Assembly (NCBI GenBank): GCA_022510725.1
Contig: JAFLSW010000002.1
Location: 104,467-168,466 of the forward strand
DNA: 64,000 nt
Direction of reading: 5' to 3'
Source: Lachnospiraceae bacterium
Lineage (GTDB): Bacteria; Bacillota; Clostridia; Lachnospirales; Lachnospiraceae
Part shown: positions 1-64,000 of the stretch, piece by piece
How the letters are laid out: the number at the start of each line of letters is the position of its first letter
How positions within the stretch are numbered: the stretch's first letter is position 1
The notes under the pieces: model-generated
What the model saw: the letters and a program-made list of their open reading frames with translations, nothing else
The model's database searches: none
What the model was told of the DNA's origin: nothing
Translations under genes and position numbers: made by a program

Positions 1-2
1 CC

Positions 3-41
3 GGCTCCATCGATGTATCCGGAATCAGTACCGGTTTATAA
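3..41 (+). CDS. 3' end of an upstream CDS (…GSIDVSGISTGL*), truncated by window start
   Basis: Open frame 3 running from the window edge to TAA, followed by an intrinsic terminator. Confidence 0.45.
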   Translation, partial: GSIDVSGISTGL

Positions 42-66
42 GTTTATCGAGATCAGGAAAATAAGG

Positions 67-105
67 GAGCGTTGTAAAATTGCTGTTTTACAATGCTCTT
101 TTTAT
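67..105 (+). terminator. Intrinsic terminator
   Basis: GAGCGTTGTAAAA-ttgctg-TTTTACAATGCTC followed by TTTTT. Confidence 0.85.
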
Positions 106-135
106 GTATGACCGTCATAAAGGAGGAATAAAGCC

Positions 136-1251
136 GTGAGTAATCGATTAGCGGTAAATAAAGATAAAAAGTTTTGTTACGATATTGTATTGGAACAGGA
201 TTTTTCCAAGCTGCCGGAGGAGTTAAACCGGCTGGATTGGGATTTAAAAGAGAAAAAAGCCTGCATTGTCACAGACGATAATGTAGAAAAGCTATATGGG
301 AAAGAACTGGCGAATCTTTTATCGCCCTTATTTGATAAAGTGGAATTGTTTTCTTTTCCGGCGGGAGAAGAGCATAAAAATCTGGAAACCGTTCAAAATT
401 TATATACGGTGCTCATTGAGAAGCAATTTAACAGAAAGGATATTTTGATCGCTTTGGGAGGCGGTGTGGTAGGCGACCTAACGGGATATTGTGCCGCAAC
501 CTATCTGCGGGGCATTGATTTTATTCAGGTGCCAACCACTTTGTTGGCCCAGGTGGACAGCAGCATCGGCGGGAAAACCGGTGTTGATTTTTCTCAGTAC
601 AAAAATATGATAGGTGCCTTTCATATGCCCAAGCTTGTATATATGAACCTTTCTACCTTACAGGAGCTGCCTAAGCGGCAATACTTTGCAGGCATGGGCG
701 AGGTCATGAAATCTGCGCTGATAAAGGACGGTTCCTTTTATGAATGGATCTTAGATAAAATGTATGAGATCTGTGAGTTGGAACCGAAAACCGTAGAGGA
801 AATGGTACTTACCACCTGTACCATCAAAAAGAATATTGTTGAAAAAGATCCTTATGAAAAAGGCGATCGGGCTCTGTTAAATTTGGGGCATACTTTGGGG
901 CATGCTATTGAGAAATATAAAAATTTTGAATTGCTTCATGGAGAATGTATTGCTCTCGGTACGGTTTGTGCCGCTTTCATTTCCTGGAAGAGAGAACTTC
1001 TATCTGATGATGAATATTATGAAATCAGGGATATGTTTGTCCCTTTTTACCTGCCTATAACCATAGAGGATATTGAGCCGGAGAAGATCGTGGAATTGAC
1101 CCATTCGGACAAAAAAATGGAGAAAAGCGGTATCAAATTTATCTTGTTAAAAAAAGTTGGCAAGGCTGTGATCGATAAGACTGTAACTGATGAAGAAATG
1201 TTGGCTGCACTGGGTGAGATCCATTTTACGGATGAGGATAAAAAAGCGTAG
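136..1251 (+). CDS. aroB: 3-dehydroquinate synthase
   Basis: GGGVVGDLTGYCAATYLRGIDFIQVPTTLLAQVDSSIGGKTGVD; GTG start after AGGAGGA. Confidence 0.96.
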   Translation: MSNRLAVNKDKKFCYDIVLEQDFSKLPEELNRLDWDLKEKKACIVTDDNVEKLYGKELANLLSPLFDKVELFSFPAGEEHKNLETVQNLYTVLIEKQFNRKDILIALGGGVVGDLTGYCAATYLRGIDFIQVPTTLLAQVDSSIGGKTGVDFSQYKNMIGAFHMPKLVYMNLSTLQELPKRQYFAGMGEVMKSALIKDGSFYEWILDKMYEICELEPKTVEEMVLTTCTIKKNIVEKDPYEKGDRALLNLGHTLGHAIEKYKNFELLHGECIALGTVCAAFISWKRELLSDDEYYEIRDMFVPFYLPITIEDIEPEKIVELTHSDKKMEKSGIKFILLKKVGKAVIDKTVTDEEMLAALGEIHFTDEDKKA

Positions 1252-1282
1252 AGGATAAGAGCCTTATCACAAAGGAGTTTTT

Positions 1283-1801
1283 ATGAAAACCAATAAGACA
1301 TTCAGAATCCTTATGAATATCGTTGTGATCATCCTGTTGACGGCAGTAGATCAGTATTTAAAATATCTGGCCATTCTGCGCTTAAAGGATCAGGCACCTT
1401 ATGTGCTGATTGACGGTATATTGGAGCTGCACTATCTGGAAAATAGAGGTGCTGCTTTTGGTATGTTGGAAAACAAAAGGACTTTGTTTGTCTTTATGTC
1501 TGTTGTTATGCTGACTGTTATATTTTATGTGCTGTATAAGCTGCCCGGGCAGAAAAAATACAGGATATGGCAGGTCTTTTTGTGCCTGATCTGTGCAGGG
1601 GCGGCAGGCAATATGATCGACCGCATCAGATATGACTATGTGGTAGACTATATTTACTTTAAGATCATTGATTTTCCGGTGTTTAATCTGGCGGATATCC
1701 TCATAACCATTGGAACAGTATTGTTTTTTATTGTGGTGCTGTTTTTTGTAAAGGAAGAGGAACTGCAGTTTTTGCGTCTTAACATCCGAAAGGAAAAGTA
1801 A
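1283..1801 (+). CDS. lspA: Signal peptidase II (prolipoprotein signal peptidase)
   Basis: NRGAAFG and N-x-x-DR / NLAD motifs, 4 TM segments. Confidence 0.95.
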   Translation: MKTNKTFRILMNIVVIILLTAVDQYLKYLAILRLKDQAPYVLIDGILELHYLENRGAAFGMLENKRTLFVFMSVVMLTVIFYVLYKLPGQKKYRIWQVFLCLICAGAAGNMIDRIRYDYVVDYIYFKIIDFPVFNLADILITIGTVLFFIVVLFFVKEEELQFLRLNIRKEK

Positions 1802-1802
1802 C

Positions 1803-2738
1803 ATGGCATATGAAGAACTGGACGGGAAAGAAAGAGAAGTGGTGTTTGAGGCCTCTGAGGGAGACTGGGATGAGCGCATTGATAAGGTCATTGCCGCCGC
1901 TTTTACAGATCTCTCCCGTTCTTATTTGCAAAAGATCATCAAAGAGGAACAGGTTTTTGTTCATGAAAAAAGCGTGAAGGCTAACTACCGGGTAAAAGAA
2001 GGGGATGTGATCAGATGTAGGATCCCTGCCTGTGTGGAACCGGAGATTCCGGCAGAAGATATTCTCCTTGATATTGTGTATGAAGATGAAGAAATTCTTG
2101 TGGTAAATAAGCCAAAGGATATGGTAGTCCATCCGGCTCCCGGTCATTACAGCGGTACCCTTGTAAACGGTTTGTTACATCACTGCAAAGGGAATCTGTC
2201 CGGCATAAACGGCGTTTTCAGGCCGGGTATCGTTCATAGGATCGATAAGGATACCACAGGACTGCTTTTAGTCTGTAAAACAGAAACGGCACATCGGTTT
2301 TTGGCAGAGCAGTTAAAAGAACATACGGTGCAGAGGGCATACAGGGCCATTGTATACGGAAATTTTGATGCAGAAGAGGGAAGCATAGACGCTCCCATTG
2401 GCAGGGATAAAAAAGACCGTAAAAAGATGGCAGTCTGTTATCAAAACGGAAAGCCGGCTGTAACCCATTACCGTGTTTTACAACAGTTTGATGGCTATGC
2501 TCATATTGAATGTCGTTTAGAGACCGGCAGAACCCATCAGATCCGCGTTCATATGACATCTATCGGACATCCTTTATTGGGAGATGAGGTTTATGGAAAG
2601 AGACAAAGCAAATTTAAACTGGAGGGCCAGTGTCTCCATGCTATGACCTTGGGATTTGTTCATCCGGTTACAAAGGAATATATGGAATTTTCGGCTCCGC
2701 TGCCGGATTATTTTGAACATTTGCTTACAATTTTATAA
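1803..2738 (+). CDS. rluD: RluA-family 23S rRNA pseudouridine synthase (RluD-like)
   Basis: HRIDKDTTGLLLVCKT and GRTHQIRVHM motifs, N-terminal S4 domain. Confidence 0.92.
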   Translation: MAYEELDGKEREVVFEASEGDWDERIDKVIAAAFTDLSRSYLQKIIKEEQVFVHEKSVKANYRVKEGDVIRCRIPACVEPEIPAEDILLDIVYEDEEILVVNKPKDMVVHPAPGHYSGTLVNGLLHHCKGNLSGINGVFRPGIVHRIDKDTTGLLLVCKTETAHRFLAEQLKEHTVQRAYRAIVYGNFDAEEGSIDAPIGRDKKDRKKMAVCYQNGKPAVTHYRVLQQFDGYAHIECRLETGRTHQIRVHMTSIGHPLLGDEVYGKRQSKFKLEGQCLHAMTLGFVHPVTKEYMEFSAPLPDYFEHLLTIL

Positions 2739-2819
2739 GGTGATCAAAATACAGGGGACGGCAGCAAGATGCTTGTCCCCAAAATCATGGCAAAACAGGC
2801 ATAAATCGTCAATTTTTTC

Positions 2820-2848
2820 TTGTAATTCATTATGTAGTATGCTACAAT
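2820..2848 (+). promoter_or_regulatory. Putative sigma-A promoter
   Basis: TTGTAA-N17-TACAAT upstream of the 2929 ORF. Confidence 0.6.
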
Positions 2849-2928
2849 TATCCTAGTTTGTGATTACGGAATTTTATTGATTTTTAAGAATTGCAATTAA
2901 AATTTTATAGGATTGACGAAGGGGCTTT

Positions 2929-3525
2929 TTGATGAAAACTGCAGAATATCTGGATAGACTCCTTCTTTGCTATGGGGATACATTCGATATCTACATGCCA
3001 TATCAAATACATGGAAAGGAGTATCCGGCATACGGATATTTTTTTTCGTCCGAAGAAAGATATGTTTTGGTCAGGGAAGCCAATATGTGGACAGCAAACA
3101 GGCATGAACACATCCTGTTTATGGAAGTAGACAAGATAGAAGAAGAGACCATAAAGGAAGCGGCAGATATCATAGAAACTTATCTGGAACCGGAGCTTGT
3201 AAGAGCCGGCAGGAAATATCCGGACAAGGATCACATGTACAGCTATCTGACTGTGGCCATCTTGTCAGAAAAGGCCATAGACCGGGATGTGGTTAAAAAA
3301 ATTAGCCGGTATCAGTTTGAACGGGGATATCTGTTTAATTTCCGGGGGTTTTCTCAGGGCAATCTGATCTGTGCTTCCATGGAGGATGAGAAAATCGTCT
3401 CCAACTATCAGGGAAAGCGCATGAAAAAGATGTATCAGGGCATATTTGCCGATGTTCATGAGGGCAAAAAGACTTTCAGCCAGGCTTGTAAAGAAGAAGG
3501 CATTGAGCCCTTTAAACAGCAATAA
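2929..3525 (+). CDS. Hypothetical protein (no family recognised)
   Basis: 198 aa ORF with own promoter-like sequence. Confidence 0.75.
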   Translation: MMKTAEYLDRLLLCYGDTFDIYMPYQIHGKEYPAYGYFFSSEERYVLVREANMWTANRHEHILFMEVDKIEEETIKEAADIIETYLEPELVRAGRKYPDKDHMYSYLTVAILSEKAIDRDVVKKISRYQFERGYLFNFRGFSQGNLICASMEDEKIVSNYQGKRMKKMYQGIFADVHEGKKTFSQACKEEGIEPFKQQ

Positions 3526-3605
3526 AATATGATATGAGGCAGCTTGCTGCTTTATATAAAAATCTCACATATTTTTTTTAAAAATTTTAATTAGGAGGGA
3601 TTCGT

Positions 3606-5324
3606 GTGAGTGCAGTTGTATTAATCATTCTTGCCATTGTGATCTTTATCGTTGCATATCTTACATACGGTAGATACTTGGCAAAATCCTGGGGCATTGA
3701 CCCTAAAAGACCGACTCCTGCTCATACCATGGAAGATGGCGTGGATTATGTACCTGCTAAGACCCCTGTCTTAATGGGACATCATTTTTCATCCATTGCC
3801 GGTGCAGGTCCTGTTAACGGACCGATCCAGGCAGCATTCTTTGGATGGGTACCCTGTTTCTTATGGATTGTGATCGGAGGTATTTTCTTCGGTGCAGTAC
3901 AGGATTTCGGTTCCTTATTCATTTCCATTCGTCATGAAGGAAAATCCTTAGGCGAGGTTATTGAAGCTACTATCGGACGGAAAGCCAGAGTGCTGTTTAC
4001 AGTTTTTGCATGGCTGGTACTTTTGCTGGTTATCGCAGCTTTTGCTGATATCGTAGCAAATTCCTTTATCGGAGCAAGCTATGGCGGAAGCACTTCCAAC
4101 GGTTCTGTTGCTACAGCATCACTGTTGTTCATTCCTTTGGCAATCTGCTTTGGTTTTGTAGTATACAGAAAGAATGCGCCTATCGTTGTATCATCTATCG
4201 TAGGTGTGATCTTACTTGCTGCATGCGTAGGTTTAGGCCTTGCATTTCCTTTGAATGTTCCGAAGGGTGTATGGATCGGATTTGTATTTGTGTACATCAT
4301 CATTGCATCCGTAACACCTGTATGGATCTTATTGCAGCCCAGAGATTATTTAAGCTCCTTCTTGCTTTACTTTATGATGATCGCAGCGATCATCGGTATC
4401 ATCGGAGCAACTATTTTCGATCCTGCGTCAACACAGTTTAGCACTCCTGCATTTACAGGATTTAGTGTAGGCGGTTCTTTCCTGTTCCCGACGCTGTTCA
4501 TTACCATTGCCTGTGGCGCGGTTTCCGGTTTCCATTCTTTGATCGCATCCGGTACCACATCCAAACAGCTGGATAATGAAAAAGATGCATTGTTAGTAGG
4601 TTACGGTTCCATGCTGATCGAGTGTGTGCTTGCAGTGATCTCCCTGATCGCTATCGGTACTTTATCCGTTGACGGTACACAGGCTTCCGTACAGGCAGCA
4701 CTGGGATTAGAGGCAATTTCTCCTACCATCATCTTTGGTACGGCAATTTCTAATTTCTTCGCAGTGATCGGTCTGCCTGCAGGTGCAGTAGAAGCTACCA
4801 AGACCATTATCATGCTGGCAGTTTCCTGCTTCTGCTTAACTTCTTTGGATACCGGTACCCGTCTTGGAAGATTTATGTTCCAGGAGCTGTTTGCTACCAG
4901 CAAATCCGGTGAGAAGAACATTCTTTCCAATATGTATGTGGCAACCATTATCACAGCAATCTGCGGATTTGTTCTCTGCCTGGCAGGATATACAAAAGTA
5001 TGGCCTCTGTTCGGTGCAGCAAATCAGTTAGTTGCAGTACCTGCATTCTTAGCAATTGCAACTTACTTAAAGAAGGTTGGAAGAAACAACAAAATGTTGT
5101 ATTTCCCTATCATCTTTATGGCTTGTGCTACCATAACATCTTTGATTCTTACCTTTAAGAACAATCTGATGAGCATTATCAATCAGACAGCTGAAGGTAC
5201 AGCATTGTTTACCTGTGTACTGCAGGACATCATCATCGTTCCTTTGGTAATACTTGCTATCATCCTGATCGTTGACGGCGGAAAAGTATTGATCAAAAAA
5301 GAGGAAGCAGCACAGGCTGAATAA
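3606..5324 (+). CDS. cstA: Carbon starvation protein CstA family transporter
   Basis: HFSSIAGAGPVNGPIQAAFFGWVP motif, multi-TM; GTG start after AGGAGGGA. Confidence 0.93.
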   Translation: MSAVVLIILAIVIFIVAYLTYGRYLAKSWGIDPKRPTPAHTMEDGVDYVPAKTPVLMGHHFSSIAGAGPVNGPIQAAFFGWVPCFLWIVIGGIFFGAVQDFGSLFISIRHEGKSLGEVIEATIGRKARVLFTVFAWLVLLLVIAAFADIVANSFIGASYGGSTSNGSVATASLLFIPLAICFGFVVYRKNAPIVVSSIVGVILLAACVGLGLAFPLNVPKGVWIGFVFVYIIIASVTPVWILLQPRDYLSSFLLYFMMIAAIIGIIGATIFDPASTQFSTPAFTGFSVGGSFLFPTLFITIACGAVSGFHSLIASGTTSKQLDNEKDALLVGYGSMLIECVLAVISLIAIGTLSVDGTQASVQAALGLEAISPTIIFGTAISNFFAVIGLPAGAVEATKTIIMLAVSCFCLTSLDTGTRLGRFMFQELFATSKSGEKNILSNMYVATIITAICGFVLCLAGYTKVWPLFGAANQLVAVPAFLAIATYLKKVGRNNKMLYFPIIFMACATITSLILTFKNNLMSIINQTAEGTALFTCVLQDIIIVPLVILAIILIVDGGKVLIKKEEAAQAE

Positions 5325-5364
5325 TATATTAGGTTCTAAGTCGAGTTAGAATAATATATAGGAG

Positions 5365-5413
5365 AGCAGTCTATTTCTTGTATGCAAATGCAGCGGGAAA
5401 TAGGCTGCTTTTC
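5365..5413 (+). terminator. Intrinsic terminator after cstA
   Basis: AGCAG-CTATTTC … GAAATAG-CTGCTTTT. Confidence 0.75.
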
Positions 5414-5483
5414 GTTTGTGCAGAGGGCATGTCATGTCTGGTTGGCTAAATGAGTGAAAATTTGTGTAAAATGCATATATTTG

Positions 5484-5512
5484 TTGCAAATTTTAAGAAA
5501 ATTTAATATAAT
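5484..5512 (+). promoter_or_regulatory. Putative sigma-A promoter
   Basis: TTGCAA-N17-TATAAT. Confidence 0.7.
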
Positions 5513-5555
5513 TTATACATAATTGGTAATATACCATCGGAATGGGGGAATCAAT

Positions 5556-6179
5556 ATGAATACAATCATTACAATCGGAAGACAATTTGGTTCCGGCGGA
5601 AGAGAGATCGGAGAAACCCTTGCCAAAGAGCTTGGCATTCCTTTCTATGACAGGGAGTTGCTGACAAGAGCAGCAAAGGAAAGCGGCTTTTGTGAGGAGA
5701 TGATCAAAGTACATGACGAGCGTCCTACCAACAGCTTTTTATACAATCTGGTCATGGATACTTATTCCTTTGGTTATAACTCAGCAGCCATGGTGGATAT
5801 GCCTATGAGTCAGAAGGTATTCCTGGCACAATTTGATGCCATTCGCAAGATTGCCGATGAGGGTCCCTGCGTTATTGTAGGCCGATGTGCGGATTACGCC
5901 CTTGCAGAATATGACAACTGCCTGAATATCTTTATTCATGGCAATGAGAAATGCAAGATTGAGCGTATTATGAAAAAATATGAGCTGCCTTTACAAAAAG
6001 CAAAGGATATGATCATCAAAAAGGATAAACAGCGTCAGAGCTACTATAATTATTATTCTTCCAAGAAGTGGGGCAGGGCCGATTCCTATGATCTTTCCAT
6101 TAACAGCTCCGTTTTGGGCGTGGAAGGCTCTGTGAAGCTGATCAAGCAGTTTATCATGGACTTTGAGGAGAAGAAATAG
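5556..6179 (+). CDS. Cytidylate kinase-like family protein
   Basis: TIGRQFGSGGREIGETLAKELGIPFYDREL; start moved to the ATG preceded by a G-rich SD. Confidence 0.88.
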   Translation: MNTIITIGRQFGSGGREIGETLAKELGIPFYDRELLTRAAKESGFCEEMIKVHDERPTNSFLYNLVMDTYSFGYNSAAMVDMPMSQKVFLAQFDAIRKIADEGPCVIVGRCADYALAEYDNCLNIFIHGNEKCKIERIMKKYELPLQKAKDMIIKKDKQRQSYYNYYSSKKWGRADSYDLSINSSVLGVEGSVKLIKQFIMDFEEKK

Positions 6180-6189
6180 AAATAGAGAG

Positions 6190-6216
6190 GAAGCGATGCT
6201 TAGTCAGCATCGCTTC
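6190..6216. terminator. Bidirectional hairpin between convergent genes
   Basis: GAAGCGATGC-ttagtca-GCATCGCTTCTT; overlaps the 3' end of the 6200-7273 CDS. Confidence 0.7.
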
Positions 6217-7273
6217 TTAATTTTACCACATTGGCAGCCATACGGCGGCGGGAATCAGCCTGGGCCGCATAGTGCTTGCGGGTGGTGTTGACATCCTTAT
6301 GACCCAGCACATCTGCAACCAGGTAAATATCCCCGGTTTCCTGGTACAGGGTAGTACCGTAGGTGCTCCGCAGCTTATGGGGGGTGATCTTCTTTAAGCT
6401 GGTAACCTTGCCGGCATATTTTTTTACCAGATTTTCTACGCTGCGGACAGTAATCCGTCGGTTTTGCATGGACAAAAACAGCGCGTCATCATGGCCGGTT
6501 TCCGGAATGATTTCCTGCCGCTGTACCAAATAATCCCGCAGGGCTTTTTCTACTTCATCGCCAAAATACACAACGGCTTCAGCACCGCCTTTTCTGCGGA
6601 TCTTAATACCATTGTTGTTAAAATCCACATCCTTGATATCTAAACCCACACATTCCGAAACACGGATACCGGTGCCAAGGAGCAGGGTCAGAAGAGCCAG
6701 ATCCCGGACTTTTGTTTTGGCATGATATTTTAACTCGGATTTGGTCAGATTTTCTCCGTTTTCTACGGCATCCAATAGTGCCGCCACTTCATTGGGATCC
6801 AGGCGGATGATCTCTTTTTCATGAAGCTTGGGCATTTTCATCAATGCGGCAGGGTTTTTCTCAATCAGTTCACTGGTATAGAAATAATTGTAAAAGCTGC
6901 GAAGAGAAGCCAATTTTCTGGATTTTCCCCGCTCATCATTGGTATATTCCTTGCCGTCTTTTATGTAGTAGGAGAGATATTCCATGTATTCCTCAATATC
7001 TTCCTTGGATATCTGATCTAAAATGCTTAAGGGAAACTTGGTGATCTCCGTATCTTTTAATGCGCTGTTATTTTCATGGAGGAATTCAAAAAAGATGCGC
7101 AGATCCAATGCATAGCCCAACTTGGTGCGGGCTGACATGACATTATCCATGCCCCGGAAAAAGTTGCGGCAAAAGGGCGGGAGAGTGGTAAGGACCTCCC
7201 GAAGCTTTAAGGTCTGTTCGATCTGTACCTGATCGTGATAATTTTTATCCTGATTGTTTCTGGGATTACTCAT
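6200..7273 (-). CDS. Tyrosine recombinase, XerS/XerC-D-like
   Basis: Catalytic motifs TGIRVSE, HKLR, LGHKDVNTT, RKHYAA; N-terminal FPLSILDQISKEDIEEYMEYL. Confidence 0.88.
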   Translation of the reverse strand: MSNPRNNQDKNYHDQVQIEQTLKLREVLTTLPPFCRNFFRGMDNVMSARTKLGYALDLRIFFEFLHENNSALKDTEITKFPLSILDQISKEDIEEYMEYLSYYIKDGKEYTNDERGKSRKLASLRSFYNYFYTSELIEKNPAALMKMPKLHEKEIIRLDPNEVAALLDAVENGENLTKSELKYHAKTKVRDLALLTLLLGTGIRVSECVGLDIKDVDFNNNGIKIRRKGGAEAVVYFGDEVEKALRDYLVQRQEIIPETGHDDALFLSMQNRRITVRSVENLVKKYAGKVTSLKKITPHKLRSTYGTTLYQETGDIYLVADVLGHKDVNTTRKHYAAQADSRRRMAANVVKLRSDAD

Positions 7274-7985
7274 ATAAAGACCATCCTTTCAATTGATTGG
7301 TGATCGCAGTAAACATCCGGTTTTTTACGCCGGGATTTTCACGGTTAAGCTGTTTTAAAAGTTCTTTTACATATTCCCGTTTGGTATTGCCGTCGGCAGG
7401 GCAAGGGCTTTTTACCACAGGGATTTGATATTTATTAACAAAACCGATCACATCCGCTTCCTGGGCGTAGATAAGCGGGCGGATCACGGTCAGATCCATC
7501 TTGTCAAGATAAGTGCAGGGAGAAAAGGTATGAAACCGTCCTTCAAAGATCAGGGACATCATCATGGTTTCTACCACATCATCCTTATGGTGAGCATAGG
7601 CTACCTTATTGCAGCCTAATTCCTTGATCTTTTGATTCAAGGCGCCTTTTCGCATTTTAGCGCATAAAGAGCAGGGATTGCTTTCCTGTCTGTCGTCAAA
7701 TACGATATGGGCGATATCCGTCTCCAAAATAGTATAAGGCACATCCAGATCCGCACAAAATTTTTTGATGCCTTCCAAATTCAGATTTTGAAAGCCCAGA
7801 TCTACGGTAATGGCATGGAGGGAAAAAGCTTTGGGATAAAACCGCACAAGACCTTTTAAGGCATATAAAAGGGTCAGGCTGTCTTTTCCTCCGGAAATGC
7901 CGACGGCGATCTTATCGCCTTCTTCAATCATGTCATAGTCGTCTATGGCCTTTCTGGTATAGCTGTACAGTCTCTGGGCGTCCAT
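7266..7985 (-). CDS. TtcA/TilS-like PP-loop tRNA-modifying ATPase
   Basis: GISGGKDSLTLLYAL PP-loop, CSLC and CPADGNTKR motifs. Confidence 0.88.
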   Translation of the reverse strand: MDAQRLYSYTRKAIDDYDMIEEGDKIAVGISGGKDSLTLLYALKGLVRFYPKAFSLHAITVDLGFQNLNLEGIKKFCADLDVPYTILETDIAHIVFDDRQESNPCSLCAKMRKGALNQKIKELGCNKVAYAHHKDDVVETMMMSLIFEGRFHTFSPCTYLDKMDLTVIRPLIYAQEADVIGFVNKYQIPVVKSPCPADGNTKREYVKELLKQLNRENPGVKNRMFTAITNQLKGWSLYE

Positions 7986-8070
7986 TCTCGTTACCTCTTG
8001 CTTGTTTCTCTGTGTCCATTATACACCTAAACAGAGCAAATTACCAAGAAAATGAAATGATGACAGAAAT

Positions 8071-8095
8071 TTGTAAAAAGATAAATTTTTTACAA
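8071..8095. repeat. Perfect 9-bp inverted repeat
   Basis: TTGTAAAAA-gataaat-TTTTTACAA between the divergent ttcA-like and AI-2E genes. Confidence 0.6.
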
Positions 8096-8110
8096 CATCT
8101 AAACCTACGA

Positions 8111-8246
8111 TATGGTATAATGTTCGAGAAGGGCAGAGTAAAATGACGAGGACGCATATGCCGAACTTGTTCGAGCAGATGTGTGCGAGGGCATTTTACG
8201 AGCGAAGCGATCGAGGAAAACCGAAGGTTTTTCGAGACTCTGCCTT
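8111..8246 (+). repeat. Dispersed structured element, copy A
   Basis: TATGGTATAATGTTCG…GGGCAGAGT…ACTCTGCCT, aligns over ~130 nt with the reverse complement of 37213-37345. Confidence 0.8.
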
Positions 8247-8278
8247 GATTTCTCAGAGCATATGTGGAGGTGCCGATC

Positions 8279-9673
8279 TTGAAATTCCGATTCGACAAAA
8301 AATATTTATATTGGGGACTGACAGGTTTTTTTTCAATAGCAGGAGGTATTCTGTTTTATTTTTTAATCTTCCATACAGCGCAGTTACTGGTAGCATTTTC
8401 ATCTCTGGTACAGGCGTGTATGCCTATTATCTGCGGATTGATCCTGGCTTATCTGCTTAGTCCCATCTGCAGCTTTTTTGAAAGGAAGGTGCTGTATCCT
8501 GTATATAAACTTTTTAAGATCGACACAGAGCGGGAGAAGACAAAGAGCAGGATCAGAGGGCTGGCTATTCTGCTGACCATGTTTTTAACAATTTATCTAT
8601 TGTATATCTTCTTTTCCATTGTTTTAAGTGAGGTCATTGCCAGTGTACAAAGCATTGTACTGCAGTCCTCCATTTATTTTAACAATCTGACTAAATGGTT
8701 GGAAAATACATTTTCTTTCAGCGATTCGGTAGAAAATACAGTCAGAAACCTGATTAATACCTATTCGGATGAGCTGAACCAGTGGTTGAATTCGGATGTG
8801 ATTCCCAGATTCAATGTGGTGATCAAGGAAGTATCCCTAAGTGTGATCGGTGTTGCAAAGGGCTTGTGGAACATGGTGATTGGCCTGATCATCTCCATTT
8901 ATGTGCTGGCCAGCAAAGAAAAATTTGCAGGACAAGCCAAAAAGATAGCTTATGCAATTTTTAACAAAGATACTGCCAATAGCGTAATCTCTGATTTCCG
9001 TTATGCAAACAAGACCTTTGGTTCTTATATCAGCGGTAAGCTCATTGATTCCGTAATCATCGGCATTTTGTGTTTTATTATTATGAGCATTCTGGATTTG
9101 GATTATATCATATTGATCAGTGTGATCGTTGGTGTGACCAATATCATACCGTTTTTCGGGCCCTTCTTGGGCGGTATCCCCAGCGCCTTGCTGCTTTTAA
9201 TGGTAAATCCCTCCCATTGTTGGAAATTTATTATTTTGATCGTGTTATTGCAGCAATTTGACGGCAATATATTGGGACCTAAGATTCTGGGAGATTCCAC
9301 GGGGCTTTCCAGCTTTTGGGTTATTTTTTCCATTACCGTATTCGGAGCCTATTTCGGCATTGTTGGCATGGCCATCGGTGTGCCGGTATTTGCCCTGATC
9401 TATGCGGCCATCAGGCGTCAGTTAAATAAAATGTTAAAGAATAAAGGATTGGCGACAGATACCGATCCCTATATGCTGTTGGATCGAATAGAAGGGGACG
9501 AGATGATTCCTTTGACAGAAGAGAAGCGGCGGGATGCAAGAAGATCCGATTATTCCGCATCCAGAAGAAAAGAAATGAAAAAGTTAAACGGTAAGATCAA
9601 GGATAATATTAAAGAAAATATTGCAAAGACCAATAAAGAATCTGCCGTTAACAAAAAGAATAAATCAGAATAA
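8279..9673 (+). CDS. AI-2E family transporter (YtvI/PerM-like)
   Basis: Polytopic; VGVTNIIPFFGPFLGGIPSALL and GNILGPKILGDSTGLSSFWVI motifs; probable TTG start after GGAGGT. Confidence 0.9.
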   Translation: MKFRFDKKYLYWGLTGFFSIAGGILFYFLIFHTAQLLVAFSSLVQACMPIICGLILAYLLSPICSFFERKVLYPVYKLFKIDTEREKTKSRIRGLAILLTMFLTIYLLYIFFSIVLSEVIASVQSIVLQSSIYFNNLTKWLENTFSFSDSVENTVRNLINTYSDELNQWLNSDVIPRFNVVIKEVSLSVIGVAKGLWNMVIGLIISIYVLASKEKFAGQAKKIAYAIFNKDTANSVISDFRYANKTFGSYISGKLIDSVIIGILCFIIMSILDLDYIILISVIVGVTNIIPFFGPFLGGIPSALLLLMVNPSHCWKFIILIVLLQQFDGNILGPKILGDSTGLSSFWVIFSITVFGAYFGIVGMAIGVPVFALIYAAIRRQLNKMLKNKGLATDTDPYMLLDRIEGDEMIPLTEEKRRDARRSDYSASRRKEMKKLNGKIKDNIKENIAKTNKESAVNKKNKSE

Positions 9674-9685
9674 AGGATAAATTTT

Positions 9686-10144
9686 ATGAGATTTTTGATA
9701 CAAAATGTGCAAAATGCATCGGTTGAGGTTGATAAAAAGGTCATCGGCAGCATTCAAAAGGGGTTCCTTGTTTTTATCGGCATCAATCAGACGGATACTG
9801 TGGAAATTGCGGATAAAATGATCCACAAACTGTTGAATCTAAGAGTTTTTAGGGATGATCAGGGAAAGACCAATTTAAGCCTTTCTGATGTATCGGGAGC
9901 CCTGCTATTGGTTTCCCAATTTACCTTATATGCCGACTGCCGTCATGGAAACAGACCTTCCTTTACAAAGGCTGGCGCACCGGATGTAGCCGAGCAAATG
10001 TATGAATATATTATTCAAAAATGCAGGGAAAGTGGCCTGACTGTGGAAACCGGAAGCTTTGGAGCAGATATGAAGGTAAAACTGGTCAACGATGGTCCTT
10101 TTACCATCATGCTGGATTCGGAGGAAATCATAAAATCTGTATAA
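9686..10144 (+). CDS. dtd: D-aminoacyl-tRNA deacylase
   Basis: [27 protein letters not shown] and [11 protein letters not shown]. Confidence 0.96.
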
Positions 10145-10150
10145 TTTGCA

Positions 10151-10188
10151 AACTCTTCTGTTATAAAATAAAACAGAAGAGTTTTTTT
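10151..10188 (+). terminator. Intrinsic terminator after dtd
   Basis: AACTCTTCTGTT-ataaaataa-AACAGAAGAGTTTTTTT. Confidence 0.9.
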
Positions 10189-10204
10189 GAAAAGGATGAT
10201 ATCT

Positions 10205-11320
10205 ATGAAGAAAAAGATCATAGCGGCGGGGCATATTTGTATTGATATTACACCAGTATTTTCAAAAAAAGATGCTTGTTCCAATGTAAGCGAACTGCTA
10301 GAGCCTGGTAAATTGATCCATATGGACCGGGCAGATGTCCATACAGGCGGCAGCGTGGCCAATACGGGACTGGCGTTGAAAATGCTGGGTGCTGATGTAC
10401 AGCTTATGGGAAAAGTTGGAAATGATGCCTTTGGAGACATGATACAACAGATTGTAAATCATTATGATGCAGGTGGTCTGATCGTGGATCAGGATAGTTC
10501 TACTTCTTATTCGGTGGTTATTGCCATTCCGGGAATTGACCGTATTTTCCTTCATAATCCTGGGGCAAACGATACCTTTTCCAATGCAGATATACCGGAA
10601 AAGGATCTGGAAGATGCGGTTTTCTTTCACTTTGGCTATCCGCCCATTATGAAGAAGATCTATGAAAATGATGGAGCGGAATTGGTAACAATTCTAAAGC
10701 GCATGAAGGGAAAAGGCATTGCTACCGGTTTGGATCTTGCCGCCATTGATCCGGATTCCGAAGCAGGCAAAGCTGACTGGCAAAGGATATTGGAAAAATC
10801 CCTTCCTTTTGTGGATTTTTTTGTGCCCAGCTTTGAGGAATTGTGCTTTATGCTGGATCGGAAAAAATATGATACATTGCTCCGATCGGGGAAAGATATG
10901 ACAGAAATACTCAGTATGGAAAAGGATGTAAAGCCTCTGGCAGATGAGTTGCTTCATATGGGCTCTAAGATCGCTCTCATAAAATGCGGCACTGCCGGCA
11001 TGTATTGCAAAACAGCGTCCCAGAGCGCCTTAAAAGAGGTAGGAAGCCGCCTTGATCTGGATGTGGCATTATGGGCGGATAAAGAAGGAATACAGCCTTG
11101 TTTCCGGGCGGATACCGTATTATCCGCTACAGGTGCGGGCGATACCAGTATTGCAGCATTTTTAACCGCTGTGCTTAGGGGATACGGACCGGAAAAATGT
11201 GTGGCCCTGGCTGCTGCGGAAGGCGCCTGCTGTGTGACGGCGTATGATGCCTTAAGCGGTTTGAAATCCTTGGAAGAATTAGAAGAAAAAATGGGATCAG
11301 GTTGGAAAACCAGGGGGTAA
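10205..11320 (+). CDS. PfkB-family carbohydrate kinase
   Basis: HTGGSVANTGLALKMLG and DTVLSATGAGDTSIAAFL motifs; start moved to the ATG after AAAGGATG. Confidence 0.9.
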   Translation: MKKKIIAAGHICIDITPVFSKKDACSNVSELLEPGKLIHMDRADVHTGGSVANTGLALKMLGADVQLMGKVGNDAFGDMIQQIVNHYDAGGLIVDQDSSTSYSVVIAIPGIDRIFLHNPGANDTFSNADIPEKDLEDAVFFHFGYPPIMKKIYENDGAELVTILKRMKGKGIATGLDLAAIDPDSEAGKADWQRILEKSLPFVDFFVPSFEELCFMLDRKKYDTLLRSGKDMTEILSMEKDVKPLADELLHMGSKIALIKCGTAGMYCKTASQSALKEVGSRLDLDVALWADKEGIQPCFRADTVLSATGAGDTSIAAFLTAVLRGYGPEKCVALAAAEGACCVTAYDALSGLKSLEELEEKMGSGWKTRG

Positions 11321-11325
11321 GAAAT

Positions 11326-12171
11326 ATGTTGGTAACAATGAATGATCTGCTTTTGCCTGCAAAAAGAAATGGCTATGGAGTGGGATTTTTTAATGCAGTC
11401 AATATGGAAATGGCCAGAGCGGTCATTGAAACGGCGGAAGAGTTAAATGCACCTGTTATGGTAGGAACGGCGGAGGTGCTTCTACCTGCCATGAGCCTGG
11501 AAAATGTAGCCACCTATCTGATTCCCATGGCGAAAAAGGCAAAGGTTCCTGTATGCGTGCATTATGACCATGGACTAACTTTTGAAAAATGTATGGAAGC
11601 ATTAAAACTGGGTTTTACCTCTGTTATGTATGATTGTTCTACCCTGGATTATGAAGATAATGTAGCTAAAGTAGCTGAAATGGTAAAGATCTGTCATGGA
11701 ATGGGCGTGACCGTAGAAGGCGAATTGGGACATGTGGGAGACAATGAAGGCACCGGAAAGCTGGATAATCCCAGTGATTATTATACAGATCCTGATGTGG
11801 CAGAGGATTATTGTAAGCGCACAGGGGTGGATTCACTGGCAGTAGCAGTAGGAAATGCCCATGGAGACTATAAATTTCCGCCCAAACTGGACTTTGAGCG
11901 TATTCAAAGCATTGCTGATAAAACAAAGCTTCCCCTGGTACTTCATGGAGGAAGCGGTTTGTCAGATTCGGATTTTCGGATCGCGGTACAAAAAGGCATC
12001 TGCAAAGTAAATATTTTCACGGACATAGACAAAGCTGGAAAAGCTGGTATCGAACAAGGCTTACAAGCCGGTGCCAAAACTATGATGAATCTGATCCCCT
12101 ATGAAATAGATGCCATGAAAAAAGTGGTTGCCGATAAAATAAAATTGTTTGGTTCTGTAGGTAAAGGATAA
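11326..12171 (+). CDS. Class II fructose-bisphosphate/tagatose-bisphosphate aldolase family
   Basis: VCVHYDHGLTFEKCMEALKLGFTSVMYD, LVLHGGSGLSD, VNIFTDID. Confidence 0.93.
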   Translation: MLVTMNDLLLPAKRNGYGVGFFNAVNMEMARAVIETAEELNAPVMVGTAEVLLPAMSLENVATYLIPMAKKAKVPVCVHYDHGLTFEKCMEALKLGFTSVMYDCSTLDYEDNVAKVAEMVKICHGMGVTVEGELGHVGDNEGTGKLDNPSDYYTDPDVAEDYCKRTGVDSLAVAVGNAHGDYKFPPKLDFERIQSIADKTKLPLVLHGGSGLSDSDFRIAVQKGICKVNIFTDIDKAGKAGIEQGLQAGAKTMMNLIPYEIDAMKKVVADKIKLFGSVGKG

Positions 12172-12373
12172 GCATTATGTTTTAACACCAAAAAGCAATA
12201 TGTAGTGGGCATATATCGTGTGTACTACATGATGTTGCGCCAACATTTCGTTAAACTGTCCTTTTGCGAATAGTTAAATCCGTCAGGATATCATTCATTT
12301 TCAATAAAATCACTCTTCACTTCCGATATTTTTTGAACAAATCGGACGCAAAAATGCAAATTATTTCATCCTG

Positions 12374-12718
12374 CTATTCGGCATAATATGGAATGATAAT
12401 GTAATTACCAATTATTAATTTATCATTTTTCATACCGTTAATGGATTTGATCTCATCAATATATGCGTTGATGGATTGATAATGTGTTTCATCCATATTT
12501 TCTTCAGCAATACTCCATAAGGATTCACCGGGCATGATCATATGACTGGTATAATACTTAAATTCATTTGCCCCTTCAGAGGTATTTGCCTTTGCAGACA
12601 AAGAAAATACAGATAATGCAAATATTAAGACAAAACATCCTGTCATTGCACCAAATGCCATCTTTTGCATCATTCTTCTTTTTGCAGCTCTTCTTTTTAA
12701 ATTGGATCTTCTATTCAT
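12374..12718 (-). CDS. LysM-domain membrane protein, YneA-like (divergent from lexA)
   Basis: N-terminal TM plus YTSHMIMPGESLWSIAEENMD LysM; start at MNRRS after GGAGGC; location next to lexA. Confidence 0.8.
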   Translation of the reverse strand: MNRRSNLKRRAAKRRMMQKMAFGAMTGCFVLIFALSVFSLSAKANTSEGANEFKYYTSHMIMPGESLWSIAEENMDETHYQSINAYIDEIKSINGMKNDKLIIGNYIIIPYYAE

Positions 12719-12755
12719 AAAAGTGCCTCCTTTGTATCTCAAACATAAACTTAAT

Positions 12756-12858
12756 CGAACATCCGTTGCAAACATTTGTTCTGATATATTTCATTATACG
12801 AATATGTGTTCGGATTGTCAAGTAAAAAATCGAACAAATTTTCGGAATATATGTTTGC
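12756..12858. promoter_or_regulatory. Cluster of LexA/SOS-box-like sites in the lexA/yneA-like intergenic region
   Basis: CGAACATCCGTTGC, GCAAACATTTGTTCTG, CGAATATGTGTTCG, CGAACAAATTTTCG, GGAATATATGTTTGC. Confidence 0.8.
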
Positions 12859-12945
12859 TTTTTTGAAAAAATAATGTTATACTAAGATAAAATATAAGCA
12901 TATGCTAAAGAATGATATGCGTTTGCTAATATAAAGGAGGTCTTT

Positions 12946-13560
12946 ATGGCACAGAGGATTTCAGCAAAGCAACAGGAAATTTTAGAATTTATAAAGGAAG
13001 AGATATTAAAGAGAGGCTATCCCCCGGCTGTTCGGGAGATCTGTGAGGCGGTTCACTTAAAGTCCACCTCTTCTGTTCACTCTCATTTGGAAACTTTGGA
13101 GAAAAACGGTTATATCAGACGGGACCCTACCAAGCCCCGTGCCATTGAGATCGTGGATGATAGTTTCCAGATGGTAAGACGGGAAATGACCAGTATTCCC
13201 ATTGTCGGTACGGTTGCTGCCGGCATGCCTATTCTGGCACAGCAAAATATTGAGGGCTACTTCCCTGTTCCTGCTGATATCGTTCCTACCGGCGAGACCT
13301 TCGTATTAAAGGTTCAAGGTGACAGTATGATCAATGTGGGCATTTTTGATGGGGATCAGATCTTTGTACAGCAATGCAATACTGCCAGAAACGGTGATAT
13401 TGTTGTAGCTCTGGTTGAGGATTCTGCTACGGTTAAGACCTTCTATAAAGAAAACGACCATATCCGCTTACAGCCGGAAAATGACTCTATGGAGCCTATT
13501 ATTGTTGAAGACTGTGCTATTTTAGGAAAGGTATTTGGCGTATTCCGTTTGTGCCGTTAG
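12946..13560 (+). CDS. lexA: LexA repressor
   Basis: w[37 protein letters not shown] cleavage site; [13 protein letters not shown] catalytic Ser. Confidence 0.98.
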
Positions 13561-13592
13561 GATTTTTTATCACAGCTCATAAAGTAAAATAA

Positions 13593-13620
13593 AAAGAAGG
13601 GTGTTCTGCCCTTCTTTTTT
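13593..13620. terminator. Terminator between lexA and rsfS
   Basis: AAGAAGGG-tgttctg-CCCTTCTTTTTT. Confidence 0.85.
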
Positions 13621-13626
13621 CTTTGC

Positions 13627-13986
13627 TTACAACTGCTCTTTTTCGATCAATGTACCGTCTCTCCAGATTCGTTCCAGATCATAAAAGAAACGATTTTCCG
13701 TATCAAATATATGAATTACGATATCCCTGTAATCTAAGAGAATCCAGTTTGCATTATCATAGCCCTCACACTGCTTATGGGATATCCCCATTTTCCCCAG
13801 CTTTTCTTCCACATTGTCGCATAAAGCCTGTACCTGGTTGCGGTTGCTGCCGGATGCAATGATAAAGTAGTCTGCAAGGGTGGAAATCTGACTGATATCG
13901 ATAATGCGGATATCTTCTCCTTTTTTATCTTCCAAAGCTTCAATGGCTGTTTTGGCTATTTCTTTTGATGTGTAGGTTTCGCTCAT
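13627..13986 (-). CDS. rsfS: Ribosome silencing factor
   Basis: ADYFIIASGSNRNQVQALCDNVEEKL, DYRDIVIHIF. Confidence 0.95.
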   Translation of the reverse strand: MSETYTSKEIAKTAIEALEDKKGEDIRIIDISQISTLADYFIIASGSNRNQVQALCDNVEEKLGKMGISHKQCEGYDNANWILLDYRDIVIHIFDTENRFFYDLERIWRDGTLIEKEQL

Positions 13987-13997
13987 AATTTCTCCTT

Positions 13998-14585
13998 TTA
14001 TCGTGTTTTATAATAATCCCATGTTTCCTGAGTCAGGGGATCGATCATAATCTTCTTATTTTTCAGATGGGATAATGTATTTTCTAAGATCTTTGTCATA
14101 GTCTGATCCAAGTCTTTAAATGCCATACCACGGATCTCCGGTAGTCCGGGCAGCATACGCCGATTGGGTTCCATATAGTCGGCTATGTAGACGATCTTCT
14201 CTAAAGTACTCATATCAGGTTTTCCGGTAGTATGATAGCAAATTGCGCTTAAAACAGCCCCATCTTCGATCTCAAACCGGTCCTTTGCCAAAGCGGCTCC
14301 CAATTTAGCATGAAGCAGGTCGGGATTTTCTGCTTCTGCTTCGTTTGGCTTGATTCCATGCTTTTTGCAAAGGGATAATTTTTCTTTTGAACTGAGACAT
14401 TTTGCATTATCGTGTAGCAATCCGGCCAAATAGGCGCTTCCTAAATCCTCCCCATGTGCCATAGCTAGGTTTAGGGCTGTATAAGCTACGCCCATGGTAT
14501 GAACATAACGTTTCTTGTCCAATTCTTTTTTCAGTTTTTTTTGTATGTTTTTATAGAGATGGTTCTCCGTACTAAATCCATCCAT
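13998..14585 (-). CDS. yqeK: HD-domain protein YqeK (bis(5'-nucleosyl)-tetraphosphatase family)
   Basis: HTMGVAYTALNLA…LAGLLHDNAK, YIADYMEPNR; start set at MDGFSTE. Confidence 0.9.
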   Translation of the reverse strand: MDGFSTENHLYKNIQKKLKKELDKKRYVHTMGVAYTALNLAMAHGEDLGSAYLAGLLHDNAKCLSSKEKLSLCKKHGIKPNEAEAENPDLLHAKLGAALAKDRFEIEDGAVLSAICYHTTGKPDMSTLEKIVYIADYMEPNRRMLPGLPEIRGMAFKDLDQTMTKILENTLSHLKNKKIMIDPLTQETWDYYKTR

Positions 14586-14589
14586 TGTT

Positions 14590-15204
14590 CTATACCTCAT
14601 TTTGATATAAATGATTTTGGGTAATATATTCTGCCACTTTTTTGGGGAGCATTTCTTTAACATCCTGTGATTGGTAAAATTCCTCTCTGATCCTGGTAGA
14701 GGAAATATCTACCTGTTCCATGGAAAGCAGTCTGATTTCACCTCCAAACAGCTCTATAAGCCGTTCTTTTTGCTCATGTAAGGCTTCCTTATCACGCCCC
14801 TCTCTTACTGCGGCCAGAATAACGGCATTTTGTAAGATCAGCTCAGGGTGTACCCAATCTTCCATATTAAATAAAGAATCTGCTCCTACAATAAAATAAA
14901 GCTGTGTCTCTTTTGGAAAGTTTTCCTTTAATGTTTCAAGAGTCTGATAGGTATAGGAATCCCCTGCAGCTTCTATTTCTACCAAAGACAATTCAAATGC
15001 TGGATTGTCCTCTATGGCAAGACGCACCATATTCAGGCGGTGTTCAATGGCCAAAATATCCCTGTTCCGTTTCATCCAGGGGGTATGGTTTGGCATAAAC
15101 AATATCCGGTCAAGATACACCTCATTCAGCGCATGTTCTGCAAGCTGTATATGGCCTAAATGGATGGGATCAAAGGTTCCTCCCATAATACCAATGTGCA
15201 ACAT
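14590..15204 (-). CDS. nadD: Nicotinate-nucleotide adenylyltransferase
   Basis: GIMGGTFDPIHLGHIQLAEHA; ISSTRIRE. Confidence 0.96.
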   Translation of the reverse strand: MLHIGIMGGTFDPIHLGHIQLAEHALNEVYLDRILFMPNHTPWMKRNRDILAIEHRLNMVRLAIEDNPAFELSLVEIEAAGDSYTYQTLETLKENFPKETQLYFIVGADSLFNMEDWVHPELILQNAVILAAVREGRDKEALHEQKERLIELFGGEIRLLSMEQVDISSTRIREEFYQSQDVKEMLPKKVAEYITQNHLYQNEV

Positions 15205-15218
15205 ATGATCTCCTATGC

Positions 15219-15515
15219 TTATTTGGGAAGCTGGATTTTTTTGTTATCCTTGCTTTCCTTATATAATACGATTTTTTTACCGATTACCTGGACTACCTGG
15301 GATCTGGTCCGCTCCGCCAAGGTCTCGGCAATGACCTTAGGGTCATCCAGACAGTTTTTTAATACGGTGACCTTGATCAGTTCTCTGGTGTTAAATGCCT
15401 CTCCCACCGCTTCTGTCAGTTCCGGGGTCAGGCTGGATTTCCCGATCTGCATTACGGGATCAATATTCATTGCCAGACCTTTTAAATATGCCCTCTGTTT
15501 GCTTGTCATAATCAT
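15219..15515 (-). CDS. yhbY: YhbY-family (CRM domain) RNA-binding protein
   Basis: KQRAYLKGLAMNIDPVMQIGKSSLTPELTEAV. Confidence 0.93.
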   Translation of the reverse strand: MIMTSKQRAYLKGLAMNIDPVMQIGKSSLTPELTEAVGEAFNTRELIKVTVLKNCLDDPKVIAETLAERTRSQVVQVIGKKIVLYKESKDNKKIQLPK

Positions 15516-15547
15516 TCTCCATTATTGTTGTCTAAATGACACTGCAT

Positions 15548-16843
<1,296 letters not shown>

Positions 16844-16866
16844 TCACCTCATAAATAGTGTTTGCG

Positions 16867-16899
16867 AAAAAAAGGCTGCCATACCAAGTATGACAGCCT
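16867..16899 (-). terminator. Intrinsic terminator between rpmA and obgE
   Basis: Minus strand AGGCTGTCATA-cttgg-TATGGCAGCCTTTTTTT. Confidence 0.85.
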
Positions 16900-16910
16900 G
16901 ATGATCCAGA

Positions 16911-17195
16911 TTAGTCTTCCACCGGATATACGGAAGCCTGTTTTTTATCTCTTCCTTTTCTTTCAAATCTTAATACGCCGTCAACCAGAGCAAAAAGTGT
17001 ATCGTCTCCGCCCTTGCCGACATTGACACCGGGATGAATCTTGGTTCCGCGCTGTCTGTATAAGATATTTCCGGCCTTTACAAACTGTCCGTCTGCTCTT
17101 TTTGCTCCTAATCTCTTGGACTCGGAATCTCTACCGTTCTTGGTAGAACCTACACCCTTTTTATGAGCAAAAAACTGAAGGTTCATTTTTAACAT
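16911..17195 (-). CDS. rpmA: 50S ribosomal protein L27
   Basis: [30 protein letters not shown]. Confidence 0.98.
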
Positions 17196-17200
17196 GGGTA

Positions 17201-17530
17201 TTACACCTCCTTGTAGTTCATGGATACAAATTTCTCATATTCTTTTGCGATCTCTTCAAATCCTATACGAGCTGCTTCCAACAGCAACGCAGCATCATGT
17301 CCCGGCCTATCCTTTAAGATAAATTCCATAAAGCCCCTCTTTTGATCCTGGGACTGGGAAAATGCATCCTGACATAGACGCTCAATGGCATTCTGGGTGT
17401 TGATAGCCAATACGGAAACAGCGGCACATACCACATCTTCCCCGGCTTTTCCGGCACCTGCATGCCCATGGATCTGAAACCCTTTTATCTGTTGGTCATT
17501 TTTATCGCAAATCATCGTTATGGCTGTCAT
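17201..17530 (-). CDS. prp: Ribosomal-processing cysteine protease Prp
   Basis: [20 protein letters not shown] active-site region; between rplU and rpmA. Confidence 0.93.
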
Positions 17531-17544
17531 ATTCTGCCACCGGC

Positions 17545-17853
17545 TTATTTCGCATTGATCTTATCAATCTTAACCTGTGTGTATGCTTGCCTGTGACCGT
17601 TTTTCTTGTGATAGCCTGTTTTTCTCTTGTACTTGTAAACGATGACTTTTCTTGCTCTGCCCTGTTCCATAACAGTACCTGTCACGGTAGCTTTGGCAAC
17701 ATCGGAGCCAACTTTTAAGCCCTTATCGCTTACTGCAAGAACACGGTCAAATGTAACAGTGCTTCCGTCTTCAGCGTCTAACTTCTCTACTCTGATGATA
17801 TCGCCTTCGGAAACCTTGTACTGTTTTCCACCTGTTGCAATAATTGCGTACAT
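17545..17853 (-). CDS. rplU: 50S ribosomal protein L21
   Basis: [25 protein letters not shown]…[14 protein letters not shown]. Confidence 0.98.
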
Positions 17854-17938
17854 AAGGCACCTCCTAATTCCATTACTCGCTAACTTTGGTGACACCCATT
17901 TGGGCATACTTATACCTCGTTATGCGGCATACCGTTGT
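17854..17938 (-). promoter_or_regulatory. Candidate rplU (L21) leader, possibly structured
   Basis: ~85 nt untranslated leader between the promoter and rplU with short inverted segments such as GCCCA-aat-GGGT. Confidence 0.4.
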
Positions 17939-17968
17939 ATCATAGCATGCGGGATCAGATTTTGTCAA
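17939..17968 (-). promoter_or_regulatory. Putative promoter of the rplU-prp-rpmA operon
   Basis: Minus strand TTGACA-N18-TATGAT, overlapping the 3' end of the Nudix CDS. Confidence 0.75.
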
Positions 17969-18527
17969 GCCTTTCAAAAGCATTTTCTGTAAAGAACCAG
18001 GCCATGATCTGGCTTCTGGAAGAAAAGGCTTCCTTTTCTAATAATGCCTGACACTCTTCCTTTGTATAAAGGGCTGCCTGGATCTGTTCGTTTTCTGATG
18101 TGTGGTCTCCCAAAGTGCCTTCTGCTTCTACAATAACGATCTGGGTGCGGATATCGGAAACTGCAACCGCCGCAAAGGAAGGAGGCAGGATCTTGATGAT
18201 CCGCTTTAAGGAAAGTCCCGTTTCCTCATACAGTTCCCTTTTGACACAATCCTCTATGGTCTCACCAGGTTCGATCAGGCCGGCACATAAGTTGTACACC
18301 GTCCGATTGACACCCATGCGGAATTCTTTTAATAACAGCAATTTGTCATCCATAATGGCAACGATGGAAATGCCGCTCATGGAAGTGCCCAGGTCAGCAG
18401 GAGTCTTCAGTTCGCTTCTGCTGACGATCTCATATTTTTTCTCTCTGCCGGCTTTATTTAAATAAGTCAGCTCATAGCATTTTAAATATTTGCCGTCCCG
18501 GACCTTCTCAAGATTTAATAGCTTCAT
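17955..18527 (-). CDS. NUDIX hydrolase (ADP-ribose pyrophosphatase-like)
   Basis: Nudix box GLIEPGETIEDCVKRELYEETGL. Confidence 0.9.
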   Translation of the reverse strand: MKLLNLEKVRDGKYLKCYELTYLNKAGREKKYEIVSRSELKTPADLGTSMSGISIVAIMDDKLLLLKEFRMGVNRTVYNLCAGLIEPGETIEDCVKRELYEETGLSLKRIIKILPPSFAAVAVSDIRTQIVIVEAEGTLGDHTSENEQIQAALYTKEECQALLEKEAFSSRSQIMAWFFTENAFERLDKI

Positions 18528-19716
18528 AAATGCCTGCCTCCCGCAATTGATCTTGTAACGGAATATCCCTTTTTTGTCTGGTGATCTCTACCAGACCTAA
18601 AGGCGTGATATCTACCACATCTGTTTTTACATAATCCTTCGCCGTCAATACACGAAGCTGCTTTAACAATTTTTCATCTTCTTTTTTGGAATTGGTGCTG
18701 ATAAAATCCACCAATATGATACCGGTCAAATTTCGGGATGTCAGAATATAGGGAATGGCTTCTGCCGCTTCCTGATTAGTCAGTTTGCAAAGGGCGGCTT
18801 TGCTCATCTTTTTGATATTTTTTCCCGAATTCACATCAATAACAGTCAAAGCTTCTGTAGGCTCGATCACCAAATAACCGCCGGATTTCAGCCATACCGT
18901 CCGGCTCACTGCCTCTTTCAGCTTTCCCTTCAGACTATGAAGTGCCTGTAAGGGAAAAGAAGCATCTTCATATAATGAAAGCTTAGGTAATAGGTGCCTT
19001 GGTAGCGATTGACTAATTGAGTCAAAATCTTCTTTGGAATCGGTAACGATCCTTCCGGTCTGTAACAGATCGATCTTTGACAGCTGGCTGATATAAAAAG
19101 GGCTGCCGGGATACATCAGGGAATACATGGTCCGGCTTTCTGATTTTGTAAGCAGATCTTTTAGCTGTCGGCTTAATTCTTCCGCTTCTTTGATAAGAAA
19201 CTCCAAAGAAGGCATCCCCATCTCATCGTTTTCCGGCGCATGATCCCATAAAGCAGCTGCGTTGCTCCTGATGATATAAGAAAGAGCCGGATCTACAAGG
19301 GGCTGTAAACTCTCCCGGATATTTTCCTGTAACGCCAAAGATAGTTTTTTGGAAAAATGGATGCCGCCCGGACTGCTTGTTACAATACAATATAGACCTT
19401 TTAAGGACAATTCTCTGGAAAGCACTGCCTCCTTGGTCTTAATCGCATCCTTTTCCACCTGCACCGGAAAAAAGGTATTACATTTTAGCTGTTTTAATTC
19501 CTCTGTTCTAAGAGGAAGAAAACCTGATACGCCCTTTTGATACTCTACAAAGGCAGCCTTTAAATTAGGCATGATATTGGTGATCTTTCCGATAAAGATC
19601 TTGTCTATATCCCGCTTATTTCCGGTATCAAAAGAAGCCAGATGAAGCTTTGAATCTATGATGGAGAAGAAACCTCTCTGCTTTTCCACATCGGTAAAAA
19701 TAACAGTCTGTTCCAT
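18508..19716 (-). CDS. rng: Ribonuclease E/G family protein
   Basis: KGVSGFLPL S1-like region; GGYLVIEPTEALTVIDVNSGK; GIILVDFI. Confidence 0.93.
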   Translation of the reverse strand: MEQTVIFTDVEKQRGFFSIIDSKLHLASFDTGNKRDIDKIFIGKITNIMPNLKAAFVEYQKGVSGFLPLRTEELKQLKCNTFFPVQVEKDAIKTKEAVLSRELSLKGLYCIVTSSPGGIHFSKKLSLALQENIRESLQPLVDPALSYIIRSNAAALWDHAPENDEMGMPSLEFLIKEAEELSRQLKDLLTKSESRTMYSLMYPGSPFYISQLSKIDLLQTGRIVTDSKEDFDSISQSLPRHLLPKLSLYEDASFPLQALHSLKGKLKEAVSRTVWLKSGGYLVIEPTEALTVIDVNSGKNIKKMSKAALCKLTNQEAAEAIPYILTSRNLTGIILVDFISTNSKKEDEKLLKQLRVLTAKDYVKTDVVDITPLGLVEITRQKRDIPLQDQLREAGIYEAIKS

Positions 19717-19717
19717 A

Positions 19718-20422
19718 TCAGCTATCCTCTTCTATATCCATGCCAACAGCTTCTAAGGAAATAAAGCTTCTTTCCTGATCTTTTGTATAGGTTTCTTCTC
19801 TGGTAACGATGAAATCCATTTCACCCGGCCTTTCGCCCATAAAGCTGTAATAGGCTTCCATGATCATGGATGGTTTCAGGTTACCGCTGCTGCTGGCATC
19901 TAACAACAAATAAATGCTCTCTTCCAAAACTTTATAGTCAAAAATGCCTTCTTTCAGATCCAGAAGCTTTTTGCTCTTCTTGGTCTCTTTTTCATAGGGA
20001 ATGGTTTCCTGTGCCATAAAATCATCAAAACGACTGCCAAAGGAAAAAGAAGGCTCATGACCGGGACGCAGTTTTATGGTATATCCTGCGGCGGCTACGC
20101 TTGCCATGGCATTGCCTGCCTCATCAGGAAGGGCTCTGACAGATAAAATGCGCACTCCCTCGGCCATCGTGCCGTTCAATCTGCGGCACATAGGTTTAGT
20201 AGGTGCTTTTTCGGTCAGTTCTATGTCCAGGTATTCTCCATTGCTATATAGACCTACGCCCAAAGGAGCGGCAAAGGACATGATCTGATGGGGAGAAAAA
20301 CCGGTAGAATAAGCGATGGGAATTTCTGCCCGTCGGATGGCTTTTTGAAAATAGCGCATCATATCCAAATGCCCGATAAAGATCATGGAGCCGCTTTTGG
20401 AAAATTTTATCCGATATTTCAT
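19718..20422 (-). CDS. TIGR03936-type radical-SAM-associated protein
   Basis: KYRIKFSKSGSMIFIGHLDMMRYFQKAIRRAEIPIAYSTGFSPH; adjacent to the radical SAM partner. Confidence 0.88.
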   Translation of the reverse strand: MKYRIKFSKSGSMIFIGHLDMMRYFQKAIRRAEIPIAYSTGFSPHQIMSFAAPLGVGLYSNGEYLDIELTEKAPTKPMCRRLNGTMAEGVRILSVRALPDEAGNAMASVAAAGYTIKLRPGHEPSFSFGSRFDDFMAQETIPYEKETKKSKKLLDLKEGIFDYKVLEESIYLLLDASSSGNLKPSMIMEAYYSFMGERPGEMDFIVTREETYTKDQERSFISLEAVGMDIEEDS

Positions 20423-22296
20423 ACAGTATCCCTTCTCGGCACCATACAGATGCCGGTTCCAAATCTGGCTGCGCCGCAGCCCTGACATGCAGCTTTACAG
20501 TTAGGGGTTACTTCCTCTTTGATCGCACGCTCCCATTCCCTTTGCAAAAAGACCTTGGTCACGCCGCAGTCTATAAAATCCCAGGGGAAAAGCTCATCAA
20601 GGCTTCGTTCCCTTGTGGTATAAAAGTCCATGGAAAGACCGCATTCCTCAAAGCAATCCACCCATACATCATGCTTGTAATATTCGCCCCATGCATCGAA
20701 AAGACAGCCTTTTTGATAGGCAAGGGCGATCACATCCGCTACCCGTCTGTCCCCTCTTGCAAAGATACCTTCCAAAACCGATACATCTGCTTCATGCCAG
20801 TTGTATTTGATGCTTTTTTTGTTTAACTGCTCCAATACGGCGGCTTTTACCGTCGCCGCTTTATGGATAAACTGTTCCTTTGTGCACATAGGTGCCCATT
20901 GGAATGGTGTAAAGGGCTTGGGAATGAAAAAGGATGTGCTGGCAGTGATCTGCACCTTTCCGTTTCGTTGCTCCTTTGGAACGGTATCGTAGTATAATTT
21001 GGCGATCTCATTGCAAAGAACCGCAATGCCTTTGGCATCCTCTTCTGTTTCTGTAGGCAGTCCCAGCATGAAATACAGCTTTACCTTTTGCCAGCCTCCT
21101 TCAAAGGCCAGTTTTGCGCCATTTAGGATCATCTCCTGAGTCAGGCCCTTATTGATCACATTTCGCATCCTTTGGGTACCGGCTTCCGGTGCAAAGGTAA
21201 GGCTGCTCTTTTTTACATCCTGGACCTTACTCATTACATCCAAAGAAAAAGCATCGATACGCAAAGAAGGCAGGGATATATTCACATGTTCTTCATGACA
21301 GATCTCAATGAGGTAATCCATCAGCTCCGGCAGATTGGAAAAATCACTGGAGCTTAAAGAACTCAGTGAGATTTCTTCGTGTCCCGTAGAACGGATCATG
21401 GAGAGGGCATATTCCTTCAGAAAATCCAGAGAGCGTTCTCTGACCGGCCGATAAAGCTGCCCTGCCTGACAGAAGCGGCATCCTCTGATACAGCCCCTTT
21501 GCAGTTCCAACACCACTCTGTCCTGGGTTACTTTGATAAAAGGGACCACAGGCTTTTTGGGATAAGGAATCTCGTTCAGATCCACAGCCAGTTCTTTTAA
21601 GATCGTTTTTGGCATGTCCGGTTTTGTGGGATAAAAATCCGAAAGGGTGCCATCCTCATTGTAAGCAGCCTCATAAAAACCCGGCGCATAGATGCCCGGC
21701 AGTTTTCCTGCTTCTTCTAAAAAGGCATCCCTGCTTTTCTTTTCATTCTTATACTGCAGGTATAAATCCAACAGATTCCTGTACAGAGTCTCTCCTTCTC
21801 CGATATAAAAGAGATCAAAAAAAGGAGCAATGGGTTCCGGATTGTAGGCACAGGGACCGCCACCGATGACGATAGGGTCTTTATCCGTTCTGTCCTTTGC
21901 ATACAAAGGAATGCCGGATAGGTCCAAAACCTGCAGCACATTGGTATAACACATTTCATATTGAAGGGTAATCCCCAGAAAATCAAAATCCTTAACCGGA
22001 TCCTGGGATTCCAGCGCAAACAGCGGAATATGCTCCCTGCGCATGATCTCGTTCAGATCCATCCAGGGAGAATAGACCCGTTCACACCAGGTATCCTCAA
22101 ACCGGTTAAACATATCGTATAGGATCTGAATGCCAAGATGTGACATGCCTATCTCGTATACATCAGGAAAGCACATGGCGAAACGGATCGCCACCTGCTC
22201 TTTTTCCTTCATGACAGAATTGATCTCTCCGCCGATATAACGGGCGGGTTTGTCGATTTTTAGTAGTATTTCATCACTTAGTGCTAGTTTCCTCAT
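20419..22296 (-). CDS. TIGR03960-type B12-binding-like radical SAM protein
   Basis: LQRGCIRGCRFCQAG CxxxCxxC motif; GGPCAYNPEPIAPFFDLFYIGEGE. Confidence 0.92.
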   Translation of the reverse strand: MRKLALSDEILLKIDKPARYIGGEINSVMKEKEQVAIRFAMCFPDVYEIGMSHLGIQILYDMFNRFEDTWCERVYSPWMDLNEIMRREHIPLFALESQDPVKDFDFLGITLQYEMCYTNVLQVLDLSGIPLYAKDRTDKDPIVIGGGPCAYNPEPIAPFFDLFYIGEGETLYRNLLDLYLQYKNEKKSRDAFLEEAGKLPGIYAPGFYEAAYNEDGTLSDFYPTKPDMPKTILKELAVDLNEIPYPKKPVVPFIKVTQDRVVLELQRGCIRGCRFCQAGQLYRPVRERSLDFLKEYALSMIRSTGHEEISLSSLSSSDFSNLPELMDYLIEICHEEHVNISLPSLRIDAFSLDVMSKVQDVKKSSLTFAPEAGTQRMRNVINKGLTQEMILNGAKLAFEGGWQKVKLYFMLGLPTETEEDAKGIAVLCNEIAKLYYDTVPKEQRNGKVQITASTSFFIPKPFTPFQWAPMCTKEQFIHKAATVKAAVLEQLNKKSIKYNWHEADVSVLEGIFARGDRRVADVIALAYQKGCLFDAWGEYYKHDVWVDCFEECGLSMDFYTTRERSLDELFPWDFIDCGVTKVFLQREWERAIKEEVTPNCKAACQGCGAARFGTGICMVPRRDTV

Positions 22297-22642
22297 ACTC
22301 TAAAGTATAAGTGAAATCCTGTACAAAATCAATGACATTGTGGGAGTAATCTACGCTGAAAACTTCTTTCAGATCATCTATGATGGTAAATTCATCCGCA
22401 CCGGTTGTTTGCTTACCGATAAAGAGAACAGCAAATATAACAAGACATAAAATCAGACGAAGTTTTCCGTAAAAACTGCCGGAAAGCCCCGCCTGGTCAT
22501 GATCCTGTTCTCCTTCCCCATCATAGGAGTCACCTTCTGCAATGCCTGCCATTGCATTAACATGGCTTGTATTGTTTTCCTGATATTCTCTAAGCTGTAA
22601 GATCTGTTGCAGTTTTTCGTCTCTGCTGATCGTTTTTGCCAT
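22274..22642 (-). CDS. Hypothetical single-TM protein
   Basis: 122 aa, LILCLVIFAVLFIGK TM; overlaps the next gene. Confidence 0.65.
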   Translation of the reverse strand: MAKTISRDEKLQQILQLREYQENNTSHVNAMAGIAEGDSYDGEGEQDHDQAGLSGSFYGKLRLILCLVIFAVLFIGKQTTGADEFTIIDDLKEVFSVDYSHNVIDFVQDFTYTLEYEETSTK

Positions 22643-22732
22643 AGGTTATCCGCCTTTTCATACGCTTTTTTATATGGTATGCGTATGCTTGGCTTAATAT
22701 GAGACAAAAGCTTGTTTGACATGGATTAAAAG

Positions 22733-24016
22733 TCAGCGTTTGGCCAGATCGGCTGTGATTTCTTCCCAGGTAACGCCCTTTTCTACCATCAAAACCATCA
22801 TATGATAAAGGAAATCGGAAATCTCATATTTGATCTCTTCCGGATTGGGATTTTTGGCTGCAATCACGATCTCTGTAGCTTCCTCACCCAACTTCTTTAA
22901 GATCTTGTCGATGCCTTTATCAAATAGATAGTTGGTATAAGATCCCTCCTTGGGATGGAGCTTTCTATCCTTGATGATATCCGTTACTTTCTCGAATACA
23001 GTAAGGGGATTGTCTGTATTTTCTTCCTCTAGGGGGATCAGATCCCGGTAAAAGCAGCTGTAATTGCCGGTATGGCATGCTGCACCGATCTGTTTTACTT
23101 TGGCAAGCAGCGTGTCATTATCGCAATCAATGCTTAACCCTTTTACATATTGGAAGTGGCCGCTGGTCTCTCCCTTGATCCAGAGAGATTTCCTGCTCCT
23201 GCTGTAATAGGTCATTTTCCCTGTACGGCAGGTTCTGATATAGGCTTCTTCATTCATATAAGCTACCATCAGCACCTGGTTTGTCTGATAATCCTGTACT
23301 ACAACGGTTAATAGGCCGTCAGGTCCCAATTTAAAATCCGAAAATGGCATCTGGGGTTCAAACAGATGGACATGGATCCCTCTTTGTGCCGCTATCTCCT
23401 TTAAAGAAACCAATTCCTTGATATTTTCATTGACCAAAGCGCCGGAAATGCCGCTTAATCTGCCGTTCTCCAATAATGACAGCATCTTATCCAGTGAAAT
23501 TTCAGGCAGCATGGCTACAATGGGCAGAGGACTTATGGTAAGAGATTCCTTTAATTCCCGCTCATCCAAACAGAATAATTCATCCACATACTGCTCTAAT
23601 TCTTCTTCATGGGTTTTGATCTGGTCAGTGCTTGTAAAGGAAGCACCGATCTTCTCTCTGCCAAACTTATTGGAAACTTCAGAGAGGATTTCAAAGGAAG
23701 CGGGTTTGCTCATATTTAAAAGGGCTTTTTTGCAGCCGGCATATAAAAGCTTTTTTACATCCTCCATGCGCTTGATATTGCCTGCACCATAGACGGGAAT
23801 GCCTATGCTTTCGGCGATCTGTTTGATGATCAGGATGGCATCCTCATGGGCAGCATCCTGATTGGACAGGTCAAACACAATAAGGGCATCCGTTTCTGCA
23901 TCACCGTAGGATACCGCAAGGGAAACCGGGTCTTCAGACAAAACGGTATGATCGGACAGTCCTTTGACTGCTTTTTTATCTAATAAATAGATACATGCTG
24001 TAAATTTCTTGTTCAT
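22733..24016 (-). CDS. hisIE: HisI-HisE bifunctional enzyme with N-terminal degenerate HisA/HisF-like domain
   Basis: HisI ([26 protein letters not shown]) and HisE ([34 protein letters not shown]); N-terminal [29 protein letters not shown]. Confidence 0.93.
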
Positions 24017-24048
24017 TTTATTTCTCCGTTCTGTATTGTAGGGGCTGT

Positions 24049-24639
24049 TTAACCCAGAATGCCTTTGGTGCTGGGCACACCCTTACATCTTTCATCCATG
24101 GACACGGCCTGGTCTAATGCCTTTGAAAAGGCTTTAAACATGGCTTCCACAATGTGATGATCATTTTCACCGGACAGCACTTTGATATGCAGGTTCATAC
24201 CGGCACTATATGATATGGCATAGAAAAATTCTTTTACCAACTGGGTATCCATATCTCCCACAAATTGTCCCTTCAAGGAAGCTTCCATGGAAAAGTAAGG
24301 TCTGCCGCATAAGTCAACGGCACAAAGCACCAAAGCTTCATCCATAGGCAGGATAAAGCTGCCGTAACGGCTGATCCCCGCTTTGTCTCCCAGGGCTTTT
24401 AAAATGACGCTGCCCAGTACGATACCGCAGTCTTCTACTGTGTGGTGTGCATCCACCTGCAGATCGCCCTTTGCAACTGCTTCCAGATCAAAATAACCGT
24501 GTCTGGCAAAACCGGTAAGCATGTGATCTAAAAATCCCACACCGGTATCCACCTTTGCCTTACCGCTGCCATCCAAATTTAAGGTCATGGCAATATCAGT
24601 CTCTGCTGTTTTTCTCTTTATGGATGCTTTTCTTCCCAT
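24049..24639 (-). CDS. hisB: Imidazoleglycerol-phosphate dehydratase
   Basis: [40 protein letters not shown]. Confidence 0.98.
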
Positions 24640-24655
24640 TTTTCTTCCTCACTTT

Positions 24656-25303
24656 CTAAAGATATTCTCTCAATCGATAGATCAATTCCTTGATCCGGTC
24701 TGCCTCCATTTTCATACTGACCTGGTTTACGATCATCCTGGCTGATAAGGGACAGATCTCCTCTAATACCTTCAGACCGTTTTCCTTTAGGGTGGAACCG
24801 GTCTCCACAATATCTACGATCACATCGGAAAGCCCTACAATAGGTCCTAATTCCACAGAACCGTTTAATTTAATGATGTCTACGGTCTGGTGTTTTTTGT
24901 TGTAAAAATAATCCTTGGCGATCCGGGGATATTTGCTGGCTACCCGGATCATTTCATGGTGCTTTAACAACTCTGCAGCGCTTTCCGGTCCGCAGACGCA
25001 CATCCGGCATTTGCCAAAGCCCAGATCCAAAACCTCGTAAGCTCTCCTGCCTTCTTCCAACAGGGTATCCTTCCCTACTACGCCGATATCCGCAGCGCCG
25101 TATTCCACATAGGTGGGTACATCGGGAGCCTTTGCCAGGAAAAATTTCAGTTTCAGTTCTTCGTTTACGAAGATCAGCTTTCTGGTTTCTTTATCTTTCA
25201 TTTCTTCACAGGTAATGCCGATCTTGGCTAACAGATCCAAGGTCTTCTTGGCAAGCCTGCCCTTTGCCAGCGCAAAGGTAATATATCTCATGTCTTTACT
25301 CAT
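24656..25303 (-). CDS. hisG: ATP phosphoribosyltransferase, short form
   Basis: ALAKGRLAKKTLDLL, GAADIGVVGKDTLLE, IVDIVETGSTLKENGL. Confidence 0.97.
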   Translation of the reverse strand: MSKDMRYITFALAKGRLAKKTLDLLAKIGITCEEMKDKETRKLIFVNEELKLKFFLAKAPDVPTYVEYGAADIGVVGKDTLLEEGRRAYEVLDLGFGKCRMCVCGPESAAELLKHHEMIRVASKYPRIAKDYFYNKKHQTVDIIKLNGSVELGPIVGLSDVIVDIVETGSTLKENGLKVLEEICPLSARMIVNQVSMKMEADRIKELIYRLREYL

Positions 25304-25307
25304 TTTA

Positions 25308-26522
25308 TCATGTCTCCTGGAATTCGTACAGTTTCTTTATCCCCTTCTGGGTCATCTTTAAAACAGCCTTTTTTTGTTCTCTTTTTGCCAGATTGATGAA
25401 GGTTTCTTCTTCCTTATCACAAAGAAGGAGTTGACATGCATCTCCCAATTTTCGCAGCTCATTGGCATAGCGGATGGCTTCGGCAGCGGTTTCCTCATCA
25501 TATAAAAGCAAAATGGTTTCCGCTTTTAATTTAGGCAGAAGTTTCTTGGAGGAAAGGGCTTGCACCACCCCATCCACATGGATGACAAAACCGATGGATG
25601 CCGTATCCTTTCCAAAGAAAGAAAGCAGTCTGTCATAGCGGCCTCCGGTAACGATAGCATCACCTACGCCATAGGTATAGCCTTTAAAAATAATGCCGGT
25701 GTAATAATGGTATCTGCTGATCAGTCCCAGGTCGAAGGAAACATATTTTTCATCCCCATAGAGCTTTAACAGCTCATAAAGCTTTTCCAGCCGTTCCAAA
25801 GCCTGTTTGCTGCGCTGATTATTTACCAGACCTTTGGCATCCTCCAAAACCTCACAGGAACCGAACAATTCGGTGATCTTTAGGAAGGACTGGATCTTTT
25901 TCTTAGAAAGCTTCCGGCTGTTTAACAGTTCTTCCGCACCAAAATAATCCTTGTGGGAAATATAATTGCGAAGCTCTTCTTCCGTTTCTTCCTCTAAGCC
26001 GGCTTCCTCGCAGATTCCTTTAAAAAATCCGATCTCACCGATGCTTATCTGAAATTCTTTTAAGCCTGCCGCTTTTAAGGAAGCTATAGCCAGATGTACG
26101 GCCTCCGCATCAGCCATCAGGGAATAATCTCCGATCAGCTCCACGCCCATCTGGGTGATCTCCTTTAATTTACCCTGCAGATTGGATGTATTGGTATAGG
26201 TGTTGCCTAAATAGGTTAAACGCAGGGGAATGGTACGCTCCGAAAAGTATTTTGCAGCGCATCTGCCGATGGAGGGTGTAAAATCGGGACGCAATACCAA
26301 AGTATTGCCTTCTTTATCAAAAAATTTGTACAGCTCCCTGCTGGGGGTTGTCCCGATCTGGCTGCCGAATACATCAAAAAACTCAAAGGTAGGCGTTTCA
26401 ATATCCTCATAACCAAAGCTTGCAAAGGTCTGATGGATCTGCTCCTGAATCTGTCGCTTCTGACGACATTCGCTGCCATATATGTCCCTTACACCTTCCG
26501 GTGTATGTATAAAACTTTTCAT
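25308..26522 (-). CDS. hisZ: ATP phosphoribosyltransferase regulatory subunit
   Basis: HisRS-like fold GVRDIYGSE…LRPDFTPSIGRCAAKYF, directly upstream of short hisG. Confidence 0.94.
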   Translation of the reverse strand: MKSFIHTPEGVRDIYGSECRQKRQIQEQIHQTFASFGYEDIETPTFEFFDVFGSQIGTTPSRELYKFFDKEGNTLVLRPDFTPSIGRCAAKYFSERTIPLRLTYLGNTYTNTSNLQGKLKEITQMGVELIGDYSLMADAEAVHLAIASLKAAGLKEFQISIGEIGFFKGICEEAGLEEETEEELRNYISHKDYFGAEELLNSRKLSKKKIQSFLKITELFGSCEVLEDAKGLVNNQRSKQALERLEKLYELLKLYGDEKYVSFDLGLISRYHYYTGIIFKGYTYGVGDAIVTGGRYDRLLSFFGKDTASIGFVIHVDGVVQALSSKKLLPKLKAETILLLYDEETAAEAIRYANELRKLGDACQLLLCDKEEETFINLAKREQKKAVLKMTQKGIKKLYEFQET

Positions 26523-26596
26523 GTTTTGTCTCCTTATGTCACTTTAGTGCGGTAATGTGATAACATGGTAATTCGTTAGCAAATAAAACTAACGCT

Positions 26597-26625
26597 AGTA
26601 TACAGGAAATTTCATGCCATGTCAA
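26597..26625 (-). promoter_or_regulatory. Putative promoter of the hisZ-hisG-hisB-hisIE operon
   Basis: Minus strand TTGACA-N17-TATACT. Confidence 0.85.
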
Positions 26626-27158
26626 TCATCCCGCCTGTCTAAATCCTTTTGGATCATATCCAGATAGGGAACCAACAGTCCGGCATGTTTATCAAATTGA
26701 AAATCGGGATCCAGTTCATCAAAACGAAAGCTTTTTCGCCCGCCCTCTTTTGCCCTCTTCCAAAATACAAGGAGCTGTCTTAGGGTCAGATAATACAAAA
26801 TGTCCTTGTGGGTATAGTGAATGATAAAAAAGGCGATTCCCTTCTGCTTTTCAAAATCCACCATAAAATCCACCTGATGCTCATGGATGTTTTGTAAAGC
26901 AAAGGTATCCGCACTGCATTCCTTGGCATCAAAACAGACGGGAATGCCCTGTACGGAACCAATATAATCCACCGTGGATTTTTGGTCAAAATAAGCCAGG
27001 GTGATATGTCTTGTTGCCTGGTCTATTTTGATGGGCGTAATAGGGGTAGGCACCTTTTGGATCAGTGCCAGTCCGCCTTCCCGATATTTTTCATTGGTTC
27101 TGTTGATCAGTTCCTCCAGGGTAGAACCTCGTAGGCCTCTGCTATTCCATGTTCCCAT
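26622..27158 (-). CDS. recU: Holliday junction resolvase RecU family
   Basis: NSRGLRGSTLEELINRTNEKY, STVDYIGSVQGIPVCFDAKE. Confidence 0.93.
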   Translation of the reverse strand: MGTWNSRGLRGSTLEELINRTNEKYREGGLALIQKVPTPITPIKIDQATRHITLAYFDQKSTVDYIGSVQGIPVCFDAKECSADTFALQNIHEHQVDFMVDFEKQKGIAFFIIHYTHKDILYYLTLRQLLVFWKRAKEGGRKSFRFDELDPDFQFDKHAGLLVPYLDMIQKDLDRRDD

Positions 27159-28173
27159 TTTGTAATTCCTTTAGTATATGCTTATAATCATAAGGCGGCT
27201 CTGCGGTTATGGTTTTCCCTGATAAATAGGAAAAAGTACCTTGGGTTTCGGGAAAAGATACCTGATAGGCATGGAGAAGCTGTCTTTTTACAGCAAGGAG
27301 CCTATTGCCGGGCTGGTCTTTTCCCATAACATTCATGCTGCCGCCATATTTTTTATCTCCCAGGATCGGATGTCCTATGGAGGATAAATGCGCCCGGATC
27401 TGATGAGGTTTTCCTGTTATAAGATGTACGGATAATTCCGTATAGGTTTCATGGCCGTATTTATATTGACTGATTGGGTCTATCTCTGTTTTTACAAAAG
27501 AAGCATCTTCCTGTTGCTCTCGCACAACGCTGACCTGATTTTTAACAGTATCCTTAGAAAGATATCCTTCCAATAATGCTTTCTCCGGGATGCTTCCCTC
27601 AGCAATACAACGATAATATTTTTCTAATGTCCTGTTTTTGATAATATCCGACAAATATTGAAGCCCCGGTAAGGTTTTACCGCATAGGATCAGACCGGAT
27701 GTATTTCGGTCCAGGCGATTGACGGCAGCCGGCTTAAATGTTTGCAGCATTTCCGGTGTTAGTTCCTTTTTAAAAAGCAGGTAACCGATCAGATATTCGT
27801 TGACGGAAATATCTTCCCTTCCCGCTTTTTGAGACAACATTCCCGCCGGTTTATTTAGTACCAGAATGTGGTCATCCTCATACTGGATATGTAGTTTATT
27901 CGTAACCAGATCTTCTTTGGTATAAACGGTGTAGGCATCATCAGATGGCGTTACTCCTGAAAATTTATCAAATGTCTCATCAGCTAAAAACAAGTGTACA
28001 GTATCCCCTGTTTTTAAAATCTCACTGCCCTCTGCCTTCTTTTCGTTTAAGGTGATATTCTTCTTGCGAAGCATCTTATATAAAAAACCGGAAGAGGCAT
28101 TTTTTAGCAGCTTCTTTAAATATTTATCAAAACGCTGTCCGGCCTCGTTTTCCTGAATGCTAAATTGTTTCAT
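27142..28173 (-). CDS. RluA-family pseudouridine synthase (RluC-like)
   Basis: VNRLDRNTSGLILCGKT, GKPHQIRAHLSSIGHPILGD. Confidence 0.93.
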   Translation of the reverse strand: MKQFSIQENEAGQRFDKYLKKLLKNASSGFLYKMLRKKNITLNEKKAEGSEILKTGDTVHLFLADETFDKFSGVTPSDDAYTVYTKEDLVTNKLHIQYEDDHILVLNKPAGMLSQKAGREDISVNEYLIGYLLFKKELTPEMLQTFKPAAVNRLDRNTSGLILCGKTLPGLQYLSDIIKNRTLEKYYRCIAEGSIPEKALLEGYLSKDTVKNQVSVVREQQEDASFVKTEIDPISQYKYGHETYTELSVHLITGKPHQIRAHLSSIGHPILGDKKYGGSMNVMGKDQPGNRLLAVKRQLLHAYQVSFPETQGTFSYLSGKTITAEPPYDYKHILKELQNGNME

Positions 28174-28178
28174 ACTTT

Positions 28179-28748
28179 CTATAATGAAATCTGATATAGC
28201 AGTGTCATCAGATTTTTATCCTTTTCCTCATTTTCTGTTTCTTTTTCAGAAAGAACTTTGAGCCGCTCTAAAAAATCTTCCGCTTTTTCATACATGGCTA
28301 CTGTAGCCTTCTGACTATCCTGCTTGGCGATCTGGGTAATATGTTTTTCCAGATCCTCATGCATTTTTTTGTGATTGGTCAGATATCCGCATATGTAGCC
28401 GTTTTTCACAATACAGCCTGCCACTTCATAAGTTCTTTGATAGGAAGTAAAGACTAATCCGTAAGCCTTCAGATCAAAAGCATCCATACTATCCTTTAAC
28501 AGTTCATGGTCTTCGCTGCTGCAGCCGTGAAAGCGCAGATATAAGATCATATCCACACAGCTTTTGCTGGCAGGAAGCAATCCCAATACAGCGACGATGG
28601 TCAATAAGTTGGCCTTTGTATTGGTAGCAAGATATCCCGCAATAAACAAAGAAAGGGGCACAGCAAAAAAGATGATGGTTTTGAGGATCACTCTGGCTCT
28701 TTGTTGATTAAAATATTCATAATCCCCTTGTTTATATTTTGATTTCAT
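28179..28748 (-). CDS. Hypothetical membrane protein
   Basis: Two TM segments; start set at MKSKYKQ after GAAGGAAA. Confidence 0.75.
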   Translation of the reverse strand: MKSKYKQGDYEYFNQQRARVILKTIIFFAVPLSLFIAGYLATNTKANLLTIVAVLGLLPASKSCVDMILYLRFHGCSSEDHELLKDSMDAFDLKAYGLVFTSYQRTYEVAGCIVKNGYICGYLTNHKKMHEDLEKHITQIAKQDSQKATVAMYEKAEDFLERLKVLSEKETENEEKDKNLMTLLYQISL

Positions 28749-28788
28749 AAAGCATTTCCTTCTTTCGAATGATATTGTGTTCGTAAGA

Positions 28789-29544
28789 TCAGACCATACG
28801 ATCATATATACTTAAGGCAAAACCTGTCGGAACGATCTTTCCGATCAACTGCAGGGCCTTCATGGGCAGACCGTATACAGCGAGCTGCTTTCTGGCTCTG
28901 GCACATGTTAAAGCATGAGCGACTACTTTTTCCGGTTTGACCATAATGAACTTTTTGATCTGTAAGGTATAACCGGTCTCTTCTGCAACAGCAAAGAAGT
29001 TGGTTTTTACCGGACCGGGGCAGACCGCTGTAACGCTGACCTTTTTAGGGGCGAGCTCATAGTGGAGTGCTCTGGAAAAGGAAAGCACAAAAGCCTTTGT
29101 AGCGGCATAGATGGCAAAACGCATCTGAGGCATAAAAGCTGCGGCACTTGCCATATTAATGATATAACCGCCTTTTGCCATATAAGGGATACAGATATGA
29201 CAGGCTTTCATCAAGCCGCTTACATTTAAAGAAACCATGTCTTTTTGCATTGCTAAAGGGATTTCGGTAAATTTGCCCATCTTGCCGAATCCTGCGCTGT
29301 TGACCAACACCTTGATCTTGGGATCCTCTGCCTTTAATTTCTGGGACAGAGTTTCAAATGCCTCCTCCTTAGAAAGATCAAGAGGCAGCCTGATGATCTT
29401 TGCCTTGGTATCAGGAAGCTTTGTTTCTTCTATGGTCCTGGAAATAGCCCAAATCTGGTCCAAGTCATTACATGCCTTATCTAATTGAATTAAAAACTCC
29501 TTTCCGATTCCACTTGATGCACCGGTTATGACTGCAATTTTCAT
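28789..29544 (-). CDS. SDR-family oxidoreductase
   Basis: AVITGASSGIGKEF; YAATKAFVLSFS. Confidence 0.93.
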   Translation of the reverse strand: MKIAVITGASSGIGKEFLIQLDKACNDLDQIWAISRTIEETKLPDTKAKIIRLPLDLSKEEAFETLSQKLKAEDPKIKVLVNSAGFGKMGKFTEIPLAMQKDMVSLNVSGLMKACHICIPYMAKGGYIINMASAAAFMPQMRFAIYAATKAFVLSFSRALHYELAPKKVSVTAVCPGPVKTNFFAVAEETGYTLQIKKFIMVKPEKVVAHALTCARARKQLAVYGLPMKALQLIGKIVPTGFALSIYDRMV

Positions 29545-30266
29545 ACTTCTTTCCCTTCTTTATCTAATAAAAGAATTTGTTTTTCTGCCTCTGTTAGTGG
29601 ACGAAATTCGCCGGGATTTAAATGCTCATCCAATGTCAATCCGCCAATGGACAGCCGCTTTAAATAGGTTACCTGACAGCCTAAAGCTTTTATCATCCGT
29701 TTAACCTGATGAAATCTTCCTTCATAGATGGTCAAAGTGCCGGAAACCAAAGCATCCTCTTCGGCCATTACAGTTAGTATGCCGGGTTTAGTAAAAGCTG
29801 CATCTCCGATATCCATTCCCTCTTCCACCTGCCTTACGGCATCGGTTGAAAGCTTTCCTACAGCTTCAAAGTAGTAGGTTTTTGCCACATGTCTGCGGGG
29901 AGAGGTAAGATGATGAAGAAAGTCACCATCATCTGTTAATAAAAGCAGCCCCTCCGTATCTTTGTCTAAGCGTCCCACGATCAAAAGCTTTTTGGAAAGA
30001 GGCGCATCAAAGTATTCTAAAACGGTTTTCTGGGACGGATCTTTTAAGGCACAGACACAGCCTGCCGGCTTATGGAACATATAATAGAGTCCCTTTGTAA
30101 GAATAAGAGGGGTACCTTTAAAATTGATCTTATCCTGCTTGGTCACTTGTGTGGCACCGTCTGTAACGATCATTTCATTCACTTTTATCAGGCCTTGTCT
30201 GATATAGGCCTTACATTGGCTTCGACTGCCAATACCACAGTCTGCCAGGTATTTTTCCAAACGCAT
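29541..30266 (-). CDS. RsuA-family 16S rRNA pseudouridine synthase
   Basis: MRLEKYLADCGIGSRSQCKAYIRQGLIKVN S4 domain; GRLDKDTEGLLLLTDDG. Confidence 0.94.
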   Translation of the reverse strand: MRLEKYLADCGIGSRSQCKAYIRQGLIKVNEMIVTDGATQVTKQDKINFKGTPLILTKGLYYMFHKPAGCVCALKDPSQKTVLEYFDAPLSKKLLIVGRLDKDTEGLLLLTDDGDFLHHLTSPRRHVAKTYYFEAVGKLSTDAVRQVEEGMDIGDAAFTKPGILTVMAEEDALVSGTLTIYEGRFHQVKRMIKALGCQVTYLKRLSIGGLTLDEHLNPGEFRPLTEAEKQILLLDKEGKEV

Positions 30267-30342
30267 AGACATTCCTGCATGAAATATTAATATTTTTAAT
30301 ATGTTTAAGTATACACTATTTTTTCGTGATACGGGTGTTTTT

Positions 30343-31284
30343 ATGAAAACTTTTAGAAAAAACCTGTTCTTAACATTAGGTTTAGGCATATTACTCATTT
30401 TTATCCTCTGCTATTCCGACTATGCAAAGCAATATGCCTATTTAGGACTAAGTGTTTGGTTTGAGCAGATGATTCCGTCCCTGCTTCCTTTTATGATCTT
30501 GTCCTCTTTACTCATTAAATTGAATCTGGATGAACTGCTGATCAAACCGATTGCGGGAATTTTAAGGCATCTATATCACATAAATGATGCCGGGATCTAT
30601 GTATTGGTTATGGGATTTTTATGCGGATTTCCCATGGGAGCCAAAACGGCAGCAATGGAATATGAAGCAGGAAAGCTTTCGCGGCGGGAAGCAGAATTTC
30701 TTCTGGCATTTACAAATAATATCGGGCCCGCTTATTTCCTTTCCTTTGTATACGGCAGTATTTATGTGGCTATGCCATTGTATGCAGGCCTTTTTTGCTT
30801 ATATGGCATTCCTCTTTTATATGGCCTTTTTCTGCGCTATACCGTTTATAGCGATCTGCCTGAAACAGATTACCATGTAGAAAAAAGGAGTACAAAAAAG
30901 TATTCCTTTTTATCCGCTCTGGATGAAAGTGTGGAGGGCGGCCTTTTTCAGATTGCCATGTTAGGAGGTTATATGGTGCTATGCAATCTTTTGGTGCTGA
31001 TTCCTAAGGTACTGTTTTCTTCCCATATATGGGCCGGTTCCTTTTGTCACAATCTTTTGGAAATATCCGGCGGGTTATTGGCAATTAAGCAATCAGCACC
31101 TGCGCCCCGTGCAGCCTTCTTTTTTGCCCACATATCATTGGCATTTACAGGCATTTCCTGTCATTTGCAGACTTTCCACATACTGGGAGATACAGGCCTT
31201 TCCAAACAAAAATATATGCTGCACAAGCTTATCCTGTGCAGCATAGTGGGTATCGTCATTTATGTATGGCTTAGACCTTTTTAG
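30343..31284 (+). CDS. ylbJ: Sporulation integral membrane protein YlbJ-like
   Basis: Nucleoside-recognition TM architecture; GFLCGFPMGAKTAAMEYEAGKLSRREAEFLLAFTNNIGPAYF. Confidence 0.87.
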   Translation: MKTFRKNLFLTLGLGILLIFILCYSDYAKQYAYLGLSVWFEQMIPSLLPFMILSSLLIKLNLDELLIKPIAGILRHLYHINDAGIYVLVMGFLCGFPMGAKTAAMEYEAGKLSRREAEFLLAFTNNIGPAYFLSFVYGSIYVAMPLYAGLFCLYGIPLLYGLFLRYTVYSDLPETDYHVEKRSTKKYSFLSALDESVEGGLFQIAMLGGYMVLCNLLVLIPKVLFSSHIWAGSFCHNLLEISGGLLAIKQSAPAPRAAFFFAHISLAFTGISCHLQTFHILGDTGLSKQKYMLHKLILCSIVGIVIYVWLRPF

Positions 31285-31288
31285 GATA

Positions 31289-31918
31289 TTAGATGATATC
31301 CAGACCTTCCTTTTCCTTTTCTTTTTCTTTTTCGGCAGGTTTGCTGCTTTCCTCTGCTTCATCCTCTTCTGCCATGGCTTCAACAGGATATAACTCAGCT
31401 CTGTTTGCAGTAACAATATTATAGCAGTCAGCCAAAGAATTGGACAGGCTTTCATATTTTGCAGCAGAAGTTTCTAAGGAGTGTCTTAAAATGTTTTCTA
31501 TATTGGCAAGCATGTCATCTGTATATTGGATAGCAGAATCTCTTACTTGATTTGCCTCTATGGTGGCATTATCCAAAATTTCCTGAGCCTGTCTGGAAGC
31601 AAGCTCTACGATTTCCTGCGCCCGTTCATATGCCTGACGCATGATCTCCTGTTCATTGATCAACTCTGTAGTTTGTACTGTAGCATCATTTATGAGCTCT
31701 TCTGCCTTTTTTCTGGCATCATTTAAGATAGCTTCCCTATTGCTGATGATCTGCTGATACCGTTTGATCTCATCAGGTGTTTTCATGCGAAGCTCACGCA
31801 AAAGTTCATCAATTTCCTCTTTCACCACAATAATCTTATTCTTATTGAAGGAATGAGGCTTGCAATTATCGATATAATCTTCAATCTCATCAATCAGTTG
31901 CTCAAGTTTGCTGCTCAT
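31289..31918 (-). CDS. Coiled-coil protein resembling ATP synthase b/E stalk subunits
   Basis: Long heptad-like helix ARKKAEELINDATVQTTELINEQ; low-complexity EKEKEKEKE tail. Confidence 0.7.
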   Translation of the reverse strand: MSSKLEQLIDEIEDYIDNCKPHSFNKNKIIVVKEEIDELLRELRMKTPDEIKRYQQIISNREAILNDARKKAEELINDATVQTTELINEQEIMRQAYERAQEIVELASRQAQEILDNATIEANQVRDSAIQYTDDMLANIENILRHSLETSAAKYESLSNSLADCYNIVTANRAELYPVEAMAEEDEAEESSKPAEKEKEKEKEGLDII

Positions 31919-31936
31919 AGTACACTCCTTACACGG

Positions 31937-32419
31937 TTAATGATGGTATTTACAATACAGTTCTTTCGCCACAAAATCCGGCACACAAGGGGAAACATCA
32001 CCGTTAAAACAGGCAATTTCCTTTACACTGGAAGAGCTTAAATATGCATATTCCAACGATGTAGTTAAAAACATAGTATCCAACTCGCCACCGGACAGTT
32101 TATGATTGGTCTGGGCAATCTGCAGCTCATACTCAAAATCGGTAATGGCACGCAGTCCCCTGACGACTACATGTATGTCTTTGCTTTTGGCATAATTGAT
32201 CAACAGGCCGCTAAAAGAATCTACTGTTACATTGGGCAGATCCGAGACAGCCTCTTTAAGCATTTTAACACGTTCTTCCACTGAAAACAATGCAGATTTC
32301 CCAACATTATTTAATACACTGACCGTTAATTCATCAAAGATATTAGCTGCCCTGTGGATCACATCCAAGTGCCCAAAGGTGACCGGATCAAAGCTTCCGG
32401 GGTAGACTGCTCTTTTCAT
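31937..32419 (-). CDS. coaD: Pantetheine-phosphate adenylyltransferase
   Basis: AVYPGSFDPVTFGHLDVIHRAA; RGLRAITDFEYELQIAQTN. Confidence 0.97.
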   Translation of the reverse strand: MKRAVYPGSFDPVTFGHLDVIHRAANIFDELTVSVLNNVGKSALFSVEERVKMLKEAVSDLPNVTVDSFSGLLINYAKSKDIHVVVRGLRAITDFEYELQIAQTNHKLSGGELDTMFLTTSLEYAYLSSSSVKEIACFNGDVSPCVPDFVAKELYCKYHH

Positions 32420-32976
32420 GTTGTACTCTCCTTTTTTACAAATACATGCTGATTGGTTTTGTACTGTTTGATCTTTACGATTTCGTAGGGCAGATCCTCC
32501 AAAAAAGATAGATCTGCATCCAGTGCTTCCTCAAAAATGATCAGCGTATGGGGCCCTGCCAGAGAGGAAACAGTGAGATATTCCAAAACCTTTTTGGCAA
32601 GCTCCTTATGATAAGGCGGATCCATAAAAATAATGTCAAAGGTTTTGCGGTATTCCAAAGAAGTCATTGCCACAAAGGCATCCTGTTTCAATATGGCAGC
32701 CGAAGCATCTAATTTGGTATGTTTCAGATTTTTCTCAATACACAGGCAGGCTTCTTTGCCGTTGTCCACAAAAACAGCTTCCCTGGCACCGCGGCTCAAA
32801 GCTTCAATACCGATACCGCCGCTTCCTGCAAAGAGATCCAAAAAAGCAGCGCCGGGAATGTCAAATTGTATCATATTGAATAAGGTTTCTTTGATCCTGT
32901 CCGTAGTAGGCCTGGTATCCAAACCTTCAGGGGTGACCAGCTTTAAACTTCTTGCCGTTCCTGCTATGACTCTCAT
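32416..32976 (-). CDS. rsmD: 16S rRNA (guanine966-N2)-methyltransferase
   Basis: MRVIAGTARSLKL…RPTTDRIKETLFN; DLFAGSGGIGIEALSRGA; FMDPPY. Confidence 0.97.
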   Translation of the reverse strand: MRVIAGTARSLKLVTPEGLDTRPTTDRIKETLFNMIQFDIPGAAFLDLFAGSGGIGIEALSRGAREAVFVDNGKEACLCIEKNLKHTKLDASAAILKQDAFVAMTSLEYRKTFDIIFMDPPYHKELAKKVLEYLTVSSLAGPHTLIIFEEALDADLSFLEDLPYEIVKIKQYKTNQHVFVKKESTT

Positions 32977-33000
32977 AGGTGTTCTCCTGTACTTTCATGA

Positions 33001-35262
33001 CTATAAGCGTACCTTTGTGCCTTTGCTGTCACGCTTTCCGGGTTTTAATTTATTCAGCTCCAATTGCTTCTCTTTATATTCAATGACGGTTTCCACCGCA
33101 TTTAAGGTATAATAGACATTTTCTACATAGTCTCCGTTACCCAGCTTCATACCCCTTACGCCAATGGCACCTTTTTTCTTTTCGGGAATTTCTTCAATGG
33201 GAAATCTTAAGAAATATCCTTCTTTCGTCTGGAATACAATATTGCGGGCATCAATGAGCATCTGAACGCTTACCACCTCGTCTCCGTCAGACAGTTTGGT
33301 GGCGGCAACGGTTCTTTTTGCCACATCAAACTCACCGCCGTCAACAACTTTACACATAGCCTGTTTTGTCACAAATACGATCCGGTACAGGTTGACATCG
33401 CTTTGAGAGCATACAAAGATGAGGTTTTCCTGATCTGACTGGAAGTTGCTGATGTTATCAACAGGCACGCCCTTATCTCTGAATTTTCCAAATGGGATGT
33501 CAGAGACTTTGATGGTATGCATCTGTCCCTGAGCAGTAAACAGGCAGACCTTTCCTGTATTCTTGCAAAGGAATACATAACGGTTTTCCTCGTGAGCCGT
33601 CTCTTTATTCCTTTCATAAGTGGCCGTATCGATGCATCTTGCATAGCCGAACCGGTCCATTAAGAAATAAACATCCATTTCCTCCTGTTTCTTTTCTACA
33701 TAAACCGCTTCTTCTGCATTGGTGATCTCGGTCTTGCGTTTCTCGGAAAAGGCTTTCTTATAACCATCCAATTCCTGGATCAGCACCTGGGTCATGGAGG
33801 AATGACTGGCCAGAATATCTTCGTATTTGTAGATATTTGCCATGGTCTCTTCATGTTCTTTTAACAGGGCATTGACCTCTAAGCCGATCAAACGATATAA
33901 ACGCATATCCAATATGGCATTGGCCTGTTTTTCTGTAAATAAAAGCTGGGTTGCCATGATCTTGGATTCCCTGGACTTAAATTTGATGCCATCTACCACA
34001 CCGTGAACCAGACACTCTTTTGCCATAGCCCGGTCTGTAGACCCCCGCAGGATCTCTATGATCAGGTCGATCAGATTGCATGCTTTGATAAGACCTTCCT
34101 GAATTTCTCGTTTTTCTGTTTCTTTATCTAAGAGGTTTTGATACTTTCTTGTAGCGACTTCAAACTGGAAATCGGCACAATGGCGGAATACATCCTGCAA
34201 GCTTAAGGTTTCGGGGCGTCCCTTTGCCACGGCTAACATATTTACCCCAAAGGTATCCTCCAACTTGGTCTTTTTATAGAGCATATTGATAAACTGCTCT
34301 GTATCCGTATCTTTCCGGCATTCGATGACGATGCGGATGCCTTCCTTGCCGGACTGATTGGTAATATCCACGATATCGTTGGTCTTTTTATTTTCTGCAA
34401 GGGAAGCCACATCCATCAGGAATTTGGAAATATTAGCACCAACCATGGTATAAGGAATCTCAGAGATCACAATATTGACATGACCGTTTTTGCCCTTTTC
34501 CACATCCACTTTTCCCCGAAGCTTGATCTTACCGGTGCCGGTCTCATAGATCTGTAAAAGTTCGTCCTTGTTGCAGACAATACCGCCTGTAGGAAAATCA
34601 GGCCCTTTTACATATTTCATCAGATCCCTGGTGGTTAAAGTGGGATCCTGCATATATGCTTTTAAGCCGTCAATGACCTCGCCCACATTGTGGGGAGGAA
34701 TGCTGGTAGCCATGCCTACCGCAATACCTTCTGCGCCGTTTATGAGCAGATTGGGGATCTTTACAGGCAGGACCGAAGGCTCTTTTTCCGTCTCGTCAAA
34801 GTTGGGAAGAAAATCCACCACATCCTTATCCAGATCGGATAAAAAGGCTTCCTGGGCCACTCTGGCAAGGCGCGCTTCCGTATAACGCATTGCAGCGGGG
34901 CTGTCCCCTTCAATGGAACCGAAATTGCCGTGACCGTCTACTAAGGGCAGACCCTTTTTAAAATCCTGTGCCATAACCACTAAAGCTTCATAAATGGAGC
35001 TGTCACCATGGGGATGATATTTACCCATGGTATCGCCTACGATACGGGCACATTTACGGTAAGGTCTATCATAACGGATGCCCAATTCGTGCATATCATA
35101 TAAAGTACGCCGCTGAACCGGTTTTAAGCCGTCTCTGACATCGGGAAGTGCCCTGGCGATGATCACGCTCATGGCATAGTCGATATAGGACTGCTCCATA
35201 ACCTCGGAATATTCAGTTCTTATGATGGTTTCATTTGTTCCGTTCATTGGTGCCTCCGTCAA
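33001..35262 (-). CDS. Type IIA DNA topoisomerase subunit A (ParC/GyrA family)
   Basis: YAMSVIIARALPDVRDGLKPVQRRTLY; AAMRYTEARL catalytic Tyr; no QRRGGKG-type GyrA box seen. Confidence 0.95.
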   Translation of the reverse strand: MTEAPMNGTNETIIRTEYSEVMEQSYIDYAMSVIIARALPDVRDGLKPVQRRTLYDMHELGIRYDRPYRKCARIVGDTMGKYHPHGDSSIYEALVVMAQDFKKGLPLVDGHGNFGSIEGDSPAAMRYTEARLARVAQEAFLSDLDKDVVDFLPNFDETEKEPSVLPVKIPNLLINGAEGIAVGMATSIPPHNVGEVIDGLKAYMQDPTLTTRDLMKYVKGPDFPTGGIVCNKDELLQIYETGTGKIKLRGKVDVEKGKNGHVNIVISEIPYTMVGANISKFLMDVASLAENKKTNDIVDITNQSGKEGIRIVIECRKDTDTEQFINMLYKKTKLEDTFGVNMLAVAKGRPETLSLQDVFRHCADFQFEVATRKYQNLLDKETEKREIQEGLIKACNLIDLIIEILRGSTDRAMAKECLVHGVVDGIKFKSRESKIMATQLLFTEKQANAILDMRLYRLIGLEVNALLKEHEETMANIYKYEDILASHSSMTQVLIQELDGYKKAFSEKRKTEITNAEEAVYVEKKQEEMDVYFLMDRFGYARCIDTATYERNKETAHEENRYVFLCKNTGKVCLFTAQGQMHTIKVSDIPFGKFRDKGVPVDNISNFQSDQENLIFVCSQSDVNLYRIVFVTKQAMCKVVDGGEFDVAKRTVAATKLSDGDEVVSVQMLIDARNIVFQTKEGYFLRFPIEEIPEKKKGAIGVRGMKLGNGDYVENVYYTLNAVETVIEYKEKQLELNKLKPGKRDSKGTKVRL

Positions 35263-37181
35263 ATGTCAAGCAGCGCTTCGTTGGCGTGCTCATAGATATA
35301 TTTCTTTCTGGGCGGTACCTCTGTACCCATAAGCATTTCTGTGATCTTATCAGCCTGGAAATTGTCATCGATCTCAACCAGCTTTAATTTTCTGGTTTCC
35401 GGATTTAAGGTAGTCTCCCAAAGCTGTTCTGCATCCATTTCTCCCAGACCTTTGTATCGCTGCAGGGTAAAGCTGCCCTTATGAGTCTTACGATATCTTT
35501 CCAAAGCCTTATCGTCATAAAGGTACTCTTCTTTGCCCTTTGCAGGCATAGCCTTATATAAAGGAGGCATAGCAATATATACATGTCCGGAACTGATCAA
35601 TTCCGGCATAAACCGATAAAATAAAGTCAAAAGCAAGGTGGAAATATGGGCACCGTCCACATCCGCATCGGCCATGATGATGATCTTGCCGTAACGAAGC
35701 TTACTGATGTCAAAATCGTTGCCGTAGCCTTCGGAAAAACCGCAGCCAAAGGCATTGATCATGGTCTTGATCTCAGCATTGGCAAGTACCTTATCTATGC
35801 TGGCCTTTTCCACATTTAAGATCTTGCCCCGTATGGGAAGAATCGCCTGATATTTGCGGTTTCTGGCGGTCTTGGCGCTTCCGCCTGCGGAATCGCCCTC
35901 TACGATAAAGATCTCACATTGCTTTGCATCCTTAGACTCGCAGTTTGCCAGCTTTCCGTTGGAATCAAAGGAAAACTTCTGCTTGGTCAGCATGTTGGTC
36001 TTGGCTTTTTCTTCAGTCTTTCTGATCTTTGCCGCCTTTTCCGCACAACTAATGACAGATTTTAAGGTCTCTACATTACGGTCAAAATACCGGACCACCT
36101 CTTCGCCGGTGATCTTGCTGACTACCTTTGCCGCATCCTGATTGTCCAATTTGGTCTTGGTCTGTCCCTCAAAACGAGGATCGGGATGCTTAATGGATAT
36201 AATGGCGGTCATACCGTTACGCACATCCGCACCGGTAAAGTTCTGATCCTTCTCTTTTAAGATGTTTAATTCCCTGGCATAGGTATTGATCACATTGGTA
36301 AAGGAGGATTTAAAACCGGTAATATGGGTCCCGCCCTCCGCATTGTGAATATTGTTACAAAAGCCCATGACATTTTCATGAAACTCATTTACATATTGGA
36401 AAGCACATTCCACAGTAATGCCTTCTGCTTCACCTGTAAAGGAGATCACATCGCTGACAGTTTCCTTGGTGCCGTTCATGGCCTTCACAAAGCCTACGAT
36501 GCCTTCCGGTTCATGGAAAACGGCTTTGTCTGTAATCTCTCCTCTCCTGTCCTCAAATTCAATGGTCAGAGCAGGATTTAAATACGCGGTTTCATGGAGC
36601 CTGCTTTTGATATCATCGGCTTTAAAACGAGTGTGGTCAAAGATCTCGTCATCCGGCATGAAATTTACGGTAGTGCCTGTCTCTTTTGACTTGCCCACAA
36701 CAGGAAGAAGCCCACCGGAAAGCTCTATGGTGGGAATACCTCTTTCATATTTATCCTCGTATACATGTCCGTTTCTGGAAACCCGTACCGTTAAATAGGC
36801 GGATAAAGCATTTACAACAGAGGAACCCACACCATGAAGACCGCCACTGGTCTTATAGGCAGTATCGTCAAACTTGCCTCCTGCATGGAGGGTGGTAAAT
36901 ACCAGACGCTCTGCGCTGATACCCTTTTCATGCATTTCCACGGGAATGCCTCGTCCGTTGTCCACGATGGTGGCGGAACCGTCTGCTTCCAGATACACCT
37001 TGATATTGGAACAAAAGCCTGCCAGATGCTCGTCCACCGCATTGTCTACAATTTCATAAATTAAATGGTTTAGACCCTTGGTTGAAACGCTGCCGATATA
37101 CATACCCGGTCTGACCCGAACTGCCTCCAGGCCTTCCAGCACCTTAATACTGGATGCGTCATAATCTGTAGTCTGTGCCAT
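35259..37181 (-). CDS. Type IIA DNA topoisomerase subunit B (ParE/GyrB family)
   Basis: GHKL ATPase EIVDNAVDEHLAG, SGGLHGVGSSVVNALS; TOPRIM IVEGDSAGGSAK; QRYKGLGEMDAEQLWETT. Confidence 0.96.
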   Translation of the reverse strand: MAQTTDYDASSIKVLEGLEAVRVRPGMYIGSVSTKGLNHLIYEIVDNAVDEHLAGFCSNIKVYLEADGSATIVDNGRGIPVEMHEKGISAERLVFTTLHAGGKFDDTAYKTSGGLHGVGSSVVNALSAYLTVRVSRNGHVYEDKYERGIPTIELSGGLLPVVGKSKETGTTVNFMPDDEIFDHTRFKADDIKSRLHETAYLNPALTIEFEDRRGEITDKAVFHEPEGIVGFVKAMNGTKETVSDVISFTGEAEGITVECAFQYVNEFHENVMGFCNNIHNAEGGTHITGFKSSFTNVINTYARELNILKEKDQNFTGADVRNGMTAIISIKHPDPRFEGQTKTKLDNQDAAKVVSKITGEEVVRYFDRNVETLKSVISCAEKAAKIRKTEEKAKTNMLTKQKFSFDSNGKLANCESKDAKQCEIFIVEGDSAGGSAKTARNRKYQAILPIRGKILNVEKASIDKVLANAEIKTMINAFGCGFSEGYGNDFDISKLRYGKIIIMADADVDGAHISTLLLTLFYRFMPELISSGHVYIAMPPLYKAMPAKGKEEYLYDDKALERYRKTHKGSFTLQRYKGLGEMDAEQLWETTLNPETRKLKLVEIDDNFQADKITEMLMGTEVPPRKKYIYEHANEALLDI

Positions 37182-37212
37182 GATTTACAACTCCGTTTCT
37201 TCGCATTTACAT

Positions 37213-37345
37213 AGGCAGAGACCCTAAAATGCTTCGCATTTCAGGGCTCGCTTCGCTCGTCAAATGTCCGAACAAGCATCTGCTCGAGCAAGCTTGGCAT
37301 CTGCTTGTCCGACCACTTGACTCTGCCCTTTCCGAACATTATACC
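37213..37345 (-). repeat. Dispersed structured element, copy B (upstream of topoisomerase B subunit)
   Basis: Minus strand TATGGTATAATGTTCGGAAAGGGCAGAGTCAAG…GCATTTTAGGGTCTCTGCCT; covariation with copy A. Confidence 0.8.
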
Positions 37346-37366
37346 ATAACTTGGATAAATTTCAAA
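37338..37366 (-). promoter_or_regulatory. Putative promoter driving copy B and the topoisomerase operon
   Basis: Minus strand TTTGAA-N17-TATAAT. Confidence 0.75.
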
Positions 37367-37449
37367 CAAAAATACAAAATGTTGTGTTTATGACTCGGTC
37401 ACCTGTAGACAATCCCAACCTATTACGAATTTCTTTAGGCAGTGTCATC

Positions 37450-38214
37450 TCAAATATTTATAAAAATCTCTTTTACAACATCATTTTGATCAAATTCTAT
37501 GGCAAGGCGCGGTCCCAAATCAGAATCCTTGGTTCCGTAATATACATAAATATTTGTTATTTCAGAAAGCTTTGCCCGTTTCCCATATCTTTCAATCACT
37601 TCCTGTTTTGTTGTCTTGCCCGGCACAAAGCCGTCTATGGAACAATCATCCGTTTTAATGCGGATCTCATAGATCATTCCCTGATCTTCCGCACCTTCAT
37701 AGTAATTTTCCGCTACCGTATGGAAGCATTCTTCATCATGGAAATAAATGGTAACAGCTCCCGTTCCATCAGACCGAAGGGATGCATGATCGGTCTTCTT
37801 CCAGGTAAATCCTTCCCCCAAATCGCACAATGCCAGAGGGAGTTTTATGTTCTGTCCCTTTACTATGATTCTTTTTAAAGCCCGCTTTATCTCAAAATCT
37901 TTTATTTCTTCCACATCCGGCTCTTCCTCTTCCGGTTCTTCTTTATCCTGTTGTTTTCCAAGACGAGGAACGCATTCTGATAGTACTATTAAAAACATTG
38001 CGCCAAGAAGTACTAATTTGTCTGTTCTTATGGAATCCCATGAATCAATAGCCTCCCAATTCAACTCCCCCATATCGATAAGATTCATGTCTACCTTATT
38101 TTCTGCCGCATTATATGAAAAGAGGGGCGGGTCCAGGTTTAACTGTTTGACAGTAGCCTTAAAATATAATATGGCCAAGATGACAAAAATTAATAATTTG
38201 ATCATTCGCTTCAT
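37450..38214 (-). CDS. Hypothetical membrane-anchored protein
   Basis: Two N-terminal TM segments, acidic linker EEPEEEEPDVEE, soluble C-terminal domain. Confidence 0.75.
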   Translation of the reverse strand: MKRMIKLLIFVILAILYFKATVKQLNLDPPLFSYNAAENKVDMNLIDMGELNWEAIDSWDSIRTDKLVLLGAMFLIVLSECVPRLGKQQDKEEPEEEEPDVEEIKDFEIKRALKRIIVKGQNIKLPLALCDLGEGFTWKKTDHASLRSDGTGAVTIYFHDEECFHTVAENYYEGAEDQGMIYEIRIKTDDCSIDGFVPGKTTKQEVIERYGKRAKLSEITNIYVYYGTKDSDLGPRLAIEFDQNDVVKEIFINI

Positions 38215-38261
38215 GAGCAGCACCTCATGCTTTTTGCTTAGTTATCAGTATTATCCATATT

Positions 38262-38326
38262 CTCTTGTCCGAACAAGCATCTGCTTGTTCGAACGCTTGA
38301 CTCTGCCCTTTACAGACATTATATGG
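38262..38326 (-). repeat. Dispersed structured element, truncated copy C
   Basis: Minus strand ATATAATGTCTGTAAAGGGCAGAGTCAAGCGTTCGAACAAGCAGATGCTTGTTCGGACAAG. Confidence 0.75.
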
Positions 38327-40379
38327 TGTGCAGATATCCGTTTTGTATCACATCCTGCCATTTAGATCTTAACAGTTCGTTCTCCGGATCGGAAAGGGAG
38401 GGGTCTTCTTTTAAAAGTTGATCCACATCCTCGCTTGCCAGATACAGCATATCCGCATCCTCATAAATATCTCCGTAAACAAAGCCGGTATCGCCGCTTT
38501 GGAGGGTTCCCGATAGTTCGCCTGGCCCCCGCATCTTCAGATCGGCGTTGGCAATTTCAAAGCCGTCATTGGTCTTTCCCAAAATCTCCAGCCGCTTTTT
38601 GCTTTTGTCATTTCCGGTGGTGTCCACAAAAATGCAATAGGACTGGTGTTTTCCCCGTCCCACTCTGCCCCGCAGCTGATGTAAGGCAGCCAGGCCAAAG
38701 CGCTGGGCATTCTCGATCATCATGACTGTGGCATTGGGCACATCAATGCCTACTTCGATCACTGTGGTAGAAACCAAAATATCGTAATTGCCTGCAGAAA
38801 ACTCCTCCATGATCCGGGTCTTTTCCGTTCCTTTCATTTTTCCGTGGAGAATGGCGATCCTGACAGAGTCGCCGTAAACACCTTTTAATTTCTCTCCGTA
38901 GTCCTCTACATTTTCCAATTCTTCCATGATCCCGGACTCCACCATGGGACAGATCACATAGGCTTGTCTGCCTTTCTCAATTTCATCTTTTATAGATTTG
39001 TAGGCTGTAGGACGATATTTGGTATCCACTACCGCATTTTTAATGGGAATACGACAGCTTGGAAGCTCCGGAATGGTAGATACCGCTAAGCCTCCATATA
39101 AGATCATAGCAAGGGATCTGGGAATGGGGGTGGCGCTCATGACCACGGTATGCACTTCTCTTCCTTTACCGGTCAGCACAGTGCGCTGTCTGACTCCAAA
39201 TCGATGCTGTTCATCCGTCACGGCCAATCCCAGGTTTTGAAAGACCACGCCCTCTTCCAAAATGGCATGGGTTCCGATGACCAGATTGGCTGTACCGTTG
39301 GCAATGGCTTCATAGGCTTCCCGCTTTTCTTTGGCACGGATACTGCCGGTCAAAAGGACGGGTACAAAGGGAAGCTTATAGGATTCCGTCATTTCCCGTA
39401 TCAGATTAAAATGCTGTCTTGCCAATACTTCCGTAGGCGCCATAAAAGCTCCCTGTTTGCCGTTACTAACACAGGCAAGAAGGGATAAAACAGCGATCAT
39501 GGTCTTACCGCAGCCTACATCACCCTGTAAGAGCCTGTTGCAGACATTTCCGCTGTATAAATCCGTTTCTATTTCCTTCCAGGCTTTTTTCTGGGAAGGC
39601 GTCAGCTCAAAGGGCAGAGCCTCGATCAGGCGGTTTGTCTGGGCACAGGGAATAAACCGGTTTTCCTCCGTTTTTAAAATATCATGGGTCTGATTTTGTC
39701 TGACTGATAAAAGAAAATAAAAGAATTCTTCATAGGCAATTCGTTTTTTTGCATGGTAAAGTAACTCCATAGAAGGAGGATTGTGCATGATGCTTATGGT
39801 TTCTACATAATCAGGAAAATCATGCTTCTCTAAAAGAGCTGACGGAAAAGGGTCTTTTAGGGACTGTTTTACCGATTCAAAACCAATAGAAACATATTTG
39901 CGGATCGTATCATTAGAAAGTCCTTTGGTGCAGGAATAAATAGGAATATAGCCCTCTGTCATCTCCTGATATACATCGGGTTTATACATTTTAGGTTGAT
40001 CCATTTGCAGATGATCCGCCACAGTTAATACTTTTCCGTAAAAAATATAGGAATTTCCGGGCAAGAGGGTCTTCTTTAAATAGGGCATATTAAAAATACG
40101 CACATGAAAGGGAGTGCCTGTTTCATCTTTGGCAATAAAGCGAATGATCTGATATCCTTTAGCACGGCTTAGCGTAGGCTGGGTGACGACAATGCCTTTT
40201 ACCGATGCACGCTCTGATTCCATGGCCTGCTGTAAGGTAACAGGCTGAGAATAGCTTTCATATGTCCGGGGAAATCGATTTAAAAGATCGCCAATGGTAT
40301 CAATATTCAATTTATGAAAAAGGGCACCGTTTTTTTCACCGATGCCCTTCAGTTCCCTGATATTGGTATTCATGTTCAT
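38319..40379 (-). CDS. recG: ATP-dependent DNA helicase RecG
   Basis: LLQGDVGCGKTMIA, DEQHRFGVRQR, IEVGIDVPNATVMMIENAQRFGLAALHQLRGRVGRG. Confidence 0.98.
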   Translation of the reverse strand: MNMNTNIRELKGIGEKNGALFHKLNIDTIGDLLNRFPRTYESYSQPVTLQQAMESERASVKGIVVTQPTLSRAKGYQIIRFIAKDETGTPFHVRIFNMPYLKKTLLPGNSYIFYGKVLTVADHLQMDQPKMYKPDVYQEMTEGYIPIYSCTKGLSNDTIRKYVSIGFESVKQSLKDPFPSALLEKHDFPDYVETISIMHNPPSMELLYHAKKRIAYEEFFYFLLSVRQNQTHDILKTEENRFIPCAQTNRLIEALPFELTPSQKKAWKEIETDLYSGNVCNRLLQGDVGCGKTMIAVLSLLACVSNGKQGAFMAPTEVLARQHFNLIREMTESYKLPFVPVLLTGSIRAKEKREAYEAIANGTANLVIGTHAILEEGVVFQNLGLAVTDEQHRFGVRQRTVLTGKGREVHTVVMSATPIPRSLAMILYGGLAVSTIPELPSCRIPIKNAVVDTKYRPTAYKSIKDEIEKGRQAYVICPMVESGIMEELENVEDYGEKLKGVYGDSVRIAILHGKMKGTEKTRIMEEFSAGNYDILVSTTVIEVGIDVPNATVMMIENAQRFGLAALHQLRGRVGRGKHQSYCIFVDTTGNDKSKKRLEILGKTNDGFEIANADLKMRGPGELSGTLQSGDTGFVYGDIYEDADMLYLASEDVDQLLKEDPSLSDPENELLRSKWQDVIQNGYLHTI

Positions 40380-40405
40380 AATGAATGCCCTACCTGCCTT
40401 ACAAT

Positions 40406-42082
40406 TTATTCTACTGAAACAACATAATAATAAACGGGCTGGCCGCCAAGCTGTAATTCCACATCACAGTCAGGATAAGCTGCACCTACCTTTTCACAAA
40501 GGGCCTCAGCATCAGCCTTTTCCACATCTGCACCATAATAGATACTGATCAATTCCGCATCCGAATCCTCCAACATCTTTTCTATCATTTGGATGGTCGT
40601 ATCCTGAATATCCGTACCCACTGCCAGCATTCCCTTGTCGCCGATACCCATAATATCATTTTCATGAATGGTCATACCGTCAATTTCCGTGTCTCTTACT
40701 GCATAAGTGACCTGGCCGGTAGAAACGGCACCCATTTCTTCTGTCATGGTTTTTTCATTTTCTTCCGGGGTCAGTCCAGGCGTATAACCGATGATAGCGG
40801 AAATACCCTGAGGAATATTTACTGTGGGAATGACAATAACCTGTTTATCCTGCACCATGGATTTCGCCTGATTTGCTGCCATGATGATATTTTTATTGTT
40901 GGGAAACAGGAATATAGTATCCGCATTTACGCCGTTGATGGCGCTTAAAATATCATCGGTGCTGGGATTCATGGTCTGACCGCCTTCAATGATACGATCC
41001 ACACCCAGATCCTTAAAGATCGCATTTAATCCGGCACCAATGGAAACGGAAATAAATCCCACATCTTTGTGCTCTGTCTGCTGAGATTCCTCTGCCGCTT
41101 CTATAACAGCGCCTTCTTTAAACAGCTTCTCCTGATGCTCTAGGCGCATATTATCAATTTTCATATTGGATAAGGAACCATAGGTCAAAGCCCGCTGAAT
41201 GGCAAGGCCGGGATCGTTGGTGTGCACATGGACTTTCACCAGATCATCATCCGCTACCAATACGATGGAATCTCCGATAGACTCTAAATACTCTTTAAAA
41301 TCTTTTTCATGCTTCACATTGAAGACTTTCTCAGTCATGATAATGAATTCCGTACAATAGCCGTACTTGATATCAGAGGTATCGGCAGCAAGGCTGTTGA
41401 CCTTCACTCTGTTTGGTGTTGCCATAGAGGGATCGATGCTAAAGTCGATCTCTTCGCCACGAAAAGCTTTTTGGGCGCCCAGTAAAAATTCGATCAGTCC
41501 CTGTCCGCCGGAATCTACGACGCCGGCCTGTTTTAAAACCGGCAGCATCTCCGGTGTGCGCTCTAATACTTCTTTTGCATAAGTAATGATCTCATCCATG
41601 CATTCGTCCAAAGAAAGCTCCGGCTCTTCGGACAACTCAATAGCTCTTTCACAAGCGCCTTTGGCTACAGTTAAAATAGTACCTTCTTTTGGTTTCATAA
41701 CCGCTTTATAAGCGCTTTCCACTGCTTTTTCACATGCAATGGCAAGACACTCTTTATCGATCTCTTTTACATCCCTGATCACTTTGCAAAAGCCTCTGCA
41801 AAGCTGGGAAAGGATCACGCCGGAATTTCCTCTTGCACCTCTTAAGGAACCGGAAGAAATGGCTTTTGCGATCACATTCATGTCAGCATTTTCAGGCAGT
41901 TCGGAAACTTCCTTTGCAGCAGACATAATAGTCATAGTCATATTGGTTCCTGTATCTCCATCAGGAACGGGAAAAACATTCAGATCATTAATGTACTCTT
42001 TGTTGGCCTCCAGATTTTTGGCTCCTGCCAAAAACATTTTGCAAAGGGTTTTATTGTCAATGGTATTTGCAGACACAACCAA
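40406..42082 (-). CDS. DAK2-domain / FakA-like fatty acid kinase subunit
   Basis: LNVFPVPDGDTGTNMTMTIMSAAKEV; GARGNSGVILSQLCRGF; non-ATG start after GGAGGT. Confidence 0.93.
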   Translation of the reverse strand: MVVSANTIDNKTLCKMFLAGAKNLEANKEYINDLNVFPVPDGDTGTNMTMTIMSAAKEVSELPENADMNVIAKAISSGSLRGARGNSGVILSQLCRGFCKVIRDVKEIDKECLAIACEKAVESAYKAVMKPKEGTILTVAKGACERAIELSEEPELSLDECMDEIITYAKEVLERTPEMLPVLKQAGVVDSGGQGLIEFLLGAQKAFRGEEIDFSIDPSMATPNRVKVNSLAADTSDIKYGYCTEFIIMTEKVFNVKHEKDFKEYLESIGDSIVLVADDDLVKVHVHTNDPGLAIQRALTYGSLSNMKIDNMRLEHQEKLFKEGAVIEAAEESQQTEHKDVGFISVSIGAGLNAIFKDLGVDRIIEGGQTMNPSTDDILSAINGVNADTIFLFPNNKNIIMAANQAKSMVQDKQVIVIPTVNIPQGISAIIGYTPGLTPEENEKTMTEEMGAVSTGQVTYAVRDTEIDGMTIHENDIMGIGDKGMLAVGTDIQDTTIQMIEKMLEDSDAELISIYYGADVEKADAEALCEKVGAAYPDCDVELQLGGQPVYYYVVSVE

Positions 42083-42089
42083 AACCTCC

Positions 42090-42446
42090 TTAATCGATTA
42101 CTCGAACACCTTCTACGAAGATGTTGACTTTTTCTACTTTTAATCCTGTAAATTCTTTTACCTTATATTTTACTGTGTCGATCAGGTTATCTGATACAGT
42201 CAGAATATTAACACCATATGCCACGATCAAATGAAAATCCAGACTGATGCCGGAATTGGTTATATTAACGGAAATGCCTGTGGATAAGCTGTCAGGCTTT
42301 AACAGCTTTACCAAACCATCCTTTACATTAACGCTTGCCATACCTACGATACCAAAGCATTCTACGGCAACGCTGCCGGCATAATTGGCAATGACATCCC
42401 GATCTATTGCAATGTTTCCCAGGTGTGTATTCATCATACTTTTCAT
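42090..42446 (-). CDS. Asp23/Gls24-family envelope stress response protein
   Basis: NIAIDRDVIANYAGSVAVECFGIVGMASVNVKDG; start set after GAGGAGGT. Confidence 0.92.
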   Translation of the reverse strand: MKSMMNTHLGNIAIDRDVIANYAGSVAVECFGIVGMASVNVKDGLVKLLKPDSLSTGISVNITNSGISLDFHLIVAYGVNILTVSDNLIDTVKYKVKEFTGLKVEKVNIFVEGVRVID

Positions 42447-42600
42447 ATTGATACCTCCTCGGTCATAATAACTTATTATAACAATGATTTTTAAAAAATG
42501 GAATATATTTTGAAATATTAAATTTAATACTTGCCAAACCTTCCCAAATCTGATAGTATAGTCATGTTGTGAGTCGATTTTTTTGATTAGGAGGTGCAAT

Positions 42601-42786
42601 ATGGCTAAATGTGATATCTGTGGTAAAGGCGCTCATTTCGGAAATAACGTCAGCCATTCTCATAGAAGATCTAATCGTATTTGGAATGCAAATATCAAAA
42701 ATGTGAAATGCAAGGTTAACGGTGCCAACAAGAAACTGCATGTGTGCACATCTTGTTTAAAATCCGGTGCTGTAGAAAGAGCGTAA
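42601..42786 (+). CDS. rpmB: 50S ribosomal protein L28
   Basis: MAKCDICGKGAHFGNNVSHSHRRSNRIW. Confidence 0.98.
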   Translation: MAKCDICGKGAHFGNNVSHSHRRSNRIWNANIKNVKCKVNGANKKLHVCTSCLKSGAVERA

Positions 42787-42802
42787 TGATTTTAATATGA
42801 AA

Positions 42803-42836
42803 TAAAAAGGATCGTGAAAACGGTCCTTTTTATTTT
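42803..42836. terminator. Terminator after rpmB
   Basis: AAAAAGGATCG-tgaaaa-CGGTCCTTTTTATTTTT. Confidence 0.85.
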
Positions 42837-43249
42837 TCCTTTTTATAGTTCTCTTTTAAGATCTCATACTCTTTGTTGATGCAAGCTACGGTGAAGGCGT
42901 CTCCATTCTTGTTATCAGGATGATAGATCTTCATTAATTCCTTATAGCGTTTCTTTAAAGAGGTAGCGCTTGTTACACCACAAAAAAATCCCGGTCCCCT
43001 GATGCCTTTTGGAAGAGAGTCCTTATCTATACGCTTTTCTTTTTGTTTTTTAATATCCGCTTGAAACATCTCTTTATCAGCTGCAAGCTTTCGAAAGCCC
43101 ATTTCCAGCACTTCTTTCTGCTGATCAAAAACCTTTCGCTCTCCAGCCAGTTTTTCCTGCTCCAGTTTTAAGATCTTTTTTTGATCTTCCAAATCTGAAG
43201 CCAGTTTCTGTAAGCGGATATTTTCCTCAAATAGCCACTTTTTATCCAT
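42830..43249 (-). CDS. Coiled-coil protein with C-terminal J domain
   Basis: KKRYKELMKIYHPDNKNGDAFTVACINKEYEILKENY (HPD motif). Confidence 0.85.
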   Translation of the reverse strand: MDKKWLFEENIRLQKLASDLEDQKKILKLEQEKLAGERKVFDQQKEVLEMGFRKLAADKEMFQADIKKQKEKRIDKDSLPKGIRGPGFFCGVTSATSLKKRYKELMKIYHPDNKNGDAFTVACINKEYEILKENYKKEK

Positions 43250-43272
43250 TTTTCCTAATTTGCAATTGCTCT

Positions 43273-43416
43273 TTAATCCTTGCAGCAGAACAGATTATAT
43301 CCCACCAGTAAAAGGATTGCGATCAAAATTATCCCAATAAATACATTATCTATAAACAGCATGATGAACATGCCCACAGCTATGAAAAAACAACATAATC
43401 CCAACATTTTTTTCAT
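43273..43416 (-). CDS. Membrane microprotein, 47 aa (not in the supplied ORF track)
   Basis: MKKMLGLCCFFIAVGMFIMLFIDNVFIGIILIAILLLVGYNLFCCKD, two TM segments. Confidence 0.65.
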   Translation of the reverse strand: MKKMLGLCCFFIAVGMFIMLFIDNVFIGIILIAILLLVGYNLFCCKD

Positions 43417-43491
43417 GGACCGGCAACCCGAATAAAGCAATTAGTATACTATATGCTTTTCCATGAATAAAGATACCTGATGCACTTCTTT

Positions 43492-43884
43492 CTAGGAAGC
43501 GCTGTCGGGGAAAGCGATATCCACTGCTTCGTCATCGCTTACAGGCATATCTTTCGGCTGTGTAAACCGATCTACCAGATCAGGAACCATATCAATGATC
43601 TTTGTGATAGAATCCTGGTTTTTGATATTGACCAGTTTGGTCTGCCCATTTCTGATAACCAAAACCGCACTGGGGGTCATCTTTCCGCTTAAGGCACCAC
43701 CGCCAAAATTTTTCTTGTCGTTGGAATTGGCTCCGGCACCTACGCCAAAGGTTACATCCACCAAAGGAAGGATAATGGTATCACCGATCTGAGTAGGCTC
43801 TCCTACCACCGTTTTGGTGGAAAGAAATGTTTCCATTCCCTTCATTAGTGATGTTACTACATTTCCGAAATTGTTTTCGCTCAT
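43492..43884 (-). CDS. ytfJ: GerW/YtfJ-family spore protein
   Basis: VVGEPTQIGDTIILPLVDVTFGVGAGAN…GGGALSGKMTPSAVLVI. Confidence 0.95.
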   Translation of the reverse strand: MSENNFGNVVTSLMKGMETFLSTKTVVGEPTQIGDTIILPLVDVTFGVGAGANSNDKKNFGGGALSGKMTPSAVLVIRNGQTKLVNIKNQDSITKIIDMVPDLVDRFTQPKDMPVSDDEAVDIAFPDSAS

Positions 43885-44825
43885 GTTGTTCCTCCATTTA
43901 ATATATCATTTACTTCTGCATTCAGTTTCCTTAAATACTTCAGATCTTTATCAAATAAAACTTTCCATGCCACATAAATAAACTTGATGCCGCGGATATG
44001 TCCTTTAGCCGTAAGGGAAGCCTCCAATACCCGGTTTTCAAAATCCGGTACACAGATCAGATGCTCTCCCCATAAACCGATAAACATCCAGTAATATCCC
44101 ATGATCTTTCCGGTAAGGCTGGGATCGTCAAATCCCAATTTCACATAGGCTTTCCATTTTCTGGGAAGGATATGCAACAGCAGGGAAATGATCTGTCCTT
44201 TTGCTTTACTGATCCCGTTCTTTGTCTGCTCCCGCCCTAATACTGTGATCCATGCATCTGCCTTCTTCTTCAGATCAAGTCCTTTTTGATAGATATCTTT
44301 TACTTTTTGGATCAAGGTAAGGATCGTTTGCTTTAACTGCTCAAACAGTTTTTTGAGCCGCTCTGTCAATTTCAGTTTTTCTTCCTGTTCTCCCTGATCC
44401 TCCTGATCGAAAACTTTTTGATCAACTTCGTTTTCATTTATCGTCTGATCCATGTTTTTCTTTTCTGTACTTTTAATATCCTTGGATAGTGCAGGCTTGG
44501 TATCAGTCTTTTTTGCAGGCTTGGCTTTTTTAGGCTTTTCAGACTGCTTGTTTTTCTTTGGCTTTGGCCGCAGAAAATCTATAATGGGAATCCCCAAAAT
44601 GCGGAGAACACATTTCTGTTTTTCCTTTTGGTAGCTTAATGTAACGGTAATAAGATAAAAAAGCCATCCTACTTTTACTTTTGCATTGATCTCGGTTTCA
44701 TAAGCAGCATTGATACGATAAGTGACCGGACAAAAAACCACCAGTACCAATAAAAGCAGAATCAGGCCGATCACCACTAGCAGCAGGATTCCGATTATTT
44801 TTAAAATCAACAATACTACATCCAT
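43881..44825 (-). CDS. DUF2953-like membrane protein
   Basis: N-terminal TM, VKVGWLFYLITVTL, GFDDPSLTGKIMGYYWM; next to ytfJ. Confidence 0.8.
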   Translation of the reverse strand: MDVVLLILKIIGILLLVVIGLILLLLVLVVFCPVTYRINAAYETEINAKVKVGWLFYLITVTLSYQKEKQKCVLRILGIPIIDFLRPKPKKNKQSEKPKKAKPAKKTDTKPALSKDIKSTEKKNMDQTINENEVDQKVFDQEDQGEQEEKLKLTERLKKLFEQLKQTILTLIQKVKDIYQKGLDLKKKADAWITVLGREQTKNGISKAKGQIISLLLHILPRKWKAYVKLGFDDPSLTGKIMGYYWMFIGLWGEHLICVPDFENRVLEASLTAKGHIRGIKFIYVAWKVLFDKDLKYLRKLNAEVNDILNGGTT

Positions 44826-44827
44826 AT

Positions 44828-45184
44828 TTAATATTTCCTGTTATATCCGGTAAAATTCATTTCCTTTTCCTGTAAAAACAAATTTTTGAATTGACAGGTT
44901 CCGTACCTTGCAGAAAAATCTTCTATCATTTTTATTACCAGCTCTACAGCGCTGTCATAGGTAGCGGCAAGCCCAATGATCAATAGTTCCTGAACGGGAT
45001 AGGCTTTTTGTTTAAAAGAATAGCCGGGAATCAGGTCAAAATAATCTTCTCCCGCTGATACTGTGATCACATAGACCCCGGTAAGACCGCCGTGATACTT
45101 TAGTTTTCGTATGATCTTTTTTTTGCGGGAATCCGTTTCCCCATCACAATATAGTTTTTTATAAATATGCATACTATCCCCCAA
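44828..45184 (-). CDS. Hypothetical protein
   Basis: 118 aa ORF, co-directional with ytfJ cluster. Confidence 0.7.
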   Translation of the reverse strand: MGDSMHIYKKLYCDGETDSRKKKIIRKLKYHGGLTGVYVITVSAGEDYFDLIPGYSFKQKAYPVQELLIIGLAATYDSAVELVIKMIEDFSARYGTCQFKNLFLQEKEMNFTGYNRKY

Positions 45185-45218
45185 AGTGCCACTAACACCA
45201 GTTTATCATATGCGCCAT

Positions 45219-45244
45219 AAAAAAGGAAGGCAAAAAGCCTTCCC
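45219..45244 (-). terminator. Intrinsic terminator after the Nudix gene
   Basis: Minus strand GGAAGGC-ttttt-GCCTTCCTTTTTTA. Confidence 0.85.
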
Positions 45245-45250
45245 GATTGC

Positions 45251-45703
45251 TTAAAAATATTTTTTGTTTCCCCACAGATTTGCTTTTTTCAAATCCAGAT
45301 ACTCGTTATAGGCCCTTTCCAAAATCTGCTTTTCGTTTTCAAACTTCAGCAAATGGTATGCTTCATGAAATTTGTAAAAACCGGAATCCATGAAATGCTC
45401 TTCCCGCTGGGGTTTGCTGTAATAGCTGTCTCCCATCATCAGATACCAGTGCACTTCCTTCAGAACCGTATCTTCCGGTACATGGAAAGAATATTCGCTT
45501 TTTCCTACATATTTGATCACAGATGCCTTTGCACCGGCCTCTTCCATGACTTCACGCAGCGCCGTATCTGCAAATTCTTCGCCTGCTTCAACGGTTCCTT
45601 TGGGCAAAACCCATCCTTCATATTTGTATTTGATATTTTTGTATAAAAGAAGGATCTTTCCTCTATATATCACGATGCCGCCACAGCTTGTTGCTTCGAT
45701 CAT
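45251..45703 (-). CDS. NUDIX hydrolase
   Basis: LPKGTVEAGEEFADTALREVMEEAGA Nudix box. Confidence 0.93.
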   Translation of the reverse strand: MIEATSCGGIVIYRGKILLLYKNIKYKYEGWVLPKGTVEAGEEFADTALREVMEEAGAKASVIKYVGKSEYSFHVPEDTVLKEVHWYLMMGDSYYSKPQREEHFMDSGFYKFHEAYHLLKFENEKQILERAYNEYLDLKKANLWGNKKYF

Positions 45704-45745
45704 TGCAATTCCTCCTGCAGCCGCCTTATGCCGGATGCTGATATT

Positions 45746-46108
45746 TTATTTGGCAGCCATTTTGGAAATGACCGAAATGATCTCTGATTTATCGAATGGC
45801 TTTGTCAAGAAATCATCCGCACCCAGCTTAATGCAGTCTATCATTTTACTTTTTTGTCCTGCTGCGGTAATCATGATCACTTTTTCATCAGACTTCATCG
45901 CCTTGATCATTTTTAAAGCTTCTATACCGTCTAATACAGGCATGGTAATATCTAAGGTAACGATATCCGGCTTGTTGGCTTGAAATTTTTGTACACCTTC
46001 TTGTCCGTTTACCGCTTCATCTATGACTGTATGACCACCTTCTTCCAATATCTGTCTTAAGATTTTCCGTGACGTTCTGGAATCATCAACAATTAAAATG
46101 TTTGCCAC
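45746..46108 (-). CDS. CheY-like single-domain response regulator
   Basis: ILIVDDSRTSRKILRQIL, PDIVTLDITMP, GADDFLTKPF. Confidence 0.95.
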   Translation of the reverse strand: MANILIVDDSRTSRKILRQILEEGGHTVIDEAVNGQEGVQKFQANKPDIVTLDITMPVLDGIEALKMIKAMKSDEKVIMITAAGQKSKMIDCIKLGADDFLTKPFDKSEIISVISKMAAK

Positions 46109-46121
46109 TTCTAAACCCTCC

Positions 46122-47015
46122 CTAATCTATAGAAATATCTGAGTCTACTGATAAAATAAAATTAATATGATCATCACCGATGGAGATAGGGAACACACAG
46201 AATTGCCGTCCCTTTAATACTACAGGGTGATCATAAAATTCCGGAGGAACCATGTCGATATCCAACCCATCCGCACAAAGGTCTGTTGCAAAAAGACCGT
46301 TAATACAGTTGGTGAATTCACCTACCGCATCCAGTGCGTCAATATCTACCTGCTCAAATTCTTCTTCCCCAAATGGAACAGCAATAGATAACAAACTGTT
46401 TCCGGATCCGGCAAACCCGGAAATGATCTTGTGATCCCCAACCATCATCTGCATAGCAAAATTATCTGCATTTAACTCGTCCACGAGAAATGCTTTGGAT
46501 ACAGATGCATAGGAATTGATCACTCGCCGCAGTGTCCTTACCGCAATAGCACAAAGTTTGTCGTATAATTCCGAATTGGATGGCAAAAACAATTTAACAG
46601 TACGATCTATATCGCCGCTTACTAAAGCATCCATATCCGACTGGGTAAAACTCTGTTCCTCCTTGTATTCAGTTAATGCTTCATCCACCTCTTCCAAGGT
46701 CATCGCATCCTCATCAATCAGAGTCTGTACAAAAAGCATATATATGTTTCCCTGCTTTTTTAACAGCTGAGAAACCTGTTCTTCTGTAAGATATCCCCTC
46801 TCTACCGCAATATCGCCAAAGCGCTTATCCATGAGCGATTGCAAATGATTTACTTCATCCGCCTGCTCTTTGGACATCAACTTTTCTGCTACAGCAATTA
46901 ACCCCAATTTCACTCTAGCTTCTCGCTCTTGTTCGATAACCTTGGAAAGCTGCTCTTTTGAAATACGTCCTGTCTGGACCAAATAGTTACCGAATATTTG
47001 ATCAAACATACCCAT
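46122..47015 (-). CDS. CheC/CheX-like phosphatase-type domain protein with N-terminal GspE_N/MshEN-like repeats
   Basis: FGDIAVERGYLTEEQVSQLLKKQ; AVGEFTNCINGLFATDL. Confidence 0.7.
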   Translation of the reverse strand: MGMFDQIFGNYLVQTGRISKEQLSKVIEQEREARVKLGLIAVAEKLMSKEQADEVNHLQSLMDKRFGDIAVERGYLTEEQVSQLLKKQGNIYMLFVQTLIDEDAMTLEEVDEALTEYKEEQSFTQSDMDALVSGDIDRTVKLFLPSNSELYDKLCAIAVRTLRRVINSYASVSKAFLVDELNADNFAMQMMVGDHKIISGFAGSGNSLLSIAVPFGEEEFEQVDIDALDAVGEFTNCINGLFATDLCADGLDIDMVPPEFYDHPVVLKGRQFCVFPISIGDDHINFILSVDSDISID

Positions 47016-47069
47016 ACCCTCCTTTGGTAAATTACTAATATTTTACTATAATTCTCAAAAAAAAGATAG

Positions 47070-48551
47070 TCATTTTGAAAAATATACATCAAATAGTCTT
47101 TTTGCCATGGGAACGGCATATTCTCCGCCGGAACCGGCGCCTTCCACGATAATGGTCACGCAGATCTGAGGATCATCTACGGGAGCAAACCCCGTGAACC
47201 AGGCATGGCTGTCTTCTTTATTTTCACTGTATTCGGCGGAACCGGTCTTTCCTGCCGCCGTATAGGACTGCCCCCTTAGTCCCTTTGCTGTTCCGCTTTC
47301 CACTACACCTGACATCATATCTGTTAAAAAGGCCGCCTCATCTTCCGTCATAATGGAAGCATAGACTTCCGGACGATACTGTTTCACCGTACTGCCGTTA
47401 TAGTTTTGGATGGAATCGATCAGATAAGGCGTCATGACCACTCCCTCATTGGCAATGGCACAGGTGATCATATTTAACTGCAACGGTGAAACCTGGGTCT
47501 TTCCCTGTCCGATGGAGGTCTGCATCACATCATAAGATGTGGCATTTGTTCCAAGGACATAACTGCCTTTTGCAGTGGAATAAGGCAATCCCAAACTTTG
47601 ATTAAAAAGCAGATCTTCATTGGTAGTCATAAGACCTGTCAGATCCAGGGATACGCCAATATTGGCAAAGGAGGAATTACAGGATTTTTCAAAGCTTTCC
47701 CGAAACCCTACTCTGCCATGAGCGGAACCGTGATAACAGTTGATCCGGTGACCTTCATAAGTGAAGGAGCCTCCGCATTGATAGTGATAAGAAGAAATAT
47801 CTCCCCCATTTTGTCTGTAATATGCCAGGGCGGTTACGATCTTATAGGTAGAACCTGGAGGATATAGTCCCTGGGTAGCACGATTTAACAATATACTGTT
47901 CCCCTCTTCGTTGGTAACCTCATCCCAAATTTCCGCAATCTCATTGGGATCAAAATCCGGTTTGGAAACCATGGCTAAGATCCTGCCTGTAGAGGGCTCT
48001 GTTACAATGATCGCTCCATCATATACGCCTAATGCATCATATGCAGCCTGCTGTAAGGAGAGATCCAAAGTGGTAACCACATTGTCTCCGATATTTTTCT
48101 GGGCAGAAAGCTCATTTTGGATTTTCTCGTTAATAGATGCGTTGGAGGTTAAAAGAGCAATATTACCCAAATATTCCACACCTGTTTTTCCTTTGGTGGA
48201 ATATCCTACCACATGGGAAAATAAAGAACCATATGGATATACCCTCTTTTCGTTTCCGTCATCACCGCGGACTGTTTGGGCCAGGACTTCACCGTCTGCA
48301 GTCAGTATCTTACCCCTGACATTTTTGGAAGCCAGCAGTTCCTGACGGGGATTATAAGAATTATTGATAGCAGTTTCACTTTTTGCATAAACAAAGTAAA
48401 TCTCATTACCGATAACGGCAAACATCAACAAAACAAACAAATAGGTAATGATCCACAATTCTCTGTTGCGATATTGTTTCTTTTTTGTTTTTTTCTCCTT
48501 TGTGTTTTCCTGATTCAACTTTTCTTCAGTATCTGTTTTCTTTTTTGCCAT
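47070..48551 (-). CDS. Peptidoglycan D,D-transpeptidase / penicillin-binding protein
   Basis: PPGSTYKIVTAL (SxxK), SCNSSF, GKTGSAEY (KTG). Confidence 0.96.
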   Translation of the reverse strand: MAKKKTDTEEKLNQENTKEKKTKKKQYRNRELWIITYLFVLLMFAVIGNEIYFVYAKSETAINNSYNPRQELLASKNVRGKILTADGEVLAQTVRGDDGNEKRVYPYGSLFSHVVGYSTKGKTGVEYLGNIALLTSNASINEKIQNELSAQKNIGDNVVTTLDLSLQQAAYDALGVYDGAIIVTEPSTGRILAMVSKPDFDPNEIAEIWDEVTNEEGNSILLNRATQGLYPPGSTYKIVTALAYYRQNGGDISSYHYQCGGSFTYEGHRINCYHGSAHGRVGFRESFEKSCNSSFANIGVSLDLTGLMTTNEDLLFNQSLGLPYSTAKGSYVLGTNATSYDVMQTSIGQGKTQVSPLQLNMITCAIANEGVVMTPYLIDSIQNYNGSTVKQYRPEVYASIMTEDEAAFLTDMMSGVVESGTAKGLRGQSYTAAGKTGSAEYSENKEDSHAWFTGFAPVDDPQICVTIIVEGAGSGGEYAVPMAKRLFDVYFSK

Positions 48552-49860
48552 GGCTCTCTCCTTCTTCAACTTGAATGCCATATAAGCCCTGAATCACACA
48601 GAATATGATCAGGGAGGTCAACACACTGCTTCCGCCATAGCTGACCAAAGGCAAAGTAACACCGGTCAAAGGGATCAATCTTGTTCCGCCGCCGATGGTT
48701 AAAAATATCTGAAATATATAGACAATGGCCAGTCCCGTTGCAATAAGGCGGTAAAAATCATCTTTTAAATGCATTGCCACGCTCATAAAAGCAATAAAGC
48801 AGCTGACACATACCAACACCAGGCAAATACTGAAAAAGACGCCTAATTCTTCAGCAATGGCGGAAAAGATAAAATCCTCTTCCACATAAGGAATAGATGT
48901 GGGATTGCCCTGATAGAGTCCCATACCGAACCATCCGCCTGTACCGATGGCAAAAAGAGACTGGGTGATCTGATAACCGGAGCCGTCTATATGGGTCCAG
49001 GGATCCGTCCAGGCCTCCAGCCGCACCTGTACATGAGAGAACAATTTAGAGGCAATGATACCTGCTCCGCAACCGGCTCCGATGCCAAGAATAAAATAAA
49101 TATAGTTTTTGGTTGCCACAAATACCATGACCACATAAACCACAAAGAAGATCAGAGCACTTCCCAAATCCCTGGAAATGACTAAAATGATCACATGAAG
49201 CGCCGCTATTAAAGTGGTAATGCACACCTGTAAGAAATCTTTTGATTTGGAAAACATGCCTGCTGTAAAAAAGACAAAAAGTATTTTAACAAATTCTGAT
49301 GGCTGGAAGGAAAACCCGGCGATGGTATAAGATATTTTAGAGCCATTGGTAACGGCTCCCAATACCAGTACGACAGACAAGGCCAAAGCTCCAAGCAGGC
49401 CATACAGCCAGGTAAATTTATCCAGAAATCGAAATTTCTTGATCAGGTAAGGTATGAACATGCAGACAAGCAGGGACACAGCCGCAATTTTAAACTGTCT
49501 CACTGCCCTGTCAAAATGCAGTCTGGTCAGCATGACAAAACCAATAGACAGCAACATGCACATATTATTTAGCAGCAGCTTATTGGAATTGCGGTAAATA
49601 ACCCGGAAAAGCGCAATAACAGAAAACAATAAGATCTGTTGAAATCCATAAAAAATAATATAGCTTAAGTCTCCTGTTTCCAGGCATATGGCTGCAAAGG
49701 AGACAAAGTGAACAATGAACATACAGATGATCTGTCTGGTATAAATGCCTTCTTTGCGAGTTTCATCCTTCCCCCTGAATGCGGCAAAGGATTCATAGGT
49801 AAAAATCGCCATAAAGATTGCAATGACATATTTGGATAAGTCAGAAATGATCAAAGCCAT
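48526..49860 (-). CDS. FtsW/RodA/SpoVE-family glycosyltransferase
   Basis: FQPSEFVKILFVFF, DLGSALIFF, PLTGVTLPLVSYGGSSVL. Confidence 0.96.
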   Translation of the reverse strand: MALIISDLSKYVIAIFMAIFTYESFAAFRGKDETRKEGIYTRQIICMFIVHFVSFAAICLETGDLSYIIFYGFQQILLFSVIALFRVIYRNSNKLLLNNMCMLLSIGFVMLTRLHFDRAVRQFKIAAVSLLVCMFIPYLIKKFRFLDKFTWLYGLLGALALSVVLVLGAVTNGSKISYTIAGFSFQPSEFVKILFVFFTAGMFSKSKDFLQVCITTLIAALHVIILVISRDLGSALIFFVVYVVMVFVATKNYIYFILGIGAGCGAGIIASKLFSHVQVRLEAWTDPWTHIDGSGYQITQSLFAIGTGGWFGMGLYQGNPTSIPYVEEDFIFSAIAEELGVFFSICLVLVCVSCFIAFMSVAMHLKDDFYRLIATGLAIVYIFQIFLTIGGGTRLIPLTGVTLPLVSYGGSSVLTSLIIFCVIQGLYGIQVEEGESHGKKENRY

Positions 49861-49862
49861 TT

Positions 49863-52100
49863 TTATAGGATTCCTTTCTTGTAGTGCCCTTTTGTAAAGT
49901 CAGCAGGGATATGAGGTCTGGAGCCCAAAAAGCCGTCAAGCACTGCATTTACCTGCTTTTTATTTTCTATGGTAAAGGAAATTTTTAAAGTATCACAGCA
50001 GATCCGTTTCCATTCCGCATGAAGGGAGACGGGTACACTGTTGTATATGGTGTTTTCACAAAGCCTGCAATCATTTATTACAGGCAGATTTTTCCCCATT
50101 CTGTCTTTGATATAAAAGATATCGCTTGTATGGTTACATCGATCACAGGTTTTTTTTATGCAGTTTGCAGACTGCATAAAAGGAATGTGACCATATATGA
50201 GATATTCTGATTGCAATTCTTCAGTATCAGGAAGTTGTCTGATCTTATCATACAGAGCATGCCATTCTTTTTCGGAAAGCTCATATGGAGCCGTTATGCG
50301 GGAAAGCCCCCATTCCTTTAATAAGCATACTGCCTCATAATTGGCCGCATACAGGGAAAAATCTCCTGACAGCGTTTTGGTTTCCGGAAGAATGCCGCTG
50401 TTTGCCAGTTTTTCTTTTATATAGCAGAGTGCATCCAGGCTGCCACAGTAAAATCCATGAAAAAATGCAAGATCTTCATCGTGCAACAATTCATCGCAAT
50501 ACGCAGCTGCCCGTTCTCTGAAAACCCTTGGCAGAGACAGATGACAGGAAAGCTTATGAGAAGCACAGCATTTTTTTATGCGTTCTCTTTGCTCACATTC
50601 CTCCCACAGGGAAGTGGAAATAACCAGGTTTACCTCTCTGCCGGACAGATTTACCCGATCCAGAAAATCCAGTATGCCGTAAAGTTGTTCCATGAACAAT
50701 ATATGAATGGCCAAAGCCCTATCCCCTGCTTTTGCCTGTTTCGCTACAGCATGAGATTCTGCTTGGAATAATTGCCCTATTTTCCCATCGGTTTTAGAAC
50801 GCTCATATTCTCCTGCAAGAAGAGAAAAGAAGGCATCTAAGGCATCCCGTCTTAAGGCATTTAAGTCTTTGATGGGAATAAATACATCTTTGCTCATTAT
50901 AACTGAAATATCCATAAAATGAAACGGGGTATTTCCTGTTTTTTCAAGCTGTCGTATCATTTCATCTTCAGTAACAGGACGATTCACCGCTTTTTCTACA
51001 ATCTTTCCCTCTGCTTTCAAACAGATGCCTTTTTCAGTTTGGATTTCTAAGGCAAGGGGATATCCTTCTTTTGCAAAGAGTTTTCCTGTAATGGGGAGCT
51101 GTCTGTTTTTATCCAGAAAACATTTTTTAATCCACTCAAACTCTTTTTCATCTCCTGTTACATAGCCCGGTTTGTCAAAAGTAATCATTTCTTTTCCGTT
51201 ATGACGCTCATAATAACCGTTTTCTAACTCGGTGCGTACATAGAGATCCCTTAGAAGCTGCAGATCCTTTGGATCGATCTTGACGGATTCTATGGGCATT
51301 GCTTCCCGGTTTTCGCCGCAATTTTCATATAGATCCAGATATTTTCCGTATATTGCCGTAACGCCGGCAACATAATAGGGATTTTTCATTCTGCCTTCTA
51401 TCTTGAAAGAATCCATGCCGGAAGAAACCAGTTTAGGAAGGATAGGCAGGGTACACATATCCTTTAGGCTTAAAGGATACCCCTTATGTCCAAATGCTTC
51501 ATAAGGCAGGCGGCAGGGACCGGCACACCGTCCTCTGTTGCCGCTTCTCCCTCCCAAAAAACTGGAAAAGAGGCACTGACCTGAATAACAGTAACACATG
51601 GCGCCATGGATAAAGGTTTCTATTTCTATACCGGTTTTATCCTTGATCCGGACCAGTTCCTCTATAGATAGTTCCCTTGCCGGTACGATCCGGCTTACAC
51701 CATATTCTTTTAACAACGCAGCACCGTAGGAACCGGTAATACACATCTGGGTGCTGGCATGAAGCGACAGGCCGGGAAAAACTTTCTTGATCAGAGAAAG
51801 CGCGCCAAAATCCTGTACAATGACTCCGTCTAATCCGGCTTCATAAAAAGGCATCAAAAAATCTGCAAGGACCGAAAGTTCCTGTTCTTTTATGAGGGTA
51901 TTGACCGTTAAATAGATTTTGATACCAAATAAATGGGCATAGCGGATGGCATAACAGATCTCTTCCCCGGTAAAATTAGAGGCATAGGCTCTGGCACCAT
52001 ATGCTTCTCCGCCCAGATATATCGCATCCGCCCCGGCATTGACAGCTGCCATAAAGCAGTCCATATCCCCTGCCGGAGACAGCAGTTCTACTGTTCTCAA
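49863..52100 (-). CDS. U32-family peptidase (collagenase-like)
   Basis: ELLSPAGDMDCFMAAVNAGADAIYLGG; CYCYSGQCLFSSFLGGRSGNRGRCAGPCRLPY. Confidence 0.95.
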   Translation of the reverse strand: MRTVELLSPAGDMDCFMAAVNAGADAIYLGGEAYGARAYASNFTGEEICYAIRYAHLFGIKIYLTVNTLIKEQELSVLADFLMPFYEAGLDGVIVQDFGALSLIKKVFPGLSLHASTQMCITGSYGAALLKEYGVSRIVPARELSIEELVRIKDKTGIEIETFIHGAMCYCYSGQCLFSSFLGGRSGNRGRCAGPCRLPYEAFGHKGYPLSLKDMCTLPILPKLVSSGMDSFKIEGRMKNPYYVAGVTAIYGKYLDLYENCGENREAMPIESVKIDPKDLQLLRDLYVRTELENGYYERHNGKEMITFDKPGYVTGDEKEFEWIKKCFLDKNRQLPITGKLFAKEGYPLALEIQTEKGICLKAEGKIVEKAVNRPVTEDEMIRQLEKTGNTPFHFMDISVIMSKDVFIPIKDLNALRRDALDAFFSLLAGEYERSKTDGKIGQLFQAESHAVAKQAKAGDRALAIHILFMEQLYGILDFLDRVNLSGREVNLVISTSLWEECEQRERIKKCCASHKLSCHLSLPRVFRERAAAYCDELLHDEDLAFFHGFYCGSLDALCYIKEKLANSGILPETKTLSGDFSLYAANYEAVCLLKEWGLSRITAPYELSEKEWHALYDKIRQLPDTEELQSEYLIYGHIPFMQSANCIKKTCDRCNHTSDIFYIKDRMGKNLPVINDCRLCENTIYNSVPVSLHAEWKRICCDTLKISFTIENKKQVNAVLDGFLGSRPHIPADFTKGHYKKGIL

Positions 52101-52130
52101 TATAACGCTCCTTATCTTACGCCTTTGCGT

Positions 52131-52160
52131 AAAAAAGACTGCTGCAAGATCCTGCAGCAG
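52131..52160 (-). terminator. Intrinsic terminator after zapA
   Basis: Minus strand CTGCTGCAGGATCTTGCAGCAGTCTTTTTT. Confidence 0.85.
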
Positions 52161-52176
52161 CCGTATTTGATTGGTT

Positions 52177-52581
52177 TTATCTGCTATTTTTCAATTCAGC
52201 TTCCATGCGCATCATCTTTCTGGTGCCTTCATTTAATTCTTCCTGCATGGATTTAATGCCTTTTTCCGTATTTTCAAGTTTGATCTGTGTGGAAATCAGA
52301 TCGTGCTTTAGGTCATAAAGCTCTTTTTCTTTGCGCTCCAGTTCCTCTTCTAATTTAGCGATCTTTTTCTTTGCCTGAAAATAATCGTCTGCAATATTTA
52401 ACTGTACCAATACATTTTTATAATCAACAGATTGTTTGCGGAAACTTTCTAATTTGTTGTATTCCGCAATTTTATTATTCAGATAAATGGCCACACGCTG
52501 CAGATACTCTTCGCTTTCACTGCCTCTTAAGGTATATACCTTACCGCCGATCATGACCTCTGTTTCTGTTTTTACTGACAT
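52177..52581 (-). CDS. zapA: Cell division protein ZapA
   Basis: EVMIGGKVYTLRGSESEEYLQRVAIYLNNKI. Confidence 0.92.
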   Translation of the reverse strand: MSVKTETEVMIGGKVYTLRGSESEEYLQRVAIYLNNKIAEYNKLESFRKQSVDYKNVLVQLNIADDYFQAKKKIAKLEEELERKEKELYDLKHDLISTQIKLENTEKGIKSMQEELNEGTRKMMRMEAELKNSR

Positions 52582-52703
52582 ACTATCTCTCCCTCGTACA
52601 CCGCAAACACAAGATGTGCCGCCTCATCTTCAATCAGATACCATATCTATTATAGCAGAAACCTGAAAGAAAACAACCGTTTTGGGAGAATTTTCTATTC
52701 TTT

Positions 52704-53708
52704 TTAATGATTTTCCGGTTTGGACAGCCCAAAATGGAGATATGCAGCCTCTGTAACCACCCTTCCCCTGGGGGTTCTGTTGATCAATCCGTTCTGGATC
52801 AGGTAAGGTTCATTCACATCTTCGATGGTGCCGGGATCCTCTCCGATAGCCGCAGCCAGGGTATCCAGACCTACCGGTCCGCCACCGAATTTATCGATCA
52901 TCATCATCAAAAGATTCTGATCCACTCTATCCAGACCAAGCTTGTCCACTTCCAAAAGATCCAGCGCAGAGGAAGCCACTTCTTTTGTAATAATCCCATC
53001 ATAGCGCACCTGTGCAAAATCTCTGACCCGCTTTAACACCCGATTGGCAAGCCTGGGAGTCCCACGGCTTCGTCTGGCCATTTCCAGAGCGCCTTCCTGT
53101 TCAATGATCACATTGAGGATGCCTGCAGAATGTAAAATGATCTGCACCAGTTCCTCTACACTGTAAAATTCCAATCTGTTGATAACACCAAAGCGGTCGC
53201 GCAAAGGAGCGGATAACAGACCTGCACGGGTCGTAGCACCTACTAAGGTGAACTTGGGCAGATCCAAACGGATGGATTTGGCCGTAGGTCCCTTTCCGAT
53301 CATGATATCGATACAATAATCCTCCATGGCAGGATATAAAACTTCTTCTACCTGACGGTTTAGGCGGTGTATCTCATCCACAAACAACACATCTCCGTCG
53401 GAAAGACCGCTTAAAATGGCTGCCATATCTCCCGGTTTCTCAATAGCCGGTCCGCTGGTAACCTTAATATGACTCCCCATTTCGTTGGCAATGACACCGG
53501 CAAGAGTAGTCTTACCAAGTCCGGGCGGTCCATAAAATAAAATATGATCTAAAGGCTCATTCCGCTTCTTGGCAGCCTCAATATACACCTTCAGTGTCTC
53601 CTTCGCTTTGGATTGACCGATATAGTCATCCATCTTTTGGGGACGCAAGGTCTTTTCAATACGCTGGTCCTCTTCGGTTAAAGAGGTCTCGATGATTCTC
53701 TGTGCCAT
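52704..53708 (-). CDS. ruvB: Holliday junction branch migration ATPase RuvB
   Basis: [51 protein letters not shown]. Confidence 0.99.
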
Positions 53709-53727
53709 GTTTTCTTCCTCTGCTAAT

Positions 53728-54327
53728 CTAGACCATATAACGCAGGGCCTGTTTTAAGATATCCTCTGTGGTAGTATCTTCTGAGATCGGAACCTGGGAA
53801 ACAGCCTTTGCCGCATCACTTATGCCATATCCCAAAGCTGTAAGGGCATCTACGGCTTCTTTCTTGATCACATCCATATCGCCAGTAAAGATCGGTGCTC
53901 CTTCGGATTCACCTGGAATCGCTGTGATATCCGATAAGGATACTTTATCTTTTAGGTCCAGGATGACCCGTTCTGCCGTTTTCTTACCGATGCCGGGAGC
54001 TTTTGCTATAGCAGCAATGTCCTGGCTGTAAATGGCAAATCGAAGATCATTGGTGCTCAAAATAGAAAGAATGGACAACGCACCCTTTGGGCCTACTCCG
54101 TTTACGGTGATCAGCTTCTGGAACAGTTCCAGCTGATCCTTGGTATCAAAACCGTATAATAAAAAGGCATCCTCTTTCACATAGGTATAGGTATGGATCT
54201 TTAACTGCTCGCCCTGTTTAAAGGCATATCCATAGGGAACCCGGATGCGAAACCCCATGCCGTTATTCTCTACAATAATGGAATCTTCCGATACTTCGGC
54301 AACTATGCCGATCACATATGCAATCAT
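53728..54327 (-). CDS. ruvA: Holliday junction branch migration protein RuvA
   Basis: [55 protein letters not shown]; start corrected from the long ORF. Confidence 0.97.
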
Positions 54328-54815
54328 AATAATCTCCGTTTTATCAGTATTTCTCCTGCCATGCCCATCAGGTAACCGCTCACGGCCCCTGCTATCAGCA
54401 AGATGGGCAGATACCCAAAAATGGCAGTGTTTTGTACAAACATAAAGGCGATCAACAATTGTCCTATATTGTGAAATACGCCGCCGGCCATGCTGACCCC
54501 TTCCATATCCATCAGTTTTGTTCTTTTTAAAAGAATCATGACCATAAGACTGATTGCGGCACCTGCCAGGGAATAAATACCGCTGTAAAAACTTCCGAAT
54601 AGCAATGCCGTCAAAAAGATTCTGGCTCCCTGGTACAGAATACATGCCCTTCCCCCATAGGAATACAGCAAAAGCACTGCCAAAATATTAGCCAGTCCGA
54701 TCTTGATCCCCGGCACTGACGGAGCAATGGGAAACAGGGATTCCACATAGGATAGGATCATCCCAAGGGCCAATAATAAGCCTAACTTCGCAATTCGTTC
54801 AGTACGCAAGGGCAT
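54324..54815 (-). CDS. Gx transporter family / heptaprenyl diphosphate synthase component I-like protein
   Basis: LLLALGMILSYVESLFPIAPSVPGIKIGLANI. Confidence 0.9.
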   Translation of the reverse strand: MPLRTERIAKLGLLLALGMILSYVESLFPIAPSVPGIKIGLANILAVLLLYSYGGRACILYQGARIFLTALLFGSFYSGIYSLAGAAISLMVMILLKRTKLMDMEGVSMAGGVFHNIGQLLIAFMFVQNTAIFGYLPILLIAGAVSGYLMGMAGEILIKRRLL

Positions 54816-55161
54816 CCACCTCCCCATCTCTCGATTCGATGGAAATGATCAATTTGTGAGGAAGACAGGCAATGACTTCCCCCGGCCGGGAAACGGATCC
54901 CGTATGAACACAGGTCTGATTAGAGCAGTTGGCTTCGCTGACGCTGACTGCACCATCGTCCACCCGGATAACATTAAAACCGCCCTTTCCGTCTTCAACA
55001 GTAATTGCAGCCCCTTCATCCAATGAAAGCGTTTCATAGACTTCCCCGTCCAGGGTGATGATGATCCTGCCTGCTCCTTTTCCTGTCTTTGAAAAGAAAA
55101 GAAACGCCCCTGCAATGAAAAGAATAAGCAGTAAAAAGCCCAAACTAAATATCCGCTGCAT
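54799..55161 (-). CDS. NusG domain II-containing protein
   Basis: N-terminal TM; GAVSVSEANCSNQTCVHTGSVSRPGEVIACLPHKLIISI; start moved inside because 55196-55224 is a promoter/SOS box. Confidence 0.85.
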   Translation of the reverse strand: MQRIFSLGFLLLILFIAGAFLFFSKTGKGAGRIIITLDGEVYETLSLDEGAAITVEDGKGGFNVIRVDDGAVSVSEANCSNQTCVHTGSVSRPGEVIACLPHKLIISIESRDGEVDALAY

Positions 55162-55195
55162 TTTGGAAGCCTTATATGTTTCTTCATCTTTTTCT

Positions 55196-55224
55196 ATCCT
55201 AGCACAATCGAACATATGTTTCAA
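55196..55224 (-). promoter_or_regulatory. Promoter with embedded LexA/SOS box upstream of nusG-II–Gx–ruvA–ruvB
   Basis: TTGAAA-N17-TAGGAT on minus strand; CGAACATATGTTTC at 55209-55222. Confidence 0.85.
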
Positions 55225-55268
55225 GTCTTTCTGAAATATTCCTTTTAGAAGTTACATCTGTCAATGAT

Positions 55269-56222
55269 TTACTGTTCCAAAGGCAATTTTTTTAACAGCG
55301 GATCCTCGATCTGTTCCTGCAAAGGCAGCACTCCGTCTTCCAAAAAAGAAAGAGGTTCTTTTAAATAGCCTTTTTCTACAGCAAGCTTGGCAATCTCTCC
55401 GCAAAGGGCTTCAATCAACAGGGCAGTTTCATATTCTTTTGCTCCCTCCATTCCGATAGGAATCAAAGCCACTCCTTGATTGGAGACAGCCAATGCTTCC
55501 AAAAGCATGAGAATATTTTGATCCTCCACAAATGCCTTTAAGCCCGTAAAAGACCATTTGTAAAAAGGCATATACCTGCCATGGAGCAGAAAAAGAGCAG
55601 ACATGGCATTTTTTAAGAAAAGGGATAAGGCAAGCTGGGAAGCTACCATATCCCCTCTGTTTAAGCATCGGCTATAATTATATTGTCCCGCCTGTGCCAT
55701 AACGGCAAAACGGGAGGCCAATTTTTTTAAGACAACATCCTTGGGATAAAATGCCTGAAAGACTCTTCTCATTTCCATAAAAAGGTCTTCTCCCTCATGA
55801 AAAAGCCTGCCGTTTGTAGCCATAGCAAGCCTTTCTTCGGAAAGCTGATACCACTGGAATGGATTTTTGGGCACTTCATCCAGAGAAAGGCTGGCAAAAT
55901 AAAACTCTCTGGTGTTGATAACACCCACTCTGTTTAGTCCATGGGAGGAAGGATTGCGGCTTAAATCCATAAATTCTTTGGGAAGATCTTCATAAAACTG
56001 TCTCAAAGCTTCACCGTGTTTTTCTTCCATTTCATCATCCAAAAAAATACAAAAGCCGGGACCAAAATCATGATCTTTGGAAATCTCATCATCAAAGCCA
56101 AAGCACTCTGATCCCTGTCCGCACAGACCGATAGAAACCTTATGAATATCCTCTTTCAAAAGGTCCTTTATCTCCTGTTCATGTGCCTTGAAAAATTGTT
56201 CCGACAGTTCCAACCCCTTCAT
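55269..56222 (-). CDS. DUF4037-like nucleotidyltransferase-fold protein
   Basis: GLCGQGSECFGFDDEISKDHDFGPGFCIFL. Confidence 0.85.
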   Translation of the reverse strand: MKGLELSEQFFKAHEQEIKDLLKEDIHKVSIGLCGQGSECFGFDDEISKDHDFGPGFCIFLDDEMEEKHGEALRQFYEDLPKEFMDLSRNPSSHGLNRVGVINTREFYFASLSLDEVPKNPFQWYQLSEERLAMATNGRLFHEGEDLFMEMRRVFQAFYPKDVVLKKLASRFAVMAQAGQYNYSRCLNRGDMVASQLALSLFLKNAMSALFLLHGRYMPFYKWSFTGLKAFVEDQNILMLLEALAVSNQGVALIPIGMEGAKEYETALLIEALCGEIAKLAVEKGYLKEPLSFLEDGVLPLQEQIEDPLLKKLPLEQ

Positions 56223-56239
56223 ATTCGAGCCTTTCTTTG

Positions 56240-57043
56240 TTATGATAAATGTTTCTTAACCAATTCTGCATTCTGTAAAAGCAGCTGATAGCTTTCGTTC
56301 TCTCCGAAATGCAGCTTCACTTCCTCTGCCGCCCTTTCATACAAGGACAAGGCTTCCGTATAGTTTTCTTCCTTAAACGCTGCTTCAGCCAGTCCGGAAA
56401 GAGCTGCAGAATAATGAGGATCATTTATTTCTCCCTCTATGGATTCATAACGGTCCAGCGCGTCCTTTAAGAGTTTCTTTGCCTCCTCATCCCTGCCCAG
56501 TTTCAAATAGATCAAAGCCAGGTTGGTCCTGGTGGAAGCTTGTTCGGAAACACATTCCGGTATGGCATCGATGACTTCCATAGCCCGTTCGGAAAAGATC
56601 ACCGCTTTTTCATTGTCATTTAAGGATTCCAATAAAAGACTGATATTGTTATACAATCCGGCGAAGCGGTAGTCGCCCTTTGGCAATAGCTGTTCATACA
56701 GCTGCAACGCCCTGGCATAGTAAGAAAGGCTCTCATTGAGCCTTCCTGCCGCCCGATAGCCGGTTGCAACATTTAACAAGGTGGTGGCAAAATGCTCGGT
56801 TCCATCCAATTGCAGCTCTTCCATCAGCATCAAAACATCCTCGGAAATCCGGAAACAGTCCTCGTAACGGGAAATGCTGCGGTAAAATCCGATCATTTCA
56901 TTTCCAATGGAAGCATATGCACCGTAATCCTTTTCTTCCTTTGCCTGTTCTAAGGCGCTAAGAAGATAAGCATCGATTTCTTCCGGCGTTTTGCCCTTTG
57001 TAAACATTTCATCCAAGGTCCGAAAAAATCCCTGTATATCCAT
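56240..57043 (-). CDS. Tetratricopeptide repeat protein
   Basis: Repeated TPR signatures, e.g. GRLNESLSYYARALQLYEQLLP, ENYTEALSLYERAAEEV. Confidence 0.88.
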   Translation of the reverse strand: MDIQGFFRTLDEMFTKGKTPEEIDAYLLSALEQAKEEKDYGAYASIGNEMIGFYRSISRYEDCFRISEDVLMLMEELQLDGTEHFATTLLNVATGYRAAGRLNESLSYYARALQLYEQLLPKGDYRFAGLYNNISLLLESLNDNEKAVIFSERAMEVIDAIPECVSEQASTRTNLALIYLKLGRDEEAKKLLKDALDRYESIEGEINDPHYSAALSGLAEAAFKEENYTEALSLYERAAEEVKLHFGENESYQLLLQNAELVKKHLS

Positions 57044-57065
57044 GTTAAGCCACCTCTTTTTCCTA

Positions 57066-57557
57066 TCAGCCTTTGGCGTTGATATAGTTTACCAGTCCTT
57101 CTGCATCAATGATCTTTTGCATAAAAGGAGGGAAAGCCTGACCCTGATATTCTTTATTTTTGGTCAGATCATAGATCTTGCCGGAATCAAAGTCCACTTC
57201 CACCTCGTCTCCTGCCTCAATATCTTTTGCCGCTTCCGGACACTCGATAATAGGCAGACCGATGTTGATGGCATTGCGGTAAAAGATCCTGGCAAAGGTC
57301 TCTGCAATGACGCAGCCCACGCCGGAAGCCTTAATGGCAATAGGCGCATGCTCTCTGGAAGAGCCACAGCCAAAGTTTTTGGCTGCAACAATAATATCTC
57401 CCTGTTTTACCTTTTTTACAAAATCCTTGTCAATATCTTCCATGCAGTGCTCCGCCAGCTCTGCCGGATCGGAAGAATTTAAATATCTTGCGGGAATGAT
57501 CACATCCGTATCTACATTATCCCCATATTTTAAAACTGTTCCTTTTGCGTTTTTCAT
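57066..57557 (-). CDS. leuD: 3-isopropylmalate dehydratase small subunit
   Basis: [33 protein letters not shown]. Confidence 0.96.
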
Positions 57558-57568
57558 GGTTCAACCTC

Positions 57569-58831
57569 CTATAATCTGCAAGGGCAGGAAATCTTGCCTG
57601 CAACAGCGCTTGCCGCAGCAACAGCCGGGCTTGCCAGATAAATTTCAGAATCCACATGTCCCATACGGCCCACAAAGTTGCGGTTGGTAGTGGATACACA
57701 TCTCTCACCTTCTGCAAGGATACCCATATAGCCGCCTAAGCAGGGCCCGCAGCTGGGGGTGGAAACCACTGCTCCTGCTTCAATAAAGGTCTTTAACAGA
57801 CCCTCTTCCATTGCCTGCAGATAAATAGCCTGGGTAGCCGGGATAATGATGCATCTCATGCCCTCTGCCACATGTCTGCCTGCAAGTACTTTGGCAGCAC
57901 ATCTGAGATCGTCGATCCGTCCGTTGGTACAGGAACCGATCACTACCTGATCGATGGCAATATCCTCCGTGATCTCATCGATGGTCTTGGTATTCTCCGG
58001 TAAATGGGGGAATGCTATGGTAGGACGAAGAGAACTTAAATCGATGGTATAAGTCTCATCATATATCGCATCCTCATCCGCTTCGTATACGGTAAAGGGT
58101 CTGTCAGAATGTTCCTTCATATAAGCCATCGCCAGATCATCTACCGGGAAGATGCCGTTTTTGCCGCCGGCTTCAATAGCCATGTTGGCAACGGTAAAAC
58201 GATCATCCATGGAAAGGCTTTTTACACCCTCTCCCGTAAACTCCATAGATTTATACAATGCGCCGTCCACACCGATCATACCGATGATATGTAAGATCAG
58301 ATCTTTGCCGCTGACCCATTCCGGCAGACTGCCTGTCAGTTCAAAGCGGATAGCACCAGGCACCTTAAACCATGCCTTTCCTGTTGCCATGCCGGCTGCC
58401 ATATCCGTACTGCCCACACCTGTGGAAAATGCACCCAAAGCGCCGTAGGTACAGGTATGAGAATCTGCACCGATGATCACATCTCCCGCAACGGTTAAGC
58501 CTTTCTCCGGCAAAAGAGCATGTTCAATACCCATCTCTCCTACCTCAAAGTAATTGGTAATGTTATTTTTGTGTGCAAATTCTCTGACGCATTTACAATG
58601 CTGGGCGGATTTGATGTCCTTGTTGGGAACAAAGTGGTCCGGTACAAGGGCAATTTTATCTTTATCAAATACTCCGTCCACCTTCATTTTTTCCATTTCT
58701 TTAATGGCAACGGGGCTGGTAATGTCATTTCCTAAAACCAGATCCAAATCTGCCTCGATCAACTGTCCGGCTTCTACTTTGTCAAGTCCGGCATGTGCAG
58801 CAAGGATCTTTTGTGTCATTGTCATTCCCAT
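57569..58831 (-). CDS. leuC: 3-isopropylmalate dehydratase large subunit
   Basis: [52 protein letters not shown]. Confidence 0.97.
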
Positions 58832-58924
58832 TTTTCGTTCCTCCTTTAAAATCATTCTGTTCCTATACTACCATATTTTTTATATCGTTGTCCAATCCGG
58901 AGATGTGATGAAGATATATGTTTC

Positions 58925-59044
58925 GAGAAAATCTAACCAGCCCATATCAGAGACTAATACAACAGGTCATTCCAACAAACTCGTTTCACTCGGACAGTGT
59001 TGGAATGACCTGTAAGTCTCTTCTATGTGCTGATTGATTTTCTA
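58925..59044. repeat. Large imperfect foldback (inverted repeat)
   Basis: Perfect 16-bp inner arms ACAGGTCATTCCAACA (58962-58977) / TGTTGGAATGACCTGT (58998-59013), outer matching blocks AGAGACT, CATA, AGAAAATC. Confidence 0.85.
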
Positions 59045-59138
59045 ACGAAAGATCTTAAAAGTTCGCAAAGAAAAGCGCCTCATCTGCATAATATTTTTTA
59101 CTCTTACCTATACATGTCAACATGTTTGTATCAAGTTT

Positions 59139-59699
59139 TTAATCCTCATCATAACCATTTATCCAAATGGCATGTCTTGATAACTCACTTCCGCATATCG
59201 GACATTTTCGGGATGGCAGTTTTTTCATGGCACAAGTTATCTCAGACCAATTTTCCATACATTCAAATAGGCTAGAATTAGATGGATTTGCGACAATTCC
59301 TGTCCAATCGCATTTCAAACATTGGGCATTTTCTAATTTTACTCTCCGCCACTCTCCCTCATATTTGTATATTAAGCACGGGACCCATTCACTATGCCGT
59401 TTATTTATTAAAGTAAATATAATATCGAAGTTTCTTCGGTTACGAATAAACTCCACATCCCACATTATGCCCTTGCCCTTTTCATGTTTTAAAATTTTAC
59501 TTAACTCATCTAAATTGTCTATCATATGCCTATCTAGAACATATGCTTCCTCTTCATCGATAGTTTCAATTCTATTCGTTATCTTTGTTATATCTTTTAT
59601 TTTCGTTTGAATCCTCTCCCCAAAATTGTCATTAAATATTCTTTTACTGAATCTGAAAAAGAACAACTCACTATATAAACTGTTCTTTTTCATAACCAA
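59139..59699 (-). CDS. Hypothetical protein with C-terminal Zn-binding motifs
   Basis: CLKCDW … CPICGSEL cysteine pairs. Confidence 0.7.
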   Translation of the reverse strand: MVMKKNSLYSELFFFRFSKRIFNDNFGERIQTKIKDITKITNRIETIDEEEAYVLDRHMIDNLDELSKILKHEKGKGIMWDVEFIRNRRNFDIIFTLINKRHSEWVPCLIYKYEGEWRRVKLENAQCLKCDWTGIVANPSNSSLFECMENWSEITCAMKKLPSRKCPICGSELSRHAIWINGYDED

Positions 59700-59769
59700 A
59701 CAGGTGTAATTGCTTAATATATCTCATTTTACTAATATTTAAATATAGAGTTTATATCATAAGCAATTC

Positions 59770-59883
59770 CTAATCAGCAGTATATGTGGTAACCAGCTCC
59801 CAACCACAAACAGGACAGCATCCGACTTGATTATGACCCTCAATACTCCAATTCATCTTTGCCTTACAGATCTTACATTCCAT
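59770..59883 (-). CDS. Zn-ribbon microprotein, 37 aa (not in ORF track)
   Basis: MECKICKAKMNWSIEGHNQVGCCPVCGWELVTTYTAD; two CxxC pairs. Confidence 0.7.
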   Translation of the reverse strand: MECKICKAKMNWSIEGHNQVGCCPVCGWELVTTYTAD

Positions 59884-59910
59884 AGTTTCTCCGATTATAA
59901 AAATGAGAAT

Positions 59911-60336
59911 TTATTGATAAAAATTGGGAAACCATTTTTTCCAATCTCTACCCATTAACCTTTCAATAATGTGCGTATTTTCCCATACAGCACATACTTC
60001 TAGGTGTTTGCATTCTTCTTCAGTTGCATGGCGTATTTCACCAAAATCGTAAATACTGTATTTTCCTGTAAAAATATCTTTCATTTGATAACAAGGAGGG
60101 CGTGAGTCCGCAGGATTTGTAAATAGTCTATTTTCAATAAAAATCCATTCTTTGAAACAGCTCCTATGCACCCCGACAGTAAATTCATATTCTTCTTCGA
60201 TTGGTAAATCATCGATATTTTTTGTGCGATATTTGTAAAAAGCAACGCTTGTTTCTTGTAATACTCTACCAAAAGCGTATGTATTATCAGGAAGATGAAT
60301 TGCATACAAATCACCCACTTTTTTCCTATGTGCCAT
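59911..60336 (-). CDS. Imm26-like immunity-family protein
   Basis: KVGDLYAIHLPDNTYAFGRVLQETSVAFYKYRT…HRSCFKEWIFI resembles the Imm26 N-terminal pattern. Confidence 0.65.
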   Translation of the reverse strand: MAHRKKVGDLYAIHLPDNTYAFGRVLQETSVAFYKYRTKNIDDLPIEEEYEFTVGVHRSCFKEWIFIENRLFTNPADSRPPCYQMKDIFTGKYSIYDFGEIRHATEEECKHLEVCAVWENTHIIERLMGRDWKKWFPNFYQ

Positions 60337-60351
60337 AAATAATAATCTCCC

Positions 60352-60449
60352 TAAACTTCGGTTTATTTATATGATTATATCACACCCACACTCCGTCCGC
60401 CATAAAACAACAGAACATCAATCCACATAAGATGTGGCAATACAGATAA
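60352..60449 (-). repeat. Direct repeat copy 1 (3' end of membrane-protein paralog plus downstream spacer)
   Basis: CACTCCGTCCGCCATAAAACAACAGAACATCAATCCACATAAGATGTnGCAATAC shared with 62255-62352. Confidence 0.9.
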
Positions 60450-60480
60450 AACTTGTATTTCCAGGTCGATATGTTTTCAT
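60418..60480 (-). pseudogene. Internally deleted relic of a membrane-protein paralog (MKTYRPGNTSFICIATSYVD*)
   Basis: N-terminus resembles MNKYQPEN and C-terminus equals CIATSYVD of the 62321-63001 protein; SD GGAGGG retained. Confidence 0.8.
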
Positions 60481-60516
60481 TGTTTCCCTCCATAAGTATT
60501 CAAATTAATTTTATAT

Positions 60517-61266
60517 TCACTCAACACAATTTACTCCAATACACATATTAATGATCGCTGCCACCAAACCAATTAAAGGAAGTGATGTGCGCAAAATGAT
60601 ATTCAGCACAATAAACGGACAAAAACCGGGGATCAGACGAAGTATCATAAAAGGAACCAGTGCATATACAGAGACCAGATACATATTCTTATCCGATATA
60701 TTTTTTCCAAAAATAAGACACACCAGACTTCCGATAAGCCTTAATAGAAAGGCACTTATGCGATACCATATGGGGGCAAGCGCTGCTGCTATAAGATATC
60801 CGATCGTAATTGCAATAATAAACTCAATATTTTGCAGATATTCAGCAGACATAAATGGATTGGATAAAGCGAGCATTATGACATCTGGATTAACTAAGAT
60901 CAAAAACATCGTTCCCAAATAAGCCACACCTATATAAAGCTTGGAAAACCAATTGATGAATTCCTTTGCCTGTTCTATGGTCATATTATTATAACAATGA
61001 TATTGAAAGGGATTAAAAGCATGTATAACCTGCTGCTTACGAGTAAATAAGACTTTATATGCACAAGGATTAGTTTTGTACTTTTGATTTATATAGGAAT
61101 AATCCACACTTCCCAAAGGAAGATTTTCTACATTTCCGTAGGATGATGCCTCAAAGTCGTCAAAACCTCCTGGCATCATAAAATCATCTTCTGCCTGAAC
61201 AGATGAGACTATATTATGATTGTCACTATTCGTAGCATTTTCATTAGATGCGTGATAGGTATTCAT
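60517..61266 (-). CDS. Multi-TM membrane protein, paralog 1
   Basis: Shared motifs LPLGSVDYSYI, LVNPDV, NMYLVSVYALVPFMILRLIP, MCIGVNCVE. Confidence 0.85.
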   Translation of the reverse strand: MNTYHASNENATNSDNHNIVSSVQAEDDFMMPGGFDDFEASSYGNVENLPLGSVDYSYINQKYKTNPCAYKVLFTRKQQVIHAFNPFQYHCYNNMTIEQAKEFINWFSKLYIGVAYLGTMFLILVNPDVIMLALSNPFMSAEYLQNIEFIIAITIGYLIAAALAPIWYRISAFLLRLIGSLVCLIFGKNISDKNMYLVSVYALVPFMILRLIPGFCPFIVLNIILRTSLPLIGLVAAIINMCIGVNCVE

Positions 61267-61367
61267 CTTTTCTCCCCATAATTCAAATTTTCATATCTTT
61301 CTATCATAAAGAAAAGCGATAAACAAGTTGCGGATAACTCAACTACTTTCGTGTAGAATACAGCTCT

Positions 61368-62216
61368 CTAATCGTTTTGTCCTGTTTTTTCGCACAATAA
61401 TTCATATAGCCGCTTTTGTGCCGACTTATCATATGCAGACCCATTTGCACGAACTTCTCGTAAATTTTCATCATAAAGAAATCCACTGTAATCTTCTGTC
61501 GTTGCCAGAGCAGTATAGACCTTTGCCATTTCCTGTGGAGAAATTGAGAACTTTGCTTTGGCTTTATACATCTGCTTGAGAATAGGGTTGATATTCTGAT
61601 AGCGTGACATATCAATTTTAACATTGGTAACACGAACAGCTTGCACTCGCACATCGCACTGGATCTCTGCCAAATAGAGTGAGAACATTAGCAATGCCAA
61701 TTTGTTCTGATAATATGTTTTTGCAGGGCTATAGCTATGTTCACTATTCAAATTTTGGAAATTGAGTCTTATGAATGGGTACACACACAATCCCTTTGAT
61801 GAGATGTTGATAATCCGTCCCTTCTTGGATTTAGCCAGTGCATCAAACATCAGTCGTGAAAGCAAGAAAGGCGCAACCACATTAGTAGCAAACTGTTTTT
61901 CCATACCGTCTGAGGTCATGATAGGAGTTTTGATGGATAAATCAAAGTCTGCTGCGTTGTTAATTAACACATCAAGTGAGTCGTGGATATCAAGGTACTT
62001 TTTGGCAACGCTACGGACCGCATCCATTTCAGATAGGTCTGCAATAAGATAATCTACATTTTTATTACCAGTATTGAGCGTAATTTCCTTGCAGGCATTT
62101 TTTGCAGATGTTTCATTTCTGCAAATCATTGTCACATTATATCCCTTTTCAGCAATTTGCATTGCCGCTTGAAATCCAATTCCACTGTTTCCTCCCGTAA
62201 TGATGCAGTTTTTCAT
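61368..62216 (-). CDS. SDR-family oxidoreductase
   Basis: CIITGGNSGIGFQAAMQIAEKG; VLINNAA; YYQNKLALLMFS. Confidence 0.92.
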   Translation of the reverse strand: MKNCIITGGNSGIGFQAAMQIAEKGYNVTMICRNETSAKNACKEITLNTGNKNVDYLIADLSEMDAVRSVAKKYLDIHDSLDVLINNAADFDLSIKTPIMTSDGMEKQFATNVVAPFLLSRLMFDALAKSKKGRIINISSKGLCVYPFIRLNFQNLNSEHSYSPAKTYYQNKLALLMFSLYLAEIQCDVRVQAVRVTNVKIDMSRYQNINPILKQMYKAKAKFSISPQEMAKVYTALATTEDYSGFLYDENLREVRANGSAYDKSAQKRLYELLCEKTGQND

Positions 62217-62254
62217 AATCAGCTCCTTAAATGCTCATCCTTGATTCTCTTAGC

Positions 62255-62352
62255 TAAATTCCAGTTTATTTATCTGATCATATCACACTCACACTCCGTC
62301 CGCCATAAAACAACAGAACATCAATCCACATAAGATGTAGCAATACACATAT
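62255..62352 (-). repeat. Direct repeat copy 2 (3' end of membrane-protein paralog 2 plus spacer)
   Basis: Near-identical to 60352-60449. Confidence 0.9.
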
Positions 62353-63001
62353 AAGTAATTGTTACGATCACATCAAGTGATTTGATGATTCCAGCTGCGA
62401 TAAAAGCTGCCACTGTATTCGGTATCAAAAAAGGAATGCACAATAAGATCCTGAATGGCACAAAAGTATAGATGGATATGATATACAGATTTTTGGGTGA
62501 TACTTTCTTTCTTACAATCTTTAAGTAAAGCTTTCCGATCTGGCGTACGATCATGGACCAGAATCGATGATGGATAGGCCAAAGCAAGATCAAAACAGCA
62601 AGTCCAAATGACAAGGCGGTGAATATTTTCAAGATCCACTCTATGGCTATAAAAGGTTCTATGATAGGAGCCACAGCATTCTTCAGCCAAAGATTCATAT
62701 CCGGATTGATAAACAAAAATGCAATGAATGTGAGTAAATATAAGAAAATCATATATGGACTGAGATCTTTTACAAAACGCCGGGCCTGAGGAATGGAAAG
62801 AATTGTATAATTGCCATACTTATTAGGCAAAAAAGAATACCATAACTGCTGCTTAAATGTAGGAAGCGGCTTGGGATCATGCATTATGAGTTTCTTAGCC
62901 TGCATATAATCATAATCTATGCTTCCCAAAGGAAGATCGGTTCTAATTTCCACCGGATCAGGGGAATATGCATTACTATTTTCCGGTTGATATTTGTTCA
63001 T
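62321..63001 (-). CDS. Multi-TM membrane protein, paralog 2
   Basis: LPLGSIDYDYM, FINPDM, NLYIISIYTFVPFRILLCIPF, MCIATSYVD. Confidence 0.85.
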   Translation of the reverse strand: MNKYQPENSNAYSPDPVEIRTDLPLGSIDYDYMQAKKLIMHDPKPLPTFKQQLWYSFLPNKYGNYTILSIPQARRFVKDLSPYMIFLYLLTFIAFLFINPDMNLWLKNAVAPIIEPFIAIEWILKIFTALSFGLAVLILLWPIHHRFWSMIVRQIGKLYLKIVRKKVSPKNLYIISIYTFVPFRILLCIPFLIPNTVAAFIAAGIIKSLDVIVTITYMCIATSYVD

Positions 63002-63034
63002 TTTTCCTCCGAAATATTCAAATAACTTTTATAC

Positions 63035-63604
63035 TTATTCAATATAAAATATGCCAACGCACATATAAAGAACAGATATGATGATACTAAACAGATCACA
63101 TAGGATCAATAGTATATCATATAACAAAGGGAAACCGATGAAAAAGAACGGTATAAATTGCAGGAAAAAAACAGGTACCATAGCATACAGGGACACTAAA
63201 TATAAATGATCGGCCTGTATATCCTTATGGAAGATCTTACATACAAGTTTACCCGGCAGCCGCAGGAGCCATGCGCAAAAGCGATAAATAAACGGATATA
63301 GAAATGCTGTTACCAGCATACCTGCTCCATACAGGATAATAAATACAGGATGCTGCAATGTCCTCACTGTGCTGTTTGAACCGTCCAATATGGCTGCAAC
63401 TGCAGTGGGATTGATCAAAATGATAGTGATATGTACAACATAAGTGATCGCAACATATAAAAAGGATATGCCTCTTACAAAGGCTTTTCCCTGCTTCTTT
63501 GTCATGTCGCGGTATGTTCCGTAATAAAAAGGCAGCAATGCGCTCAAAAACTGTTTCCCAAAAGATGGTGCCGCATTGGGAGTAAATTCATATGCATCCA
63601 TCAT
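63035..63604 (-). CDS. Multi-TM membrane protein, paralog 3
   Basis: LINPTAV, HLYLVSLYAMVPVFFLQFIPF, MCVGIFYIE; start corrected to ATG after GGAGGA. Confidence 0.85.
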   Translation of the reverse strand: MMDAYEFTPNAAPSFGKQFLSALLPFYYGTYRDMTKKQGKAFVRGISFLYVAITYVVHITIILINPTAVAAILDGSNSTVRTLQHPVFIILYGAGMLVTAFLYPFIYRFCAWLLRLPGKLVCKIFHKDIQADHLYLVSLYAMVPVFFLQFIPFFFIGFPLLYDILLILCDLFSIIISVLYMCVGIFYIE

Positions 63605-63630
63605 TTTTCCTCCTTTGAAGTGTAAATAAT

Positions 63631-63659
63631 ATCTTACCACAAACAAAAGCGATAAACAA
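63631..63659 (-). promoter_or_regulatory. Putative promoter of paralog 3 (sequence repeated upstream of paralog 1)
   Basis: TTGTTT-N17-TAAGAT; AACTTGTTTATCGCTTTT shared with 61311-61330. Confidence 0.6.
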
Positions 63660-63778
63660 GTTACCCAGCACTCTCACTTAAAATTATTGGCTCTTTTCAA
63701 AGCTAAAGAATCGCTATTGTTACTGATCGAGAGGCGAAAACAGCTATATTCATTTTTCTTTTCTCCATAAATTGAAAT

Positions 63779-64000
63779 TTATCGGTCAAACGGTTTATTG
63801 AATGAGCCAATTTCAATTAAATTTCCTTCGGGGTCAGCAATATAGCAGGTTCTTTGGCCCCAAGGCTCGGTAGTTGGCTCTAAAACAGGCGTTGCTCCCT
63901 TTGCAACAACCTTTTCGTACTCCTTATCGACCTCATCAAAAGTATCTACATACAGTGCAATCTCGAAGTGACCGTTGAGACCTTTCAGGTATTCGTATTT
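63779..64000 (-). CDS. VOC/glyoxalase-family protein, 5' end beyond window
   Basis: …KYEYLKGLNGHFEIALYVDTFDEVDKEYEKVVAKGATPVLEPTTEPWGQRTCYIADPEGNLIEIGSFNKPFDR*. Confidence 0.88.
   Translation of the reverse strand, partial: KYEYLKGLNGHFEIALYVDTFDEVDKEYEKVVAKGATPVLEPTTEPWGQRTCYIADPEGNLIEIGSFNKPFDR

Follow-up and report, generated by a model that had tools for sequence, protein, structure and literature searches.

The structured element between a promoter and the topoisomerase B gene of the window, the 64,000-nucleotide stretch of a Lachnospiraceae genome analysed here, is a MITE-like mobile repeat rather than a riboswitch, and represents the Clostridiales-1 type in a variant that targets promoters. 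Its fold, its placement and orientation, the prior existence of its targets and the duplication of its flanks are all supported by comparison of sequences. An earlier note on this DNA had offered a 5' leader and a structured mobile repeat as alternative identities, and the two are now supported together, in that the mobile repeat becomes the 5' leader.

Copy B, its host promoter and the other copies of the window

The element described first (copy B) lies on the minus strand ahead of a host gene for a type IIA topoisomerase B subunit (ParE-like; 35259–37181, minus strand). The promoter of this gene comprises the -35 box TTTGAA (37361–37366), a 17-bp spacer and an extended -10, TATGG-TATAAT (37338–37348, with TATAAT at 37343–37338), which is also the insertion target. 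Next come the left terminal sequence CGGAAA (37329–37334; consensus NCGCAA), which in better-preserved copies has a short inverted counterpart, TTGCGG, at the right end, and the 116-nt structured core (37214–37329), matched by the covariance model at 117.3 bits; all of these features are on the minus strand. The sequence is thus as the earlier note read it, with a minus-strand TTTGAA-N17-TATAAT followed by GGCAGAG and, at the far end, CTCTGCC. What the note had missed is that the -10 is part of the host gene's promoter and not of the element, and that the window contains a truncated third copy.

Transcription from sigma-A promoters is expected to start 6–8 nt past the -10, here at 37331 or near it. 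Judged by position relative to the -10, the predicted start is 37331 on the minus strand, 7 nt past the box, so that P1 would lie at the extreme 5' end of the RNA. The copy B RNA is predicted to start AAAGGGCAG and should begin within a few bases of P1.

Copy A, which with its promoter box spans 8111–8244 on the plus strand, consists of the extended -10 of a host promoter, TATGGTATAAT (8111–8121), and a structured core (8130–8244; 97 bits) upstream of an AI-2E family transporter gene. The truncated copy C (38267–38323, minus strand) is located between recG and a gene of 257 aa, at a TATAATG sharing bases with the stop codon of recG.

A conserved fold with compensatory change

The 15 full-length copies give a near-gapless alignment of ~116 nt with four helices: a P1 of 7 bp; a P2 of 18 bp, a 2x2 loop, 4 bp, a bulged purine, a further 4 bp and a CUUG loop; a P3 consisting of GC-GAA-GC within the nearly invariant GAGCGAAGCGA; and a P4 of 12 bp that mostly ends in a GNA triloop. 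On the minus strand of copy B, P1 pairs GGCAGAG (37321–37327) with CTCTGCC (37214–37220), the long P2 arm (37260–37320) carries the apical 2x2 loop, the bulged purine and the CUUG tetraloop (TGC-CAAG-CTTG-CTCG-A-GCA), the almost invariant P3 segment ACGAGCGAAGCGA (37248–37260) holds the GC-GAA-GC mini-hairpin, and P4 is the hairpin GCCCTGAAATGC-GAA-GCATTTTAGGG (37222–37247). The predicted folds of copy B (-59.8 kcal/mol, z -7.1) and copy A (-43.3 kcal/mol, z -4.5) are each more stable than all of 200 shuffles.

The compensatory pairing that had been noticed between copies A and B extends to 15 and then to 98 copies. In the 15-copy alignment, 94.2% of cells are paired and 31 of the 47 pairs change on both sides, a result equalled by none of 500 shuffles. 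Across 98 distinct copies, whose alignment leans toward structure through having been fitted to the model, 94.0% of the cells of the same number of pairs are paired and both-sided change is found at 36/47. Double-changed cells number 577 against 142 in shuffles (0/500), and pairing falls to 35–49% in controls with slid partners. Because copies of the element are related, shuffle and strand counts overstate independence and these numbers are indicative, although the size of the covariation effect is not in doubt. Orthologous copies compared by eye (L020/L025 and L172/L109) hold both compensated and broken pairs, which weakens the case for selection by the host after insertion. Short tandem duplications of the 3' end of the element, for example a repeated GGCTCTGCCCGTGACTTGCGGCA, are present at L004, L019, L023 and L284.

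Placement and orientation behind -10 boxes

In a set of 92 copies, most of them collected by a pattern scan blind to the promoter, 88 carry TATAAT with at most one mismatch at a fixed position (-14 to -9), 8 nt ahead of the core. The consensus of this region in 73 copies is T(A/G)TGNTATAATGTNCGCAA, and the NCG of this region is conserved at 100% for C and 98% for G, whereas the upstream flanks of these copies share nothing but a weak TTG in the position of a -35, at a spacing of 17 bp. The downstream gene is co-directional in 63 of the 69 clear cases and opposed in 6. Random orientation predicts a share equal to that of opposite-strand upstream neighbours, 31/66 (31:35), and the bias relative to this symmetry control has a p of 1.8e-8. 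The placement of copies relative to genes, on which the earlier note had made its reading depend, is strongly non-random. Promoterless related elements with a longer P1 were also observed at L054, L055, L056 and L060, directly past the T-run of an apparent intrinsic terminator.

Pre-existing targets and duplicated flanks

Sister species carry TATAATG (or TATATT) without the window's element at the parE, AI-2E and recG-stop loci, so that all three copies of the window lie at a pre-existing TATAATG. Sister species keep the -35 of the parE promoter in the corresponding position whether or not an element is present, and congeners retain both the -35 and the -10 with roughly unchanged spacing; this promoter is free of any element in G003, G004 and G008, has a reduced form in G006, and in G002 and G005 is followed at the same place by a different structured element starting TATAATGTTCACGTTGGCAATGAGC. 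At the copy A locus, congeners have TATGNTATAATG-like boxes shortly before the transporter gene, and at the copy C locus their recG ends in ...ATATAATGTATTT, with the element absent in both cases. The position of copy C at a recG stop codon suggests that target sequence matters, and not promoter activity. Two further observations concern these loci. The structured element, starting TATAATGTNCACGTNGGCAATGAGC, that takes this parE promoter position in G005 (L216) and G002 (L217) is a second promoter-linked one, and is also noted at L061. In relatives, recG runs straight into parE without the 257-aa gene of the window, and the TATAATG at the recG stop is uninterrupted.

Traces of target duplication are found at the other end of the element. 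A second ATGGTATAAT-like box lies ~17 nt past the core in 12/73 copies (1.8 when shuffled). Similarity between the two flanks of a single copy (4.93) exceeds that between permuted pairs (4.45, sd 0.11; 0/300), as it also does when the comparison is made within two rich genomes (8.42 vs 7.16, sd 0.28; 0/1000). Unusual variants appear on both flanks together, TACAAT with TACAAT and CACGG with CACGG, and ATCGTGGTACAATGT is found on both sides of L171 and ATGGTATAATATC on both sides of L142. Most copies show no clear duplication, and where one is seen its length can be put only at ~8–15 nt. Well-kept copies have a short CCGCAA inverted repeat at both ends, of which the CG of the left end is 98–100% conserved and the right end more weakly.

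In the richest genome, the second -10 frequently leads into a further small hairpin unit and then a third -10, a pattern resembling successive insertions at one target. In G427 (L278, L350 and L351), a 72-nt double-hairpin unit, TTGACACAGAAGGGCATTGTGTCAAC...GTGCGCTAAAGCGCACGGAAAC, is arranged head to tail with ATGGTATAATG between units. Left ends in the three rich genomes number 34, 22 and 8, with none for reversed-pattern controls, and all 64 were traced to copies of the standard type, to forms with deletions, to decayed copies or to the end of a contig. A search from the right end returned known units only and no autonomous copy, and no parent transposon or transposase with matching ends was found among the left, right or RF01699-type ends examined. 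One inward-facing pair of RF01699-type ends was inspected and turned out to be two ordinary copies flanking a small regulator-like gene.

Distribution in the Lachnospiraceae

By blastn, the window's own genome has ~10 copies, two of eight congeners have 4 and 5, and one other genus has 9, with none in 24 genomes from other families of the same order. The covariance model (R1) finds matches, weak ones included, in 79/397 Lachnospiraceae genomes, and its matches in a class-wide sample are confined to this family. A strict 22-base promoter pattern applied to 299 genomes was too narrow for use; the promoter-blind pattern scan of named genomes yielded 80 readable loci, 79 of them confirmed by the covariance model and nearly all titled Lachnospiraceae, Acetatifactor, Roseburia, Blautia, Hungatella or unnamed Clostridiales relatives. 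Phage and plasmid collections gave no blastn match, and 32 pattern matches in viral contigs were attributed to chance, none being matched by the covariance model. The element is a dispersed, patchy, non-coding, many-copy repeat of the Lachnospiraceae.

Relationship to Clostridiales-1 RNA and to other small repeats

No Rfam family is present in the window at gathering score. In a permissive scan, copy B aligns end to end with Clostridiales-1 RNA (RF01699, model positions 1–166) at 24.3 bits (E 0.0017), a weak hit against a cut-off of 48, and no match to RF01699 was obtained in the window's own genome at E ≤ 0.001. Intermediates found by both models score 51.7 bits with RF01699, above the cut-off (L063), and 38.3 bits (L061). 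The earlier description of the element as undescribed thus holds below the RF01699 threshold but overlooks a divergent relative. Matches to microRNAs in the permissive scans were discarded as generic long-hairpin matches.

Clostridiales-1 was tabulated in 2010 as a probable RNA, neither cis-regulatory nor a switch, and no function was proposed for it in the main text (Weinberg et al., 2010; PMC2864571). RF01699 is present in 160/299 Lachnospiraceae genomes, often in at least 9 copies each. Its boundaries are GATG(CC/TT)(A/G)GGGTCAAAAG ... CTTTTGACCCCAACATC (canonical copies L369–L398, with the match at about position 1501 in each), and it is flanked by AT-rich direct repeats of 7–8 bp, such as ATTTTAT, ATAGTAT and TTACAGAA, with a mean shared length of 4.64 vs 1.24 (sd 0.40; 0/2000). 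On the strength of these terminal inverted repeats and 7–8 bp duplications, RF01699 appears to be MITE-like too.

The two share a closing P1, a long P2 with a GCUUGC loop and a bulge, a P3, a triloop P4, the bacterial group and a multi-copy habit, although P3 and P4 are smaller in the element and its P3 region is shorter. Their ends differ, CCGCAA..TTGCGG in the element and GATG..CATC in RF01699, as do their targets, a duplicated -10 box in the former and varied AT-rich 7–8 bp in the latter. Canonical RF01699 copies lack the element-type promoter and show no gene-orientation bias (14/24 co-directional, 14:10, vs 14/27 in the control). Within the RF01699 architecture, the repeat of the window forms a divergent branch that is bound to promoters, and by the family threshold it is not a member. 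The openly licensed literature searched, on Lachnospiraceae structured RNAs and MITEs, MITE target duplications, the Pribnow box and Clostridiales-1, contained nothing on the element, on its placement behind promoters or on RF01699 being mobile.

Bacterial MITEs and small repeats include internally deleted forms and may fold when transcribed; BOX, RUP, Correia and bcr-type repeats are short and non-coding, with inverted-repeat ends, target duplication and many copies. The element resembles these repeats in all such respects, deletion forms included, and differs from them in lying only just past -10 boxes and in one orientation, in its multi-helix fold with strong compensatory evolution, and in its apparent serial insertion at a duplicated -10. 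Safe-haven elements such as Tn7 (attTn7) and yeast Ty1/Ty3 likewise choose sites of little harm, but the site of the present element is the -10/start region of ordinary promoters. We know of no targeting protein for the element.

Proposed mechanism and alternative explanations

The best explanation, to which we assign a probability of roughly 70%, is that a non-autonomous MITE-like element targets TATAATG, spares the promoter and ribosome site of its host and enters the transcript as a 5' leader that folds independently. Copy B would be one representative of a non-coding Lachnospiraceae element of ~130–140 bp. Insertion would occur at TATAATG, almost always a host -10, in the orientation that makes the top strand of the element the transcript, and would duplicate the -10-containing target (~8–15 nt). 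The host would retain its -35, -10, ribosome site and coding sequence, and the element would become the first ~120 nt of the mRNA, a leader predicted to fold on itself, with P1 pairing the predicted 5' end, followed by the long P2 arm, the P3 mini-hairpin and P4. This fold would be kept by selection, probably as RNA, whether for the benefit of the host or for the element's own mobility. We infer transposition by a trans-acting transposase, transcription, and an effect on the host gene: a putative DNA transposase preferring TATAATG may mobilise the element in trans, and the leader may either be neutral for expression or stabilise the message by hiding its 5' end. Retrotransposition of the RNA is disfavoured by the invariant CG upstream of the expected start, since an RNA copy would be without it.

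A bolder version of the model, which we put forward tentatively and consider somewhat less probable than its negation, holds that the mobile family recognises the -10 region itself, perhaps in the melted state of the open complex, integrates immediately past it and duplicates it, repeatably at one promoter, to give strings of a -10 box and a structured unit. Such elements would capture host transcription, and throughout a bacterial family unrelated mRNAs would acquire a folded RNA at their 5' ends.

The alternative that survives best, with perhaps a one-in-five chance, accepts a mobile element but supposes that the fold is kept as single-stranded or cruciform DNA for transposition, and not as RNA. 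The mobile behaviour and the inverted repeats lying partly outside the predicted RNA agree with it, and GNA triloops and GCGAAGC form exceptionally stable DNA hairpins. The strand on which pairing is kept bears on this choice. Read in the sense of the transcript, G.U occupies 152 cells and A.C 53 (pairs with a G-U consensus left out; copies are related and the count is inflated), whereas this ratio would be reversed or evened out if the other strand, or both strands, had to fold. The excess suggests that the fold is kept on the transcript-sense strand, and it favours RNA or the DNA top strand without separating them, as it would not arise from a cruciform but could from one preferred DNA strand. 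The locking of orientation to transcription and the G(CUUG)C loop, a type that stabilises RNA, also count against a DNA fold.

It is improbable that the element is instead a cis-regulatory leader, a riboswitch or protein-binding site, through which one signal reaches every gene of a dispersed regulon. Its constant position past a promoter and sense to the downstream gene would suit such a role, as would a strong RNA structure whose junction and loop segments hardly vary. Nevertheless, the 30 downstream genes scanned are functionally mixed with no common theme, and such unrelated functions speak against a regulon; in addition, the same genes lack the element in sister species, internal deletion forms with little beyond the ends persist at promoters, and copies A and B have no T-run past the last stem.

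A family of small RNA genes that spreads together with its own extended -10 is more doubtful again. Rfam files the relative RF01699 as 'Gene; sRNA', and the extended -10 and TNCG are almost invariant beside the RNA, but orthologous loci that lack the element already have the -10 and -35, the TATAATG used by copy C lies at the stop codon of recG, no T-run or terminator follows CTCTGCC in copies A and B, and canonical RF01699 copies have no such promoter. Least credible is that pairing is upheld by mutation alone, through template-switching correction of quasi-palindromes without selection, since, near-perfect as the long arms of some copies are (L034, L041), correction would have erased the bulged purine, the 2x2 loop and the 116-nt length that are retained, and the separate helices include a closing stem whose strands are ~100 nt apart.

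Significance

Read as a promoter-targeting MITE-like element, the window's repeat gives the orphan Rfam family Clostridiales-1 RNA an identity as a mobile element, one branch of whose architecture settles only past -10 boxes. It also carries the caution that a promoter followed by strong covariation need not signify a riboswitch. Promoter targeting without gene breakage becomes testable, as does the effect on mRNA stability of a mobile folded 5' leader in dominant gut bacteria.

Follow-up and report, generated by a model that had tools for sequence, protein, structure and literature searches.

A perfect LexA operator in the predicted promoter of an operon that places ruvAB behind a flavin-export-type gene pair in a Lachnospiraceae bacterium

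LexA control of a ruv operon has already been demonstrated by binding in Clostridium: the ruvCA operon of Clostridioides difficile has a GAAC-N4-GTTT operator 65 bp upstream of its first gene, with the binding of LexA being shown by surface plasmon resonance (PMC4234289). In Listeria, the member of PF07456 is EetB, an ECF-type S subunit that binds FAD and is required for extracytosolic flavinylation; PF07456 genes are paired with eetA in 3,328 of 4,214 genomes, often together with apbE and Rnf genes (PMC9973259). Here, we have analysed a window of 64,000 nucleotides (64 kb) from a Lachnospiraceae bacterium, where an operon of the order nusG_II-gx-ruvA-ruvB follows a predicted SOS promoter. This operon resembles that of C. 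difficile in its type of operator and in having Holliday-junction genes under predicted LexA control, but its operator is known from the sequence and it starts with nusG_II and gx, not with ruvC. It resembles the Listeria EetA/EetB extracellular electron transfer locus and the Clostridial Rnf/ApbE clusters (PMC9973259) in having a PF07456 protein of the ECF-S fold beside a small membrane protein, with apbE and rnf being present in the focal genome and rnf or apbE being located alongside in some of the relatives that share the linkage; it differs from them in that the pair forms one unit with ruvAB, behind a predicted SOS promoter, and in that FAD export is here read from sequence and model. 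The reading that is well supported in the sequence is SOS control of ruvAB of the ordinary kind, in an operon that is unusual for the flavin-export-type pair at its head.

By its genes and operators, the genome carries a normal SOS system: LexA and RecA are both encoded and have boxed promoters, as is characteristic of the LexA/SOS regulon, and strict LexA boxes also precede recA, uvrB and the gene of a dinB-type polymerase. The gene of the presumed repressor, lexA (12946-13560, plus strand; PF01726 and PF00717), is located in the window, and a cluster of five LexA-box sites (12754-12859; scores 18.3, 12.3, 9.8, 8.2 and 7.5) lies between lexA and a divergent yneA-like gene. In this area (12374-12860), the divergent neighbour of lexA encodes a LysM protein with a weak match to YneA (46 bits, with a cut-off of 60); the arrangement is like the Bacillus-type lexA-yneA divergent SOS pair in that lexA is opposite a LysM protein with several boxes between them, but is unlike it in that the score of the YneA model is under the curated cut-off.

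The box of the operon, CGAACATATGTTTC (55209-55222, plus strand; GAAACATATGTTCG in the reading of the operon strand, i.e. the minus strand), has zero mismatches to the Gram-positive LexA consensus CGAACRNRYGTTYC in a pattern search, conforms to the GAAC-N4-GTTY operator of the Gram-positive LexA/SOS regulon and is the sole zero-mismatch match in the window; pattern searches across the genome (2.37 Mb) returned two perfect boxes, this one and one upstream of recA. An initial scan with a strict half-mismatch rule lost the weaker boxes of congeners and a GGTT-type palindrome, and a matrix was used instead, trained on 84 boxes upstream of lexA/recA from 29 genomes, with the box at 55209-55222 being left out. 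The matrix score of this box is 18.2 (median of the training boxes, 18.35), and about 0.05 sites that score like it are expected per shuffled 64 kb. When up to two mismatches are allowed, the number of matches in the window does not exceed that expected by chance (12, against 8.7), and the case for CGAACATATGTTTC therefore rests on its exactness, its position and its conservation upstream of related operons.

The promoter scan places a -35 hexamer, TTGAAA, at 55219-55224 (minus strand) and a -10 hexamer, TAGGAT, preceded by TG, at 55196-55201 (minus strand), both facing nusG_II-gx-ruvA-ruvB; the sequence on the operon strand is TTGAAACATATGTTCGATTGTGCTAGGAT. The box extends over the larger part of the -35 hexamer and over ten of the 17 bases of the spacer, so that the operator overlaps the predicted promoter at 55196-55224, and the same hexamer with the same box occurs in the related genomes L051, L052, L053, L054, L069, L083 and L104. 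As a promoter, TTGAAA-N17-TAGGAT is a 9/12 match, and such sites are no more frequent than by chance (13 found, 16.2 expected). A second promoter-like site, TTGACA-N18-AATATT (55235-55264, minus strand; 10/12 matches, a class also not above chance in number), lies upstream of the operator and is a putative basal promoter. The initial annotation had proposed both the full agreement with the LexA consensus and the position of the box over TTGAAA-N17-TAGGAT; both proposals stand, and the sequence supports the placement of a perfect LexA operator in the promoter of the operon.

The operon is encoded on the minus strand and comprises nusG_II (54799-55161; PF07009, E 9e-30), gx (54324-54827), ruvA (53728-54330), the start of which overlaps the stop of gx (ATGA), and ruvB (52704-53708, by profile match); the profile matches agree with the co-directional gene order that had been described earlier, and the four genes overlap or almost touch. 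The next co-directional gene, zapA (52177-52581, minus strand; PF05164), is kept in this order in relatives and probably belongs to the same transcription unit, with an intrinsic-terminator-like hairpin and T run after it (52137-52162, minus strand) as the likely end of the operon. Between ruvB and zapA, there is a weak box-like site, AGAAAACAACCGTTTTGG (52668-52685; score 10.1), which is probably due to chance. A separate promoter directly upstream of ruvA, responsible for all SOS induction, had been named as one of the findings that would speak against shared induction; a second SOS box was sought between nusG_II and ruvA and none was found in the focal genome, so that SOS control of ruvAB from the present promoter must traverse nusG_II-gx. 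On the operon strand, there is no terminator-like site between the upstream DUF4037 gene and nusG_II, and read-through from the leuC-leuD-TPR-DUF4037 genes is thus possible.

The start that is annotated for nusG_II, at 55224, had been called an ATG inside the promoter and therefore wrong; its codon is in fact TTG, the TTG of the -35 hexamer, so that the objection to the start holds and the naming of the codon does not. The next in-frame ATG falls inside the LexA box, while the first in-frame ATG downstream of the -10 hexamer, at 55161-55159, has AAGG (55170-55173, minus strand), the likely ribosome-binding site, eight bases ahead of it and is followed by a hydrophobic anchor and then by NusG domain II; ATG 55161 is the likely start. 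The possibility that nusG_II is a NusG transcription factor, with an N-terminal domain and KOW, has been rejected: NusG domain II occurs alone, behind a hydrophobic N-terminal stretch.

The Pfam match of gx is PF07456 (E 2.5e-35), a family named heptaprenyl diphosphate synthase component I, and the initial annotation had described the protein in those terms. The name is misleading, as PF07456 is the EetB family, with the ECF-S fold. As searching the PDB with the sequence of gx gave no match, the comparison was made through the fold: the AlphaFold2 model has six helices and a pLDDT of 92, and its top PDB matches are TmRibU and a bacterial ECF S component, i.e. RibU-type S subunits (probability 1.00 and TM 0.63-0.65, but a best E of only 0.0075). 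A role as a subunit of heptaprenyl diphosphate synthase is rejected on this match to ECF S subunits. With its PF07456 match, the ECF-S fold of its model, and genes for ApbE and flavinylated partners in the genome, gx is, as modelled, a member of the EetB-type family of FAD-export S subunits, and nusG_II would, by synteny, correspond to EetA. In the focal genome, gx and apbE each occur once and an rnfD-G-E-A cluster is present, so that a target for exported FAD exists; apbE and rnf are located away from the operon.

In order to survey the family, 100 genomes were drawn, nearly all from different genera; 98 of them have a RuvA match, and in 35 of these 98 gx is located directly upstream of ruvA. 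Seven congeners were added for the comparison of the boxes, and the 300 bp upstream were scanned with the matrix for the highest-scoring site. Conservation of the box at orthologous operons, which had been suggested as a check, is present and not universal: a score of at least 6 (a threshold picked after the scores were seen) was reached upstream of 22 of the 41 linked operons and 24 of the 57 lone ruvA genes, but of 2 of the 40 lone pairs of nusG_II and gx, against 2-3% of shuffles, and 19 of the 41 linked operons have no such box within 300 bp. The picture is the same at a score of at least 10 (15/41, 19/57 and 1/40). Linked operons differ from lone pairs with p=1e-6, or 3e-5 without the extra congeners, in rows that are related by descent. 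Close congeners have a weaker half-site, GAAATRTATGTTCG, with scores of 6.5-8.4; half-sites of this weak type are also present in conserved lexA boxes (GGAATATATGTTTG).

The position of the operator relative to the pair varies among the relatives. The operator-promoter stands before nusG_II in the window and in L069; in L083 and L104, where gx is located elsewhere and has no box, the operator-promoter TTGAAACATATGTTCGAT/A with its -10 is found directly before ruvA; in L051, nusG_II-gx precede ruvA, with the same operator-promoter being located after gx and ahead of ruvA; and in L076, a weaker box occurs just before ruvA. On a weakly supported RuvAB tree, at least 16 changes of linkage and at least 19 changes in the state of the box are required, and too few supported pairs were available for a pair test. 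A scan of named genomes gave 46 gx loci, none adjoining ruvA, and a draw at the level of the order gave no linkage in 29 inspected loci, of which 25 belonged to other families and four to additional genera of this family. As ruvA keeps the box where nusG_II-gx are located elsewhere, and as lone pairs hardly ever have one, we assign the SOS switch to ruvAB; most simply, these sequences can be read as a ruvAB promoter from which ruvA is separated, in some lineages, by nusG_II-gx.

The linked operon is flanked by rnf genes in L059, L062, L063, L064 and L074, and by an apbE gene of the opposite direction in L060, L061, L065, L068, L071, L075, L077 and L078; given these neighbours, a flavinylation cluster adjoining ruvAB is a likely source of the gx-ruvA linkage. 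Between the divergent apbE and the operon, a degenerate LexA-like palindrome is found in L060, L065, L068, L071, L077 and L107 (in L107, ruvA alone). In all of these except L065, where the arrangement is related, the palindrome is of the type GCAATCGAACATGTGGTTGC and is flanked by divergent promoter-like sites, the -35 hexamers of which are located at its two ends or close to them. It is the sole intergenic copy in all six genomes, while L319 overlaps just a 90-codon chance frame; its scores of 7-12 are below those of lexA/recA boxes, and the binding of LexA to it is a guess from the sequence.

We hold it to be probable, with good confidence, that the promoter is an SOS promoter under repression by LexA, that its evolution was tied to ruvAB, and that nusG_II-gx are promoter-proximal passengers. 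LexA at 55209-55222 would cover the -35 hexamer and part of the spacer and would block RNA polymerase; after DNA damage, activated RecA would bring about the self-cleavage of LexA, and the derepressed promoter would yield one transcript over nusG_II, gx, ruvA, ruvB and probably zapA. Located between the SOS promoter and ruvA, nusG_II-gx are predicted to be co-induced through their position; a selected or functional benefit of this is hypothetical. The role of the pair, most likely FAD export for the ApbE-dependent flavinylation of extracytoplasmic redox proteins, e.g. RnfG/RnfD, is probably unrelated to DNA repair. Of the link between DNA damage and the pair that had been proposed at the outset, the LexA operator in the shared promoter stands, but the link is best explained by ruvAB, with the box being nearly absent from lone pairs.

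It is quite improbable, in our judgement, that the link is adaptive, i.e. that, upon DNA damage, one shared LexA operator serves to induce extracytoplasmic FAD export (in some genera, also flavin transfer by ApbE) along with Holliday-junction repair, so that Rnf or other proteins outside the cytoplasm are more strongly flavinylated, with selection keeping nusG_II-gx (in some genera, apbE) under LexA. The linkage and order of gx and ruvA in 35 genomes of different genera would fit such selection, as would the box-like palindrome beside apbE in six genera, with the -35 hexamers of both directions abutting it in five, but lone pairs are boxed no more often than shuffles (2/40), the box of L051 lies after gx, and no strict box was found near the distant apbE and rnf of the focal genome. 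We also think it rather unlikely that LexA control is weak and has a small effect on the operon, with ruvAB being expressed mostly via upstream read-through or TTGACA-N18-AATATT: the path open to read-through, the second promoter-like site 40 bases upstream and the weaker half-site of the close congeners are consistent with it, but the focal box is near-ideal and overlaps the -35 hexamer, and the weak half-site type is shared with conserved lexA boxes. Finally, a chance match, with the operon being outside LexA control, would agree with relaxed matches that do not exceed chance and with promoter-like sites that are not enriched; we have rejected it as extremely improbable on the score, which equals those of lexA/recA boxes, on the right position, and on a conservation in relatives far above that of shuffles.

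The preferred explanation, of a ruvAB promoter with passengers, adds a predicted LexA-controlled operon that is led by membrane proteins of the flavin-export type, and the misleading heptaprenyl-synthase annotation is replaced. In the part of the literature that our search covered, an SOS link to eetB/PF07456 is not described, and neither is a joint occurrence of apbE, rnf and ruvA. The presence of the pair both beside ruvAB and apart from it offers a natural comparison for the question of whether the passengers of SOS-controlled operons are ever functional.

Similar palindromes occur elsewhere in the relatives. Two perfect GAACATATGTTC palindromes (2211-2222 and 2918-2929 of L007) are located beside an adjacent gene pair of about 250 aa each, without a match in Pfam or NCBIfam, which is a candidate for a pair of unknown SOS genes. 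A GAACATATGTTC palindrome also separates a cytosine methyltransferase from a TnpV/Mob_Pre mobile-element module (L008, 2068-2079), GAACAAATGTTC is found immediately ahead of the gene of a DUF2971 protein (L005, 2017-2028), and GAACAAATGTTT precedes a gene of the hibernation-promoting-factor type (S30AE; L006, 2034-2045) by about 150 bp.
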